Source: Escallonia rubra (Eukaryota > Streptophyta > Magnoliopsida > Escalloniales > Escalloniaceae). From it: a stretch of 64,000 bases of DNA. The number at the start of each line of letters is the position of its first letter. Position 1 is the stretch's first letter. The notes under the pieces are model-generated. The model had not been told where the DNA came from. It worked only from the letters and a program-made list of their open reading frames with translations, and did not search any database. Where the stretch lies: contig JAVXUO010001025.1 in the NCBI GenBank assembly GCA_033065855.1, forward strand, positions 124,001-188,000, read 5' to 3'. A program made the translations under genes and the position numbers. Of this stretch, positions 1 through 64,000 are shown in pieces.

Positions 1-1157
1 GAGGAAGTTTATGTGGCTCAACCTCCCGGTTTTGAACACGAAAATTTTCCAAACCATGTTTTCAAGCTTAGCAAAGCTCTTTATGGTTTAAAACAATCTT
101 CTAGAGCTTGGTATGAAAGGCTAAGTATCTGTCTTTTGGAAAATGATTTTTAAAGAGGAAAACTTGACACCACTCTCTTTATAAAATCTAAGGGCAAGGA
201 CTTATTGTTGGTGCAAATTTATGTTGATGATATTATATTTGGTGCTACTAATGGATCCTTGTGCGAAGAGTTTGCTTCTTGTATGAGTAAGGAGTTTGAA
301 ATAAGCATGATGGGAGAACTCAACTTCTTCCTTGGATTGCAAATCAAGCAAAGCAAGGATGAAATCTTTATCAACCAAGCCAAATACACCAAAGAGCAAC
401 TCAAGAGATTTGACATGGAAGAATCAAATGCTTTTGACACTCCAATGAGCTCATCATTAAAGCTTGATAAAGATGAAAAGGGTAAGGACGTTGATATTAA
501 GCGCTATCGAGGTATGATCGGATCACTCCTTTACCTTACCGCAAGTAGACCCGATATAATGTTTAGCGTTTGTTTATGTGCTAGATTTCAAGTTTGTCCT
601 AAGGAATCTCATTTACTTGCCGTTAAGAGAATCCTTAGATATCTTAAGGGCACTCACAATTTAGGATTATGGTATCCTAGAAACTCATCATTTTTTGACC
701 TATTTGGTTACTCCGATGCCGACTATGCCGGTTGTAAAACTGAGAAGAAAAGCATTAGTGGCGGTTGTCAATTCCTAGGATACTCTTGGAGTTCCAAAAA
801 GTAATATTCGGTTGCACTCTCTACCACCGAAGCCGAATATTGGAGGTTGGCGCTTGTTGTGCACAAATTCTATGGATGAAACAAACCCTTTTGGATTTTG
901 GACTCAAGTATGATCATATACCTATCTTATGCGATAACTCTAGTGCCATTGACTTGAGCAAAAATCACATCCAACATTCATGGACTAAGCACATAGAAAT
1001 CAAACACCATTTTATCTGTGATCATGTGCAAAAAGGTGATATCATTCTCGATTTCGTGGACACAAATAACCAATTAGCGGATATCTTCACTAAATTGTTA
1101 GATTCGAAGAGGTTTACCGCTCTTAGAAGAAAACTTGGCATGTCTTCACCTATGTGA
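1..1157 (+). pseudogene. Copia reverse transcriptase and RNase H remnant
   Basis: C-terminal part of the copia polyprotein, open at the left window edge and read in frame 1 as [12 protein letters not shown], then LYGLKQ, the RT catalytic motif YVDD near 220-232, and MGELNFFLGLQIKQ. RNase H follows with GYSDADYAGC (about 708-738), LSTTEAEY (about 820-840) and the terminal part with ILCDNSSAI and ADIFTKLL, ending at 1157. Three lesions are visible: an in-frame TAA at 151-153, a TAA at 802-804 where a Gln codon is usual, and a frameshift near 843, after which the reading continues in another frame. In life the domain copies element RNA to DNA and removes the RNA strand in the particle. It is certainly a retroelement and certainly non-functional. 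Confidence 0.9.
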
Positions 1158-1373
1158 CTAAATTGTTATACATCATGTGGTTCAAACATACAAGTTGCAC
1201 TTCACATGCTTGAGCATTATTTCATATGCTTATAGCATGTTTTGGTTATTTTCTCTCGAAATTATTGAGTTTGTTGATATTCATCCTTTGTGTTTAAATT
1301 ATCTTCGTACACATTTATATTGACATATACATATGCATATTCAATTTCAAGACTGTTTGAATTTTGGCATTAA

Positions 1374-1450
1374 AGTCGACTGCATGTTGAAATACAGTTG
1401 ACTGCATGTGTTGAATACAGTCGACTGCGTTACGCGAAAAGGGCATAAAT
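1374..1450 (+). promoter_or_regulatory. Internal cluster of three CAGTCGACTG-type palindromes, candidate internal promoter
   Basis: Three copies of the palindromic motif that also marks the LTR lie between the end of pol and the extra ORF: near 1374-1384 (AGTCGACTGCA), 1395-1406 (CAGTTGACTGCA) and 1417-1429 (ACAGTCGACTGCG). An AT-rich stretch GCATAAATC follows at about 1443 and a pyrimidine-rich leader at 1460-1550. The arrangement, motif array, TATA-like site, leader, then intron and ATG, copies that of the LTR at 4423-4612. Promoter activity is inferred. Confidence 0.5.
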
Positions 1451-1554
1451 CTGACCCATTTCGGCAGATGTCTCATTCTCTTTCAAACCCTTCGAACCCC
1501 TTTCTCTCTTCTCTCACACTAGGACTCAAATCTTTGCAGATCGGCTTGAAATTG

Positions 1555-2259
1555 GTATGTAATCCTTCCTAACTCTTGTTATATTACATGATTTCAACAC
1601 TTTCACCGATTGATTTCACCCACATTGTTCAAAATCTGTGTAAATTTAAATTGCTAATTTACTTCAATTGAGCATGCTATTACATGATTTAACTCTTGAT
1701 TCATGCTTAGGGATGCATATTACATGATCCTACATAGTTTAATTAAATGAATTCTTGCAACAATCGATTTCCCCCAAATTTCATAAACTAGGGTTTTTTG
1801 TAATGTCAAAATCTCTTCAATTAATTAAACAACTACATGTTTGATCACTTGATTCATGTTTAAATATGTCATTTGCTTGATTATTCATGGTTAATTACAT
1901 TCAATTTGTCCAAAATTGGTTCTTCCCCAAATTGCATAATCTAGGGTTCTTTATCTGTCAAAATTTCTTCAAATTGATCATGCAATTAGATGTTTTATCT
2001 CTTCATTCATGTGTAGTTATACATATTACTTGCTTCAACATAGTTACTTACATTCAATTCATAAAAAATTCACAATTTTCCAAATTGCATAAACTAGGGT
2101 TTATATATATATTTTAAAATTTTCACGTGATTTATTTTAACAAATTCATTAAAAACTTCACTTTTCCAACATTTCATAAACCCTAATTTTTTTTTTTTTT
2201 GCATTTTCATACATCTTACTTATGTCATTTATCTTCCAAATTTGTTAGATTGTTTTAAG
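1555..2259 (+). other. Predicted 5' leader intron before the extra ORF
   Basis: A good plant donor, ATTG|GTATGT at 1555, and an acceptor AG at 2258-2259 one base before the ATG of the extra ORF define a 705-bp T-rich interval free of long ORFs. The composition (T-rich, many poly-T runs) fits a plant intron. Splicing would place the leader at 1460-1554 directly on the start codon. Sireviruses need some means of expressing the ORF after pol, and a spliced or internally initiated message is a reasonable route. Predicted from sequence only. Confidence 0.5.
1774..2200 (+). repeat. Degenerate 153-bp tandem repeats inside the predicted intron
   Basis: The phrase CCAAATTKCATAAWCTAGGGTTT recurs at 1774, 1927 and 2080, exactly 153 bp apart each time, with a weaker fourth trace near 2165 (CATTTCATAAACCCTAA). 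Sequence between the phrases is also similar (a CATGTTT/ATTCATG stretch, then TTACATTCAATT). These are diverged tandem duplications. Confidence 0.7.
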
Positions 2260-2260
2260 A

Positions 2261-3513
2261 ATGGCTAGAGAGAAACGTGCACGCACTAGTTCATCCCGAT
2301 CACGAGCCGCACCCGCGCCCGAGCCCGAGCCTGCTCCGGTAAAGTTTGACCACAACCGCTATCGGAACCGCAAGGCTCTAGACCGTTTCTCCGCACAAAA
2401 CTCTTATCCTCTTGCTCCAGGTTTGCGTTTGGACACTCCATTTCTATTCAGCATAGGTGTACTTAGACACCTTCAGGATTGTTATCTTGACCGCCTTACT
2501 GATAGGAACATCATCATATATTATCCTGATGTAATCCGTCCTTTTATGCAAATTTGACTTGGAGCATTTCCACTGAGTCGTGTACACTCACATCGTATGT
2601 CTTTGGTCTGCGTCTCTCATTCTCTCAGTCTCGACTAGCCGACCTTCTAGACCTCCCCGACACTGGTTTTTTATTTTCACTAGAGATGATTCTTGTCGCC
2701 GGTCACTCACATTGATTTGACCGACCTTTCTCCATCGAGGAGCAGCTTCGACACACACTTCACAGTCGACAGATTAGGGCTGCACACAAGCCTACCCTTC
2801 GTGACCTACCACCTATGTCTCGACTATTCCATCATGTCATCGCTTATAAAGGCATCCCTAGAGCCGGGGGTCTTTCATTTGTTTCTTACCTAGACGTCCA
2901 GCTCTTGGCCTTTTTTTGCTCGGGTACACCGATTAACCTCTCTCGTCTTATCATGTTGAACATGATTAGGAGCGCTTCTCATCCTGGCTTAGCTATACCT
3001 TACGGCCTCCTACTCACTCGCATTTTTGTTGCCTTTGACATACCTCTTCCCTGTGAGTATATTGAGGTGACACGACACAATGTACTAGACTGCTCTACCC
3101 TTCGTAGGAAGGGACTTTTAGATGATCGCTGTCGTTTCTTGCCTGAGCCTGACATGGACGCTGTTATGGCGGATGATGATGAGGACGAGGATAAGGATGA
3201 TGAGGGTGATGATGCTGCTAATACTCATGGACATGCCGGTGATGGGGCTGATCGTGATCCACCTTCATTGGTCATTTCGAGCACTCATGAGGCGGGCACT
3301 TCTTTCGGTCCTTCCGCGACGGGCATTTCTTCCGGTCCTACTACTACCGGATATGAAGCGATCCTAGCTCGCTTGGCTACGATGCAGTAGAAGCTACATG
3401 TCAATTTGGGTCGGTAGCTCAGTCGACGCCTTTCTCGCTTGGAGGACTTCTGCGGAGTTCAGTGTCCTGAAGAGGATATCTTTCATTCCCCACCTCTACC
3501 ATCGGGTCCTTGA
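2261..3513 (+). pseudogene. Extra Sirevirus ORF downstream of pol, decayed copy
   Basis: Starts at the ATG at 2261 with a basic and Pro/Glu-rich head (MAREKRARTSSS), then a folded-looking region shared with the minus-strand ORF at 62964-64000 (shared segments LFHHVIA, SYLDVQLL, LIMLNMIRSASHP, YGLLLTRI, EYIEVTRH), then an Asp/Glu-rich stretch near 3168-3213 and a Ser/Thr/Gly tail. Lesions: a one-base frameshift near 2541-2546, a TGA at 2713-2715 where the other copy has Trp, and TAG codons at 3388-3390 and about 3415; the original end was probably the TGA at 3511-3513. I see no signal peptide or membrane span, so envelope function is not supported. It resembles the uncharacterised 'putative plant transposon protein' family found in plant retroelements; this assignment is from memory of that family. 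Function unknown. Confidence 0.75.
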
Positions 3514-4073
3514 GACATTAGGACTTGATTAGTACTTTATGCTTCTATCTTTAGACTTTATTATGTATTTCAGACCTTGTCATGGATGCTACTCCTAGTA
3601 TTACATTAGACCTTGGGTTGATATTCTAAACCTTAGCACTTTCATCTTGCTACACTTATGATTCATATTACGTTTTTTTGTGCTATGTCTCCGAGTCTTG
3701 ATATACCTTTTGATAGATATTCAAGTCCTTATGTTTTCTTGGTTTTGAATGCCCTTGTTGGCTACATTGATTATTCGCGGATGGATACATATGTTGATCA
3801 CTTTCACGCACACACACACCCTTCATCCTTTTAATGATGTCAAAAGGGGGAGAAAGATTATTGATTCATACTTGTGTGGTTTTGATAATGAGCATATATT
3901 ACTTGAGTTAGGGGGATCCCTATATTGCTTAAGATAGGGGGAGCTTATTGTCATGATTTCTTCTCATGACCCCTTATGACTTATAGTGAGACTGTTATGC
4001 TTCATTGCGCATATTATCTTTTATGTCTCATAGTATTTGAATCAATGTTTGTCATCATAAAAAAAGGGGAGAT
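3514..4073 (+). other. 3' noncoding region with multiplied polypurine tracts
   Basis: Between the extra ORF and the LTR there are four G-rich purine tracts: 3841-3856 (AAAAGGGGGAGAAAG), about 3908-3916 (TTAGGGGGAT), 3931-3944 (AAGATAGGGGGAGC) and the terminal one abutting the LTR, about 4058-4073 (AAAAAAAGGGGAGAT). The last primes plus-strand DNA synthesis; repeated tracts are a known Sirevirus trait. The rest of the interval shows no ORF or clear structure. Confidence 0.75.
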
Positions 4074-4422
4074 TGTTAACCCTACGGCTATTAAACCTAG
4101 GATTATAGTTGGTTTTGATGATAACTAACATTGATAATTATGTTGTCTAACATGCATTGAGTTGATGAAGAAATAGATACAATCTTATACTCATGCAAAC
4201 GGACAACTAGACGAGCAAATCGATCAAAGACACTCAACGGATCGCTCCAAATAAGGAATTCGTCGGTTGAATTTTACAATGCTTTTATTTCCTTCTTTGT
4301 AAACTAGACATAGAGAGATGATCGTAACGATGACTGTATACCTAGAACTTGCCCATAGGTTTCCCTTGCATGCAAAAAAAGTTTTTCATTCTTTGAAAAC
4401 AAGGAAACTGCATTTTCTGGAA

Positions 4423-4612
4423 TGCAGTCGACTGCAAGTTGGGCAGTAGCCTATTACAGTCGACTGCAAGTTGGAAATTTTGAATTTCTAACGGCTACTT
4501 TGGGAATACAGTCGACTGCGATGGCACATTACAGTCGTCTGTATTTACCGTTTGGCGCATTTAATGCTCCACCTAACTCCAAACGGTCATATTAATTCCC
4601 AACTCTATAAAT
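4423..4612 (+). promoter_or_regulatory. LTR U3 promoter: CAGTCGACTG palindromes plus TATA box
   Basis: TGCAGTCGACTGCA, a perfect 14-bp palindrome, lies at 4423-4436, with variants at about 4456-4468, 4508-4520 and 4531-4542, all within 190 bp upstream of the TATA box at 4604-4612. The copy-2 LTR has seven of them in the matching place. Palindromes at constant positions upstream of TATA are expected of dimeric transcription-factor sites; the factor is unknown. Confidence 0.65.
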
Positions 4613-4999
4613 ACTCATCTTGGGCATAGTTTTGATTCATCAATTGCATATTCTCAAAGATCAAAGCAATTGTTCAATCTCTATTGGTTTCTAACATTTT
4701 CTCATCCATTTCAAGAGAGCATTTATTGTGAGCTTATATTTGAGAGATACACACTTTCATAAAGTCATCATACACTCATCTCTTTTGTTCTAGAGCTTAA
4801 ACTTGTACTCATCTACTTCTTGAGAGTGAAATCTTGTACACTTTTCATCATCTAACGTTTCTTGTATCAAAGCTTAGGGTTGTCAAACTTTGGAGCTTTG
4901 GGATTGTCAAAGCTTGTTCTTGATGTGGGTATAGCATCAAGGGATTGTAAGCAGTTCGATTTTGACCCGTAAGGAAGATCAGACTAGTGGATTCTAGGG

Positions 5000-5024
5000 C
5001 CTTTCAAGGGACTTCCTTGAAAGG
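5000..5024 (+). other. Conserved LTR hairpin in the transcribed part
   Basis: CCTTTCAAGG-GACTT-CCTTGAAAGG is a perfect 10-bp stem with a 5-nt loop in the region expected to be R/U5. The other copy keeps the hairpin at about 61377-61400, with one base lost from the stem, so the structure has been kept between copies. Confidence 0.6.
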
Positions 5025-5297
5025 GTGGACGTAGGCTTGAGGGTAATTCGAGCCGAACCATCTAAATCTCAAGCGTCAAGTAACTCTAAACCCTTCTCTC
5101 TTTATTATTGTTTTATACTTGTGTGGAGATTGGATAGATTGCTTATTTAAGTTATTGTATTTTGAGGTTTGTTGTTTAAAGCTTTTTAAATGTTCTTCAT
5201 TTTTCCTATAAGTTTGTAATGTTTAATCGTTAATTGTTTAAAGTAGTCTTAAACCCATATTCACCCCCCCCCCTTTAGGGTTATCTTTTTTGTTTCA

Positions 5298-6494
5298 GTA
5301 CCCAATTGTAAAATATTACACGCTGATTCATTGTGCGCTATCCAACGCATGCGCCGAAGATAGCGTGAGCCATGGTACATCCGTCGAAGCACAGGGTAGC
5401 ACTAACTGCACAAACCCAAAAAAAAAAAAAACAACTGCATCTTCTTTTTCCCCTTCTCTCTGTATCGCGTGGGCGCGCACACATGTTTCAGTCACGACAT
5501 ACCCTCTCTCTCTCTCACACACACACACTGTCCTCTCTGCAACTTCACGCACACACACATGCACATAGACTGCCGTAACGGCACACACATAGACTGCCAT
5601 AACGGCAGTTCTCCCACACACACGCACCCGTATACACGCAACCCCCATACAAACACATACGTGCACAAGCTGTCACGGCAACCTTCCCTCCCACACACAC
5701 CCATATACACGCAACCCCCATACAAACACATACGCACACAAGCTGTCTCGGCAGCCTTCCCTCCCCCACACATACACACACCACATACACATTCACTCAC
5801 GCACAGATCACATGCACAATAAGTACCCACACAAACTCACCCACGCACATAGCACGCGCGCGCGCACACATACACACACACACTTACATACTCACCATAC
5901 ACACACAAACACATATATACATAGATAGATTTCCATCGCGGTAGGTTACTCCCTTGCCTTTCATACACACTCATACTCACAAGCACATTGTCACGGCCAC
6001 CATGGCTATGACGTTTATCCATATCCCTCATGGTAGCTATCCCCCTTGGTAACATGCATAGGGCTGTCCAACTCACATAGAACACCTCACTGCAACCTAG
6101 AAAACTTCACGGTATCACACAAAACCCATACCTTTTGCACAGTAGGCACACCCCATAGTCACCCCCTTACAGCTCCCATAAAATATGGAATAAACTAGAG
6201 AGAAAAGGACTAGAAACTTACCGGAAAAATTAACTTGATTGCTGGGAAGTTTTTCTTTAGCCTTCCCCCCCCCCCCCCTCTCTACCGTGTATCAGAAAAA
6301 GAAAAAAAAAAGAGAAAAGTTTAGGGATTGTTGGTCCCCCTTAACACACAAAAATAAAAACCTTAAAAGGAAAATTATCAAAAAACCCCTTCAACTTTAG
6401 GTATTTTTTTTTTCAAAGTTTACCCAAAACTTTCTAATATTACCAAAAGCTCAAAGTAACTATTTACGATAAATGAATGTATTAGAAAATTTTA
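5298..6494. repeat. CA-rich low-complexity block with a minus-strand splice-donor consensus
   Basis: The plus strand is dominated by CACACA and CATACAC runs (about 5469-5935) with interspersed CTGCCGTAACGGCA-like pieces and a local duplication of CACGCAACCCCCATACAAACACATACG. On the minus strand the block starts after CCGGTAAGT (about 6215-6223), a perfect plant donor, and is TG-rich as an intron would be. The stretch around 6190-6250 resembles the donor region of the long LTRs at 55460-55510, so this may be an old fragment of a related LTR. C14 at about 6267-6280 and an AT-rich tail to 6494 complete the interval. The ORFs here are low-complexity artefacts. Confidence 0.5.
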
Positions 6495-7098
6495 GGGATA
6501 ATTATGAAAAACACCCTTATGGTTTAGGGTATTTGCAAAATAACACATGTGATCGTGAAAATGTTGCAACTGCCGGTTTTTGTAACAAAAATTGTCCAAA
6601 ATAACCTTGTATATAAACCTAAGATTGTTTTTGTGCGTCGTAATTCTTGAGCAGAGGGGCGGCACCACCACCCCAGCCACACCGCCGCCACTCCAGCCTG
6701 CCCTTCATCGCCACAAGCCCGAGCCCTTACCACCACCACCCAGCCATGCCCATTGTCTCCATAAGCCCAACCATTCTCTCTCATCACAACCACAACCTTG
6801 CCAAACCCATCGGCCTTTCTCTTTCGTCGCCACAATAATCCCACTGTCGCACCGCCCTCTTGTCTATCGTTGTCGAGTTTTACCCCTGTAGTATGCGGGA
6901 ACTTTTTGTGGAGTAATAGGCTTAGATGTTGCTAATTTACCCGAATTGTACAAACTTAAATCTAGGGTTTCAATCGCACCTTGGAATTGAAAACCTTTGA
7001 TTAAAACCCTAGATCTAACTATATGCGATTAGGGTTCAAATTGAAACCCTTAATTGTTGTTGACGTGGGTATGTGGTGTAACAACCAGTTAAATTTTT
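6495..7098. mobile_element. Partial MULE, inverted relative to its neighbour
   Basis: Starts with GGGATAATTATGAAAAACACCC, a diverged form of the terminal repeat of the element at 7099-8245. About 560 bp (6495 to about 7060) match the reverse complement of about 7640-8245, including the CA/CG-rich stretch AGAGGGGCGGCACCACCACCCC and the TCTAGGGTTT/AAACCCTAGATCT hairpin. No second terminal repeat is visible before 7099, so it is a truncated copy. No coding capacity. Confidence 0.65.
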
Positions 7099-8245
7099 GG
7101 GATAATTGCAAAAAATACGCTCGTGGTTTAGGGTATTTGTAATAAGCCCCCCTGAGGTTAGAAAAATTGCAAAAGAACACTTGTGATCGCAAAAGTGTTG
7201 CAACCGTTAGAAAAATAGTCCAAACTAGCGGATGCATTGCTCACATTACTAAAAAGTGCGTTTCATAAATATTAATATAATGTAATGACTGAAATGCCCT
7301 CTATTTATTTCTCTCTCCTAAATCCTTAATTTTCTTCCCTAATCTAATGAAACCAAACCCTAGTCGCACATCCACCTCTATCACCCCATCTGTCATCCTG
7401 CCCTACCCACGACTGTCGCTACCGCCATCGCCATCTGCCTCATCCAATCCTGTCGTCGCCACCTGCCTCATCCAATCCAATCCCGTCACCGCCAACACCC
7501 CCAGCCAATTTTTCCACCACTATCACCACACAATGCCGCAGCAGCAATCAGCACCTTATCCCATCATCGCCATCTGCACACCACCACTGCACCATGACCA
7601 AACACCACATACCCACGTCCACAATAAGCAAGGGTTTCAATTCGAACCCTAATTGCGTATACTTATATCTAGGGTTTCAATCAAAGGTATTCAATTGTAA
7701 GGTGCGATTGAAACCCTAGATCTAAGTTTGTGCAATTTGGGTAAATCAGCAACATCTAAGCCTATTACTCCATAAAAGGTTTCCGTCATACTACAGGGGT
7801 AAAACTCGACTACGATAGAGAAGATGACAGCAATTGGATTATTGTGGCGACGAATGAGAAAGGTCGATGGGTTTGGCAGGGTCATGGTTGTGACAAGAGA
7901 GAATGGCTTGGGCTTGTAGAGACGAAAAATGGTTGGGTGGTGGTGGTAGGGGCTCGTGCTTGTGGTGGTGGTAGAGGCTCGGGCTTGTGGTAATGAAAGG
8001 CAGGCTGGAGTGGCGGCAGTGTGGCTGGGGTGGTGGTGCCGCCCCTCTGCTTGAGAAGTCTGACGTACAGACACAATCGTAGGGTTGATATAAAGGGTAT
8101 TTTGGACAATCTTTTTATTTCATTAGACCGAGAAACCATCGGCTTTAACACTTTTACAGTCATAGGTGTTCTTTTGCAATTTTTCTAAGCTCAGGCAGCT
8201 TTCTGCAAATAACCTAAACCACGAGGGTATTTTTGCAATTATCCC
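7099..8245. mobile_element. Non-autonomous MULE with long terminal inverted repeats
   Basis: Left end GGGATAATTGCAAAAAATACGC and right end (reverse complement) GGGATAATTGCAAAAATACCC; similarity of the ends extends for 100 bp or more. It is flanked by TAAATTTTT (7090-7098) and TAAATTCTT (8246-8254), a 9-bp duplication with one mismatch, as expected of Mutator-like elements. The 1147-bp length almost equals that of the relative at 16016-17164. Interior: GC-rich, CCACC-rich stretches and a telobox hairpin (7667-7677 with 7711-7723). No transposase. Confidence 0.82.
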
Positions 8246-8869
8246 TAAATTCTTTTAATTGTAGTTTATGACGAATACTTATTTGGTCACAACATATATA
8301 ATGTAACTTTTGTATATCAACTTTGGTCAAGTTGTTCTTGTTAACTACAATGAGCTTGCAAATTTATTAGCAAATATCCTTGCATAAGACTAATAAGCAT
8401 AGGGTAAAAGTTAATTCACACAACTGATACTGAATGCACACAATGGTCATCACTCCTAGTTGTAATCGATTACATTATAGTCAAAAATAAATTTTAAAGA
8501 TTATAATTAGTCTTAGATTTAACTTACCAATTGATCTTAATGTTCATGCAAATTTGATCGATTATAGAAAAAGACTCTTTCTATTAGTTACTAGGCCCCT
8601 ATCGAAAATAAATTATTAATCTATATTCGGTTACAATAAGCTTTGTAAGATTACATTAGAAAGAATTCATTCTGAGGCTTATAAATTTTCTCAAATATAC
8701 TAAGAAAAACATAGACTAATCATATCCTTTTTTTTAGAATCTCATATTTGATTTTCTTATATTCAATCATATCCTTGGATATAGTTACTTTGTTGGTAGT
8801 GGGGTCTTATAAAAAACCCGTTTAATTCATAAATTAAATCTGCAAAGCTCATATTATTCAGTTTTATAG

Positions 8870-8907
<38 letters not shown>

Positions 8908-9395
8908 CATTTAACCCCATAGTAGCATCATTTGTTTCTTCGATATCTAATATGTTGTTTTTGTTTCTTAATATTTCGAGAGTGGTTTTCTTCAATCTCT
9001 CTGTCTAGAAAGACTGACTCATGCAACACCAACACGGCCGTAAACAACTCTCGGTTTTAAAGGTATTTAAGGTCATCTTTCCCTAAGAGAAGGTATCAAG
9101 ATGCCCAAGTTTAGAAGGTGGCAAGGTAGAATGGGGCATCGATACAAAGAGGCAAGGGTAGAAGGAAGCGTGGTTAGAATGAGGTAAGGTTAAAAGGTGA
9201 CATTAGTTCTAGGAAGCAACGATAGAAGGAGGCATGACAGCCATCCTTCTGCCTGGAAATGGCATTGTTGGGGGTACTCCCTTGGTCTGTTTTCATGCTT
9301 TAGACTTCCTAAGTAACACGACGTCTCGTCAATCAGATGGTGTGTTCTGGATTGATTGGCTTGGTGTTGTCGACATTTGACCGTTAAATTTCTGT
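8246..9395. other. Intergenic AT-rich stretch, no gene recognised
   Basis: No ORF of note. The segment 9090-9240 has loose repeats of AGAAGGTGGCAAGGTAGAATGGGGCA and AGAAGGAGGCAT type. I cannot assign it to an element. Confidence 0.4.
8874..8902 (+). repeat. (CA)n microsatellite
   Basis: An uninterrupted AC/CA run of about 29 bp, ending in ACAAAAAC. Confidence 0.9.
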
Positions 9396-11450
9396 CACTA
9401 CAAGAAAAAAGGCTTCTTAGCGACGGATTTACCATCGCTAAAAGTCCCTCGTATAAAAATCCGTTACTAAAAGTTTGGCGATGGAATTTTCGAATCCGCC
9501 GTCTAATATTGTACTTTTTGTGACGGAGTTTTCCGTCGCTGATTATATTTTACGTATTTTAATTTATTTTCTATTTGTGAAATTAGCGATGGAATAAACA
9601 TTTTAGCGACGGAATAAATGTTTTAGCGATGGAACATTCCGTCGCTAAATAAAATTTTTAGCGACGGAATATTTCGTCGCTAAAAAGCTGATAGTATGAA
9701 CACAAAAGCGACGGAATTAATCCATTACCAAAAGTCAATTTTTTTTAAATATATTTTTTATTTGTCTATTACCCAGACCTGTAATAAAAAAANTTCAATT
9801 CTCAACAACAACGCACAATAATCAATACACAAAGAAATATATATAATCAATCATAAAAAATATTTATTATAAAAAAAACTCATGATGTACAAGCTGGGAA
9901 CCGGATACAGCCGGTTAGGGGAGGGGTGAAGAGTACAAGCCGAGCGGGGGGCACGAGGGGGGGGGGGAGGACAAGCTGGGACCGGGCACAAGAAGGGGCT
10001 CATTAGGGGTTACCGAGTCCTGGATTTGGATCTTGCTGATCCGGGGGCCCACTCGGCAAGTCCAGCAGCGGTACCCTGCTGATCCTGCTCCCTGATCATC
10101 CTCAACACCACAATAGCATTGCGCTGGATATCCTCATCGGCAAACTGACTCTGAGGAGTCGGTGTCTGTGGAAGGGCAACAGGGGGTGGGGACGATCCTA
10201 TCACGTCATGTGCAGTCGTGCTAGGCAGGCCGTGTATGCGGCTTTTCGACCGATTGACAACCTCCGGTACATCTAGCCATCGCTAAAACGCCCCAGTACT
10301 CGCACCCGTACTAATGGACGCTGATGGTTGTCCAGACGCCTACTCGGATCCCATAAGCTGTTCATACAAGGCCTACAAGAACAGTGAGTCAAATATATGT
10401 TAGTGCATTAATTAACGCAACAAACATTGAATAGAAAGACAAAAAATTAACTTAAACAAATTGACTTACATCGATACGCCAAGCAATATCCGAAACATAG
10501 TCGCCCGCCTGGTGCGCCTCGTCCTTATCCTTCTTCCGCATGTGCGTCTGATTATACGTCAGAGCTATGACCTCATCCTCTTCCAGATTCGGGTTCTGGA
10601 CCGCATTCATGTGTCGGACGATGTCGTGTGCCACCGACTCCCCCGTGTGCGTCGGATCTCTGTTGTGTCTGTTCTCGGCCCCGCTTTTACTCTTGGCATC
10701 CCAGCCTGGATCTGCAACCCACAGATCTATCAACTGCTCCCATACGGTCAGAGATATCCAATGTGGGGGATATGTCCTCATCTCCGTCCTTGGGGCACCC
10801 TCGGGCAGCATCTTCTTCGTCTGGTCCCGTGCGTCGTGGAGCCATCTACGGTAATTCTTGCCGATGTTAGCAAAGAAGGCCTGCCTCCCCAACGCCTGCT
10901 GATCAGGTGAGTCTAACGTGAACCCCTCCTGCAAGGCATTCAATAACACAAATTAATTTAAATACTAAATTCTAATTAAACAAATACCATCGCAGAAAAA
11001 AATACTTCAACGTACATTGAGTCATTGCCATCTAACCGAGGAGATAGATACATCAACCACAATCCACTATATTTCTGAGATGATCATTGGTTGGTTTTAT
11101 TCCCCCCTGTTGCTGAACTCTAAAAGTTAGGGCATCTAGGTTTCAAGACTAAGCCATTTGCGTCCAAACCTACATTGAGTCATTGCCATTAAAGTGCAAT
11201 TAAGTTTATATTCTTATTGTTTACTAAGTCAGACTTCTTGTGTTGAGCAGACTAAACCAAAAATATAGACAATGGAAGACTCGCAATCATCCCAAACTAA
11301 GCCAAGAGGGAACCAACCATTATAAATATGCTGATTATCGAAGACTCGCAATACACTTAGCATTTCAGAACCAAGTTATAATTGAGTAGAAGTAACTCTC
11401 GCCCAAAAGATGTTCCCCTAAAAAGACCTCTCATGCCAAATACCACAAAA
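9396..11450 (-). mobile_element. CACTA (En/Spm) element, one end visible
   Basis: CACTACAAGAAAAAAGGC at 9396 is the classic En/Spm terminus. The next 330 bp carry subterminal repeats of AGCGACGGA and TCCGTCGCTAAA in both orientations (for example 9600-9720). A gene fragment of the Ptta/En/Spm plant transposase type lies inside on the minus strand. No matching TAGTG terminus was found before the CA-rich block, so the right end given here is nominal and the element is probably truncated. Confidence 0.7.
10010..10949 (-). pseudogene. Ptta/En/Spm-type plant transposase-associated gene, fragment
   Basis: The main exon, 10452-10949 (about 165 codons), has the order typical of the plant Ptta/En/Spm family (Pfam Transposase_24): YRRWLHDARDQTKK, YPPHWISLTVWEQLIDLW, then SGAENRHNRDPTHTGES and a His-containing VAHDIVRHM. 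A second piece at 10010-10204, rich in Pro and Gln with a C-terminal RSKSRTR, is the likely last exon; the 250 bp between have stops in all frames and look like an intron or decayed sequence. In autonomous elements this protein accompanies the DDE transposase. The order (gene pointing towards the 9396 end) agrees with the CACTA frame. Whether it is still expressed is unknown. Confidence 0.65.
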
Positions 11451-12061
11451 TGTCCTACTCAGTCACTTCGATATGCTTCAGCAGCTTCAGGCACTCCTCT
11501 AACACCCTCACACACACTTGTATTAAAAAAAAAAACACACGCACACAACTGCCTCTTGGCAGCTACACACACACATATGGGCACACAAACACACACCATG
11601 CACACAGCTCTCACACACATACAAACATAGCTGCGTAGCAGCTTCACTCACACACGCAACACACAAAATCGTGTGTGCGCACGCGCACACACAGCACATA
11701 CACACACCTATGCACACAACCCACACAAACGCGCGTACACACTTGAGCACACAGGTTGCCTGTTGCAGCCTCTCTCCTTCCACCCCATGTATCCTCACAG
11801 CTTGCCCACTCCTTTTACCCACTGCACACACTCAGCACTTTACATTGCCCCATCTACATATATAAGTACACAACACACAACACACTATACGCACACATTG
11901 CACTCAGAAAATGCACTTGCAGTCACGACTGCCATCACCGTGACTCCATAACCACCTCCTCACGCACAACCCAAAACACACCAACCCGCAGCCCCCCCCC
12001 CCCCCCCTCTCTCTTTCTCTCTCTCGGCAAGGCAATATCAAATCAATACCTCAATTATTTT
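11450..12061. repeat. Second CA-rich low-complexity block
   Basis: CACACA, CATGCACACA and CACACGCACAC runs at 11500-11960, a C14 tract near 11991-12005 and (CT)n with CTCTCTCGGCAAGG. Composition and the CT-rich tail CTCTCTCTCGGCA resemble the long LTRs at 54300-55560. No gene; the ORFs are repeat artefacts on both strands. Confidence 0.6.
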
Positions 12062-12189
12062 AATTTTTTTTAATATTCAACCATAGTTTTCGAGATAACC
12101 AGTCAAAACACCATATAATTAAACCAGTCAAAACACCATATAACTTTTTTTAATATTCAACCATATTTTTTTTAATATTCAACCATAGT
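12062..12189 (+). repeat. Short direct repeats beside the LINE fragment
   Basis: TTTTTTTAATATTCAACCATA occurs three times and ACCAGTCAAAACACCATATAA twice in 128 bp, a local tandem duplication. Confidence 0.8.
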
Positions 12190-12345
12190 CTTTTGATCAT
12201 GCACCTTTAATCCTCGACCTCAATCCCATGAATGATTTTTTGCCCAGACTAAAAAGATTTGAGGCAATGTGGCTAAAAACATCCACAGGCCAAGCCAATT
12301 ATTTACTAGAAGTTGTCAATATTTATCCCGGGATCCCCCTGTTAA
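12190..12345 (+). pseudogene. LINE endonuclease C-terminal fragment
   Basis: One frame reads FDHAPLILDL, then PRLKRFEAMWL, the conserved end of the plant LINE (L1-type) apurinic-like endonuclease, where SDHxPI/LxL carries the catalytic Asp and His. The reading stops at the gypsy insertion at 12346 and the LINE resumes at 23318 on the same strand. LINE ORF2 nicks target DNA and reverse-transcribes its own RNA. This is the oldest layer in this part of the window. Confidence 0.7.
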
Positions 12346-14121
12346 TGTCACGCCCCTGAAATAGGAGGCCGTGGCTAACAACAAAACTCTAAATATACCG
12401 TTAAGGTTCTAAAAGGAACGGTATAAACAGAGTACTAAAAGCCTCTAACATAAACTATTTTTCCATATCTATAACAAAAGTCTATTACAATACGTTCCGA
12501 AAATATTCCCTTACGAAATGATTTCTATGCGCAGCGGCTAAACCAATGTTCTAATACATTTACATTGAATGACCCTTATCCGGGTAAGATTTCCAAAGTA
12601 CAAATACAAAATTTCAAAGATAAGCAAAAGTCAAAGGACTCCAGGGCTGCCATAACATTCAATTGTCACTTTCTTCACATGTGGCAAAGGCAAGGTAGGA
12701 AAGAAAAAGGGCTGAGCTCAATTAGCCCAGTAAGGTAGCTGAATAACAAGATATCAAGCAGAAACTAATAGAAACGAATGGCAATATTAGATGGAAAAGA
12801 GAAAACTATGTCTTACTATTGAATATGAGGCAACAAACTTAAGCATTTAACCAAAAACACATGTCAATTATATGCTGGGTATGCTATAAACATACGATGA
12901 CTATGATGGTTATAAGACCCAAATGTCGAACCAAACATACAAACATCAAACGTGTGCTACTGGAGCGTACTAGGAGTCTTTGGCTCTCTAGCATAACACA
13001 TATATGTCTAAAGGACCCTATCAATTTGAGAGTTGTTCAGCATAGTCAATGTCAATCTTAAATTGACGGTCACAAATGTACAAATGCAAATGTATGCTCA
13101 TCAAGGCACATATGGAGGAGGGTACACAATGTTATAAATGAAAGAAAAAGTTAAATAAACCAATAGTGAACCAATAAAGATGAACGGCATTGGACAAAGC
13201 ATACGCTTTCGGATTTCGAAAATACCTTCCCACAGCAAAAAGCGATAAAATCCCTTTCCTTAATCAAGTTTTCAGACAAGAAAACCTTAAAGTACCGCTC
13301 TAGTACCAAAGGAGCTTCCCAAGCCTTTTATTCTCTCTATCTCCACCGTAAAGGAACAAGGAACCAAGAACAAAAGGGCTAGAAAGAAAATAAAGGGGGA
13401 AAATAGGGAATGACCCCCTCTACTTTACACGTTGTGCATTTTACCCCCTCCACTTCAAACTTAAGCACTAAACCCCCCCCAAGTTTAAGAAAATGGGCAC
13501 AGTTAATTGACCATAACAGATCTTTGTAAAATGTCATTTTTATCCTTGCATATAACCTTCAATTTTTCGAGAAACCCGTGCAATCTCTCTATGCCCAAAC
13601 CCATTTCATCTTTCTCTCTCAAAAAATTTCGGGAAGCATGCCCAAACCAGTGTAATCTTCTCTGTTAATCCCCATATGCGTCGCGTCGCCGATCTACTGA
13701 ACGAAGAGTGGAACAACTTGGAAATCTTACGGATCTGCTAAACCGTGTGAAGGAGAAGGGGATGAGAAGCAGCAAATGGCCCCTGTGCGTGATGGGGCTG
13801 TGTTGTTGGCGAAGTGCGGGTGACGGCATGTGAAAAAGAGGACTGCCGAGGACAGACATGTGAAGGCTGTTTCGCAGTGCGTAAGGGTGTTTGTATGCAT
13901 GAAAAGGGTGCAAAAGAAGGGGGAAAAGAACAAGAAAAGGGGCTGCTACTGCTGCTATAATTTGGTGTGCGCGCAAGGTGGAAATGAGTGAAGAAAGGGG
14001 TACCGTGAGGACTGCCAGGTAAGGGACTGTTGGCGTGGTATTGTGGCTTGTGTAATGGCTCGTTAAGGACCCCTGAAGTGTGGAAAGAAAAGGGGGATGG
14101 GAAGGGCTATAATAGAGCTAT

Positions 14122-14390
14122 CAAAGGGCAGCAGCTTTGTGAAGCTTTGTGGTGTTTTTGTGTGTGTTTGTGAAGGTGAAAAAGGGCATCAGCAGCGTGG
14201 GATTTTTGTGGTGTTTTTGCATGTATGCAAAGGTGTGAAAGGAAGGTGAAAGACTACTGTAATGGGCTGCCAAAGGGCAGCAGCCGTGTGAGGTGTTTTG
14301 TGGTGCTTTTATGTGTGTGCAAAGGTGTAAAAAGGAAGTGGGGGACTGCTGTATTTGGGGATGCCAAGGGGCAGCAACTGTTTATGAGGA
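14122..14390 (+). repeat. Minisatellite of about 92 bp in the Pack-MULE
   Basis: CAAAGGGCAGCAGC-like phrases at 14122, 14181, 14271 and 14364, the last three 90-93 bp apart, with GTGGTGTTTTTGTGTGTGTG and GCAAAGGTGTGAAAGGAAG between them. Confidence 0.7.
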
Positions 14391-14756
14391 GCTGGTTGTT
14401 GTACAAGAAGCAAAGCCACGAAATGATTTGTGGACTAATTCCTTCTTATTTGTTCGGGTGTATCTGAGAGCCTACGATGTTGTGTATAGTCGTTAATTAA
14501 GCTTGGGCGAAGGATTATACCGGTATAGTGGCTCCAATGAGGCCTTTGTAGAATTTCAGGCTGCTTCTAGGTGAATTTTTTTTTTCCTCCTTTTGAAGGG
14601 GCAGAGAGAGGGGGTGGGGGGATTAGTATAATTTCTACATAATTTTTGCCAATGAATCTTTATATCAAAAATATATCTTTATTAGTTAAAAAAAGCATTA
14701 AATTTTTTTATTTTTAGAATAACAGAATCGCTGGTAACTTGGTCTATTCAGCGAGG

Positions 14757-14891
<135 letters not shown>

Positions 14892-16015
14892 TTAGCTGTC
14901 TTCTCAAACTATGTAGGGTATATAAAAGTTTGCAGCTACTTACAGCCTCGTAATCATTGTTCTAGTCCACAAAAGTACACCAGAAAATAGATTGGCTTTC
15001 TTTCTAATAGAGTTTCCTTTCTTTACCAACCTTGAGTCATCATTTGAAGTAAAAGCTATATCAGATACTCCTTTATGAACATCAGAGCCATGAACTGTGA
15101 CACTAGCCCTCTTTCTTAATACCTGGGAACAGTGAAAAGTTACCAATAAGCTTAAACTTCTTCACCTAACTTAACAAAAGAAATCTTCTTCGTAGGGGCA
15201 TTTAGATGCAAGATTCAAAGCATTCAGTAATATAGTTGGAACCTTGATTAGTGCTCTGGAAGGTCTGCTGCTGCTACCTAGTAGTCTGAATCAAGTGTTG
15301 TTTAGAGACATTTTTTTCAAAACTGCACTTGCATCTTGAAGTGTAGACCAACTGAATACCTCGCTCTTGCATGATACTGTTATCCATTATGGCATGGAGA
15401 TGTGGGTAGAGAACCAAAATATAGTTGGGATGTTGGAAGAGGAAGAAAGGAGGCTGCAAATGGGTTTGGTAGTGGAAGAAATGAGGGTAAAGGATGAAGT
15501 TTTGTGTTATAAAGAGAGTATAAGGGCATTTTGGTCTTTAAAAAAAATACCTTTAGGGCTCCATTGCTTTCCCTCCAAGAAACGCAGCTAAGTTGGATGA
15601 TTTACGTCCATTGTGCCCATTTTCTTAAACTGTGGGGGGGTTTAGTACTTAAGTTTGAAGTGGAGGGGGGCAAAACGCACAATGTGTAAAGTAGAGGGGG
15701 TCATTCCCTATTTTCCCCAAAATAAAGAGACTATTTATATGAAGGTAAAAATTACACTACTCATTCAAAGCAAAACAAGTTTCATTCGACTTAATCCTTC
15801 AGCCGTGAAAATACCTTTCCCAAAATCTTAAGGTTTCATTCGACCGAAAACTATTCCTTCGACTAAAAACTTCAGTCCCCATTCCTCCTCAAATCAACAC
15901 AAGTTTTCATTCGAAGCAAAGCGGATTCATTCGACCGAAAACACCCTCAATTCAACCGAAAATAGTTTTCATTCGACTGAATCCGACAGAGGTGAAAACT
16001 GCTCAATTTTTTTTT

Positions 16016-17164
16016 GGGATAATTGCAAAAACCACCCTTGTAGTTTGGGTCTTTTGCAAAAAGACCCCTGCCGTTACAAAAGTTGCAAAGGCATCCCTCT
16101 AGTACTTATTTTGTTGCAACTGTTAGACAAATCGTCTAAATTAACGGAGCATGTTCGTCACCCTCTTGAAAAATGCGTTCAGTAAATATTTATACTTTAA
16201 AAAGACTAAAATAACCTCACTTTTTATCTCTCCCAAACAAGTCACAAACTCTTCTCCAATTCCACCATAACCCAACCCTAGCCGTCATCTGTGCCAACCG
16301 CCACCCTAGCCGCCACCGCCTCATCTGCCGCCACCCACCTTACCTACGCTGCTGCCAGCCCCGTCACCTCCCGCCACCGGTGTAAGCCCCTTCACTATTC
16401 CACCTCCACCACGCCATAGGTCACCTGCGCACCTACAACCGGGGACACCATATGCCTCATCGATTCCCGCCGCCACCAACTGCTGCACCCAATCCCGTCA
16501 TCCCCAATAGCCCCACCTAATCCCGCCACCGCCATCACCGCTCAATGCCGTAGCTGCCATTACCGTCCAGTCGTACTAAACCCTAATTGCACAACAAGTC
16601 GCACCGAACCCTAATCGCACAAACTAAGATCTAGGGTTTCAAATTGCATTGTGCGATTAAAACCCTAGATCTCAGTTTGTCTAATTCGGGTAAATCAGCC
16701 ACATCTGGTGTCGTTACCGTTCGAGGCAACGCAATCGATCTCCACTTACGTTGATGTCAGTCCCGCTGCGATCGAGCCCCGCCACTTGCTGCGCCGTTGC
16801 CAGTCCCTCCGCGCAAACGAGCCCAGCAACTTGCTGCATCGCCAGCACTAGCCTTAAGCACCCACCACAATTCTAGCACCTACCACAAAAAAACCCTAAA
16901 TCTTCTGATGTATTCAAATTGAGATTAAATGAGGTAGAGTTGGGTTAACCACCAATGCCTTTGGAAGTTACAACTTAGAAATGAAAAAATTTGATGCATT
17001 TCGAATTTATATAAAGGGGTAATTTAGACATTTTCATCATTCCGTTACGGAAATTTTATGATTGAACACATTTGTAAGCTTAGGCGTCTTCTTGTCACTT
17101 TTGTAACGGCAGGGGTGTTTTTGCAAAAGGCCCAAACCACAAGGGTGGTTTCTACAATTTTTCC
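16016..17164. mobile_element. Non-autonomous MULE, relative of 7099-8245
   Basis: 1149 bp. The ends GGGATAATTGCAAAAACCACCC and GGAAAAATTGTAGAAACCACCC (reverse complement) are part of inverted repeats of about 75 bp. The flanks are T9 (16007-16015) and T9-T10 (from 17165), consistent with a 9-bp duplication in a T run; the uninterrupted LTR at about 23205-23225 supports the site. The interior shares CCGCCACC-rich stretches and the telobox hairpin (16627-16639 with 16659-16672) with the 7-kb copies. Confidence 0.88.
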
Positions 17165-17258
17165 TTTTTTTTTTCAATTCGACCGAAAACATGTTTTCAT
17201 TCTAATGAAAACGTTTTTTTTTCTCTAACACAAGAAAAGAAATTTTTGGGGTATTACA

Positions 17259-17285
17259 TTCTCCCCCCCTTAAAAGAATTCCGTC
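17259..17285 (-). other. Gypsy polypurine tract
   Basis: Read on the minus strand, GGAATTCTTTTAAGGGGGGG followed by AGAA directly precedes the 3' LTR, the normal position for the plus-strand primer. Confidence 0.85.
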
Positions 17286-17292
17286 TGCGGAA

Positions 17293-18486
17293 TTAAAACG
17301 TACCTTGAACATCAAAGTGCTGAGGGTGCTTTTCGCGCATAGCATCCTCGAGTTCCCATGTCGCTTTTTCCACTGAATAGTTACGCCAAAGCACCTTAAC
17401 TAACTTAATAATCTTTGTGCGCAAAATCTGATCCTTACTGTCTAAAATCTCCATTGGGTGTTCCTCGTATGATAGATCCTCTTGAATCTCTACAAGTTCG
17501 AAATGAATAACATGTGAAGGATCTGGTACATATTTCCTCAATGTTGATACATGAAACACATCATGTATTTACAACAAACTAGGAGGTAAGGCAACTTGGT
17601 AAGCGACTGGTCCAACCTTCCGCAAAATTTCGAATGGTCTAATAAATCTAGGGCTAAGCTTGCCCTTCTTCCCAAAAAGCATTACCCCCTTCCAAGATGA
17701 CACTTTGAGAAATACATGATCTCCTACCTCAAACTCTAGCTCATATCTTCTATTATCAGCATAACTCTTTTGACGACTTTGAGCCATTAGCAAATTTTCC
17801 GTAATCAAACGAATTTTCTCCGATATAGCTTGTACTATCTCGGGCCCCAAGGCACTCAAAAGTTTCTCTTCTCCAACCTCAAACCAACAAATTGGTGTCC
17901 TGCATCTTCGCCCGTACACGGATTCAAACGGTGCCATACTAATACTAGCCTGAAAGCTATTGTTGTACGCAAACTCCACAAGCGGCAAATGATCACTCCA
18001 ACTATCCTTAAAGTTTAGCGAGCAAGCCTTAAGCTTGTCTTCTAGAATTTGAATAGTCCTCTCTAATTGTCCATGACTTTGAGGATGATAAGCCGTACTA
18101 AGGTCAAGTCGAGTACCCAAGGCGTTTTGCAACCCCACGCCAAAATCTTGATGTGAAACGTGCATCTCTATCCGAAACTATTGAAATAGGTACACCATGG
18201 AGTCGAACAATTCCTGAATACAGAGTTTAGCCAATCTTTCCAAGCTATAGGTAACTTTAACCGGAATAAAATGCGCTGACTTGGTCAAACGATCAATTAT
18301 CACCCAAATCGAATCATGACCTTGCCTTGTCCTAGGCGAACCAGACACAAAGTCCGTGGCAATACGTTCCCACTCCCACTGAGGGATGGTAAGCGGTTGC
18401 AAAGGTCCAGCAGGCCGTTGATATTCCGCCTTTACTTGCTGACAAATAAGACATTGAGCGAAAAACTCCGCTATCTCCCTCTTCAT
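17293..18486 (-). pseudogene. Gypsy integrase and chromodomain-like tail
   Basis: Minus-strand pieces in order: zinc-finger remnant CLICQQVK and the first catalytic Asp in ATDFVSG, with DRLTKSAHFIPV (18178-18486); then the core with STAYHPQSHGQLERT (catalytic Glu), LVEFAYNNS, YGRRCRTP and the GPY/F-type module ending in KVGPVAYQVALPP (17569-18165); then the C-terminal HVSTLRKYVPDPSHVI, the LRTK and VKVLWRNYSVEKATWE segments and DAMREKHPQ (17293-17559), a chromodomain-type tail thought to guide insertion into heterochromatin. Frameshifts separate the pieces near 17562 and 18170. The second catalytic Asp would fall in the broken 18170 region and is not clearly seen. Confidence 0.85.
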
Positions 18487-18684
18487 ATCGTTCTACCAAT
18501 ACACGTCTCGTAAATCCCGATACATCTTAGTACTACCCGGATGAACTGTGAAGCCAGAACTATGCGCGTCACGTAATATTTCCTCCTTCAACCCTACATC
18601 AGAAGGAACACACAATTTGTTTCGAAAACATAATGCCCGTTCGGCATCAATCCTGAACTCTGGTTGTTGACCTTTTCAAACTTG

Positions 18685-19946
18685 TTATCTAATCTTAATT
18701 AATTTCGAATCCATAATCTGAGCTTGCTTAATTCTTTCAATCAAGGCAGGTTGCGCCATCAAATTACCAAAATAGTTCCCTGACCCGGAAGCCAAGACAT
18801 CTACACCCAAACTTTCAAGATCCGTAAGAATTTCCTTACATGAGGTCAAAAGAGCAACACACGTACCTGTATTCTTTTGACTGAGAGCATTGGCCACCAC
18901 ATTGGCCTTCTTGGGGTGATATAGAATCTTGTAGTCATACTTCTTAAGCAATTCTAGCCTTCGACGTTGTCGCATATTCAACTCCTTCTACGTGAATAAA
19001 AACTTAAGACTCTTGTGATCCGTCTAGATCTCACACGTCTCACCATAGAGATAGTGCCTCCAAATTTTCAAGGCAAAAACCACAGTAGCCAATTCCAAGT
19101 CATGCGTCGGGTAGTTCACTTCGTACGTTTTGAGTTGTCGCACGCCATAAGTAATAACTCGCCCATGTTACATCAATACACATCCCAAACCTTTCCCTGA
19201 AGCATCGCTATAAACCACAAATCCTTCAGCCCCCGAAGGCAAGGAAATAACTAGAGCTGAAACCAATCTTTTCTTTAACTCTATAAAAATACGATCACAC
19301 TCCTCAGACCATTCAAACTTAACCTTTTTCTGAGTCAACCGAGTTAACGGAATAGCAAGCTTTGAAAATCCCTCAATAAATATGTGATAATAACCAGCCA
19401 AACCAAGGAAACTACGAATTCTCTGACTGTTTTGGGTCTTTCCCAATTCCACACTGCCTCTAACTTAGATGGATCCACTAAGATCCCATCTTTAGACACC
19501 CCATGCCCTAAAAACACAACTTTCTCAAGCCAAAATTCACATTTATCGAACTTGGCATAAAGCTTCTCTTCCCTCAAAATCCGTAGCACCATACGTAAAT
19601 GATCTTCATGTTCTTCCTTGGTTTTGGAGTAAATCAGTATGTCATCAATAAATCTATGACGAATTGGTCCAAGTATCGCTTGAATACCTGATTCATTAGG
19701 TCCATAAATGCTGCAAGTGCAATAGTCAACCCAAACGGCATTACTACGAACTCATAGTGTCCATATTGCAGTCTTGGATATATCTTCCCTTCTAATCTTC
19801 AGTTGATGGTAACCTGACCTCAAGTCAAATTTGGAGAAATATTCAGCACCTTGAAGTTGGTCAAACAAGTCGTCAATCCGTGATAAAGGATACTTATTAC
19901 GAACTGTGAAACGGTTCAATTCTCTATAGTCAATGCATAATCTCAT
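18685..19946 (-). pseudogene. Gypsy reverse transcriptase and RNase H, broken
   Basis: RT starts with [20 protein letters not shown] and [11 protein letters not shown] (19752-19946), continues through a frameshifted stretch carrying [10 protein letters not shown] near 19640, then LREEKLYAKFDKCEFW and FLGHGVSKDGI (19344-19592), and RNase H with VYSDASGKGLGCVL (19168-19452) and HPKKANVVANALSQK (18685-18981). The last motif normally reads VADALSRK; Asp is replaced by Asn here. At least three frame breaks are present. Confidence 0.87.
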
Positions 19947-19963
19947 CGTTGCGTCCTTCTTCT

Positions 19964-21578
19964 TTACAAAAAAAAAAACGGGAGCACCCCAATGAGAGAC
20001 GCTTGGGCGAAAAAGCCTTTCTCGAGCAATCCTTGAAGTTGCACCTTAAGATCTTTGAGCTTGGCCAGAGCCATACGGGAGGAAAACTTAGAAATTGGAA
20101 CAGTGACTGGTATAAGGTCTATAACAAACTCGATTTCACGATTTGGAGGAAGACCAGGGAGTTCTTTTAGAAACACATCCGAAAATTCGCTAACGACGAG
20201 AATATGGGATAAGTTCTGAACAGCTATACAAGTATCCACAATGTAAGCTAAATATCCTTGACACCCCTTCCGAAGCAAACGTCTAGCCCGCAAGGCAGAT
20301 ATAAGACAAGACGAAGTAATGAAAATAGAACCCTTATACTTGAACTTAGATTGACCGGGCAAAAATGTACTTCTTTGGCATAGCAATCCAACGAGGCATG
20401 ATAGGAAGACAACCAGTCCATGCCGAGAATGACGTCAAAATCCTGAATATCCATAGTTATAAGGTCAGTAGGTAACATTTTACCCTCAATGTGCACCAAA
20501 CAAGGTTTGTACACTGTAAATACTAAGATAGATTTCCCCACCGGGGTATCAATCATCAAATCAAATTCTAAAGGTCGTGGGTCGGAACCCAACTTACACG
20601 CAAGAGAAGAGGTTCTAAACGAATGCGTGGACCCAGGGTTAAACAATGTATGAAATGAGTAAGAACCGATCTGAACTGTACCTGCAACTACGTCGTTAGA
20701 AGCTGTGGCATCTTTGGCAGTCAAAGCATAAGCACGGCCTTGTACTCTCGGCCTCTGGTCCCCCATGGACGGTTTAGCTCCAACCGGAGCTTGAATGTTA
20801 TAAGTCTTCTCTTTCTTGTGATATGGGCATGCCATAGCATAATGCCCCACCTTACAACAGTTGAAGCATGAATTTGTTAAATGATGGCAGGGCTTATCCC
20901 CATGATTCTTGCCGCAGATGTCGCAAACCTTCGTAACCTTTTGAGTCGATTGCATATTTTCTTGTAAAGTTGATTTCTTCTTATTCTGACCACCACCTTT
21001 GTTCTTGTCTGAAGTTTCTGCACAGTCTCATTTAAGTCTCTGTTCCTCTTGTTCTTTTAGAAACTCCATATAATCTGTCTCTAGAATTTCTGCCCGTTCA
21101 ATCACCTTGGCATATGTTGGAAGCTTCAGAGCCAATAATCTGTTCTTGATGCCGCGCTTTAATCCTTTCTCGAACCTTCTTGCTTTGCGATTTTCAGTGT
21201 CAACTAAATGCGGGGCATACCTTGACAATGAGGTGAACTTCACCTCATATTGGGCTACTGTCATATCGTTCTGTACGAGCTTCAAGAATTCTTCCTCCTT
21301 CTGATCCTTTACATTCTGAGAAAAATAATTCTCAAAGAAAATACCTTTAAATCGTTCCCAAGTCATGAATGATTGGCACTGATTCTCTGTGTGCGCTTGA
21401 TCATTCTCCACCAATGGTCGGCTTCATCCTCTAACATGAAAACAGCATATGCCACCTTTTGTTCATCCATGGTGTCCCAAAGGTCAAACACCTTCTTATT
21501 CTGGTTCACCCACGCTTCAGCCTTCTCTGGATTGTGTTTCCCTCTAAAAGCGGGCGCTAACTTCTTGAATTTCTCCAC
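19964..21578 (-). pseudogene. Gypsy Gag, zinc knuckle and protease, broken
   Basis: Gag: FKKLAPAFRGKHNPEKAEAWV and DEADHWW (21363-21578), then ENYFSQNVKDQKEEEFLKL (21028-21414), i.e. the retrotransposon Gag domain with a frame break near 21400. A CCHC knuckle (CFNCCKVGHYAMAC) lies at about 20840-20885 after a CDICGKNHG motif. Protease: TLFNPGSTHSF near 20630-20660, where the active-site Asp-Ser-Gly is changed to Asn-Pro-Gly, so the protease would be dead. The linker to RT (19964-20386) includes the segment LPGLPPNREIEF. Confidence 0.87.
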
Positions 21579-21887
21579 ATCTCTGGTTTTAACACCATTA
21601 TTCTGTCCATCATTCTGATTTTGGTGCAGCCCCCGTTACCTGTGGCAATTAAGTTCGCCAAATTCTAAAATCCTTGTACAATGGCTTCAGTAACTCCGTC
21701 ATTCGTGGGCTGCTTGGGAGGATCATGGGCGTTATGATTATGGCGTCTAAGAGGCATGATACTCCTAACACATCAAAGGAAACTGTATAAGCCTAGAATG
21801 TACAAAAGATAAACACGAAATCAAAATAAATCTCGCAACGTCTTAGACCTAGGCTGCTCACACGAGTCTCCAGAATCACAAACCTTA

Positions 21888-21899
21888 GCTCTGATACCA
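21888..21899 (-). other. Primer binding site for initiator Met-tRNA
   Basis: The minus strand reads TGGTATCAGAGC four nucleotides inside the 5' LTR, the standard complement of the 3' end of plant initiator Met-tRNA. Confidence 0.92.
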
Positions 21900-21903
21900 A
21901 CCT

Positions 21904-23317
21904 TGTTACGCCCCCGAAACGGGAGGCCGTGACTGACAACAAACCTCTAAATATACCGCTAAGGTTCTAAAAGGAACGGTATAAACAGAGCACTAAAAGC
22001 CTCTAACATAAAGTATTTCCATATATATAACAAAAGTCTATTACAATACGTTCCCAAAATATTCCCTTACAAAATGATTTCTACGCGCAGCGGCTAAACC
22101 AATGTTCCAATACATTTACATTGAATGACCCCTATCCGGGTAAGATTTCCAAAGTACGGATACAAAATTTTAATGATAAGCAAAATTCGAAGGACTCCAA
22201 GGTTGCCATAACATTCAATTGTCACTCTCTTCACCCGTGGCAAAGGCAAGGTGGGAAAGAAAAAAGGGTGAGCTCAAATAGCCCAATAAGGTAGCTGAAT
22301 AGCAAGATATCAAGCAGAAACTAACCGAAACGAACGGCAATATTAGATGGAAAAGAGCAAACTATGTCTTACTATCGAATATTGAAGCAAAAATTTTAAG
22401 CATTTAACCCAAAACACATGTCAATTATATGCCGGGTATGCTATAAACATACGATGACTATGATGGTCATAAGACCAAATGTCAAACCAAACATACAAAC
22501 ATCAAACGTGTGCTACCGGAGAGTACTAGGAGTCGTTGGCTCTCTAGTATAACAAACATATGTCCAAAGGACCCTATCAATTTGAGAGTTGTTCAACATA
22601 GTCAATGTCAATCTTAAATTGACGGTCACAAATGTACAAATGCAAATGTATGCTCATCAAGGCACAGATGGGGGAGGGTACACAATGTTATAAACGAAAG
22701 CAAAAGTTAAACAAACCAATAGTTAACCAATAAAGATGAACGTCATTGGACAAAGGATAAGCTTTCGAATTTCGAAAATACCTTCCCACAGCAAAAAGCG
22801 CTAAAATCCCTTACATTAATCAAGTTTTTAGACAAGAAAACCTTAAAGTACCACTCTAGTACCTAAGGAGCTTTCCAAGCCTTCTATTCTCTCTATCTCC
22901 GCCGTAAAGGAACAAGGAACCAAGAACAAAAGGGCAAGAAAGAAAATAAAGAGACTATTTATATAAAGGTAAAAATTACACTATTCATTCGAAGCAAAAC
23001 AAGTTTCATTCGTCTTAATCCTTCAGCCGTGAAAATACCTTTCCCAAAATCTTGAGGTTTCATTCGACCGAAAATTTCAGTCCCCATTCCTCCTCAAATC
23101 AAAACAAGTTTTCATTCGAGGCAAAGCGGATTCATTCGACCGAAAACACCTTTAATTCGACCGAAAATAGTTTTAATTCAACTGAATCCGACAGAGGTGA
23201 AAATGGTTCAAAATTATTTTTTTCGATTCGACCAAAAACATGTTTTCATTCGAAATAAAACTTTTAATTCGATTTTTTTTTCTCTAACAGAAGAAAAGAA
23301 ATTTTTGGGGTATTACA
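21904..23317 (-). repeat. Gypsy 5' LTR (right), intact
   Basis: 1414 bp, with TGTTACGCCCCCGAAACGGGAGG at the primer side and GGGGTATTACA at the outer end. It provides the empty-site reference for both MULEs in the left LTR. The stretch 12346-13395 is nearly the same as 21904-22950 apart from scattered substitutions. Confidence 0.92.
22955..23275 (-). promoter_or_regulatory. Gypsy LTR promoter: TTCGACCGAAA array and TATA box
   Basis: On the minus strand TATATAAATAG (plus 22955-22965) is a good TATA box. Upstream of it (23000-23275) the phrase ATTCGACCGAAAA, or variants such as TTCGACTGAA and TTCGAAGCAAA, recurs about eight times. The same array is at 15780-15990 and 17178-17215 in the left LTR. 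The core TTCGACCGAA is nearly palindromic. Confidence 0.65.
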
Positions 23318-23941
23318 GTTAACGATTTGGAAATCTGGATGCACAAATCATGTTAGAGCAGAATGCCAGGAAAAAACTTGACAAGCTTCTAGGTTTTGAG
23401 GAAACTTTAGGGCTTGTAAAGCCAGTTACACGTTAGTGACATAAACACAAGTTTTCCACACATCAACAATTATTTACGGACCGGATTTGATCAATCACTT
23501 ATGGCTAGGCAACGCCTATTTTAACCACTCAAATATCTCTTCTTGTCTCACTACACACTTTGAAGCTACTTTCTGCCCACCCACCATTGAATTAAGAACC
23601 AACCCTGGGTGTTCCGTCGTAAGTGGTATATCTCGCACCCTTTCCCATGATTAAATTTGTAACCTGAACAAACCTTTTTCAGCTGTAGAAATAAGATCTG
23701 CACTATTTCGAATCAGACCTCTCAAAGCACCAGGCCTGGATGATATCCTAGCCTTAGTTTACCAAGAGTGCTGGGATATTATGGCTCGGCCGATCACAAC
23801 AGCAATCCCTGAAATCTCTAAGATCAGCATATATGCTCAGCATCCCTAAATAAAACTCATCTAGTTCTTATCTCAAAACTTAAACCCTCAACGAGACTGA
23901 ATGACTTTAGACCCATAAGCCTTTGCAATACCATGTAAAAA
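23318..23941 (+). pseudogene. LINE reverse transcriptase, N-terminal part
   Basis: Resumes the LINE after the gypsy insertion. A SDINTSFPHIN phrase near 23434 (usual form GDxNTxFFH) is followed by RPLKAPGLDDI (about 23725) and QECWDIM, then HLVLISKLKPSTRLNDFRPI and SLCNTM (about 23855-23935), the first conserved RT blocks of plant L1-type LINEs. Several stops and shifts occur. The reading is cut by the Helitron at 23942 and continues at 28907. Confidence 0.82.
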
Positions 23942-26379
23942 TCTATNTCTATATATATATATATATATAAAAAGCTGAAACCTTCGCTTAAAATTGCGAC
24001 ACATAAGATTCTTTGAGCTCTATATTTTTTACAAGTAGAACTTTTGGAACATTCTCCTTGTGACAACTAAGTATCAACTTCTTATGTGAGAGTTTCCTTG
24101 CTTAGTCAAACTCTCGATCAGCAATAGTGGAGTCCATTTTAGTAGAAACACCTACAAAACACAAGTCTATTTGAACTCTCCTATATGCTATCTGTTATCT
24201 TATCCTTTTCTGCTGGAAATATATGACAGTGCATACGCAGATTAATTTTATCTCCCCTTTACCCCTTTGTACCATGGGTTTTCAAAATCTGCTCAAAATA
24301 TAGCATCGACTAAATTGCAAAGGGCTCCCATACTGTCACAGATGCGACATTTATTACATGGAGAATGGACATGGAGCATAATCAAAATGGAACATGTGTA
24401 CAGCTTGATTAAGGTCAGAGTTGCAGTAGGGTTATTGCAATTCTAATAGGCTATATGTTCTTTGTTTTCTACCATATGTGTTGTAGTACCATATATGGTG
24501 CCTTTAGGAACTCATGGTTGGTGCCAATCTTTGGTGTTATATGGAGATGCTACCGCTAGACTAGATTAGAAAACAAAGGAATCGCCACTTTCAGAAATTT
24601 GGATTGATGACATGGTTGGTGAACTTTTGGTGGAATGAAGTCTTGAATATGAGTAGATATTCTTAAAATCTGCGAGTTTCAGGAAATGTATGAATTAACT
24701 TGAAAAAGTTTAAACTTTATGTTGGGTAATTAAGTATTTATATGACAAAGTAATTTATTACTCGTGATCTTGCTCCTTTCTTTTCAGGTACTTGCATCCA
24801 AGCACATATGGAATACCCAAGTAACATGAGATCGATTGTGAAAATACGACTGCCTTCTTTCAGTCTATTTCATAATTGAAGCTGGCTGGGTATTTTGATT
24901 TTCTTGGGATGAATTACTATACTGCTTATTGGGCACTGAATAAAAAATCTGATCCTAAGAAAGTTCGCTACACTACTCAATAACAAATTGATCTTCAAGG
25001 TAAGTTTTCAAGCGGTTACTTTGTTGAGAGTTAGTAGCTACACTACACACTCTCAAGTTGATCTTCAAGAACTTTATTTACTGATTGACGCATTTTTCAG
25101 CTGTGTGCAACGGGAAGCAGATTGGTAGATACGTTGACAGTGGCACCTGTAAGCTATTACTTGAGTTAATATTTGTTAGGGACAACTATAAATTCCACTT
25201 AGACCGTCATAAATTAAGTGTTACTATTGTGCACATTTTATCATTAGTTATTTGTGAAAATGTACTTTTTTTTTAGACACGCCTTTGTCGACAAAGTTTA
25301 GCGAAATGCTATGGATCTATCAATATACAAGTAAATTTATAAGTTTTTCTACACAAGAACAATAATATTTTTCCACTTTATGTGTGTGGGGTTCAGTAAA
25401 ATTCACAACCTTCTTTAAAATATATTGGTTTGCACAAGATTTAGCTACAGTTTATTTGAAATAATCTTCGTCTCTAATGATAAAACTCTGTCATAAAACT
25501 CTATCATAATACGTAGCTTTAAACAGTCGGTGGCTAGCCGTAGGTTTGACGTTGTGGTTTGATGCCTCATGGAGTGTAAGTCAAATATAATGATTTTTTC
25601 GGTGCCTGTACTTTCTAATTATCTAATCAGCGTATAGAGGATTGCCATTGGTTATGAATTTGCTCACAATTATATCACTCAAAGTTAAATATTTTGCATA
25701 TAATATATTAGCATACAAAAGAGTCTCAAGGTGCTATAATATTTGGCTGCTTTTTGTTTAATTAAGTAGCTACAATCTTCGATTTTCCTTCTTTTTTAAC
25801 AAACGTTTTTTAGTCAATTTTAAACCCAGTATACTCTTCAATTTGAAACCTTTGGAATACTGAAAACTACTTAGGTAGTCTTCTAAAATATATAGCCAGT
25901 GTGGAATTGATGCAAATCAGACGTGAACAAAAAATTTAGACCCTAGACACTTATGTTACTAAATCACAAAGTAACATATTCACAAATAAAAAATTAATGC
26001 TATGGTAATTTTTTAGGATTATCATTCATTAACCGGCGTCTTAAAAAACTATGTAAACTACTTCGAATTCAATTAAATTCACCTAAAAATTATGCATTTA
26101 TGTTTCAACTGTTGTTTGTTGATAGTTTCTATTAAATTTTCAGTTCAATCTTAAATGTAATTTCTAATTTTTTTTAAGTTGTCTATCTTTACAAAGGTAC
26201 AGAAAAAAAAGAACAAAAAAAAACACATTTCGCAGAGACATGATTTAAGCATAATTCTCTTCAGCTTTTTTACTTTATTAAATTTCATATACTTGAACAG
26301 TAAGTCGATTAAAAAATAAAATATAACTGAGCCGCACTTTGCTCGGGTTCATATTCTTTTCCTCATTTACTTCTTTTAC

Positions 26380-28380
26380 TTGTGCGACACGTCATCGTAT
26401 TTTAGTTTGTACTTTCATTTCTTATTCACCTCTACTTATTAAAGTCACATAAGCATCATATGACTCTTTATTATTAAAAAAATTATGAGTACTATTAGCT
26501 TAAGTTTACTTAACGTTATAAGAGTTAAAAATTAATTATGCACCTTTTAAACTCTATCCATTCAATAAACTTACATGTTAGGCCTTAATTTTGACTACTA
26601 ACATTCAAAAAAACTTTAAAAGATAAAAATAAAATATCACAACTGTAAAACAAGGAAATTAATTATAAAATCAAAGATAAATAATTTTCAAATTAAGAGC
26701 TTTCTTTTGTTTTTATAAATATAATATACAAACTAAATACAACTTAATTCTTTAAAATACTTAAAAGTACCAACATGACAATTTACTTAAGAATTTAAAA
26801 TATAATTCAATAACCTCAAATTTAGAAATCATATACACCACTAAATGTAATTAAAAAAATCAAACCGAGTATGACTTAATTCTTAAAAGTACTTTAAAGT
26901 ACCGAAATAATAGTTTACTTTCATAGATTATTTTTTGAGACTAATACCTAATAATAAATAGTAGCATGCATGTTACTGGTGCTACTTAATTTAAAAAAAT
27001 CAAAAAATTCTTTTCATCGAAAAGTTTCACATGGCCATTCAACTATACATATCATCCATAAGGTTACGACAAATAAGATTTTTTCTACGTTTTTTTTCTT
27101 TCTTAACTACCCTTTTACTTAATCATGATTCTTTAGGAATTCTTTTTCATTTTCCTTCCTACTTATTAAGTTTAAACAATGGTTTTTATTAAAAATTTTG
27201 TGGGGATAACTGGCCCAAGTTTGTAAATCTTATAAAACTAGAATGTCAATTCTATCAACTTAATCAATATACATACTTATTAGGCCATAAATTTAACTAT
27301 TAAATCTCAAAGGCTTAATATAGAAAAAGAAAATTTGACAAATGTGAATGTGGGAAACATTAACCATTAATACTTCAAAATTGAATATTTTTCTTTCATT
27401 TTCAAGGAAGCAACACACAAAATGAATATGACTTAATACTTAAAAGTATTTTTAAACCATCAAAATAATGGGATAGTAAAGAAATTAGTTATGTTATATA
27501 GCCTAAAACTCTTATACAAATCAAATTCTCTTAGAGATGCCCAAAAAAAAAAAAAAAAAAGGAATCAAACCTCATGTGACTCAATTCTTAAACTTTAAGA
27601 TATTAAAATAACAGGTTACTCCACAAATTAGTTTTTAGTTAAATAGTCTCAAATTCTAAAGGTTCACCTCATCAACTAATGAAGTTACGGATTTAATTTG
27701 ATTACTAGAGCTTAAATAAACTTTAAAAACAAAAAATTTGTTATTATAGTATATAGTATGTGAATATGAAAATAAATGTTATAACTCACAAGGTCAAAAT
27801 CCAAATCACATTATTATACCATATAATATGAACTCAGTCAACAATCTACAATCTATTTGAGGATAAGAATAATCATCATTATCTAATTGTTTATCTCAAT
27901 TGATCTTTTGCAAAGTTTGTGTAGAATACTATGACACTTTTATAATTAGTCTTAATAACAATTAACTCTAGAATGTGCATATTAGACCTTAAATTTGCCC
28001 AATAAAATTTCAAAAGCACTTTAAAAGGACGAAACAAAATATCACCAGGTAAATTACGAAAATCATATGTGAACATTCTTCACAAACTAAAAGATTTCTT
28101 TTCTTTTCAATTGTTTGACCTCAATATTTAATTACAGTGTTACACGGGGTAAGAATAGTACTCATCACTTTATAAGTTTAACCTCGATCATGTGCAAAGC
28201 TTTTGTAGAAAACTCTAACATTCTTTATGAATAAATTAAAAAAATCATGAGCACTACAATGTATGCATATTTCTAAATTGATAGTCTCGGAATTTTTTTT
28301 TTTAAAATACATCAAAATGGATGGACAAGAAGTCAATATGACATTGAAGAAAACAATTAAACACAATATTGCCACTAGAT
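26380..28380. repeat. Degenerate internal repeats of the Helitron
   Basis: Phrases such as ATTAGGCCWTAAATTT (26579, 27279, 27980), CCTACTTATTAAG (26432, 27159), TGACTTAATTCTTAAAAGTA (26870, 27428 and weaker at 27570) and ATGTGCAAAGCTTTTGTAGAA (27905, 28190) recur in the same order at roughly 300 and 700 bp. Very diverged tandem duplication; no coding. Confidence 0.55.
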
Positions 28381-28877
28381 AACGTTATATTATCTTTTTT
28401 AAAGTTAATTTTATATATTTAAAACGGTGTTTATTTGAAAGTACGTAAAATAGCTACACGTGCTTCCATTTCTATTCCAAACTCTATTTTCTTGGCACGT
28501 TATTAGAAGGTTATTCAGTCTACATAATAGCCTCGCCCACAACGTATTAGGCAATCTTGATATGAGTATATGCGCAAACGATATTCTCTAGATTTTGATA
28601 CAAAACAATTAAAGGAAGATATGAAGAACTAGAAAATTAGCATGTTATTTTACATACGTGTAGTCAATATGATTATAATCATCTTAAGTAGTGGGCTAAT
28701 TTATTCATGAAATTTATATACATGAGTGATGTCGATTATTATGTTTTATCGTGTATATCTGCATTACGTCATTGAAAGTCATTCTATTTAATTTTTTAGA
28801 ACATGATCGACTATGTTATGATATATGATTAATGAGAAAACCAAATTTCATCTCAACCCAGCCAAATTTCATCTCTA

Positions 28878-28906
28878 CCCGTGCATTGCACGGGTCCATT
28901 AGCTAG
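28878..28906 (+). terminator. Helitron 3' terminal hairpin and CTAG
   Basis: A GC-rich 7-bp stem with a 3-nt loop, then TCCATTAG and CTAG. In Helitrons this hairpin is thought to stop rolling-circle transfer. Confidence 0.85.
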
Positions 28907-30700
28907 TATATATATAATGAGCAAAAGACCCTCGTAAACCGAATTAAGGAGGCCTTACCAAATCTTATGTCAAAACACCAAAATGCCTTGTTGCGAGAAG
29001 GTATAATTCAAATCTTATGGCCGAGTATGATGGAACTTTTTAGAAGTTGTTCCGGAAAAAATGGTATTCGGTAGCCACTTCATCACGTTATAATGCAATC
29101 TATCTGTGCATTTTCTTATGAGATTCTCATAATGCATCCCTATCCAAATGCTGCTCACCCCAACGCAAACTTAGACAAGGAAACCCTCTGTCTTAGTACC
29201 TGTTCATAATAGGTTATTAAGCTCTTTCGGCTACTTTAGTGCAAGCCCAGTTTGACCAGACAGTACCCGACATCAAAGGAGGTCGAAACTCACCTGCAAC
29301 TACCTACCTTTTCTCTGCGGATGATTTCCTTATTTTCACTAAATTCAATAGCTTCACCCCTTCTAATCTGAAGAATATCATGGCTAGCTACTGTGAAGAA
29401 TCAAGGTAATCAATTAACCTGGCAAATTTTCGCTCAGAACTACCCCGAAAACTCCACCTTCACTGGTACACGAGATGGCTAATATTCTGATACTGAAACT
29501 ATCGACTGCCTTGGGCAAGTACGTGGGCAGTATGCTAGGTATAGCAACAAAAAGAAATTTTCTTCTTCAAGTCTGTTATATCCTCAGTCCTCGTCCTAAA
29601 CACGCAGGTATGTCTTGTCCCCCAATAGGTCTGTCACTGGATTGATGCGATCCTAGGCCAATTCTGGTGGCCTTGTGCTAGAAACACCTGAGGCATCCAC
29701 TAGATAAACTGACATGCACTTTGCAGGCCATTAGATCTGGGGGTCTAGGCTTCAAATTACACGTCTACGGAACAAAGTCCTTCTAGCTAAACTCTGCTGG
29801 CAAATTTTCTCGGAACCCACATCGCTAATGATAAAATTCATAACATCGCCAGCAACTGATCCCTTCTTCGGGGCTGGCGCAGTATTCTGATTAGCCGTGA
29901 AGTTTTATCAAATGACTTTGGTGGTGAGTAATGGAAATATCGTTTTTGTATATAAGGATGATTGGATCCCGCACACAGTTCACTTCATGCCTTCTCAAAA
30001 CCAGCCTAATGAGACCACAAGATTAAAAGTTAAGAACCTCATAATTAATGATCATTGGAGTACCCCTCTATTGGATGAGCTATTCCCGCCAGAAATAGTG
30101 AGAAATTTCCGAGTGATTTATAATATAATTGTGATTATGAAGACTAGAGGGTCAGGAGTGTCACTCTAAACGAGGATTTTACTGTCGTTTTGGCTTATCA
30201 ACTCCTATACAAGGAGCAAATCCGGTCTTCAAATCAAAATAACGAGAGACAGAGAAGCAATGGGCATCACCAAGGCATGGACTCACCTTTGGAAAGTCCT
30301 TCTACCCATTAAGATACTCTTTCTTGTATGCCAAATTTTCAAGAACAATTACCCTTCAAAACAAAACTCCTAAGACTAGATATCACAAGTGATGAGCTTT
30401 CCCCACTGTGTAGTGCACAGTCAGAAACTATAGACCACTTATTCCTCCAATGCCCTGCTGTCAAACCTATATAGATTGGAATATCCTCTGCTATTAGAAT
30501 TGATCAAGTCAGGGTTCCTTAAAAACTTGGCTTATTGCTTGGGCCAACATCCCAAAGCACCGAACGCCTCACCTTCTCTCCACCCTCAACTTTTTCTTTA
30601 CCATATGGTGGATTTGGACTAATCATAACAACCTAGTTTTTTAGACAAAAACCGTTTAACCCTAACCAGATCATAAAACATATCTTACATCCACGTAATA
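28907..30700 (+). pseudogene. LINE reverse transcriptase, C-terminal part and zinc-binding end
   Basis: After the Helitron the RT reads KTLVNRIKEALPNLMS, HQNALLREG, a QGNPL-type phrase near 29180 in another frame, and the catalytic box LFSADDFLIFTKF near 29310-29345 (usual Y/FADD). Then come a GGLGFKLH-like block (about 29740), the segment NGNIVFVYKDDWIPH with LIINDHWSTPLLDELFPPE (29897-30169), and the zf-RVT region: WTHLWKVLLPIK, LCSAQSETIDHLFLQCPA and WWIWTNHNNLVF (30250-30650). No poly-A tail or duplication is evident, so the 3' boundary is approximate. Many stops; an old copy. Confidence 0.82.
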
Positions 30701-30749
30701 ATTTTTTAACTACATTTTTGTTTTCAAGTTGTTTTGCTTCTATACTAGG

Positions 30750-30911
30750 GGTTTGTTAGATGTACTTGCTGAACACCAACTAACCAGTGACAAAGGCACT
30801 GTGCTAGGCATATTTAATTTGCAATAATTTGCAAGCCAAACATATGGGTAAGACCTTGAAAGATGCCTTGTGAGTTGCTGCAAGAGCTACAATAGTTGAT
30901 GGTCTAAAAGG
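30750..30911 (+). pseudogene. MuDR-type transposase fragment, left piece
   Basis: One frame reads CARHIYFNLQ, then YGKTLKDAL, stop, VAARATIVDGLKR, the segment after the DDE core in plant MULE transposases (usual wording CxRHIYxNF...LKDxLWxAARATT). It is cut by the copia insertion at 30912 and continues at 37057 with LEEFKT. Confidence 0.72.
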
Positions 30912-31755
30912 TGTTGGAAATAAAGGCAGTATGGAGAAACTGGACTGAAGATGCCTGAGTCGAATGCGTTGCACTATTTCCTTAAGACAGTGCTTGCTCC
31001 CTTATAATCTGCTTAGGGTAGCAGCAAATCTGCCTCCCAAAATAAAACAAGCGAGACACTGTTGATCACAGCAGAATGCAATCAACAGACAGAAATTTGA
31101 GAGAGAGCAAGAGAGAAATCGAAGTAGTATTTTATGATCTGACCATCAGCCTATTTATAGACACCAAAGGGTGCCTAGAACAGGTGCAAACAGTTGTGAC
31201 AGTTAAGTGACTCTGCAGATGTCACTTAACAGTCACAATCTGTAGACACAATATAGAGGTGCAACTTTTGAACTAAAAGGCACCAATTGCAGTTGCCATT
31301 TCGAATTAACTGTTTCAGTTCAAGTTGCAGCTCACAAGCTGAATTTGTCGCAAAAGTTAAGGCTGGGCTCGGGGCGAGGGCTCCTAGCGACGATGCGCAC
31401 GTGCGAAATGCAAAGTGCGCCTAAAAGCGCCAATAGCGCCTTTACGCCGCCGTCGCCGGTGCGCGCGCGCGTGCGGTGCGGTGCACCGCACATGTGCGAG
31501 TGCATGGCCATGCATACCATGTGTTTCTAGAACAATATGGTATGTCACATGGCCATTTATATACCCTTAACTTTTCCATTTCCCAAGCCATGTGGGAACC
31601 CACTTCATGATTAGTTTCAACCTTATTAAATGCCAATGTTTGAGAGTTAATATCTCTCAAACCAATCAATCAATTTGATTGATTCTTTTTGCAACTTAAT
31701 CCTTGTAGTACAAACTTTAATAAGGTAAGAATCAATTATTGGAAAATTTTCAACA
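30912..31755 (-). repeat. Copia 3' LTR (left)
   Basis: TGTTGGAAATAAAGGCAG ... AAAATTTTCAACA. The polypurine tract on the minus strand, AAAAATTGGGGGAAAT (31756-31775), adjoins it. Confidence 0.93.
31476..31514. repeat. Stacked palindromes in the copia LTR
   Basis: GTGCGGTGCACCGCAC (31476-31491) is a perfect 16-bp palindrome; TGCATGGCCATGCA (31501-31514) a perfect 14-bp one. Both are kept in the right LTR at 36777-36792 and 36802-36815. A (GC)n run precedes them. Confidence 0.85.
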
Positions 31756-32369
31756 ATTTCCCCCAATTTTTCAAAACTGGATTTTATCACATTCCTAATT
31801 TAGAAATGTATCTCTCTATCCTTTGGTAGGTCCTACTAAGATAAAGGTGTCTTTCGACTTGAACCTTTACTATAAGGTAGTAAAGTCAATCAGAATTCAA
31901 AGTAGCCTTAGCCTTGAACTAAGAATCCTTGGTGATTGATCATCACAACTATGTGTAGAACTTTCCAACCAAATTTCCAAATACCTGCACATTTACAGCC
32001 ATGTGCTACATCTTAGGATTTTCATAAGTGCCATAGAGACTAGCTCAAATCTCGTAGAAGCGGCCCCACTTCCCGCACTTATATAGGTAAATCTACTAAG
32101 GTGCACTTGTATGACCTGCACTCTCCTTTAAGGACAGATTTATTAAGAGAATAAATCCCACCCTCATCTTGTTCTCCATACAAGTACGCACTACCTTGAG
32201 ATGGCATGAAGATCAAAATCTTCATCTTTTAGTGCATCTTTGGTTATAAATACAACGTGTTTTTCCATTGAACTAGAAGACTAAAGGTTACTCTAGTATC
32301 TAGTTGGTTTCCACGTGTATGTTACCTCTCTAATTTCATGAGCTTCAAACCCATCTCCCTGGAAGTCTG

Positions 32370-33590
32370 TCATATTATATCCCTACCTAGGCCTTTCGTA
32401 AAGGGATCTGCCAAATTTCCTTTGGACTTCACATAACTAATAGTAACAACTCCTTTGCTAAGTTGTTCTCTCACATAGCTATGTCTAAGACTTATATGTC
32501 TAGACTTCCCATTGTATACCTTACTATATGCTCGCGTTAACGCTACCTCGTTATCGCAGAATATAGAAATAACAGGCATTAGCTTAGGCCATAGAGGAAT
32601 CTCTATCAACAGGTCTCTTAGCCATGCTGCCTTCTTAATCGTCGTTGCCAAAGCAATAAACTCGGACTCCATGGTCGAATGTGAAATCAAAGTTTGTTTC
32701 TTGGAACCCCAAGAAATAGCACCTCCACCTATGGTAAATATCAAACCACTTGTGGACTTTGTTTCATCTGAGTCCGTGATCCAGTTTGCATCTGTGTACC
32801 CTTCCAAAACAGCAGGAAACTCTTTATAAGTTAATGCATAGTCCATTGTGCCCTTAAGGTACTTAAGTACTCTAAACACTGAATTCCAATGGACTTGCCC
32901 GGGGTTATGAGTAAACTTACTCAAAATACCGACCGCAAAGGCTATATCTGGTCGGGTACATTGCATGATATACATCAAGCTGCCAATAATACTAGAATAC
33001 TCTAGCCGATAAACACATTTTCCTTCATTTGCCCTCAACTTAATAGAAGGGTAATATGGGGCAGTAACCGGGGCACAATTCTTGTGATTAAATTTCTTTA
33101 AAGTTTTCTCAATATAATGAGACTGTGACAAAGAAATAGAATCCGAGTATCTTATTATTTTCATTCCCAATATAACATTGGCTTCCCCCATATCCTTCAT
33201 ATCAAACGATGAAGATAGAAATAATTTAGTTTTCAACACAATATCTAAATCAGTACCAAAGATTAACATATCATCCACATACAAACATATTATCACACCA
33301 CGTCCTTTATCAAACTTAGAATAAACGCATTTGTCACATTCATTTATTCTAAATCCATTAGAGAGAACGACTTGGTCAAATCGTTCATGCCACTGCTTTG
33401 GAGCTTGTTTTAAACCATACAAAGATTTGATTAGCTTACAAACCTTTGTTTCTTGGCCCTTTAGTACAAAACCTTCCGGTTGTTCCATGTACACCTCCTC
33501 ATCTAAAATACCATTTAGAAAAGCAGTCTTGACGATCTTTTGGTGTATAACTAGGTTGTTAATGGACGATACAGCAAGTACTAATCTCAT
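32370..33590 (-). CDS. Copia reverse transcriptase and RNase H
   Basis: 406 codons without a stop. [35 protein letters not shown], catalytic YVDDMLIFG, then the [15 protein letters not shown] block. RNase [17 protein letters not shown]-like [30 protein letters not shown] and [11 protein letters not shown]; catalytic acidic residues D, E and D are in place. The N-terminal RT part, reading (D)[17 protein letters not shown], lies in this frame upstream of 33590 up to about 33640, where the frame joins the preceding ORF. The enzyme domain is complete apart from the missing few codons at the junction. Probably expressed with the upstream ORF in intact relatives as one polyprotein. Confidence 0.9.
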
Positions 33591-33604
33591 AGTGCTATGT
33601 CTAG

Positions 33605-36211
33605 CTACCGGAGCGTAAGTGTCGAAATAGTCAATTCCTTCCCCTTGGCTACAAGTCTAGCTTTATACTTATCTACGGATTCGTCTGGCTTAAGCTTTCG
33701 CTTAAAGATCCATTTGCAGCCTATTGGTTTAAACCCTAGTGGTAAATCAGTCAATACCCAAGTTTGGTTTGACATTATCGACTCCATTTCATCATTTATA
33801 GCTTCTTGCCATAAGTCAGAATCTCGAGAAGTTATGGCTTCTCGATATGTAAGAGGGTCATGTTCTACATTATACATATGAGAGTAATCACCTTTATTTC
33901 TACTTCCCTCAACTAAAAATTGGTAGAAATCTGGACCATAGGTTTTCTCAATTCTTGCTCTCTTACTTCTCCTTAGTTCACCTCCTTCCCCCATTTCCGG
34001 AGTAGGGTGAACTTGATCCTCATCGACTGTGTTTTCATTTTTCCGATCTCTAGAGAAAGAATTCTCAAAAAATTCTGCATCTCTAGATTCTAAAATAATA
34101 TTTTGGCTAACGGATTCCGTTGATTCCACGGTTAAGAATCTATACGCTTTGCTATGTTGAGCATAGCCTATGAAGACACATTCAATTGCCTTTTCCCCCA
34201 ATTTGGGTCTTTTTGGATCGGTTAGCCTTACTAACGCCCTACACCCCCACACTTTAAGGTGTCCAAAAGAAGGTTTTCTCTTCTTCCATAACTCATAGGG
34301 TGTGACATTAGATACCTTGTGGGGTATACGATTAAGTATATATGTGGAAGTCACGAGAGCTTCCCCCCACAAATTCTTAGGCAAATTAGAAGTAAGTAAT
34401 AAGGTATTAACCATTTCTTGCAAGGTCCTGTTTTTCCTCTCGGCTACACCATTTTGTTGTGGACTATAAGGAGCTGTAACTTGGTGTATGATACCCCAAG
34501 TTTCAAATAGATCATCAAAGGAAATATATTCACCTCCCCTATTCGATCGTAAAATTTTAATCTTACGATCTAGTTGATTCTCTACTTCCGCTTTGTAAAT
34601 TTTAAATTTATCCAAAGCTTCATCCTTAGTCCTAAGAAGATACGTGTATGTATAACGTGAACAATCATCTATAAATGTAATGAAGTATCTTTTACCACCC
34701 CTTGTTAGATTACCTTCCATTTCACACAAGTCCGAATGTACTAATTCTAATAATTGTGTTTTCCTCTCAACCCCTTTAAAGGGTTTTCTGGCAATTTTAG
34801 ACTTTATGCAAACTGAACATTTCTCTAAACTAGGTGAAGTAATTTGAGGTATTAAACTCAATTTTACCATACTTCTCATGCATTTATAATTAACATGACC
34901 TAGTCTAGAGTGCCATAAATTAAATGGAACAGCAATATAAACAAACTTAGTTTCTTTATTAGCCATAGTAAGCTTGTACAATCCATTGGTTACATAGCCC
35001 TTGCCAACATAGTTCCCTCCCTTAGTCAGAATTACACTATCTGACTCAAACAAAATCTTAAATCCAAACTGATTAAGCATACTAACAGATATAAGATTTT
35101 TTTTTTTTTTTTGAACAAAAAGCACATCCTTTAAGGTCAGCGTCTTTCCGGAAGAGAGATAGAGCACCACAGTTCCTTTGCCCATGACCTTAGCCGTAGA
35201 TGAATTTCCCATGCAGAGTTGATATCCCTCCGCAACTGGCTCAAGGTCCTTGAACAGATTTCTGTTTTTAACAATATGCTTGGTTGCACCGGAGTCCACC
35301 CACCACTCTTCATCTTCCCCCATCATGTTGGCTTCGGAAACCATCGCAACGAAGTCCTCGTTGTCAACCATATTGGCATGGTCCTTTTTCTGCCTCTTAG
35401 CCACTCGGCAATCCTTCTTGAAGTGGCCAATTTTCCCACACTTCCAACAGGCCTTTTTAGGCTTGTCTTGCCGGTTGGTAGAAACAGAAGCTTGACCATC
35501 AAGCTTACGCTTAGTGCCACTAGAGGAGCCATGATCTATCACAAGAGCCTTGGAGGACTTGTTGTCTTCCAACTCAAGCCTATCCAAGTTTCGAGAGTTC
35601 TCTTCAACTTGGATATACTTGACCAACTCTTGCATGGTCATGGCATCCTTCTTTTGTTTTAACTCCTTACGACATTCTGTCCAAGCTACCGCAAATTTAG
35701 ACATTCTCGTAGACACTTGGAAAGATTCGTCAAGAGAGTGACCCTCCGAAATAATTAAATTCATAATCATTTGCAGTTCATGAATCTGAGTAATAACTGA
35801 CTTGCTATTTTCCATGCGGAAGTCAAACAACTTACTGATTAGGAATTTTTTATTCCCGGCGTCCTCCGTCTTGTACTTGTTGTCGAGATCATTCCAAAGT
35901 TCATTTGCGGTGCTGTTTGCATACTTGATCTCGTATACGTCGTATAAAGTGTCGGACAGCCCTCCCAAAATGTATCCCTTGCAGAAGGTGTCATCCTCCT
36001 CCCACCTTTGCTTTTGCTTCATGGCAGCATGCTTTATTGCTTCGTCTGCAGCTTCATCCACCATAGGCTTTGGAATAGTGAGCACATAGGCAATCTTCAA
36101 AGTAGCAAGAAAGAAGTACATCTTGCTCTTCCATCGCCTAAAGAAAGAGCCATCGAACTTAGCCAGCTTTGAGATGTCGTTGGTGACAGGCATCCTTGAA
36201 GTATTCTCCAT
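33605..36211 (-). CDS. Copia Gag-protease-integrase polyprotein, frameshifted before RT
   Basis: The first ATG in frame is at 36211, about 25 nt from the 5' LTR. Domains: Gag (UBN2-type; [26 protein letters not shown]), zinc knuckle [14 protein letters not shown], protease [11 protein letters not shown], pre-integrase [10 protein letters not shown] with CSVC, integrase core with LVHSDLCE (first Asp), LRSNRGGEY and [11 protein letters not shown] (Glu), then GHLKVWGC, and the RT start [24 protein letters not shown]. The second integrase Asp (usual RSDxGGEY) is Asn here, so integration would fail. The ORF ends at 33605 after KARLVAKG because about a dozen bases are lost before the [11 protein letters not shown] frame. 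One frameshift and one active-site change are the only defects I see. Confidence 0.92.
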
Positions 36212-36236
36212 CGTAGCCAAAATATTGTCTTAAGAT

Positions 36237-37056
36237 TGTTGGAAATAAAGGCAGTATGGAGAAACTGGACTGAAGATGCCTGAGTCGAATGCGTTGCACT
36301 CTTTCCTTAAGACAGTATTTGCTCCCTTATAATCTGCTTAGGGTAGCAGCAAATCTGCCTCCCAAGATAAAAACAGGCGAAACTCTGTTGATCACAGGAG
36401 AATGCAATCAACAGGCAGAAATTTGAGAGAGAGCAAGAGAGAATCGAAGTAATACTTTATGATCTGACCATCACCTTATTTATAAACACCAAAAGGTGCC
36501 TTCAACATGTGCAAACAGTTGTGACAGTTAAGTGACTATGTAGATGTCACTTAACAATAGCAACTGTAGACACAATATAGAGGTGCAACTTTTGAACTAA
36601 AAAGCACCAATTGCAGTTGCCATTTTGAATTAACTGTTTCAGTTCAAGTTGTAGCTCACAAGTTGAATTTGTCGCAAAAGTTAAGGCTGGGCTCCTAGCG
36701 ACGATGCGCACGTGCGAAGTGCAAAGTGGGCCTAAAAGCGCCAATAGCGCCTTTACGCCGCCGCCGCCGCGCGCGCGTGCGGTGCACCGCACATGTGCAA
36801 GTGCATGGCCATGCATACCATGTGTTTCTAGAACAATATGGTATGTCACATGGCCATTTATATACCCTTAACTTTTCCATTTCCCAAGCCATGTGGGAAC
36901 CCACTTCATGATTAGTTTCAACCTTATTAAATGCCAATGTTTGAGAGTTAATATCTCTCAAACCAATCAATCAATTTGATTGATTCTTTTTGCAACTTAA
37001 TCCTTGTAGTACAAACTTTAATAAGGTAAGAATCAATTATTGGAAAATTTCCAACA
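36237..37056 (-). repeat. Copia 5' LTR (right)
   Basis: 820 bp, TGTTGGAAATAAAGGCAG ... GGAAAATTTCCAACA. The minus strand next to it (36236 downward) reads ATCTTAAGACAATATTTTGG and does not match the initiator Met-tRNA complement. Confidence 0.93.
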
Positions 37057-37500
37057 AAAGGTGCTTGGAAGAGTTCAAGACTATATATAGACGGTGAATC
37101 ATTTAACTAGTTAGCTGATTAAGAGCCTCGGCAACAGTTTTAGGTCCCATTTCAATCCTCAACCTAAATGTGATATGTTAATGAACAATCTATGTGAGAG
37201 TTTTAGTAAGTACATTCTCAAATCAAGAGTTACGCAAATACTAACCCTACTTGAGACTGTTAGACAACAATTGATTAGGAGAATGCATAGTGATAGGGTG
37301 TGGATGGAAAAATATGATGGTGTCTTAATGTCCTAACATAAATGAAAAGCTTGAAAAGATAAAGGAAGTTGTTTTACACTGGACTGCATAAATCTCTTGG
37401 GCAAGAAAGTTTGACATGGTTGGCATGAATGGGGGAATATTCATTGGGGACGTAGATGAATATGACTGTTCTTGCAGGAGACGGACATTGGGGTGAACCG
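37057..37500 (+). pseudogene. MuDR-type transposase fragment, right piece
   Basis: Continues the fragment interrupted at 30911: LEEFKT, then a gap, DMLMNNLCESFSKYILKSR (about 37170), LTLLETVRQQLIRRM, VWMEKYDG, then WARKFDMVGMNGGIF and a SWIM-type DEYDCSCRR near 37460-37480, which in MULE transposases is followed by a conserved Cys-His. Stops and a frame change near 37330. The matching halves date the MULE before the copia insertion. Confidence 0.78.
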
Positions 37501-39270
37501 CCACCTAGAAAGACTAAAGGTTTTCTCGAGTCGCCATCTTATCTTTTAAATTGATTAGATAACTAACAAAGGAAAATGAGAAAACCTAAAGTTCAACTCT
37601 GTGTTTACTAATTAAAGCTTGTAATCTCACAGAACCAGAGATTCGGATTCGAGAACTAAGTTATATGACGGGAAGCTGTTAGGCACCCCGTCATGCCCTA
37701 AGCGGTCTCTAACTTGTTTTATTGTGATTTCGTGATTTTATCCCAAAACAAATAAGAAAAGAACAAAAACCAAATTAAACCTACTTTGGTTTGAACTCGA
37801 CAATGGGGGTCAAATGACCTACATACCCGACCAAACAATTCGGGATCAAAACCTCGTAGTTCCACTGACCCTATGGGAGGTAACCTAAATCTTGGTCCGT
37901 ATTTTTCAGAGACCTAATATAATTCAACTTCTTCTAGTTGATTGCTTTTAGAACTCTTTTTGTGCAACTCGTCTAGTTGCTTTAGGATTCTAGTCAAGAT
38001 AGAAGTCCAATCCTAGTAGACTTCTAATTTTAGAAGAATTCTATTCCTATCAGAATTCTAAATTTAATCCTAATTAACTTCTTCTAGTGGCAGGCTTGGA
38101 GATTGTTCTTCTGATTTTTACCACAAACTGAAACTTGATTGCGCGGAAAGGGTTTAACCTAATCTAACTTATGACTATTCAAAACTAGTCTACTTAAAGA
38201 TATGCGCGCGGAGGGATTTATGACTCTTGATTTGGTCGGCTTGGAAGACTTGTCGGTTGCTTGCAGATTCTCCACGATGCGGTGACTATGCACTGAACTC
38301 GAACTTGGCTAAGATATCTAAACCTCTTGGTTTATTCTCTCAATTTTTCTTGCTAGTCTAAGCTCTCAAACAATATCCACATCCTTTATGAGGGGAATTT
38401 TCTCTCCAACTGACTATCCCTTTAGAGGCAGCCAAAAGCCTTTTTATAGAGGTCTAAGGCAGCAGAAATGCAGAATGAGACTATTTAGTCGTGCTTCTCA
38501 CCTGTAGGAGATAAGACTAAAATAAGCTTAAAAGTCTAAATCGACCTTACTTGGCGTTAATTGAAGTCCACTGGATTACCTACTGGTCCCTTTGAAATTC
38601 GGCCGGTTCTCCTCCCTCAATTGATGTATTTTTAAACCAACTCTAGAGGGAAAAAACCACACATCTTGATAAACCACATATGATTAATCTGAATTCGGGA
38701 TAGACCATCAAATATAATCTAAACCAAGTACTAGACCTCCTATCCTATCTAGACTTTGACCTGGACTAAGCCCAAACTCGTTGGACCAACTAACTGGATT
38801 GGACCGTCGAATGGGCAAGAAATTTAAGACAAGCACAACGCTACTTTTTGAATGCAGCCTGTGCTCAAAAGATCAGATGTTTAATGTCTGTAATAGTATG
38901 CAATGCATTTTCACTCTACCCACGTCACTGACACTTTTCTTTCGCACCACCTGATTCCAAACATAAGTAAATGGAGGGACAGTAAGCAAGGGTAGGCAAT
39001 CTTAGACTCATACGTGTACTAGCCTTTTGGTGTTCCCTTTTTGCATCTAGTTAACAGGGACATAAACTTTTTTTTACCTTTTTTTCTTTTTTTTGTTGGA
39101 TGGAGGGAAATGGCAGTAGGAGGATTATATTTTGCATTGTCTAGTCCTGATCTATATGTCTTGAGTGAACCAGCAGCCTTAGTTGGTTGTGTCTTTGACC
39201 TATTGTTCTAGGTTTTTCATCAACTTTCTGCAACAATTGATACTACAATGATGTTCTAATAAATTGGTAT
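37501..39270. other. Unclassified intergenic sequence
   Basis: No convincing gene. The part 37490-37760 (GTGAACCGCCACC, CTCGAGTCGCCATC, GAAGCTGTTAGGCACCCCGTC) has wording I have seen in noncoding ends of large plant LTR elements, so it may be an old retroelement remnant. 37930-38090 has loose repeats of CTTCTAGTTG/TAGAATTCT type. Confidence 0.3.
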
Positions 39271-40045
39271 ATGGTCGCATTTTTAGTCTTGCTACAAAGG
39301 ACGCTTATGTTGCGGATTTCACCAGAAAACTTTGGTCTCGGAACACATGAGAAAGCCTCGTCCATCGAGAAAAACTCAAAAGCGATCAATATGACCTTGA
39401 GATCACTGCAAGCTTTGGATGTCAATGACATTCGTCCGGAGAAGTTCTCGAACACAAGCTCTGACTCTGATGAAGGTATGATCACTGGAAATAATGACAT
39501 GCAATCTCGAATTGATGCACTAACAAAAGGAGAATCTTGAATTAAAAGAGCAGTTGAAGAGATTTATGCAACAATTAGAAAACCCTAATTCAGAGCAAAG
39601 GGACAACTTGGATGCGTCTGTGAAGAAGGTGATGGAGATGGAGACGCGTGATGAACACGCGGGACCAGAGCATGTTGGCCTTGTTGAGGTGGAAAATCAG
39701 TTACAACCATCTGATAAAAGGCACGTGACCAACACAATCCCAACTAACAGCAAGTCCATGTGGGTAGAAGACACATTTCCCATTCCCACTTTGCCTGGTA
39801 AGAATAATCAATTTACTTCCAAAAGCCATCAAATCAAGAAATCATATGCAGTGGTCATGTCACCAAAAGAAAGATCACCTGAAAGGACCAATCCAAAATA
39901 CGTAATTCCAACAACAATAAATGGCACAAAAGGTGTTGAATATACCATGAAGGAAGTACAATCAGAAGTGCACCGATGGCAAAATACGATTGTGACATAT
40001 GTGCTTGGATCTAAACCGCCATTCCCTGTTATGAAAGGTTTCTGA
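39271..40045 (+). pseudogene. LINE ORF1-like (DUF4283) fragment
   Basis: Two overlapping frames (39271-39540, 39554-40045). The first has LRSLQALDVNDIRPEKF and a Ser/Asp-rich end; the second a charged linker, MWVEDTFPIPTLPGKNNQF, KKSYAVVMSPKERSPER and then EVHRWQNTIVTYVLGSKPPF, PVMKGF, the start of the DUF4283 domain that opens the first ORF of many plant LINEs. It ends at TGA by the Harbinger-like insertion; the reading reappears after it (44314-44380) as MDHLQVERVNFLQQ, the next block of the same domain. A frameshift near 39540 separates the pieces. Not functional. Confidence 0.6.
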
Positions 40046-40286
40046 AGGGTCCGATTAACAAACGAAATTGGAATTGGAATTGAAATTGAAATTGAGAATT
40101 GAGAATTGTAATTCAATTCTAATTCCTATGGAATTGGAATTGACTTAGAATTGAGTAGAATTTGTAATTCTATTGATTGGTTAGCACAAAAAATTAGACT
40201 AAGAATTGAAATTGATAAAGTAAAAAAATAAGAAGTAAATATGCAAAACGGGAGTTTTATATTTTTCTTATCAAATCATACCCTAC

Positions 40287-40331
40287 AACACTTCCCCGCC
40301 TGTACTGCCCCGCACCGCACCGCCCCGCCCA
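40287..40331 (+). repeat. CCGCAC/CCCCGC repeat tract
   Basis: TGCCCCGCACCGCACCGCCC and neighbours: short GC-rich repeats in an AT-rich context. Confidence 0.6.
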
Positions 40332-40657
40332 TCCTATAGAACAGAAGAAAAAGAAAAGGAAAAAAAGTACACACACGATGACTTAGATAAAAATGTAAAA
40401 ATGCAACTAATTGATAAGAAAATTTGAATTTGCAACCTAACAGCTGAATATTATAACTTTAATGCTATGCTAGTACTTGACAACAAGAAAATATTCTCAA
40501 AGATAAAAATATGCTTAGACTTATCAAAATGAAGTGGCTCTTAAACGTAACAAGCGATTAACAAATTAGATCTCTACCATTAAATAAGATAATAGCTCCT
40601 AAAAAACTAAGCTTGAAAACAATTCAAAGTTCATAAGTTCTTTGTTGGCTCCATATC

Positions 40658-41605
40658 TTAAGTCTTATGAGTGTTGATTTGCATAATTAACCATGGCTTC
40701 CTCAAGTGAAACGGAAGGGACATGAATGACTCAAACTTCCTCGCGTTGCCAGTCTGCACATCATAAGCTCTGAGCAACTCAACCTGATCCAAATCTGGCA
40801 CCTCTGCTAACTTCTCATAAATGAAATCAGCACTTGCAATTGTAGCTTCTGATGCACATACCTTGTCGATGGCACTAGCCATTGAAGTAACAGTTGTATC
40901 AAGTTCATCATTAGTCCTACTTATCTTTCTCGATAGTTGTAACTTAGTTGTAGAGGTTGCCTTTTGACGATTCGTGTTATCAATATCTTCACTAGTTTCC
41001 TCTACATTGGAATTAGATGCCAGCTCATTGTAACCTTCAACACCAATCTCAGCTCATTCCCCTGTTGCTCGATCTTGTCCACATATAGCTGATAGATCTT
41101 CCCAATTCTCAATTACCTTTCTTCTACATGGCTTTGCATCGGGATGATCCTACAAAAAGTAAATATAGAATTATCTAAGTAATATTCCAATTGTTTAAAA
41201 AATAAGAAAGATTAATAAGCTTTTTACTTGAACATATTTGTTCCAAGCAGCTTCACTATAAACACTAATTGTATTGGAATGACAATCTCACGAAAAGCCA
41301 CTTTGGGTCAACAACTTAGACACTACCTCATAATGCTTGTCCAATGTCTTCATATGATTAACATTATTCTCTTTTGTAACTTTCACGTTACATTGATCAC
41401 TTATCGCATCAATCACATCATTGTACGCACTTGGTTTCCATCCATTAGGAACTTTGTTCCCAATATTAAGTTGGTCAAGTAAGACAACATTAAGAACGCG
41501 GTCCATTTCCACAGTCCACCTAAGGTATGATTTTGTCTTCGAATCACCAACATTCTTTCTTTTATTAGAAAGACTAACTTGGGAGGCATTGCTATCAATA
41601 CTCAT
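40658..41605 (-). pseudogene. MYB/SANT-like DNA-binding protein of a Harbinger-type element
   Basis: Exon 1 (41228-41605) starts at the ATG at 41605; its YLRWTVEMDRVLNVVLLDQ, GWKPSAYNDVIDAI and VNHMKTLDKHYEVV segments match the plant Myb_DNA-bind_3 domain, where the first protein of PIF/Harbinger elements contacts DNA and helps carry the transposase to the nucleus. A GTAAAA donor at 41227 and a TAG acceptor at 41150 bound a 78-bp intron. Exon 2 (41149-40658) has DHPDAKPCR, ENWEDLSAICGQDRATG, then the helical end VPDLDQVELLRAYDV and LPFHLRKPWLIMQ. Defects: a TGA at 41285-41287 where Trp is usual (SGFS-W-D) and a TGA after DRATGE in exon 2. Similar domains also occur in domesticated host proteins; the TE context and the two stops favour an element pseudogene. 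Confidence 0.78.
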
Positions 41606-43974
41606 CTATTTACAAACACAAAAATCAATAATAAGAACAACTATTTCTATTAGAACATTAAGAAGAAGAGCAATAACCGGAACAGTAATAAGATGCAAAT
41701 GGTCCACAGGGAAAGATGGAAATAATAGGCAAGTACACAGGGAATATTCCCCGCAAATTGCGAGATTAAAATACAACCTTGTAGAGGTGTGCGTTTAACC
41801 CAAAACGATAAGAGATTGAATTTACTGTAACCCTATACATTACGAAACGTTGCTTACACATGTATTTTGTGAACGTTGAACAGTAAACCATGCATTAGCT
41901 AGTTATTAGTGGTCTTAAAAATCAACTAAAAATCAACCACATAAAAGCTAAATCACAGGGTAAAACTGCATTTACTCTTTCCTTCCAGCTTTTGTTTGAT
42001 TCTAATGATACAATTTGGTTGTTTCTTGGGTGACCAAAGTAGACACCATTCTTAACCGGTCAAACACAATCATCCCCTAATCACAGCCCTTATCATAAGA
42101 TCATTTCCATATATACTTCAGATTTGCATGTCAGATTACATCTCACATGACAAACCACTGAATTTCTCTAGGAATTACTGAATTCTCCGTGAGTGATGAT
42201 ACATGGATGCAACTAAACTTTCCATCAGATGTAAGTTGCAAAACTAGCATGAACATTACATTTTCTTTCGACCCCGTTGTATCTAAAATTCAGAAGGTTT
42301 GAATCTCAAGGGTATTTGATCTCAAACAAACTAAATGAAGCTTTAGCTTCAAGATGGTAGATGAAAGAGTTGTCAAAGATGCAACCAACTTAACAACATT
42401 AGAAAAGTGTTCCTAGTTACTTTTTAAAATGTTTACAAGCAGCTTTTATTGAAGGTGAATGACAAATATATGTAAAAGTCACTTTGAAATTCATCGGCAG
42501 TTGGTAGCCCATCTGCAGTTGTCAAATAGCCATCGAGACCCAAAGTTCAAAATTTCAACAGCTAATGATCAGTTGTAGACAATACTTCTAGAGAACTTCG
42601 GCAGCAATATCAGTTGTAGTTGCAGTACATATTTCTCGCCGATCCTGAGTTTTAGCCAAGTTTTGAAAATCATTTTGACTATAGACTCTATATTTGAGGC
42701 TTTTTTGTCGATTCAATACTTTGAGATCAACCTTTTGATATATACGAGGAAATTTTAAGACTAGTTACAAGAAGATTTGCAATTTAAGCACTAAATTCGG
42801 TCTTGATTCTATCCTTCGCCAATCCTGAGATATCATGAATGAGGTCTTACTGGCTTTGAATTTAGCTCAAGACTGCACTTACAAAACAAACTTAAGAACT
42901 CAAAATTATCATAATACCTAATTTAGCATAAATTGTTTTATAGCTACCAAGCTATAAACAAATCCTAAGTCGTGTAGACTTTAATACAAATGCGGAAACA
43001 ATACCGGCTGATTGCCTTCTTCAATAAATGATCTACCGGCCGGCACAAAGGTCCTAAGTGCAACTTAAGTGTATTGGCCAGTCTATCTCAATGCAGAAAC
43101 ATGTCTCTGATCTACTTGCTGGTGCTCAGTTTGAGGATACCTCCATAACATGTGGTCTGTATTGGGCCATTGATATCTATCTGAAGGTAGACTTTGTACG
43201 CCACTATCCTATGCTTAATTTTTTTCATTCACTATCAAGTTGAACGTAGTACCGTTTATAAGATGATGCATCACATACAAACTAGACTCAGTTTCTAGGC
43301 TACAGTACACTATCTGGTATACCTGGAACCGGAGGCCATCTTAATTGGAGTTAACAAGCCGAGGCAGAGAGTAATAGAAATCATGAAGGGATAAAACTTT
43401 TCTTCATTTAGGACTTAAAACAAACAATTGGAAGTCTCAAAATTCGAACCACTAAAAGGATCACCAAACTCGACCAATAGAACTACTGAAAGCTTCAGAT
43501 TAGCAAAAAGGTGTCAGTTTTTGTTTCACAAAGATATTTCTTTGCCTACCACTTTTACAAAATGAACTTGCATTTGATCATTAAGTATCCAATGAAGAGG
43601 AAACAGTTTACAAGAGACCATCTAAACATATAATCGATTAACACAAAATGGTTAAACAAACTTGCAAAATGCTAAAAAACCAACGATATACAGAGTAAAC
43701 AAGCTTCAATCCAAGCAAGATCGTGGAAGCCCCATCATACTTGACACAACAAAGCTCATACATTCACCAATACCGATGCATCAGATCAGCTAAACCTCAC
43801 TATTTAACCGAGACATAACAAAACAAAATCAGCATAGATGTTTGACTAACCTAGATTGTTGTCGCCGCCGTAAAAAAGAGTAGATCGTTGTTGTCGTCGC
43901 TACCGTCAAAATAGTAGATCGTTTCTGTCAAAATACTAGATGATAGCCGCCGCCGTCTGCACAGTACATTGATG

Positions 43975-44045
43975 CTGCCATGGTGAGGTTGAGTCCAAGA
44001 GAAGAGATAAGTAAGATCGTCGCTGCGATGGTGAGGTTGAATGAA
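43975..44045. repeat. Imperfect 49-bp direct repeat
   Basis: ATGGTGAGGTTGA occurs at about 43979 and 44028 with similar downstream AAGAGAAGA, just inside the right end of the Harbinger-like element, in a segment rich in CGCCGCCGTC. Confidence 0.6.
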
Positions 44046-44380
44046 AGAGAAGAATGAAGAGAGAAGGAAGAGAGGAGCTCAGAAAACCGTCGGGCAGAGG
44101 AAAGATAGAAACAGTGACAAAACATATGGGCTGGAATTGCAAGTTTGAGGTTGGCCTTAAGAATTGAAGTGTGGGCCTTAAAGTATGTGTTTAATTTCAT
44201 GGAATTGGGTATGAATTGTAATTCCAATTTTAAATAAGCGGTCCAATCAACAGAATTATAATTCTTAAGGTCCAATTTCGAAATCTATCTCAATTCCAAG
44301 GCTAATTCCGTGATGCAATCTCCGTTCAAGTGTAAAGCACATGGATCATCTTCAAGTTGAACGTGTCAATTTTCTTCAAC

Positions 44381-44855
44381 AATTTTGTGCATTTTTGACC
44401 TTGAACATTATCCGGTAATATTTCTTGCAGCTCATTTGTATCAAAGACCGTCTCCATGTTCACCCAATCACTCAACAAATTCTCTAAGCCAAGTTGAGAA
44501 TTTGCTCTTTATTTTTCACAAAATCCCTTTCCTAGGCAAGTATGATAAACTTGTCGGAATAATAATCACCGGCATACTTTGCCAAAGTATCAATGTTTCC
44601 TTATTTTTTGTTACCGAAGGCATCGAAACTTATATGTCCAAAGGAAGTTAAGTCAACATTTCCGACCTCATTTACAAACCCATCCGGCTATATAAGACAT
44701 GTCCAGCATGCCTTTGATCCCATGTCATTTTTTCTTCTTTCTTGTTACTTTTAAGACTCTAGTCTTGGTACTTGGTACTATTAATTAATACATTAAGTTA
44801 CTTTCTTGTTACCGGCCTTCTTTCTTGTTACTATTGAGACTTTTTTTGTGTTACT
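44381..44855. other. No recognisable gene
   Basis: Between the LINE fragment and the CACTA terminus. Repeats of TTTCTTGTTAC occur at 44740, 44801 and 44821. The one ORF here (44385-44651) has no familiar motif and I do not support it as a gene. Confidence 0.3.
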
Positions 44856-44874
44856 CACTACAAGAAAATACCTT

Positions 44875-45190
44875 TTTAGCGACGGATTTTTACTGACGGA
44901 ATAAATTCCGTTGGTAAATGGACTTTTAACAGACGGAACAGTCCGTTGGTAAAAGTCCGTCGTTAAATACTATTACCGATGAAATGAACCGTCGACAAAA
45001 GTTTTTGCCGACAACTTTTTTGCTGCTCTCTTTTAGCGACAGAAATTCCGTAACTAAAACTTTTTTACAAAATTAGTTTTTTTGAGGGTTTTATAAAATT
45101 GTTGAAGCGACGAAATTTTGCCGTCGGTAAAGGTAGTCATTCACCGATGGACTTTTAGCGACTAGTAATTCCGTCGCTAAAAGTACTCGA
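44875..45190. repeat. CACTA subterminal repeats, left
   Basis: Repeated TTTAGCGACGGA, AATTCCGTCGCTAAAAG and variants in both orientations; these are presumed transposase-binding sites. Confidence 0.8.
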
Positions 45191-45979
45191 TTAAAACACC
45201 CAGATCTGTGTCTTTCTCTCTCCCCATTTCTCTCTCTGAAAATTACCTCTCAGCTCCGGCGATCCCCCTCCACGGTGACCCTTCCACTGTCGCCGCGTGA
45301 AAAGCTCTCCACCGCCGCTGCGCAACCAACGCCGCCGCCCTCCACTGCCGCCGTCTAATTCATATCTTCTTTATTATAAGGTAAGTCCACTAAACCTAAT
45401 TATTTTTGTTCTTCCCTGCAAATTTTGTGCATAATTTTCTGTGTATGCTTGGAATAAATGTTTGGTTGGGTTACAAACATGTTTTGCTTTGATACTAATT
45501 TGATTTTGAACTTCAGTAAGGTTATAATAGAGTTTTTCAGTTTTCGGTTTCTTTCTTATATTTTGATGCTCGACTTAAAATTAATTCCTGACTCCGACGC
45601 TAGTCATGAGTCCTCTAATTAATTACAATAACACCACAACACCTAAAACTAATGTTGTTGCTAGCTTGGGAAGGTTTAAAAAAGAAAAAACTTTATCACC
45701 TGTGTTCATTGAGATTGCAAGTATATACCTATACATAAAACCTAACATTAATACCATACTGGGCTCAAGGCAAAGAACGAAAGGTTAATCATCTACGCGC
45801 TTGGTGGTTTGTATTGGTCGTTGAGGGTGGTGTTGCAGCGGTGCGACTGCGCTAGTGGATCCCATACGGTGATGGAGAAAAGATTGATGGTGGTTTTGTG
45901 CTGGAGTGTGTGGTAAAGTTACAGCGAGATCTGAGGTGTTTGTAGGTATTTTTTCATAAGATTTAAGGGATGTGAAATA

Positions 45980-46480
45980 GTTAGGGAAGAGGGGTGTGTA
46001 TTGAGTGTTTGTGTGTGTGTTTTAGGAGTGTACAGGGTGTGTGTTTAAGTGAGTGTGTGTGGCAGTAGCAGCAATGGTGTTGTGTGTGGTGTGTAATGTG
46101 CTGCGTGTGGTGTGTAATGTGCTGCAGCAGTGGTTTTNGCATGTGTTTTAGGGGTTGCAGCGCGCGCGGGGGGGGGGGGGGGGGGTTGGGGTGTGTGTTT
46201 TACGGGCTGCAATAAGGGCCGGAGGTGTATGTCTTAGGGGCTACAGCAGGTGTGTATGGGTGTGCAATAGTGTGCATGAGTGTCTGTATTGTGCAGTTGT
46301 TTGAGTATATGTGGGTGTAATGAGTGCTTGTCTGTGTGAGTTTAGTGAGTGAGTGAATGGAGGGAAATGGGTGTAGCTTATGACGTGCTGTGTGGAGGAG
46401 CGAGCACACAGTAGAGTCACATGGCGATATGTTCAGCCTGATTGAGGGAGCACATTGCCATAGATGGGCTATGCACATCT
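45980..46480. repeat. TG-rich low-complexity block with a G-run
   Basis: Plus strand TG-rich, the inverse of the CA-rich blocks elsewhere. GTGTGTGGTGTGTAATGTGCTGC is duplicated at 46081-46127. A run of about 19 G lies near 46169-46187, next to an N at 46138, and may be a sequencing weak point. Confidence 0.7.
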
Positions 46481-49325
46481 GGAGCATAGCACTAATTTAT
46501 GTTTAAGGGGGCGGCAACTGTAACATCCCGGAATTTCCGGAACGTTAACACTCGATCCATCAATCACTAATCATAAAATCCTCAACTCAAACAAAATAAA
46601 TACTACCAATCTGTCAGAGCAACTAATCCATCGACTTAATCATAGTTGAAACATCAAGTCCAAACTAACAAATCTAAATAACAATAATGACCCACGCAGG
46701 GGTTCTAAAGACTAAGACTGAAACTTAAATTCTCTTTCACTCGGCTCAGATCTAGTCCACCCCCAAAGCGATCTATTGTTTGTTATAACCTGCGGAAAAG
46801 AAGTCAAAGGGGAGTGAGCTTTTGAGAGCCCAGTAAGGTCGCACAAAGATTTAAAATCACAAAACGATTCGGACGATTTTTCATAAAAAACTTTTGAAGA
46901 GTATTTTCAATAAAATATAACACTTAGACAAAGATGAACAAAACGAACGATTTTACATTCAAGTCCAATAACAACTTTTTGAGGAATTTTGCTTTCGATG
47001 AAATCACTACAATACGATATAAACATAAGGATGAGTATTCAACTCATTTCCTTAAATAATAGTCATTTGAAACACTTCGGATATAATAAAGCATGAATGG
47101 ATAATATTCAAAACAGTTCAAGTGTAATAAAACATAGACAGGAAACATTGAACATGAGCAGTACAGAAGCAAAGCCACCCCGGCAGTGCTCGATCGCTTT
47201 ACATATGCATATGTACACTGACTAGTCCATCTAGGTACTAGTTAAACCCATCCAACAGACCATCCTTATAACGCCAACAATACAGACCATCCTTATGGCT
47301 CCCAAGTTACTAACTCATGTCAACATTGAGAAGTAATAAATAGAATTTAAAAATGCTTTACGATGAGCAATCAATAAACATATCAAATGAACAATGGATT
47401 CTAAGATTAGATGAAACAGAATTCCAAACGATCGCTATAAGGCTCAATTTAGGGTTTCATGGGCAATTTAAAATCATTTTATATCAATCAGGAAAAATAA
47501 ACATTCCATCTAGTTTGTAAAAGTGTTGTTATAAGCATTTGAAAACAGAATAACGAAATGGGGTTCGGATAGAAATCCCTTACCTCGGTCCAAGCTATGC
47601 GATGTTAGCAACCTCGATCAATATTTTCTGAATAAACCTAGATTAGCAATTTATTTGTTAGAACATAATTTATACTACAATACTATAAACCTAATATAAA
47701 CTACCCAAACGGCGCTCGCCTCTAACCCCGGAATCACACAACTCAAAGCGCGCCTCGCACACGGCCAACCTAACCGAGAACCCGGTACGCTCTTTAATGC
47801 GTAACAGTAATCTAAATTTATTATAAATTAAAATAAAACACTTTTATAGCTTAAAACATTATAATAAGTCAAAATATGAATTTTCTGAATTTTTGAATAT
47901 ACTCTAATTAAATTAATTTCTTTAAATACAATNAAAACCCAATAAATTGCCATAATTACTTCCAGCTGGAAAATAAGTCCCATAATTTTTATTCGAACTT
48001 TAAAAAATATATAAAAGTTATATAAATTGAAATCAGAATTTAAAAGACATTAAAACTATTTTTAAATTATTCATTTTGCCAAAAACAATGCGATATGGAA
48101 ACCATAGCAGATCAACCCCAAAAATCATCAAATTCAAACTGAGTCTTTATTATACTATAAAAACATAACCCTAATTTTTCCCAGAACATTTTCAGGGTTT
48201 AAAGGCTTCAAAAGAATTTTACCATTTTAAGCTTACAGAAAATATTAAAAATACATATGATCTCAGAAAATTATGAAATTTTACCAGTAATTGTAGCATA
48301 GTCTCAGGTACTATAATATAAATTTTCACATTCTAATATTCACTATACGCTATGCAAAGTTCGTGCTAAGCCTAACATTAAACTACACACACACACACAG
48401 CACAGCACAGCACTCTCGCAGCACTTCTCCACTCCCACTGTTTTCTTTTTGTTCAACTCACTTCACCCACATAGCCCATATATATATACATACTCACACA
48501 CTGAACACATCTTCACAATCACCTGTTACTCACTCATACACACACATGACACACTTCACGGCTGGTTTCAGCCCCTCAACATGGTTTCCATTTCATTTCT
48601 CAAGCCCCATGCATTACCTTTTCTCATGGCTGAAACCCAGCCTCTCTTCCCTCTCCTGAAACTCCAATATTCACCTACTTACACACTACACCACAAGCAT
48701 TACACTTACACAAAACTCACACAGCTACTGCCTCACGGCAGTAGCTTCTCTTCTTTGTTCCAACCACACTGCACTCACGGATACCCACACATATATACCC
48801 ATATATGCAGTTCATCACACTCCACTACACGGCTGCACTCTATGGTTCCCATCTCTCTCTCTCTCTCTAAACTTAAAACCCATTCCATGTCCCATCTTAC
48901 ACACCCAAACAGCCTGTATACAATCACTTACCCATGCCCACTTCACACACAGTAACACTCACACACGCACCACACACTTCTTTCAGGCTCACCAATCTAC
49001 ATAAATCCCAGAACATACAAAACCAACAGACACTCTCACTACCCTCACGGCAAAACTCACTCACACCTGCATTCAGCAACCACACATACCTGTATACACC
49101 TATATCTCTCACCATCTCTTTCCTTTACAACCCATATCACACACTTTCAAACAATCACTAATACACGGCTCTACAAACCCATTTGCAGCCTCTCCCCTAC
49201 ACTTCTTCTCATCACTTTCACACACCAGATATATAAATACACACACTGTTACGCTACACTCTGTAAACCCATGAATCTAATTCAGCCACTTCCATTAATC
49301 TTATACCCACATTCATATATATATT

Positions 49326-49698
49326 TGTTGGAAAATAAACTTGATTTAGTTTTTTAGAGTGGTGATTAATGTGACATGTTAGTGGGTTATTAAGTTATGT
49401 CTTAGTGGGTGCATAAGTTACAAGTGCATTATTGTTATGTGTTAGTGGAAGTAGTGGCTATTATATTGTTGAAATAGTGGGGTAGTGGTATATTTATTAC
49501 ATGTCTAGGAGTTACTTAGAAGTACTATAAAAATGTGTAAGATGATGCAAGTGAAAGGAGAGGAAGAACTATGAGATAAATTTTTTAAGGTATATTATGT
49601 GTTCTCTTCAAGTTCTCTCCATGTCCTCCTCATATAAGTGAGTGTATGAGTTTGAGTGCAACAAAGTGTGAGCTTGAGTGATCCATTTGTCTCCAACA
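49326..49698 (+). repeat. 5' LTR of the small copia-like element
   Basis: 373 bp, with inverted ends TGTTGG/CCAACA; the 3' LTR at 50943-51287 repeats its first 345 bp. Confidence 0.9.
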
Positions 49699-49701
49699 AA
49701 G

Positions 49702-49713
49702 TGGTATCAGAGC
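49702..49713 (+). other. Primer binding site for initiator Met-tRNA
   Basis: TGGTATCAGAGC three bases after the LTR. Confidence 0.93.
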
Positions 49714-49783
49714 CACAACGGTCCTAGTGGATGTTGTGGCGTTAATGTTTTAGTCACTACGGTTGTAGAAAAAAGTATCCGAA

Positions 49784-50935
49784 ATGGATATTTGCTGTGA
49801 GAAACTGTTGTTCTCAAATTATGTGAGAATGCGGAGTGTCCTTTCGTTGTATCTCAAATCATGTGATTTGTGGGATGTGGTCAGTGAAGAACCACATGGT
49901 AGCTTGTCAAAAGGAGTTCGACAAAAGAAGGAAGAAAAGGCACTCCGAGTATTGCAGAAGGCCGTCCATACAGAGATATGGATGTGCATTGGAGATGTAA
50001 GATCTCCAAGTGATGTTTGGCAAATGATCGAGGTCATTGCTTCCAACCGTAGACGTGACTTCTTACCCAAAGAGTATTGGGTACAAAGCTGGGAAGAAGA
50101 TGAGTTCACAAACGAAGATGGTGAACATCTCGAGGAAGAAACTCTAATGCGGGATGAAAATGAGTTTCATGCTTCCAAAGCTAATGAAACAGAGGAGACA
50201 AGTGATGAACAAGAGTTCAAGGCTTTTAAAGTCAGTGAGAACGACAAGTTGACAAATGGAGAAGAGCCAGTTGAAAAGATAGAGGAGAGCGAGAACACAG
50301 ATGGTGATGATAATGCTCAATATGAAGAGATGGAAGATGAGAGCATTGACAAAGATGTAAGAGTTCACGGAGGTCAAAACGTGAACAACTCAGGTATGAC
50401 CTTTGATGTTTCTTTAAGAGAAGAAAATGTGGTTGGGTCATTTCCACTATACAGCCTCTCAAATTTTGAAGAAGAGAGTAATGATTACTTTCTCATGGCT
50501 AAGAATGATGTGATAGTGCCACAAGAATATTCAGCTAAGGTTGATGTTTTGAAAACTTATTTCATTGAAAATCATCCTAGGGAGTTGTTTTTTATGACTA
50601 GGAAGGACAATGATTTTGTTGAAAGTCGAACGAGTTATTATCCTCAACTTGGCGTGGAGAATTTGTTAAGTGACACAGGTTGGGTAAACATGGAGATGTT
50701 TTTTGACCTAGAGGAGTTACTTGAAATGTCCAGAGAAAATGGTCAAGATCCAATATGCACACAAGTGACGAAGAAATGCCAGAGGTGCAACAAAAAGATG
50801 TGTCACATGCAATACACGTCAAAAGAAATGGCGAAGAAGATTGTTGCTCTTGATGGAATTGGAGATGTATACCATATTGGCACTTATCAAGCCCCTCAAT
50901 CAAGAAGAATAATTGAAGACACAAATCAAGTTTAA
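49784..50935 (+). CDS. 383-codon ORF: Gag-like start plus unrecognised acidic protein
   Basis: Starts at an ATG 71 nt after the primer site and ends two bases before the polypurine tract, so it fills the element. Residues 1-95 read like a short copia Gag (UBN2/DUF4219 type): LYLKSCDLWDVVSE, KALRVLQKAVHTEIWMCI, PSDVWQMIEVIAS. Residues 100-200 are strongly acidic (repeated EE, DE, ESEN), without obvious coiled-coil heptads. Residues 205-383 are unfamiliar, with DYFLMAKNDVIVP, FIENHPRELFF, a CxxCx4CH cluster (CQRCNKKMCH, about residues 334-343) and KEMAKKIVALDGIGDVYHIGTY. The cluster may be a modified Gag zinc knuckle (usually CxxCx4Hx4C). No stops or shifts, and intact beside near-identical LTRs, suggesting recent selection or recent movement. 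The most likely role is an RNA-packaging Gag-type protein; the C-terminal part has no assignment. Confidence 0.72.
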   Translation: MDICCEKLLFSNYVRMRSVLSLYLKSCDLWDVVSEEPHGSLSKGVRQKKEEKALRVLQKAVHTEIWMCIGDVRSPSDVWQMIEVIASNRRRDFLPKEYWVQSWEEDEFTNEDGEHLEEETLMRDENEFHASKANETEETSDEQEFKAFKVSENDKLTNGEEPVEKIEESENTDGDDNAQYEEMEDESIDKDVRVHGGQNVNNSGMTFDVSLREENVVGSFPLYSLSNFEEESNDYFLMAKNDVIVPQEYSAKVDVLKTYFIENHPRELFFMTRKDNDFVESRTSYYPQLGVENLLSDTGWVNMEMFFDLEELLEMSRENGQDPICTQVTKKCQRCNKKMCHMQYTSKEMAKKIVALDGIGDVYHIGTYQAPQSRRIIEDTNQV

Positions 50936-50942
50936 AGGGGAG

Positions 50943-51287
50943 TGTTGGAAAATAAACTTGATTTAGTTTTTTAGAGTGGTGATTAATGTGACATGTTAGT
51001 GGGTTATTAAGTTATGTCTTAGTGGGTGCATAAGTTACAAGTGCATTATTGTTATGTGTTAGTGGAAGTAGTGGCTATTATATTGTTGAAATAGTGGGGT
51101 AGTGGTATATTTATTACATGTCTAGGAGTTACTTAGAAGTACTATAAAAATGTGTAAGATGATGCAAGTGAAAGGAGAGGAAGAACTATGAGATAAATTT
51201 TTTAAGGTATATTATGTGTTCTCTTCAAGTTCTCTCCATGTCCTCCTCATATAAGTGAGTGTATGAGTTTGAGTGCAACAAAGTGTG
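50943..51287 (+). repeat. 3' LTR of the small copia-like element, end truncated
   Basis: Matches 49326-49670 and then passes directly into TATATATATATAG of the host LTR; the terminal 28 bp including CCAACA are absent. Confidence 0.88.
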
Positions 51288-52010
51288 TATATATATATAG
51301 CTCACGTTGAGTAAAATCAAGAAAAACACAAACTTCACTTCTCTCTCTCTTATAACATCATTAACCCACATCTACACCCATATATATACCCACGTACACT
51401 ACACAACCTATATGCATGACAACAGTCCACTAAAACAATACCCACGGCTGACCTTTGCAGCGTTAAATAACGGAGAGAACAAGAGTTAGGAGACTCACCG
51501 GAAAAGGCAACTCCGATCGCCGGAAAAGTCCCTTGATCTCTCTCCGCCTCTCTCTCTCTCTCTCGGCAGCTCTCTCTCTCTTGCCGCAGCTCTGAAACGC
51601 ACCAGAAGAATAAGAGAATATGTGTTGACGGCTGCCCTAGATAAAGCTTTATATTTATACGCAAACCCTTCTCATCCTTTTGTCGCTAAAACCCTTATCC
51701 TCCTTTATGTCGCTAAAAATTATTAACCATATTTATTACCTCAAAAATTTGTCCTACAATAAATCTTTATGATAATTTATGTATTAAGGAATTTTTTTAC
51801 CTACGGGTTATTACGCTATCTCGTTGACAAAACGTCGCTAATAATAAGCGCATCGATACCAAAAATAAATTCGCCGCTAAAAGTATACGTCAATGCTAAG
51901 TATTAAACAAAACATCGTTTTAAATTGCTAATTAAAATATCGATGCTTAAAAATTTATTTCTCCGCTAAATTTTATTTTATTAATCCGTTAAAAATATCG
52001 GGGTGTTACA

Positions 52011-52452
52011 TTCTTCCCCACTTATAAAAATTTCGTCCTCGAAATTTCACTTGCCTATAGTATCGAAGCACTACGCTTTCACTAGGTAACTCCCAAACGA
52101 AGGTGTACATGTCACCGAGTCTTACGCATGAGCTCCAAACATCAATGACAGCTTCGAACATTTCACTATAGTATATGATTTCGATTATAACCTAGGGTTT
52201 CATAATCCAAACAATCAGATATCCTTTCTCAACCTCGAAATATTTAGCCCATTTCTATAAGCACTCACACATTAATGCCTCGAATCAGACGATGTAACCA
52301 CTATGCTTTCACTATGCACTCTGATACTTAACCGCTACTAAGGTTCAATGAATTCACTAAAGTTCTTCCCTTAGCTCTCTTGTTGAAACTTAGGCTTTCT
52401 CTCACTTGCTTCTAGAGTCTACAGAATCATATACCTAAGCTCTGATACCAAC
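52011..52452 (-). other. 442-bp interior of the long-LTR element
   Basis: On the minus strand: primer site TGGTATCAGAGC (52439-52450), about 370 bp with no ORF, then GAAATTTCGAGGACGAAATT and TATAAGTGGGGAAGAA (52011-52050), the segment that follows pol in Tekay-type elements, ending in the polypurine tract. Coding sequence has been removed completely. Confidence 0.85.
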
Positions 52453-52725
52453 TGTAACATCCCGGAATTTTTCCGAAATGTTAACACTCAAACCATCAAT
52501 CACTAATCATAAAATCCTCAACTCAAACAAAATAAATACTACCAATCTGTCAGAGCAACTAATCCATCGACTTAATCATAGTTGAAACATCAAGTCCAAA
52601 CTAACAAATCTAAATAACAATAATGACCCACGCAGGGGTTCTAAAAACTAAGACTGAAACTTAAATTCTCTTTCGCTCGGCTCAAATCTAGTCCACCCCC
52701 AAAGCGATCTATTGTTTGTTATAAC

Positions 52726-55481
52726 CTGCGGAAAAGAAGTCAAAGGGGAGTGAGCTTTTGAGAGCCCAGTAAGGTCGCACAAAGATTTAAAAATAAAAAA
52801 ACGATTCGGACGATTTTTCATCTAAAACTTTTGAAGAGTATTTTCAATAAAATATAACACTTAGACAAAGATGAACAAAACGAACGATTTTACATTCAAG
52901 TCCAATAACAACTTTTTGAGGAATTTTGCTTTCGATGAAATCACTACAATACGATATAAACATAAGGATGAGTATTCAACTCATTTCCTTAAATAATAGT
53001 CATTTGAAACACTTCGGATATAATAAAGCATTAATGGATAATATTCAAAACAGTTCAAGTGTAATAAAACATAGACAGGAAACATTGAACATGAGCAGTA
53101 CAGAAGCAAAGCCACCCCGGCAGTGCTCGATCGCTTTACATATGCATATGTACACTGACTAGTCCATCTAGGTACTAGTTAAACCCATCCAACAGACCAT
53201 CCTTATAACGCCAACAATACAGACCATCCTTATGGCTCCCAAGTTACTAACTCATGTCAACATTGAGAAGTAATAAATAGAATTTAAAAATGCTTTACGA
53301 TGAGCAATCAATAAACATATCAAATGAACAATGGATTCTAAGATTAGATGAAACATAATTCCAAACGATCGCTATAAGGCTCAATTTAGGGTTTCATGGG
53401 TAATTTAAAAATATTTTAAAAAAAAAAAAAAAAACCAACATTCGATCTAGTTTGTAAAACTGTTGTTATAAGCATTTGAAAACAGAATAACGAAATGGGG
53501 TTCGGAAAGAAATCCCTTACCTCGGTCCAAGCTATGCGATGTTAGCAACCTCGATCAATATTTTCTGAATAAACCTAGATTATCAATTTCTTTGTTAGAA
53601 CATAATTTATGTTACAATACTATAAACCTAATATAAACTACCCAAACGGCGCTCGCCTCTAACCCCGGAATCACACAACTCAAAGAGTGCCTCGCACACG
53701 GCCAACCTAACCGAGAACCCGGTACGCTCTTTAATGCGTAACAGTAATCTAAATTTATTATAAATTAAAATAAAATACTTTTATAGCTTAAAACATTATA
53801 ATAAGTCAAAATATGAATTTTCTGAATTTTTGAATATTTTCGAATTAAATTAATTTCTTTAAATACAATAAAAACCCAATAATTGCCATAATTACTTCCA
53901 GCAGGAAAATAAGTCCTATAATTTTTATTCGAATTTTAAAATATATATAAAAGTTATATAAATTGAAATCAGAATTGAAAAGACATGAAAACTAAGTTTA
54001 AATTATTCATTTTGCCAAAAACAATGCGATATGGAAACCAGAGCAGATCAACCCCAAAAATCATCAAATTCAAACTGAGTCTTTATTATACTATAAAAAC
54101 ATAACCCTAATTTTTCCCAGAACATTTTCAGGGTTTAAAGGCTTCAAAAGAATTTTACAAGTTTAAGCTTACAGAAAATATTAAAAATACATATGATCTC
54201 AGAAAATTATAAACTTTTACCAGTAATTCTAGCATAGTCTCAGGTACTATAATATAAATTTTCACATTCTAATATTCACTATACGCTATGCAAAGTTCGT
54301 GCTAAGCCTAACGTTAAACTACACACACACACACACAGCACAGCACAGCACAGCACTCTCGCAGCACTTCTCCACTCCCACTGTTTTCTTTTTGTTCAAC
54401 TCACTTCACCCACATAGCCCATATATATATACATACTCACACACTGAACACATCTTCACAATCACCTGTTACTCACTCATACACACACATGACACACTTC
54501 ACGGCTGGTTTCAGCCCCTCAACATGGTTTCCATTTCATTTCTCAAGCCCCGTGCATTACCTTTTCTCATGGCTGAAACCCAGCCTCTCTTCCCTCTCCT
54601 GAAACTCCAATATTCACCTACTTATACACTACACCACAAGCATTACACTTACACAAAACTCACACAGCTACTGCCTCACGGCAGTAGCTTCTCTTCTTTG
54701 TTCCAACCACACTGCACTCACGGATACCCACACATATATACCCATATATGCAGTTCATCACACTCCACTACACGGCTGCACTCTATGGTTCCCATCTCTC
54801 TCTCTCTCTCTAAACTTAAAACCCATTCCATGTCCCATCTTACACACCCAAACAGCCTGTATACAATCACTTACCCATGCCCACTTCACACACAGTAACA
54901 CTCACACACGCACCACACACTTCTTTCAGGCTCACCAATCTACATAAATCCCAGAACATACAAAACCAACAGACACTCTCACTACCCTCACGGCAAAACT
55001 CACTCACACCTGCATTCAGCAACCACACATACCTGTATACACCTATATCTCTCACCATCTCTTTCCTTTACAACCCATATCACACACTTTCAAACAATCA
55101 CTAATACACGGCTCTACAAACCCATTTGCAGCCTCTCCCCTACACTTCTTCTCATCACTTTCACACACCAGATATATAAATACACACACTGTTACGCTAC
55201 ACTCTGTAAACCCATGAATCTAATTCAGCCACTTCCATTAATCTTATACCCACATTCATATATATATATATATATATATATAGCTCACGTTGAGTAAAAT
55301 CAAGAAAAACACAAACTTCACTTCTCTCTCTCTTATAACATCATTAACCCACATCTACACCCATATATATACCCACGTACACTACACAACCTATATGCAT
55401 GACAACAGTCCACTAAAACAATACCCACGGCTGACCTTTGCAGCGTTAAATAACGGAGAGAACAAGAGTTAGGAGACTCAC
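52726..55481 (-). other. Predicted 2.76-kb leader intron within the LTR
   Basis: Minus-strand donor CCG|GTGAGT at 55481 and acceptor CTTCTTTTCCGCAG|G ending at 52726 are both near consensus. The interval is T/TG-rich in the transcribed sense. Splicing would bring the promoter-proximal leader close to the primer site. The other LTR has the same signals. Prediction only. Confidence 0.5.
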
Positions 55482-55624
55482 CGGAAAAGGCAACTCCGAT
55501 CGCCGGAAAAGTCCCTTGATCTCTCTCTGCCTCTCTCTCTCTCGGCAGCTCTCTCTCTCTCTTGCCGCAGCTCTGAAACGCACCAGAAGAATAAGAGAAT
55601 ATGTGTTGACGGCTGCCCTAGATA

Positions 55625-55985
55625 AAGCTTTATATTTATACGCAAACCCTTCTCATCCTTTTGTCGCTAAAACCCTTATCCTCCTTTATGTCGCTAAAAA
55701 TTATTAACCATATTTATTACCTCAAAAATTTGTCCTACAATAAATCTTTATGATAATTTATGCATTAAGGAATTTTTTTACCTACGGGTTATTACGCTAT
55801 CTCGTTGACAAAACGTCGCTAATAATAAGCGCATCGATACCAAAAATAAATTCGCCGCTAAAAGTATACGTCAATGCTAAGTATTAAACAAAACATCGTT
55901 TTAAATTGCTAATTAAAATATCGATGCTTAAAATTTTATTTCTCCGCTAAATTTTATTTTATTAATCCGTTAAAAATATCGGGGT
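55625..55985 (-). promoter_or_regulatory. Long-LTR promoter with TCGCTAAAA motifs
   Basis: A TATA box TATAAATA lies on the minus strand (plus 55633-55640). Upstream of it GTCGCTAAAA or CCGCTAAA occurs at about 55664, 55690, 55815, 55853 and 55943. The 150-bp spacing from TATA to the donor at 55481 fits a short first exon. Confidence 0.55.
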
Positions 55986-56280
55986 GTTACAGCAAAAGTT
56001 CTCGCTAATTAGGAGGCAGTGATGGCTAGATTTGGCCCTTTGTCGCTAAAAGGTTTAAAAGTGTCGCTAATATCCCTTTTAACGATAATAGCTAAGCTCC
56101 TTAGTGTCAACAAATATCCGTTTTAACAACAATAGCTAATGCTAATATCCCTTTTTCCATCTTCATGCCATAAAAAGCGTCCGAATATACTTTCCTGGAG
56201 ACTAGTAAAGTTTACTGTGTTGCACATGAAATAGTGGTTCTTGCAAGCATGAAAGATTCTTAAAAAATAAAGCAATGTCT

Positions 56281-56400
56281 TCGGACGTGTCCGGAGGTTT
56301 CGAACACTTGTCGGTTGGCGTCGGACACATGTCGGTAGGCGTCGGACACGTGTCCAGAGGTTTCGGACACATGTTGGTAGGCGTCGGACACGTGTCTAAC
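56281..56400. repeat. GTCGGACACGTGTC minisatellite
   Basis: GGCGTCGGACACGTGTC and close variants (TTTCGGACACATG, GGCGTCGGACACATG) repeat five to six times with a period of about 24-28 bp; the core GGACACGTGTC is nearly palindromic and contains the CACGTG E-box. Confidence 0.75.
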
Positions 56401-56626
56401 AAGCCTAATTAGTTTTAATTAACCCTAAGAACCCAATGAAAATCAAATTAGCTGTAATTACCCCAAGTTAGCCCTAATTAGCAAATCTTTGAACTTTGGT
56501 GGGGTTTTTTTTTTCTTCGTTGAGATCCAGTGATTGGATTTGCACTAGGGTTAGGTTTCATTCAGTGATTGGTTTGAGATTTTTGGGGTGTTATTTGTAA
56601 TATGTGACTGACGTTCAACAGTATAG

Positions 56627-56685
56627 GTGGCTATTTGGGTGGTGAAATGATGATATGTGGCTATTTGGGTGGTGAAATGATGATG
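56627..56685 (+). repeat. 30-bp tandem duplication
   Basis: GTGGCTATTTGGGTGGTGAA followed by ATGATGATAT occurs twice head to tail. Confidence 0.85.
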
Positions 56686-56847
56686 TGCGTAGTTGAGATT
56701 TTTGTGGTAGTCATTTTAGCTACAACTCACTGTGGATCTGTTTTTTAGCATCACTTTAACATAATTTGATAGATTTAATTCAGCTATGAAATTGATGCTC
56801 GTCGATTGAATAATCCTCGATTGGTTTTTCATGTTAAAGTAGGTTAA

Positions 56848-57290
56848 ATGGCTTCTGCTTCGGTGAACAGGGACGTTTCAGTCAGCAGGCACTTCTTCAA
56901 GGTCATGATGTCTGGTTTTCATACAAAACTTGTATGTCATCCCGCTTTCTTTGTGTTTTGGTGTGTGTTAAAAGTTTTTTCTTTGGTTAAAAACTTACAT
57001 GTCTTACTGTATTATGAATATGTTAAGCCATACCGGTAGCATTTTGGAGATTGCTTACCACATTGAGATTTGAAGCAACTTTAACCGGCCGCAAGAGGTC
57101 ATGGCTTGTTAAATTGAAGAAGAAGGTTGGCCAAAAGGTTCTTTGCTTCGACGAGGGTTAGAACGAATTCGTGCAACAGCATGACCTCCATCTAGGAGAC
57201 TTTGTAATCTTTGAACACATGGGACAAATGTGTTTTCAAGTGCTGGTGTTTGATCAAAGCACTTGTGAAAAACTTTTCCCCCAATGTTGA
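56848..57290 (+). pseudogene. B3 DNA-binding domain (REM-like) fragment captured by the CACTA element
   Basis: Exon 1, 56848-56931, is 28 codons from a real ATG: SVSRHFFKVMMSGFHTKL, the first strand and loop of a plant B3 domain. A GTATGT donor follows at 56932. The second part (about 57060-57290) reads GRKRSWLVKLKKK, VLCFDEG, a TAG where Trp is usual, NEFVQQHDLHLGDFVIFEHM and FQVLVFDQSTCEK, then TGA at 57288-57290, the second half of the same domain. The best acceptor near 57045 is not in a clean frame. B3 proteins of the REM group are plant transcription factors; the fragment stops after one domain, whereas most family members have one to several domains plus other sequence. With the stop and poor splice site it is probably a pseudogene, though parts could be transcribed. 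Confidence 0.8.
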
Positions 57291-57569
57291 ACTCTGAGCC
57301 GTAATTAGACAATATTTTAAATTAATCGCATCGGATATGTACATTTTGAACAATTTTGTGTTATTTGAACATTGACTATTTGTTTGATAATTTTAGGTTG
57401 TTAATTGTGCATTTCATAACTGTGATTACTGATCAATGATTTGTTAATTGATGATTTTATATTTTTAATCGTGTATTTGAGATATTGAGATTGTTGACGA
57501 AGGATGGTACCTAATTGGATTGAATTTTTTATTACAGGTTTGGGAATTAAAAAATTAAAAAAAATGACT

Positions 57570-57870
57570 TTAACTTTTAGCGACAGATTAATTTCGTCGC
57601 TAAAATTTTTATCCTGCTTCAATTTCGTCAAAAAGAAAATAAATTAAAGTACATAAAACAGAATTAGCGACGGATATTCCGTTACTAATTTAGAAATAAA
57701 TCTGTCGCCAAACATTCTATATTAGACGACGGATTTTATAATTCCGTTGCAAAACTTTTAGTAACGGCCTTTTATTCGAAGGACTTTTAACGACGGTAAT
57801 TCCGTCGCTCAAAGTTTTAGCGACGGAATATAGGCTTTTAGCGACGGATTTTACCATCGCTAAAGGCCTT
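57570..57870. repeat. CACTA subterminal repeats, right
   Basis: AGCGACAGATTAATTTCGTC, TTAGCGACGGAT, AACGACGGTAATTCCGTCG and further copies mirror the left array. Confidence 0.8.
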
Positions 57871-57886
57871 ATTCCTTGTAGTGACT

Positions 57887-59089
57887 GCATTTCTTTCTCA
57901 TCCATTTTGAACAAAATTTAGCTGCTACAATTGATGTTTATTTTTTCACACACACACACATATATATATAATAAAAGTGCGTTAAAATTTTTGTTGTGTC
58001 TACAGTTGCCAGAATTTGGATTTTTGGAAATTGCGTTGTATGGTATACCAGTCGGTGTCGCAATATCCGTGTCCTTGTACCTAACTTAAAATCATAGGTT
58101 ATTTCGCCCGTGCTCGATGAGTTGAAATTCTATTGGATACTTGAGTATCTATCCATTTGTCTAATTTAGCATTTTCCTTGTAGTTAAACTGGATGGAACT
58201 CAACTCTTCAAAGTCATGTAAATGCTAATGGAAAGTTAAGCAGGTAATTTGTGACGCTTGTAGTGCTTTGCAAGATTTGAAGCTATCTTCGTCCATTTTT
58301 GACATTATAGCTATCTCCGGCATATTCGTGGAACAGTGCTGCCTTACACAACTAGATCACTTATTTCTACAATAGACGAAAAACTTTGTATCGTATGCGT
58401 TTATGATATGTTGATCTCACATATTTGGTGTTGTACTAAGAGGATGATTGTATGAGTTGTACATTTTAGAAGTGAAAATTTTGAATGTTTCGAATTAATT
58501 TTTGAATTGCATAAGGCTAATTTTTTAAATATTTACTATATTTGCCGATTTAATTAATTGCTAAATTAAGAATCCTGTTCAAAATAATGTTTTAAAATCT
58601 TTAGCAACATTAATATGTTTAACCTTAGTTTTTATAACTCTTATTATATTAGAAACACAATGCGAAGAGGTGTCATGAGCTATAATTGTATTTCTCACCT
58701 CAGTTATTAGAGATTATAATTCAGGATCCTGAATCTAGCTCGAGTAAGTTAATAAAATATTTTAAAAAGTTATAAAAAGTGTATCAATGCATACCACATT
58801 CAAGAAACAAAAAGAGATTAACATCTTATGAAAAAAAAATCTATTTTTGCTAAAACTATAATTGTTGGTAAGAAATTTTTAATACTTTATTTATAAAAGT
58901 TTCAAGTAATTTGTCAAGACTATATTATTATTAAGTTTTTTTTGTGGTTCATCATATAACATCTCAAAACCAAGTCTCATAACTTCAAAAGTTAGGTTAA
59001 GAGTTCTTTACCTTTGCAATCGTAAATATCATAGTCCATTCTTATCTTTTTCATGAATCATTGTTTCAAGAAATCACCAATATTAAGAT
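57887..59089. other. AT-rich stretch without recognised gene
   Basis: Contains CACACACACACA then TATATATATA at 57948-57970. No ORF with recognisable motifs on either strand. Confidence 0.4.
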
Positions 59090-59146
59090 ACAAACATGAT
59101 ATCCAGTAAAATATTTTTTCGTCTCGTACACTTCTAAAATTACAGT

Positions 59147-59434
59147 CTTGATTAATTAGATGGTCATGCAATTGTTGCATAAAATATTTGCATAGGTATA
59201 TAAGTTTGCTTTAGTTCTTCTGAACTGTAAGTTTAAAGAATAATGAGTAGATTGTGTTACAGTGCCGTTACTAGATTTTTGCGTTCTTTAAGCTTTTTTT
59301 TTACATCGTCAAGCTGTACTGTAACACAATTTACTTATTGTTCTTTCAACTTACAGTTCAAAGGAACCAAAGTAAACATATATGCGTATGCAAATATTAC
59401 GCAAGAATTACATGACAATCTAATCAATATTTTA
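59147..59434. repeat. Long imperfect hairpin (MITE-like or small-RNA precursor-like)
   Basis: The left arm (about 59147-59263) and the reverse complement of the right arm (59318-59434) agree at roughly 85% by eye, with a perfect 13-bp ATTGTGTTACAGT / ACTGTAACACAAT next to a 54-nt loop. Further similarity out to about 59090 and 59480 is weak. No coding content; no clear duplication at the ends. Confidence 0.75.
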
Positions 59435-59696
59435 ATAGTCAAAATCAAAGTCTAGTACGTAAACATGTTTGTAGATAGAATTTAAACGTTGTACAATTGA
59501 TATTTAATTATAAGGTTTACAAATATCGTGATAATTATACCATGAATTTTAAAGAGTTTTATTTGTTTTCTAAATCCTTATATATGGGATATAATGTCAT
59601 GAGGTCTTATTTAAAAATGCTGACTTATAATTTGTTTATTAAATATATATATCACATTAGTAACGATGAATATCTTATGTATGTTACGGGCGCGTG

Positions 59697-59790
<94 letters not shown>
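59697..59790. repeat. (TC)n(TA)n microsatellite
   Basis: About 8 TC units followed by about 39 TA units (59713-59790). A second (AT)n run of about 41 bp lies at 60122-60162. Confidence 0.95.
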
Positions 59791-59791
<1 letters not shown>

Positions 59792-59884
59792 CTTCATTAC
59801 AATGTTATTTTTTCCCTTTCTAAATCTAATATGTTATTTTTGTCTTTTTCGATATGTGAATTTTTATATTCACATTATAGATTG

Positions 59885-60120
59885 GTTTTAAGAATATAAT
59901 AGTCAAAATGAAGTCATAATAAGTTAGTGTACGGATTAGGTTGAGTTATAAAATGTTTAGAATTAATTTTTAAATTATACTACCCTTATTATTCTTGTGA
60001 AATTAATCAAATTTAAATCGAAAGGCACCTATCAAAATCATTTTTTTTCTAAGTCTCGAAAGTTGTTTAATCTTAATTGTAACATTAATTTTTTCTTCTA
60101 AATCGAAAGTATTATTTTCG

Positions 60121-60165
<45 letters not shown>

Positions 60166-61147
60166 TTTTTATATTCATATTAGAGAGTAGTTTTAAAGAT
60201 ACAATAGTCAATATTAAGTTCTAATAAGTTAATGTAATGATAATGTTGAGTTTTAAAATGATTATAATTAGTTTTTAAATTTTGAGGACATAGTTGCTAG
60301 AAAGAAGCCGTAATAGATTAGTATATTAATTAAGTAGAATTTTAGAACGATTGATCACATTTTTTATTCTAAATCTCATAAGTTATTTTTTGGGTCTATG
60401 GATTTTAATTTTCATATTATAAAACACTTTTAAGGACATAATTGCCAATATGAAGTCTTAATAGATTAGTATATTGATTATGTAGCGTTTTAAAATGATT
60501 AGAATTAGTTTTTTAATTAATTTTTTCTTCTAAATTGAAAGTATTATTTTCGTTTTTATATATATGAGATATTATATTCACATTAAAGAGTAATTTTAAA
60601 GATACAATAGTCAATATTAAGTCCTACTATGTTAGTATAATGATAAGGTCAAGTTTTAAAATGATTAGAATTAGTTTTTTAATTTCAAAGACATAATTGT
60701 CAAAAAGAAGTCTTAATAAATTAGTATATTGATTATGTAGAATTTTAGAATGATTGATCATGTTTTTTATTCTAAACCTCATAAGTTATTTTTTGGCTCT
60801 AAGGATTTTAATTTCATATTCGAAAACGCTTTTAAGGACATAATTGTCAAAATTAAGTCTTAATATATTAGTATATTCACTTTTTCTTTAATATTCAGTC
60901 CTAATAAGTTAGTATAATGAGAAGGTTGAGTTTTAGAATCATTAGAATTATTTTTTGAATTTTAAAGACATAATTGTCAAAAAGAAGTCTTAATAGATTT
61001 GTATATTGATTATGTAAAATTTTAGAATGATTGATCATGTTTTTTATTCTAAACCTCAAAAGTTATTTTTTGGGTATATGAATTTTAATTTCATACTAGA
61101 AAACACTTTTAATGGCATAATTGTCAAAATTAAGTCTTAATAGATTA
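59885..61147. repeat. Degenerate tandem array cut by the Sirevirus insertion
   Basis: Units contain, in order, AGTCNTAATARRTTAGTATA, GTAGAATTTTAGAATGATTGATCATG, TTTTTTATTCTAAACCTCATAAGTTA and GGATTTTAATTTCATATT. Starts can be recognised near 60180, 60586 and 60894 (about 310-410 bp apart) with shorter sub-repeats of ACATAATTGTCAAAAWGAAG. The last unit ends abruptly at 61147, where the LTR begins. Confidence 0.65.
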
Positions 61148-62404
61148 TGAAACCAATAAAATAACCCTAGAGGGGGGCTGAATAGGGTTTTAAGACTACT
61201 TTAAAATTTAACAACCAACAAACCTCAATCTCAAAAACTCAAGTAAACAAACAACCAATCTCAACACAATATGTAAAACAATAATGTAAAGAGAGAAGGG
61301 TTTAGAGATACTTGACATGAAGAATTAAATGGTTCGGCTTGATATACCCACAAGCCTACGTCCACCCCTTCAAGGAAGTCCCTTGAAAGGCCCTAGAATC
61401 CACTAGTATGATCTTCCTTACGGGTCAAGATCGAACCTCTTACAATCCCTTGATGCTATACCCACATCAAGAACAAGCTTTGACAAACCCAAAGCTCCAA
61501 AGCTTGACAACCCCAAGCTTTGATACAAGAACCTTTCAATGAAGAAATGAGTACAAGATTTCACTCTTAAGAAGTAGATGAGTACAAGTTGAAGTACTAG
61601 AACAAGAGAGATGAGTGTATGATGACTTATGAAAGTGTATCTCTCTAATGTAAGCTCACAATAAATGCTCTCTTGAAAATGATGAGAAATCAATGAAAAC
61701 AAGAGAGATTTGAACAATTGCTTTGATCTTTGAGAATATGAAAGATAGGAGAGCTTTGAATGCAATTGATGAATGAAAACAATGCCTAAGATGAGTATTT
61801 ATAGAGCTGGGAATAAATATGACCGTTTGGGGTTAGGTAGGGTATTAAATGCGCCAAACGGTAAATGCAGTCGACTGCATTGCCCATTGCAGTCGACTGT
61901 AACCCAAAAAGTAGCCGTTGGAAATTCAAATTTCCAACTTGCAGTCGACTGTAATGCAATGCAGTCGACTGTAATAGGCTATTGGAAGTATTGCAGTCGA
62001 CTACATTCAATGCAGTCGACTGTAATACCCTACTGCCCAACATGCAGTCGACTGCATCCCTGAAAATGCAGTTTCCTGTTTTTAAAGCATGAAAAACTTT
62101 TTATGCATGCAAGGGAAACCTATGGGCAAGTTCTAGGTATACAGTCATCGTAACGATCATCTCTCTATGTCTAGTTTACAAAGACGGAAATAAAAGCATG
62201 AAAACTTCAATCGTCGAATTTCCTCTTTGATGCGTTCCGTTGAGAGTCTTTGACCGTGTTGCTCGTCTAATAATCCGTTTGCATGAGTATGAGATTGTTC
62301 CTATTGCTTCATCAACTCAATGCATGTTTAGACAGCATAATCATCAATGTTAGTTATCATCAAAATCAAATATAATCCTAGGTTAAATAACCGTAGGGTT
62401 AACA
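61148..62404 (-). repeat. Sirevirus 3' LTR, copy 2
   Basis: 1257 bp on the minus strand, TGTTAACCCTACGG ... TTATTTTATTGGTTTCA. It matches 4074-5297; the length difference is largely in the palindrome region. Confidence 0.9.
61795..62056 (-). promoter_or_regulatory. LTR U3 promoter with seven CAGTCGACTG palindromes
   Basis: Motifs at about 61866, 61888, 61940, 61960, 61991, 62011 and 62043 (the first and last are the full 14-bp TGCAGTCGACTGCA; the others differ in the outer bases). The TATA box (CTATAAATAC in the minus sense) is at about 61795-61806. Confidence 0.7.
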
Positions 62405-62963
62405 ATCTCCCCATTTTTTATGATGGCAAACATTGATTCAAATAATATGAGATATATAAGATAATATGCGAAATGAAGCATAACAATCTCAATTAAAAAC
62501 TATAAGGAGTCGTGAGAAGAAATCATGACAAAACGCTCCCCCTATCTTAATCAATGTAGGGCTCCCCCTAACTTAAGGAATATATGCTCATAACAAGTCC
62601 ACTCAAGTCCACACAAATATGAATCAACAATATTTTCTCCCCTTTTGACATCATTGAAAAAGATCAAGGGTGTGTGTGAAAGTGATCAACGTATGTATCC
62701 ATCCATGGATAATCATTATAGCCAACAAGGGCATTCAAAAACAAGAAAGCATAAGTACTTGAATAACTATCAAAAGGTATATCAAGACTAGTAATAATAG
62801 CACATAAAAGACGTAATATAAATCAAACGTGCCACAAGAGAAGCGAGAATCAAAGTGCTAAATTAAACCAAGTTTTAATAATACTACGCATAACATTCAT
62901 GACAAGTTTTGAAATACATAAACGAGTCTGAGAGCATAAGCAAATAAAGACATAAATCAAGTC
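62405..62963 (-). other. Multiplied polypurine tracts, copy 2
   Basis: On the minus strand, G-rich tracts at 62405-62425 (AAAAAATGGGGAGAT, abutting the LTR), 62537-62548 (AAGATAGGGGGAGC), 62563-62575 (AGTTAGGGGGAGC) and 62634-62647 (AAAAGGGGAGAAAA) correspond one to one with those of copy 1. Confidence 0.75.
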
Positions 62964-64000
62964 CTAACGCCTAAGGACCCGATGGTGGAGGTGGTGGATG
63001 AAAGAAGTCCTCCTCGGACACTGAATCCCACAATGATCCTCCATGCGAGAGAGGCGTCGACTGAACTGGCTATGGGCGAGATCCATCCGACTGAAACCGG
63101 CATGCATATGCTGCTGCATCATATCTAAGAGTGCGAGGATCGCGTCATATCCAAAAGTAGAAGGACCGAAAGAAGTGCCCGCCTCATATGTACTCGAAAA
63201 GATCAATGGAGGTGAATCACGATCAATCCCGTCGCCGGCAGCTCGATCAACATCAGCATCAACATCAACATCAACATCAACATCATCATCACCATCAGCC
63301 TCATCAGCCTCATCCTCATCATCATCGACAGGGACATCGTCCATGTCAGGCTCCGGTAAGAAGCGGTCATGACCATCTAAAAGGCCCTTTCTACGAAGGG
63401 TAGAGCTGTCTAGTACGAGGTGCCTAGTAACCTCAATATACTCACCCAGAAGAGGTATGTCAAAGGCAGCAAGAATGCGAGTGAGTAGGAGGCCATATGG
63501 TAGAGCTAAGGCAGGATGTGAGGCGCTCCTAATCATGTTTAACATGATGAGACGAGGGAGGTTAAGCGGTGTGCCAGAGCGAAAGAAGGTCAGGAGCTGA
63601 ACGTCTAAGTAAGAAACAAGTGAAAGACCTCCAGTTCTGGGAATGACGTTATGAGCGATGATATGATGGAACAGACGAGAGAGAGGTGGTAGGTCACGGA
63701 GGCTAGGCTTGCTCGCAACCCGAACCTGTCGACAATGAAGTGTGTGTCGAAGCTGCTCCTCAATAGTAAAAGGTCGGTCAAACCAATGTGACTGACCAGC
63801 GACAGGGATCATTTCTAACGAAAATGAGAAATCACTGTCGGGGAGGTCTAGAATAGTGGCTAGACGTGACTGTGAGAATGAAATGCGGCGTCCAAAAACA
63901 TAGGACGTGAGGGTACAAGACTCAGTAGCAATGCGCCAATTCAAATTCTCATAAAATAAGCGGATTGCATCAGGATAATATAGAGTGGTGTTCCTATCAG
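62964..64000 (-). CDS. Extra Sirevirus ORF, long open copy, 5' end outside the window
   Basis: About 345 codons without a stop, continuing past the right edge (the frame is open through YYPDAIRLFYENLNW). The first 210 residues are a compact region with FGRRISFSQSRLA, LDLPDSDFSFSLEM, SHWFDRPFTIEEQLRH, SRLFHHIIAHNVIPR, SYLDVQLLTFF, LNLPRLIMLNMIRSASHP, YGLLLTRILAAFDIP and EYIEVTRHLVLDS; then an Asp-rich stretch with (DV)n repeats, then a Ser/Thr tail. Compared with copy 1, one base is missing near 63020, so the last 15 or so residues are out of frame. No signal peptide or transmembrane span in the visible part. Its place after pol is that of the Sirevirus env-like gene, but the sequence looks soluble and resembles the uncharacterised plant transposon-protein family; function unknown. 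Confidence 0.78.
   Translation of the reverse strand, partial: DRNTTLYYPDAIRLFYENLNWRIATESCTLTSYVFGRRISFSQSRLATILDLPDSDFSFSLEMIPVAGQSHWFDRPFTIEEQLRHTLHCRQVRVASKPSLRDLPPLSRLFHHIIAHNVIPRTGGLSLVSYLDVQLLTFFRSGTPLNLPRLIMLNMIRSASHPALALPYGLLLTRILAAFDIPLLGEYIEVTRHLVLDSSTLRRKGLLDGHDRFLPEPDMDDVPVDDDEDEADEADGDDDVDVDVDVDADVDRAAGDGIDRDSPPLIFSSTYEAGTSFGPSTFGYDAILALLDMMQQHMHAGFSRMDLAHSQFSRRLSRMEDHCGIQCPRRTSFIHHLHHRVLRR

Follow-up and report, generated by a model that had tools for sequence, protein, structure and literature searches.

The window (the whole 64,000-nucleotide stretch of Escallonia rubra DNA analyzed here) holds parts of two copies of a copia-lineage LTR retrotransposon, with the following features.

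1-1157, plus strand: 3' end of the copia pol (RT/RNase H) of copy 1, interrupted by stops and a frame change
1373-1382, no strand: internal box 1, AAGTCGACTG, one mismatch to CAGTCGACTG
1395-1404, no strand: internal box 2, CAGTTGACTG, one mismatch to CAGTCGACTG
1418-1427, no strand: internal box 3, CAGTCGACTG, exact
1434-1451, plus strand: conserved core block GCGAAAAGGGCATAAATC, 16 bp past the last box, with CATAAAT at 1444-1450 as candidate TATA element
1475-1554, plus strand: leader exon with putative start, ending in GGCTTGAAATTG; pyrimidine-rich at 1476-1515
1555-2248, plus strand: leader intron, GTATGT...GTTAG
2249-2260, plus strand: 5' end of exon 2, 12 nt upstream of the ATG; acceptor TTAG^ATT at 2248, placed by junction loci
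2261-3390, plus strand: extra open reading frame (ORF), PF20167, Transposase_32-like; broken in copy 1 into 2261-2557, 2530-2715 and 2716-3390
3845-3852, plus strand: Sirevirus polypurine octamer AGGGGGAG; a second exact one at 3936, one-base variants at 3910 and 4065
4074-5297, plus strand: 3' LTR of copy 1, TG...CA, 1224 bp, delimited by LTR comparison
4425-4541, no strand: four U3 boxes, beginning at 4425, 4457 and 4509 (exact) and 4532 (one mismatch)
4606-4613, plus strand: LTR TATA box TATAAATA, 64 bp past the last U3 box
61148-62404, minus strand: LTR of copy 2, 1257 bp
62964-63998, minus strand: extra ORF of copy 2, uninterrupted as far as the window end

The element is a Sirevirus. Its pol carries a copia-type reverse transcriptase (RVT_2, PF07727, 63 bits at 154-801; cut-off, 31.6), its LTR has a TATA box downstream of the boxes (CTATAAATA at 4605), and the LTR 3' end is followed in locus L056 by AGTGGTATCAGAGCC, in agreement with the Sirevirus primer binding site motif TATCAGAGC (taken from the available part of PMC2829016). 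Sireviruses have multiple polypurine octamers, mostly after ENV; here, too, the octamer is present in multiple copies, and the terminal tract itself is a variant. A C run at 5264-5273 lies near the LTR 3' end and may correspond to the polyC-rich integrase signal of Sireviruses. The LTRs of copies 1 and 2 are 88.4% identical (1160 aligned sites) and differ in U3 box number through a 71-bp insertion or deletion. Over 1453-1540, the two copies are 55% identical (44/80).

The sole Pfam family above cut-off in the extra-ORF protein was PF20167, "putative plant transposon protein" (copy 2, 53.5 bits; cut-off, 45); in copy 1, the last ORF piece scored 25.2 bits, under the cut-off, and the first two pieces were unmatched. 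Purifying selection acts on the ORF: the median dN/dS is 0.17-0.26 where dS between the paired copies is 0.05-0.3, and 0.44 where dS is below 0.05. No DNA-binding domain was recognized in Pfam, no solved relative was found by profile search of solved structures, viral-contig scans with the extra ORF and pol returned no relative, and structure prediction on 13 Escallonia herrerae proteins was uninformative (mean pLDDT, 36).

The first-pass annotation had reported palindromes both in the U3 and between pol and the extra ORF, with an LTR TATA at 4604; both arrays are there, and the TATA box starts at 4606. The window contains 16 matches to CAGTCGACTG with at most one mismatch, against a mean of 0.72 and a maximum of 3 in 100 dinucleotide-preserving shuffles. 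In copy 1, two internal boxes out of three are imperfect, as is one U3 box out of four. Seven further boxes, absent from that annotation, lie at 61868-62054 in the LTR of copy 2, whose own internal array (four boxes upstream of its extra ORF) is past the window end, in L005. Isolated matches at 2763 and 15970 are chance-like. Both clusters in copy 1 are AT-rich (GC, 0.42 and 0.44; CpG observed/expected, 1.13 and 0.98); the usual GC threshold for a CpG island is 0.5.

Geometry differs between the two arrays. The internal unit has 22-bp box steps and CATAAAT 16 bp past the last box, whereas the U3 has mainly 19-, 20-, 22-, 32- and 52-bp steps and CTATAAATA 64 bp past its last box, a distance identical in 42 of the 43 LTRs in which the TATA block was located (among 50 copies, some of the remainder being cut by contig ends). 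Judged by sequence alone, CATAAAT, the TATA-like site noted earlier after the internal boxes, is a weak TATA box: it ranks 18th of 5291 positions by a TATA matrix, and the LTR TATA ranks 1st. The pyrimidine-rich leader noted earlier contains the most pyrimidine-rich 40-mer of the first 5.3 kb (0.85, from 1476). The interval behind it is 26% GC and 42% T, and the ORF is 49% GC.

Whether other family members lack the internal cluster had been set as a check on the first-pass annotation. They mostly carry it: the array is kept in 49 of 50 sampled copies (copy 2 among the 50) and in 9 of 12 further, more diverged ones, and is missing from L050 in the first set and L061, L064 and L066 in the second (4/62). 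Arrays comprise two to five boxes in 22-bp steps (22-23 in diverged copies; 131 of 135 intervals measure 22 bp). The core block, with at most 4 mismatches in 18, is present at 58 of 63 loci, copy 1 included, and in 49 of the 50 sampled copies; L058 has lost it. Compared by position across those 58 loci, mean pairwise divergence was 3.4% for the last box, 3.9% for the core block (biased low, since the loci were chosen by it; 11.4% among nine diverged loci), 33.8% for the spacer, and 37.6% for the leader (inflated by length changes, being ungapped). Copies are related by descent, so these counts are not independent. Between LTRs 1 and 2, box conservation (1 change in 40) was unexceptional, 98 of 996 shifted footprints equaling it. 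Helical phasing of the boxes at 10.5 bp gave a resultant length of 0.99 internally and 0.83 in the LTR, for intervals that are inherited rather than independent.

This pattern bears on two accounts in which the internal array has no promoter role. One is that it is a passive duplicate of part of the U3, hitchhiking in the family. Box flanks are indeed partly common to both arrays (up to 17 identical nt), and 41 nt match the LTR 2 array at 83%, but core and spacing are not common with the U3, the box is kept where the spacer has diverged by a third, and related copia loci have boxes at the same place in a variant of their own; we rejected this account as extremely improbable. The other account holds that the boxes, LTR and internal alike, are sites that host silencing acts on or leaves behind, or that they reflect DNA structure, their place before the ORF being incidental. 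The variation of U3 box number by the 71-bp insertion or deletion would suit it, as would work on maize transposable elements dealing with small RNAs and with structures that are palindromic or resemble miRNAs. A perfect 10-bp palindrome should, however, make a poor hairpin. The boxes also keep set distances, 16 bp and 64 bp, to cores that differ from each other, and they diverge little compared with the spacer, neither of which is expected of mere targets; this account is very unlikely.

What had been called an intron-like interval is an intron, recurrently lost in exact form. The intronless junction pattern gave 7 genome matches and 0 for a reversed control; with L022 added, eight loci in six groups lack the interval exactly from donor to acceptor. 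On the tree, 6 changes are needed, at least 5 of them forced by well-supported branches. The donor, TTGGTACGT or TTGGTATGT, is present in 46 of 50 copies, the other four being three intronless copies and one rearranged copy. The interval has the conserved GT...AG ends and the exact absence from retro-copies of a spliceosomal intron. In copy 1, it contains three 153-bp repeats within 1656-2102. The intronless copies carry pol and boxes upstream, so LTR read-through RNA, or a recombinant of it, was also spliced here; intron loss therefore proves splicing and not the start site.

The same observation is a point for a retrovirus-style alternative in which the extra ORF is expressed from LTR-initiated RNA by splicing of a gag donor to the acceptor before the ORF, the internal boxes being an enhancer or a relic, since the intronless copies show that pol-carrying RNA was spliced at that acceptor. 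In E. herrerae, gene models P0003, P0004, P0006, P0009, P0016 and P0027 join gag-like sequence to (I/T)ISS-MAREKR; these are predictions, however, and their upstream exons are highly variable. The gag of copy 1 has a donor-like GATGAG/GTAAGC (L056:1157), but not where the E. herrerae models join. If the ORF relied on splicing from gag, nothing would require the boxes, the core block or the donor of the leader to be kept, yet all three are. In related copia loci, which do not have this intron, boxes and a TATA-like motif likewise stand just ahead of the ORF region, cleanly so in L076. On balance, we consider this alternative unlikely. Separately, P0017 of E. herrerae reads ...GLKL/TISSM over the leader junction; coming from a protein model with no underlying DNA sequence, this was taken as a hint and not counted as evidence.

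The related loci L076, L077, L079 and L080 have box arrays followed within 12-34 bp by a TATA-like CTATTTATA or CTATATATA, with no such leader intron between these and the ORF region. They represent three families, L076 and L077 (90% identical) being one. In L076, the first ATG is 118 bp past the TATA-like motif and opens a PF20167 frame. In L076 and L077, two other sites of the stretch outrank the motif; L077 is a broken copy, as is L080; in L079, another ATG precedes the first one in frame; and the boxes of L079 and L080, which are degenerate, were counted without a chance control. L076 is thus the only locus in which the TATA-like motif, the first ATG and the open frame are all clean. That there are three families rather than four, and only one clean locus, slightly tempers the case for an internal promoter in favor of splicing from gag. 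In two related elements (L076/L082 and L079/L081), TTTCAGTCGA-type repeats occur in both LTR and internal region; this apparent covariation of the box variant is suggestive only, the LTR arrays being largely half-sites.

The best reading of the interval that separates pol from the extra ORF, and in our judgment a probable one, is an internal promoter that would give the PF20167 ORF its own mRNA, an activity we infer from sequence. The order of boxes, core, leader, intron and ORF, the fixed 16-bp distance, and the conservation pattern all fit such a promoter. The second promoter "of LTR type" proposed in the first-pass annotation thus stands as far as the array is kept across the family and the box is common to both units, with promoter activity probable; core and spacing differ from those of the U3. 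The interval would be a gene-like transcription unit within a Sirevirus. Its two to five boxes would bind a factor, probably dimeric, that also binds the U3 boxes, and the CATAAAT core would set the start site near 1470-1480. The transcript would open with a pyrimidine-rich leader of ~80 nt as its first exon; splicing would remove an intron of about 480-700 nt, and the PF20167 ORF would begin 12 nt into exon 2. The extra protein would then come from a dedicated mRNA, controlled by the factor that also acts on the genomic RNA, bypassing gag-pol.

Much of this layout was proposed earlier for Sireviruses. In the available part of Bousios 2010 (PMC2829016), RM boxes are palindromes in the U3 upstream of the TATA and between pol and ENV, 77 of the 79 copies in the linker lying upstream of ENV, and every one of the nine ENV-bearing RM elements having them; an internal ENV promoter, hypothesized in 2002 by the authors' account, found support in their data, although they could not conclusively identify one. 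The E. rubra element resembles this system in its repeated palindromes in the U3 and before the extra ORF. It differs in that RM boxes mostly form CpG islands there, whereas the E. rubra clusters lie in AT-rich DNA, and in that RM boxes have a CGG-CCG core except in Tnd-1 (ACAATCGATTGT), whereas CAGTCGACTG is without it; because the authors count Tnd-1 as RM, that core is not strictly defining. The Vitis Sirevirus RM box CGGTCGACCG (Table 3, PMC2829016; 2 boxes before ENV, 10 in the LTR) matches the E. rubra 10-bp palindrome except at two symmetric positions, CGG-CCG becoming CAG-CTG. New in the E. rubra family are the non-CGG box, the conserved candidate core, and the leader with an intron revealed by its recurrent exact loss; words beginning "intron" have 0 occurrences in the main text of Bousios 2010 (PMC2829016).

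Other comparisons likewise draw on the available parts of the sources. Functional introns occur in plant LTR retrotransposons with spliced RNAs (Ogre, EVADE and BARE; PMC12786077, PMC3735527), but that of Ogre lies between ORFs and that of BARE in gag, serving subgenomic RNAs, whereas the E. rubra intron is in the extra-ORF leader, downstream of the putative internal core promoter. Grande gene23 (Vicient and Casacuberta 2020, PMC7264820) is an extra gene with its own upstream promoter, as may be the case here, but is antisense to gag-pol, whereas the E. rubra extra ORF is sense. In foamy viruses, a single virus-encoded factor (Tas) drives LTR and internal promoters (PMC8670036, PMC4929722). 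By analogy, the extra ORF might encode not an envelope but a regulator binding the boxes of both promoters, in a self-reinforcing two-promoter circuit, a speculation we think unlikely. The elements are unrelated, the internal promoter is a candidate here, DNA binding by the extra ORF is hypothetical, and a host factor is equally possible. With such a regulator, LTR-started RNA would mostly keep the leader intron for new copies and internal mRNA would splice it. That the intron and donor are kept in 46/50 copies though exactly losable calls for selection that retains the intron, or for splicing that depends on the promoter.

The family thus offers a short, conserved, testable candidate promoter with exact coordinates and many natural copies. 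Natural intronless alleles provide controls, and related families have TATA-like motifs after their box arrays. With a leader intron that has been lost several times but is retained in most copies, it becomes testable how genomic RNA escapes splicing.

The window holds two copies of one Sirevirus family: copy 1 lies on the plus strand (window start to 5297), and copy 2 lies on the minus strand, from 61148 past the end of the window. Each carries an LTR, and across 1160 aligned sites the two LTRs share 88.4% identity. The main features are as follows.

4074-5297, plus strand, LTR 1, copy 1
61148-62404, minus strand, LTR 2, copy 2
1434-1451, plus strand, core block with CATAAAT at 1444-1450, copy 1
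1475-1554, plus strand, leader exon (putative start), copy 1
1555-2248, plus strand, leader intron, copy 1
2261 onward, plus strand, extra ORF, copy 1

The pol is of copia type (RVT_2), in copy 1 a Sirevirus-type PBS follows the end of the 5' LTR (comparison motif from Bousios et al. 2010, PMC2829016), polypurine octamers lie past the extra ORF and before the 3' LTR, and the LTR has a TATA box. The first-pass annotation had proposed an LTR-type second promoter for the extra ORF, marked by the palindromes of the U3, and reading of the sequence together with a both-strand scan bore out its two clusters, with internal boxes starting at 1373, 1395, and 1418 and U3 boxes at 4425, 4457, 4509, and 4532. 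At no more than one mismatch, the window holds 16 box matches versus 0.72 expected, 7 of them at 61868-62054 on the minus strand inside LTR 2. The box core GTCGAC may correspond to a CBF (stress-factor) motif. That annotation does not mention copy 2 (61148-64000, minus strand), whose U3 has seven boxes and whose extra ORF is open. Other repeats in the window are a tandem repeat of ~277 bp (60613-61147; 1.9 copies) adjoining the LTR end of copy 2 and a foldback-type structure with 184-nt inverted arms (6896-7079 and 7602-7785; 89%) and more arms outside.

The extra ORF of copy 1 is broken, and that of copy 2 scores above the Pfam cutoff for PF20167. Searching the genome (566,129,122 bases in 3222 contigs) with this ORF gave at least 123 matches (117 of 999 candidates scored). 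Fifty copies with flanks were sampled (the 30 best plus the next 20 in list order, skipping three partial or contig-edge copies), the first of which, L006, is copy 2 itself; we chose a further 12 diverged copies among those at 71-80% ORF identity. The PF20167-matched segment is stop-free in 41 of the 50, and median dN/dS among these segments (0.44 at dS <0.05; 0.17-0.26 at dS 0.05-0.3) points to purifying selection on the putative protein. Among the matches listed, all 31 protein relatives came from E. herrerae. A sunflower Athila extra ORF is also reported with PF20167 (PMC11728184).

Conservation across the family had been named as a check on the proposed promoter, and the internal array proved to be kept, with at least two boxes in 49 of the 50 sampled copies (L050 has unrelated DNA at that place) and an array in 9 of the 12 diverged ones, at 22- or 23-bp steps. 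Among those 12, it was not found in L061 and L064, and the boxes seen in L066 are part of an LTR. That family LTR (L066:1-1043) is followed immediately by the intron and extra ORF, and the stretch covered contains no pol, which points to either a nested insertion or a deletion derivative. Geometry is nearly constant in the 50-copy sample: spacing is 22 bp in 131/135 intervals, and the last recognized box stands 16 bp before the core in 46 of the 47 copies with both recognized. The LTR unit is distinct, with 64 bp from last box to TATA (42/43 LTRs). Beyond the window, copy 2 (L005) has four boxes at 22-bp steps and the same GGGCATAAATC as copy 1; the two copies are identical at 53/64 sites in the box region, 19/22 in the core, 19/23 at the exon end, and 44/80 in the leader, which is the least alike.

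Divergence was compared over 63 loci (the 50, the 12, and copy 1), each placed by its core block; 58 qualified with at most 4/18 mismatches there, and L050, L058, L061, L064, and L066 were dropped. Mean pairwise divergence among these copies, which are kin, was 3.4% for the last box, 33.8% for the spacer, 3.9% for the core block (biased by selection of loci on that block: 2.5% in the 49 closer and 11.4% in the nine diverged loci), and 37.6% for the leader (inflated because it was compared without gaps). The box-spacer contrast is unaffected by either, at 3.3% versus 26.6% in the closer and 4.4% versus 27.3% in the diverged loci. By eye, leaders of L006-L055 form two types, ...TCCTAGAACTCATTTCTTC... 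and ...ACGGCCTCATTTTTCGTGCATTCAG..., which do not track the ORF tree, a pattern that suggests the copies have recombined.

In L017, L022, and L044, the leader (...TTG) joins exon 2 (ACT...) directly. A junction pattern matched the genome seven times, versus none for the same pattern read backwards; L017 and L044 are among the seven and L022 escapes it by one base, giving eight intronless loci, all with pol upstream. In BLAST alignments to the window, their right-hand match starts at 2248-2254 in all; the left-hand match reaches 1554 in L044 and L070 and stops short of it in the remaining loci, whose leaders have diverged too far to be aligned. Near-identical pairs (L069/L071, 99.8%; L072/L075, 99.3%) reduce the eight to six groups; these identities extend over 3 kb, so that either intronless copies have multiplied recently or the contigs are duplicates. 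On the ORF tree, six changes of intron state are required, and well-supported branches force at least five of them; the tree alone gives no direction for each, and we interpret them as losses given that the missing interval is bounded by splice sites. Of the 50 copies, 25 have TTGGTACGT as donor and 21 have TTGGTATGT; the other four are three spliced copies and the rearranged L050. Acceptors with a TTTAG or TTCAG end were recognized in 45, and an unspliced-acceptor pattern with looser ends gave 28 matches and 1 control match. The eight exact absences thus uphold splicing of what had been called an intron-like interval: on evolutionary evidence, the leader intron is spliced, and its loss alone does not fix the RNA start. 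In the literature searched, which covered few subscription journals, we found neither a leader intron nor intron-loss copies reported for Sireviruses. Within the intron, three 153-bp tandem repeats (1656-2102), each ending in AACTAGGGTTT or a similar telomere-box-like motif, form a tract that is shorter in copy 2 than in copy 1.

A PF20167 search (150 of 664 candidates scored) provided five hand-picked loci, taken with 1.9 kb upstream. Four (L076, L077, L079, and L080) have copia pol 56-69% identical to that of the window; because L076 and L077 share 90% identity, the four represent three families. Boxes of TTTCAGTCGACT type (at most one mismatch) number seven in L076 and eight in L077, followed by CTATTTATA; degenerate boxes of CATTCGACTG/CATTCGAATG type, counted without a chance control, number about a dozen in L079 and about four in L080, followed by CTATATATA. 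The TATA-like motif after the boxes ranks best in the 1.9 kb for L079 and L080 and third for L076 and L077. The PF20167-matching frame of L076 begins at its first ATG, 118 bp past this motif; in L079, the second ATG is the first in-frame one, and the copies at L077 and L080 are broken. Two LTR stretches belonging to these families (L081 and L082) have TTTCAGTCGA repeats and then a TATA-like motif, second best in L081 and best in L082. L078 has a PF20167 match, and its 1.9 kb of upstream sequence contains neither copia pol nor boxes, so the protein family is not confined to this setting.

The box architecture is already described for Sireviruses in general by Bousios et al. 2010 (PMC2829016), so the headline of our finding is not new in kind; an internal promoter is favored there, with none conclusively identified. 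The extra ORF could also be reached by splicing from gag: E. herrerae gene models (P0003, P0006, and others) connect gag with the acceptor of the extra ORF, and gag of copy 1 has a donor-like GATGAG|GTAAGC (L056:1157), the models joining elsewhere in gag. This route may coexist with an internal promoter. Most simply, the extra ORF would have an internal promoter that shares a factor with the LTR, and the resulting transcript would begin with the leader exon and be spliced to the ORF; a leader intron is able to raise expression in plants (PMC5091777).
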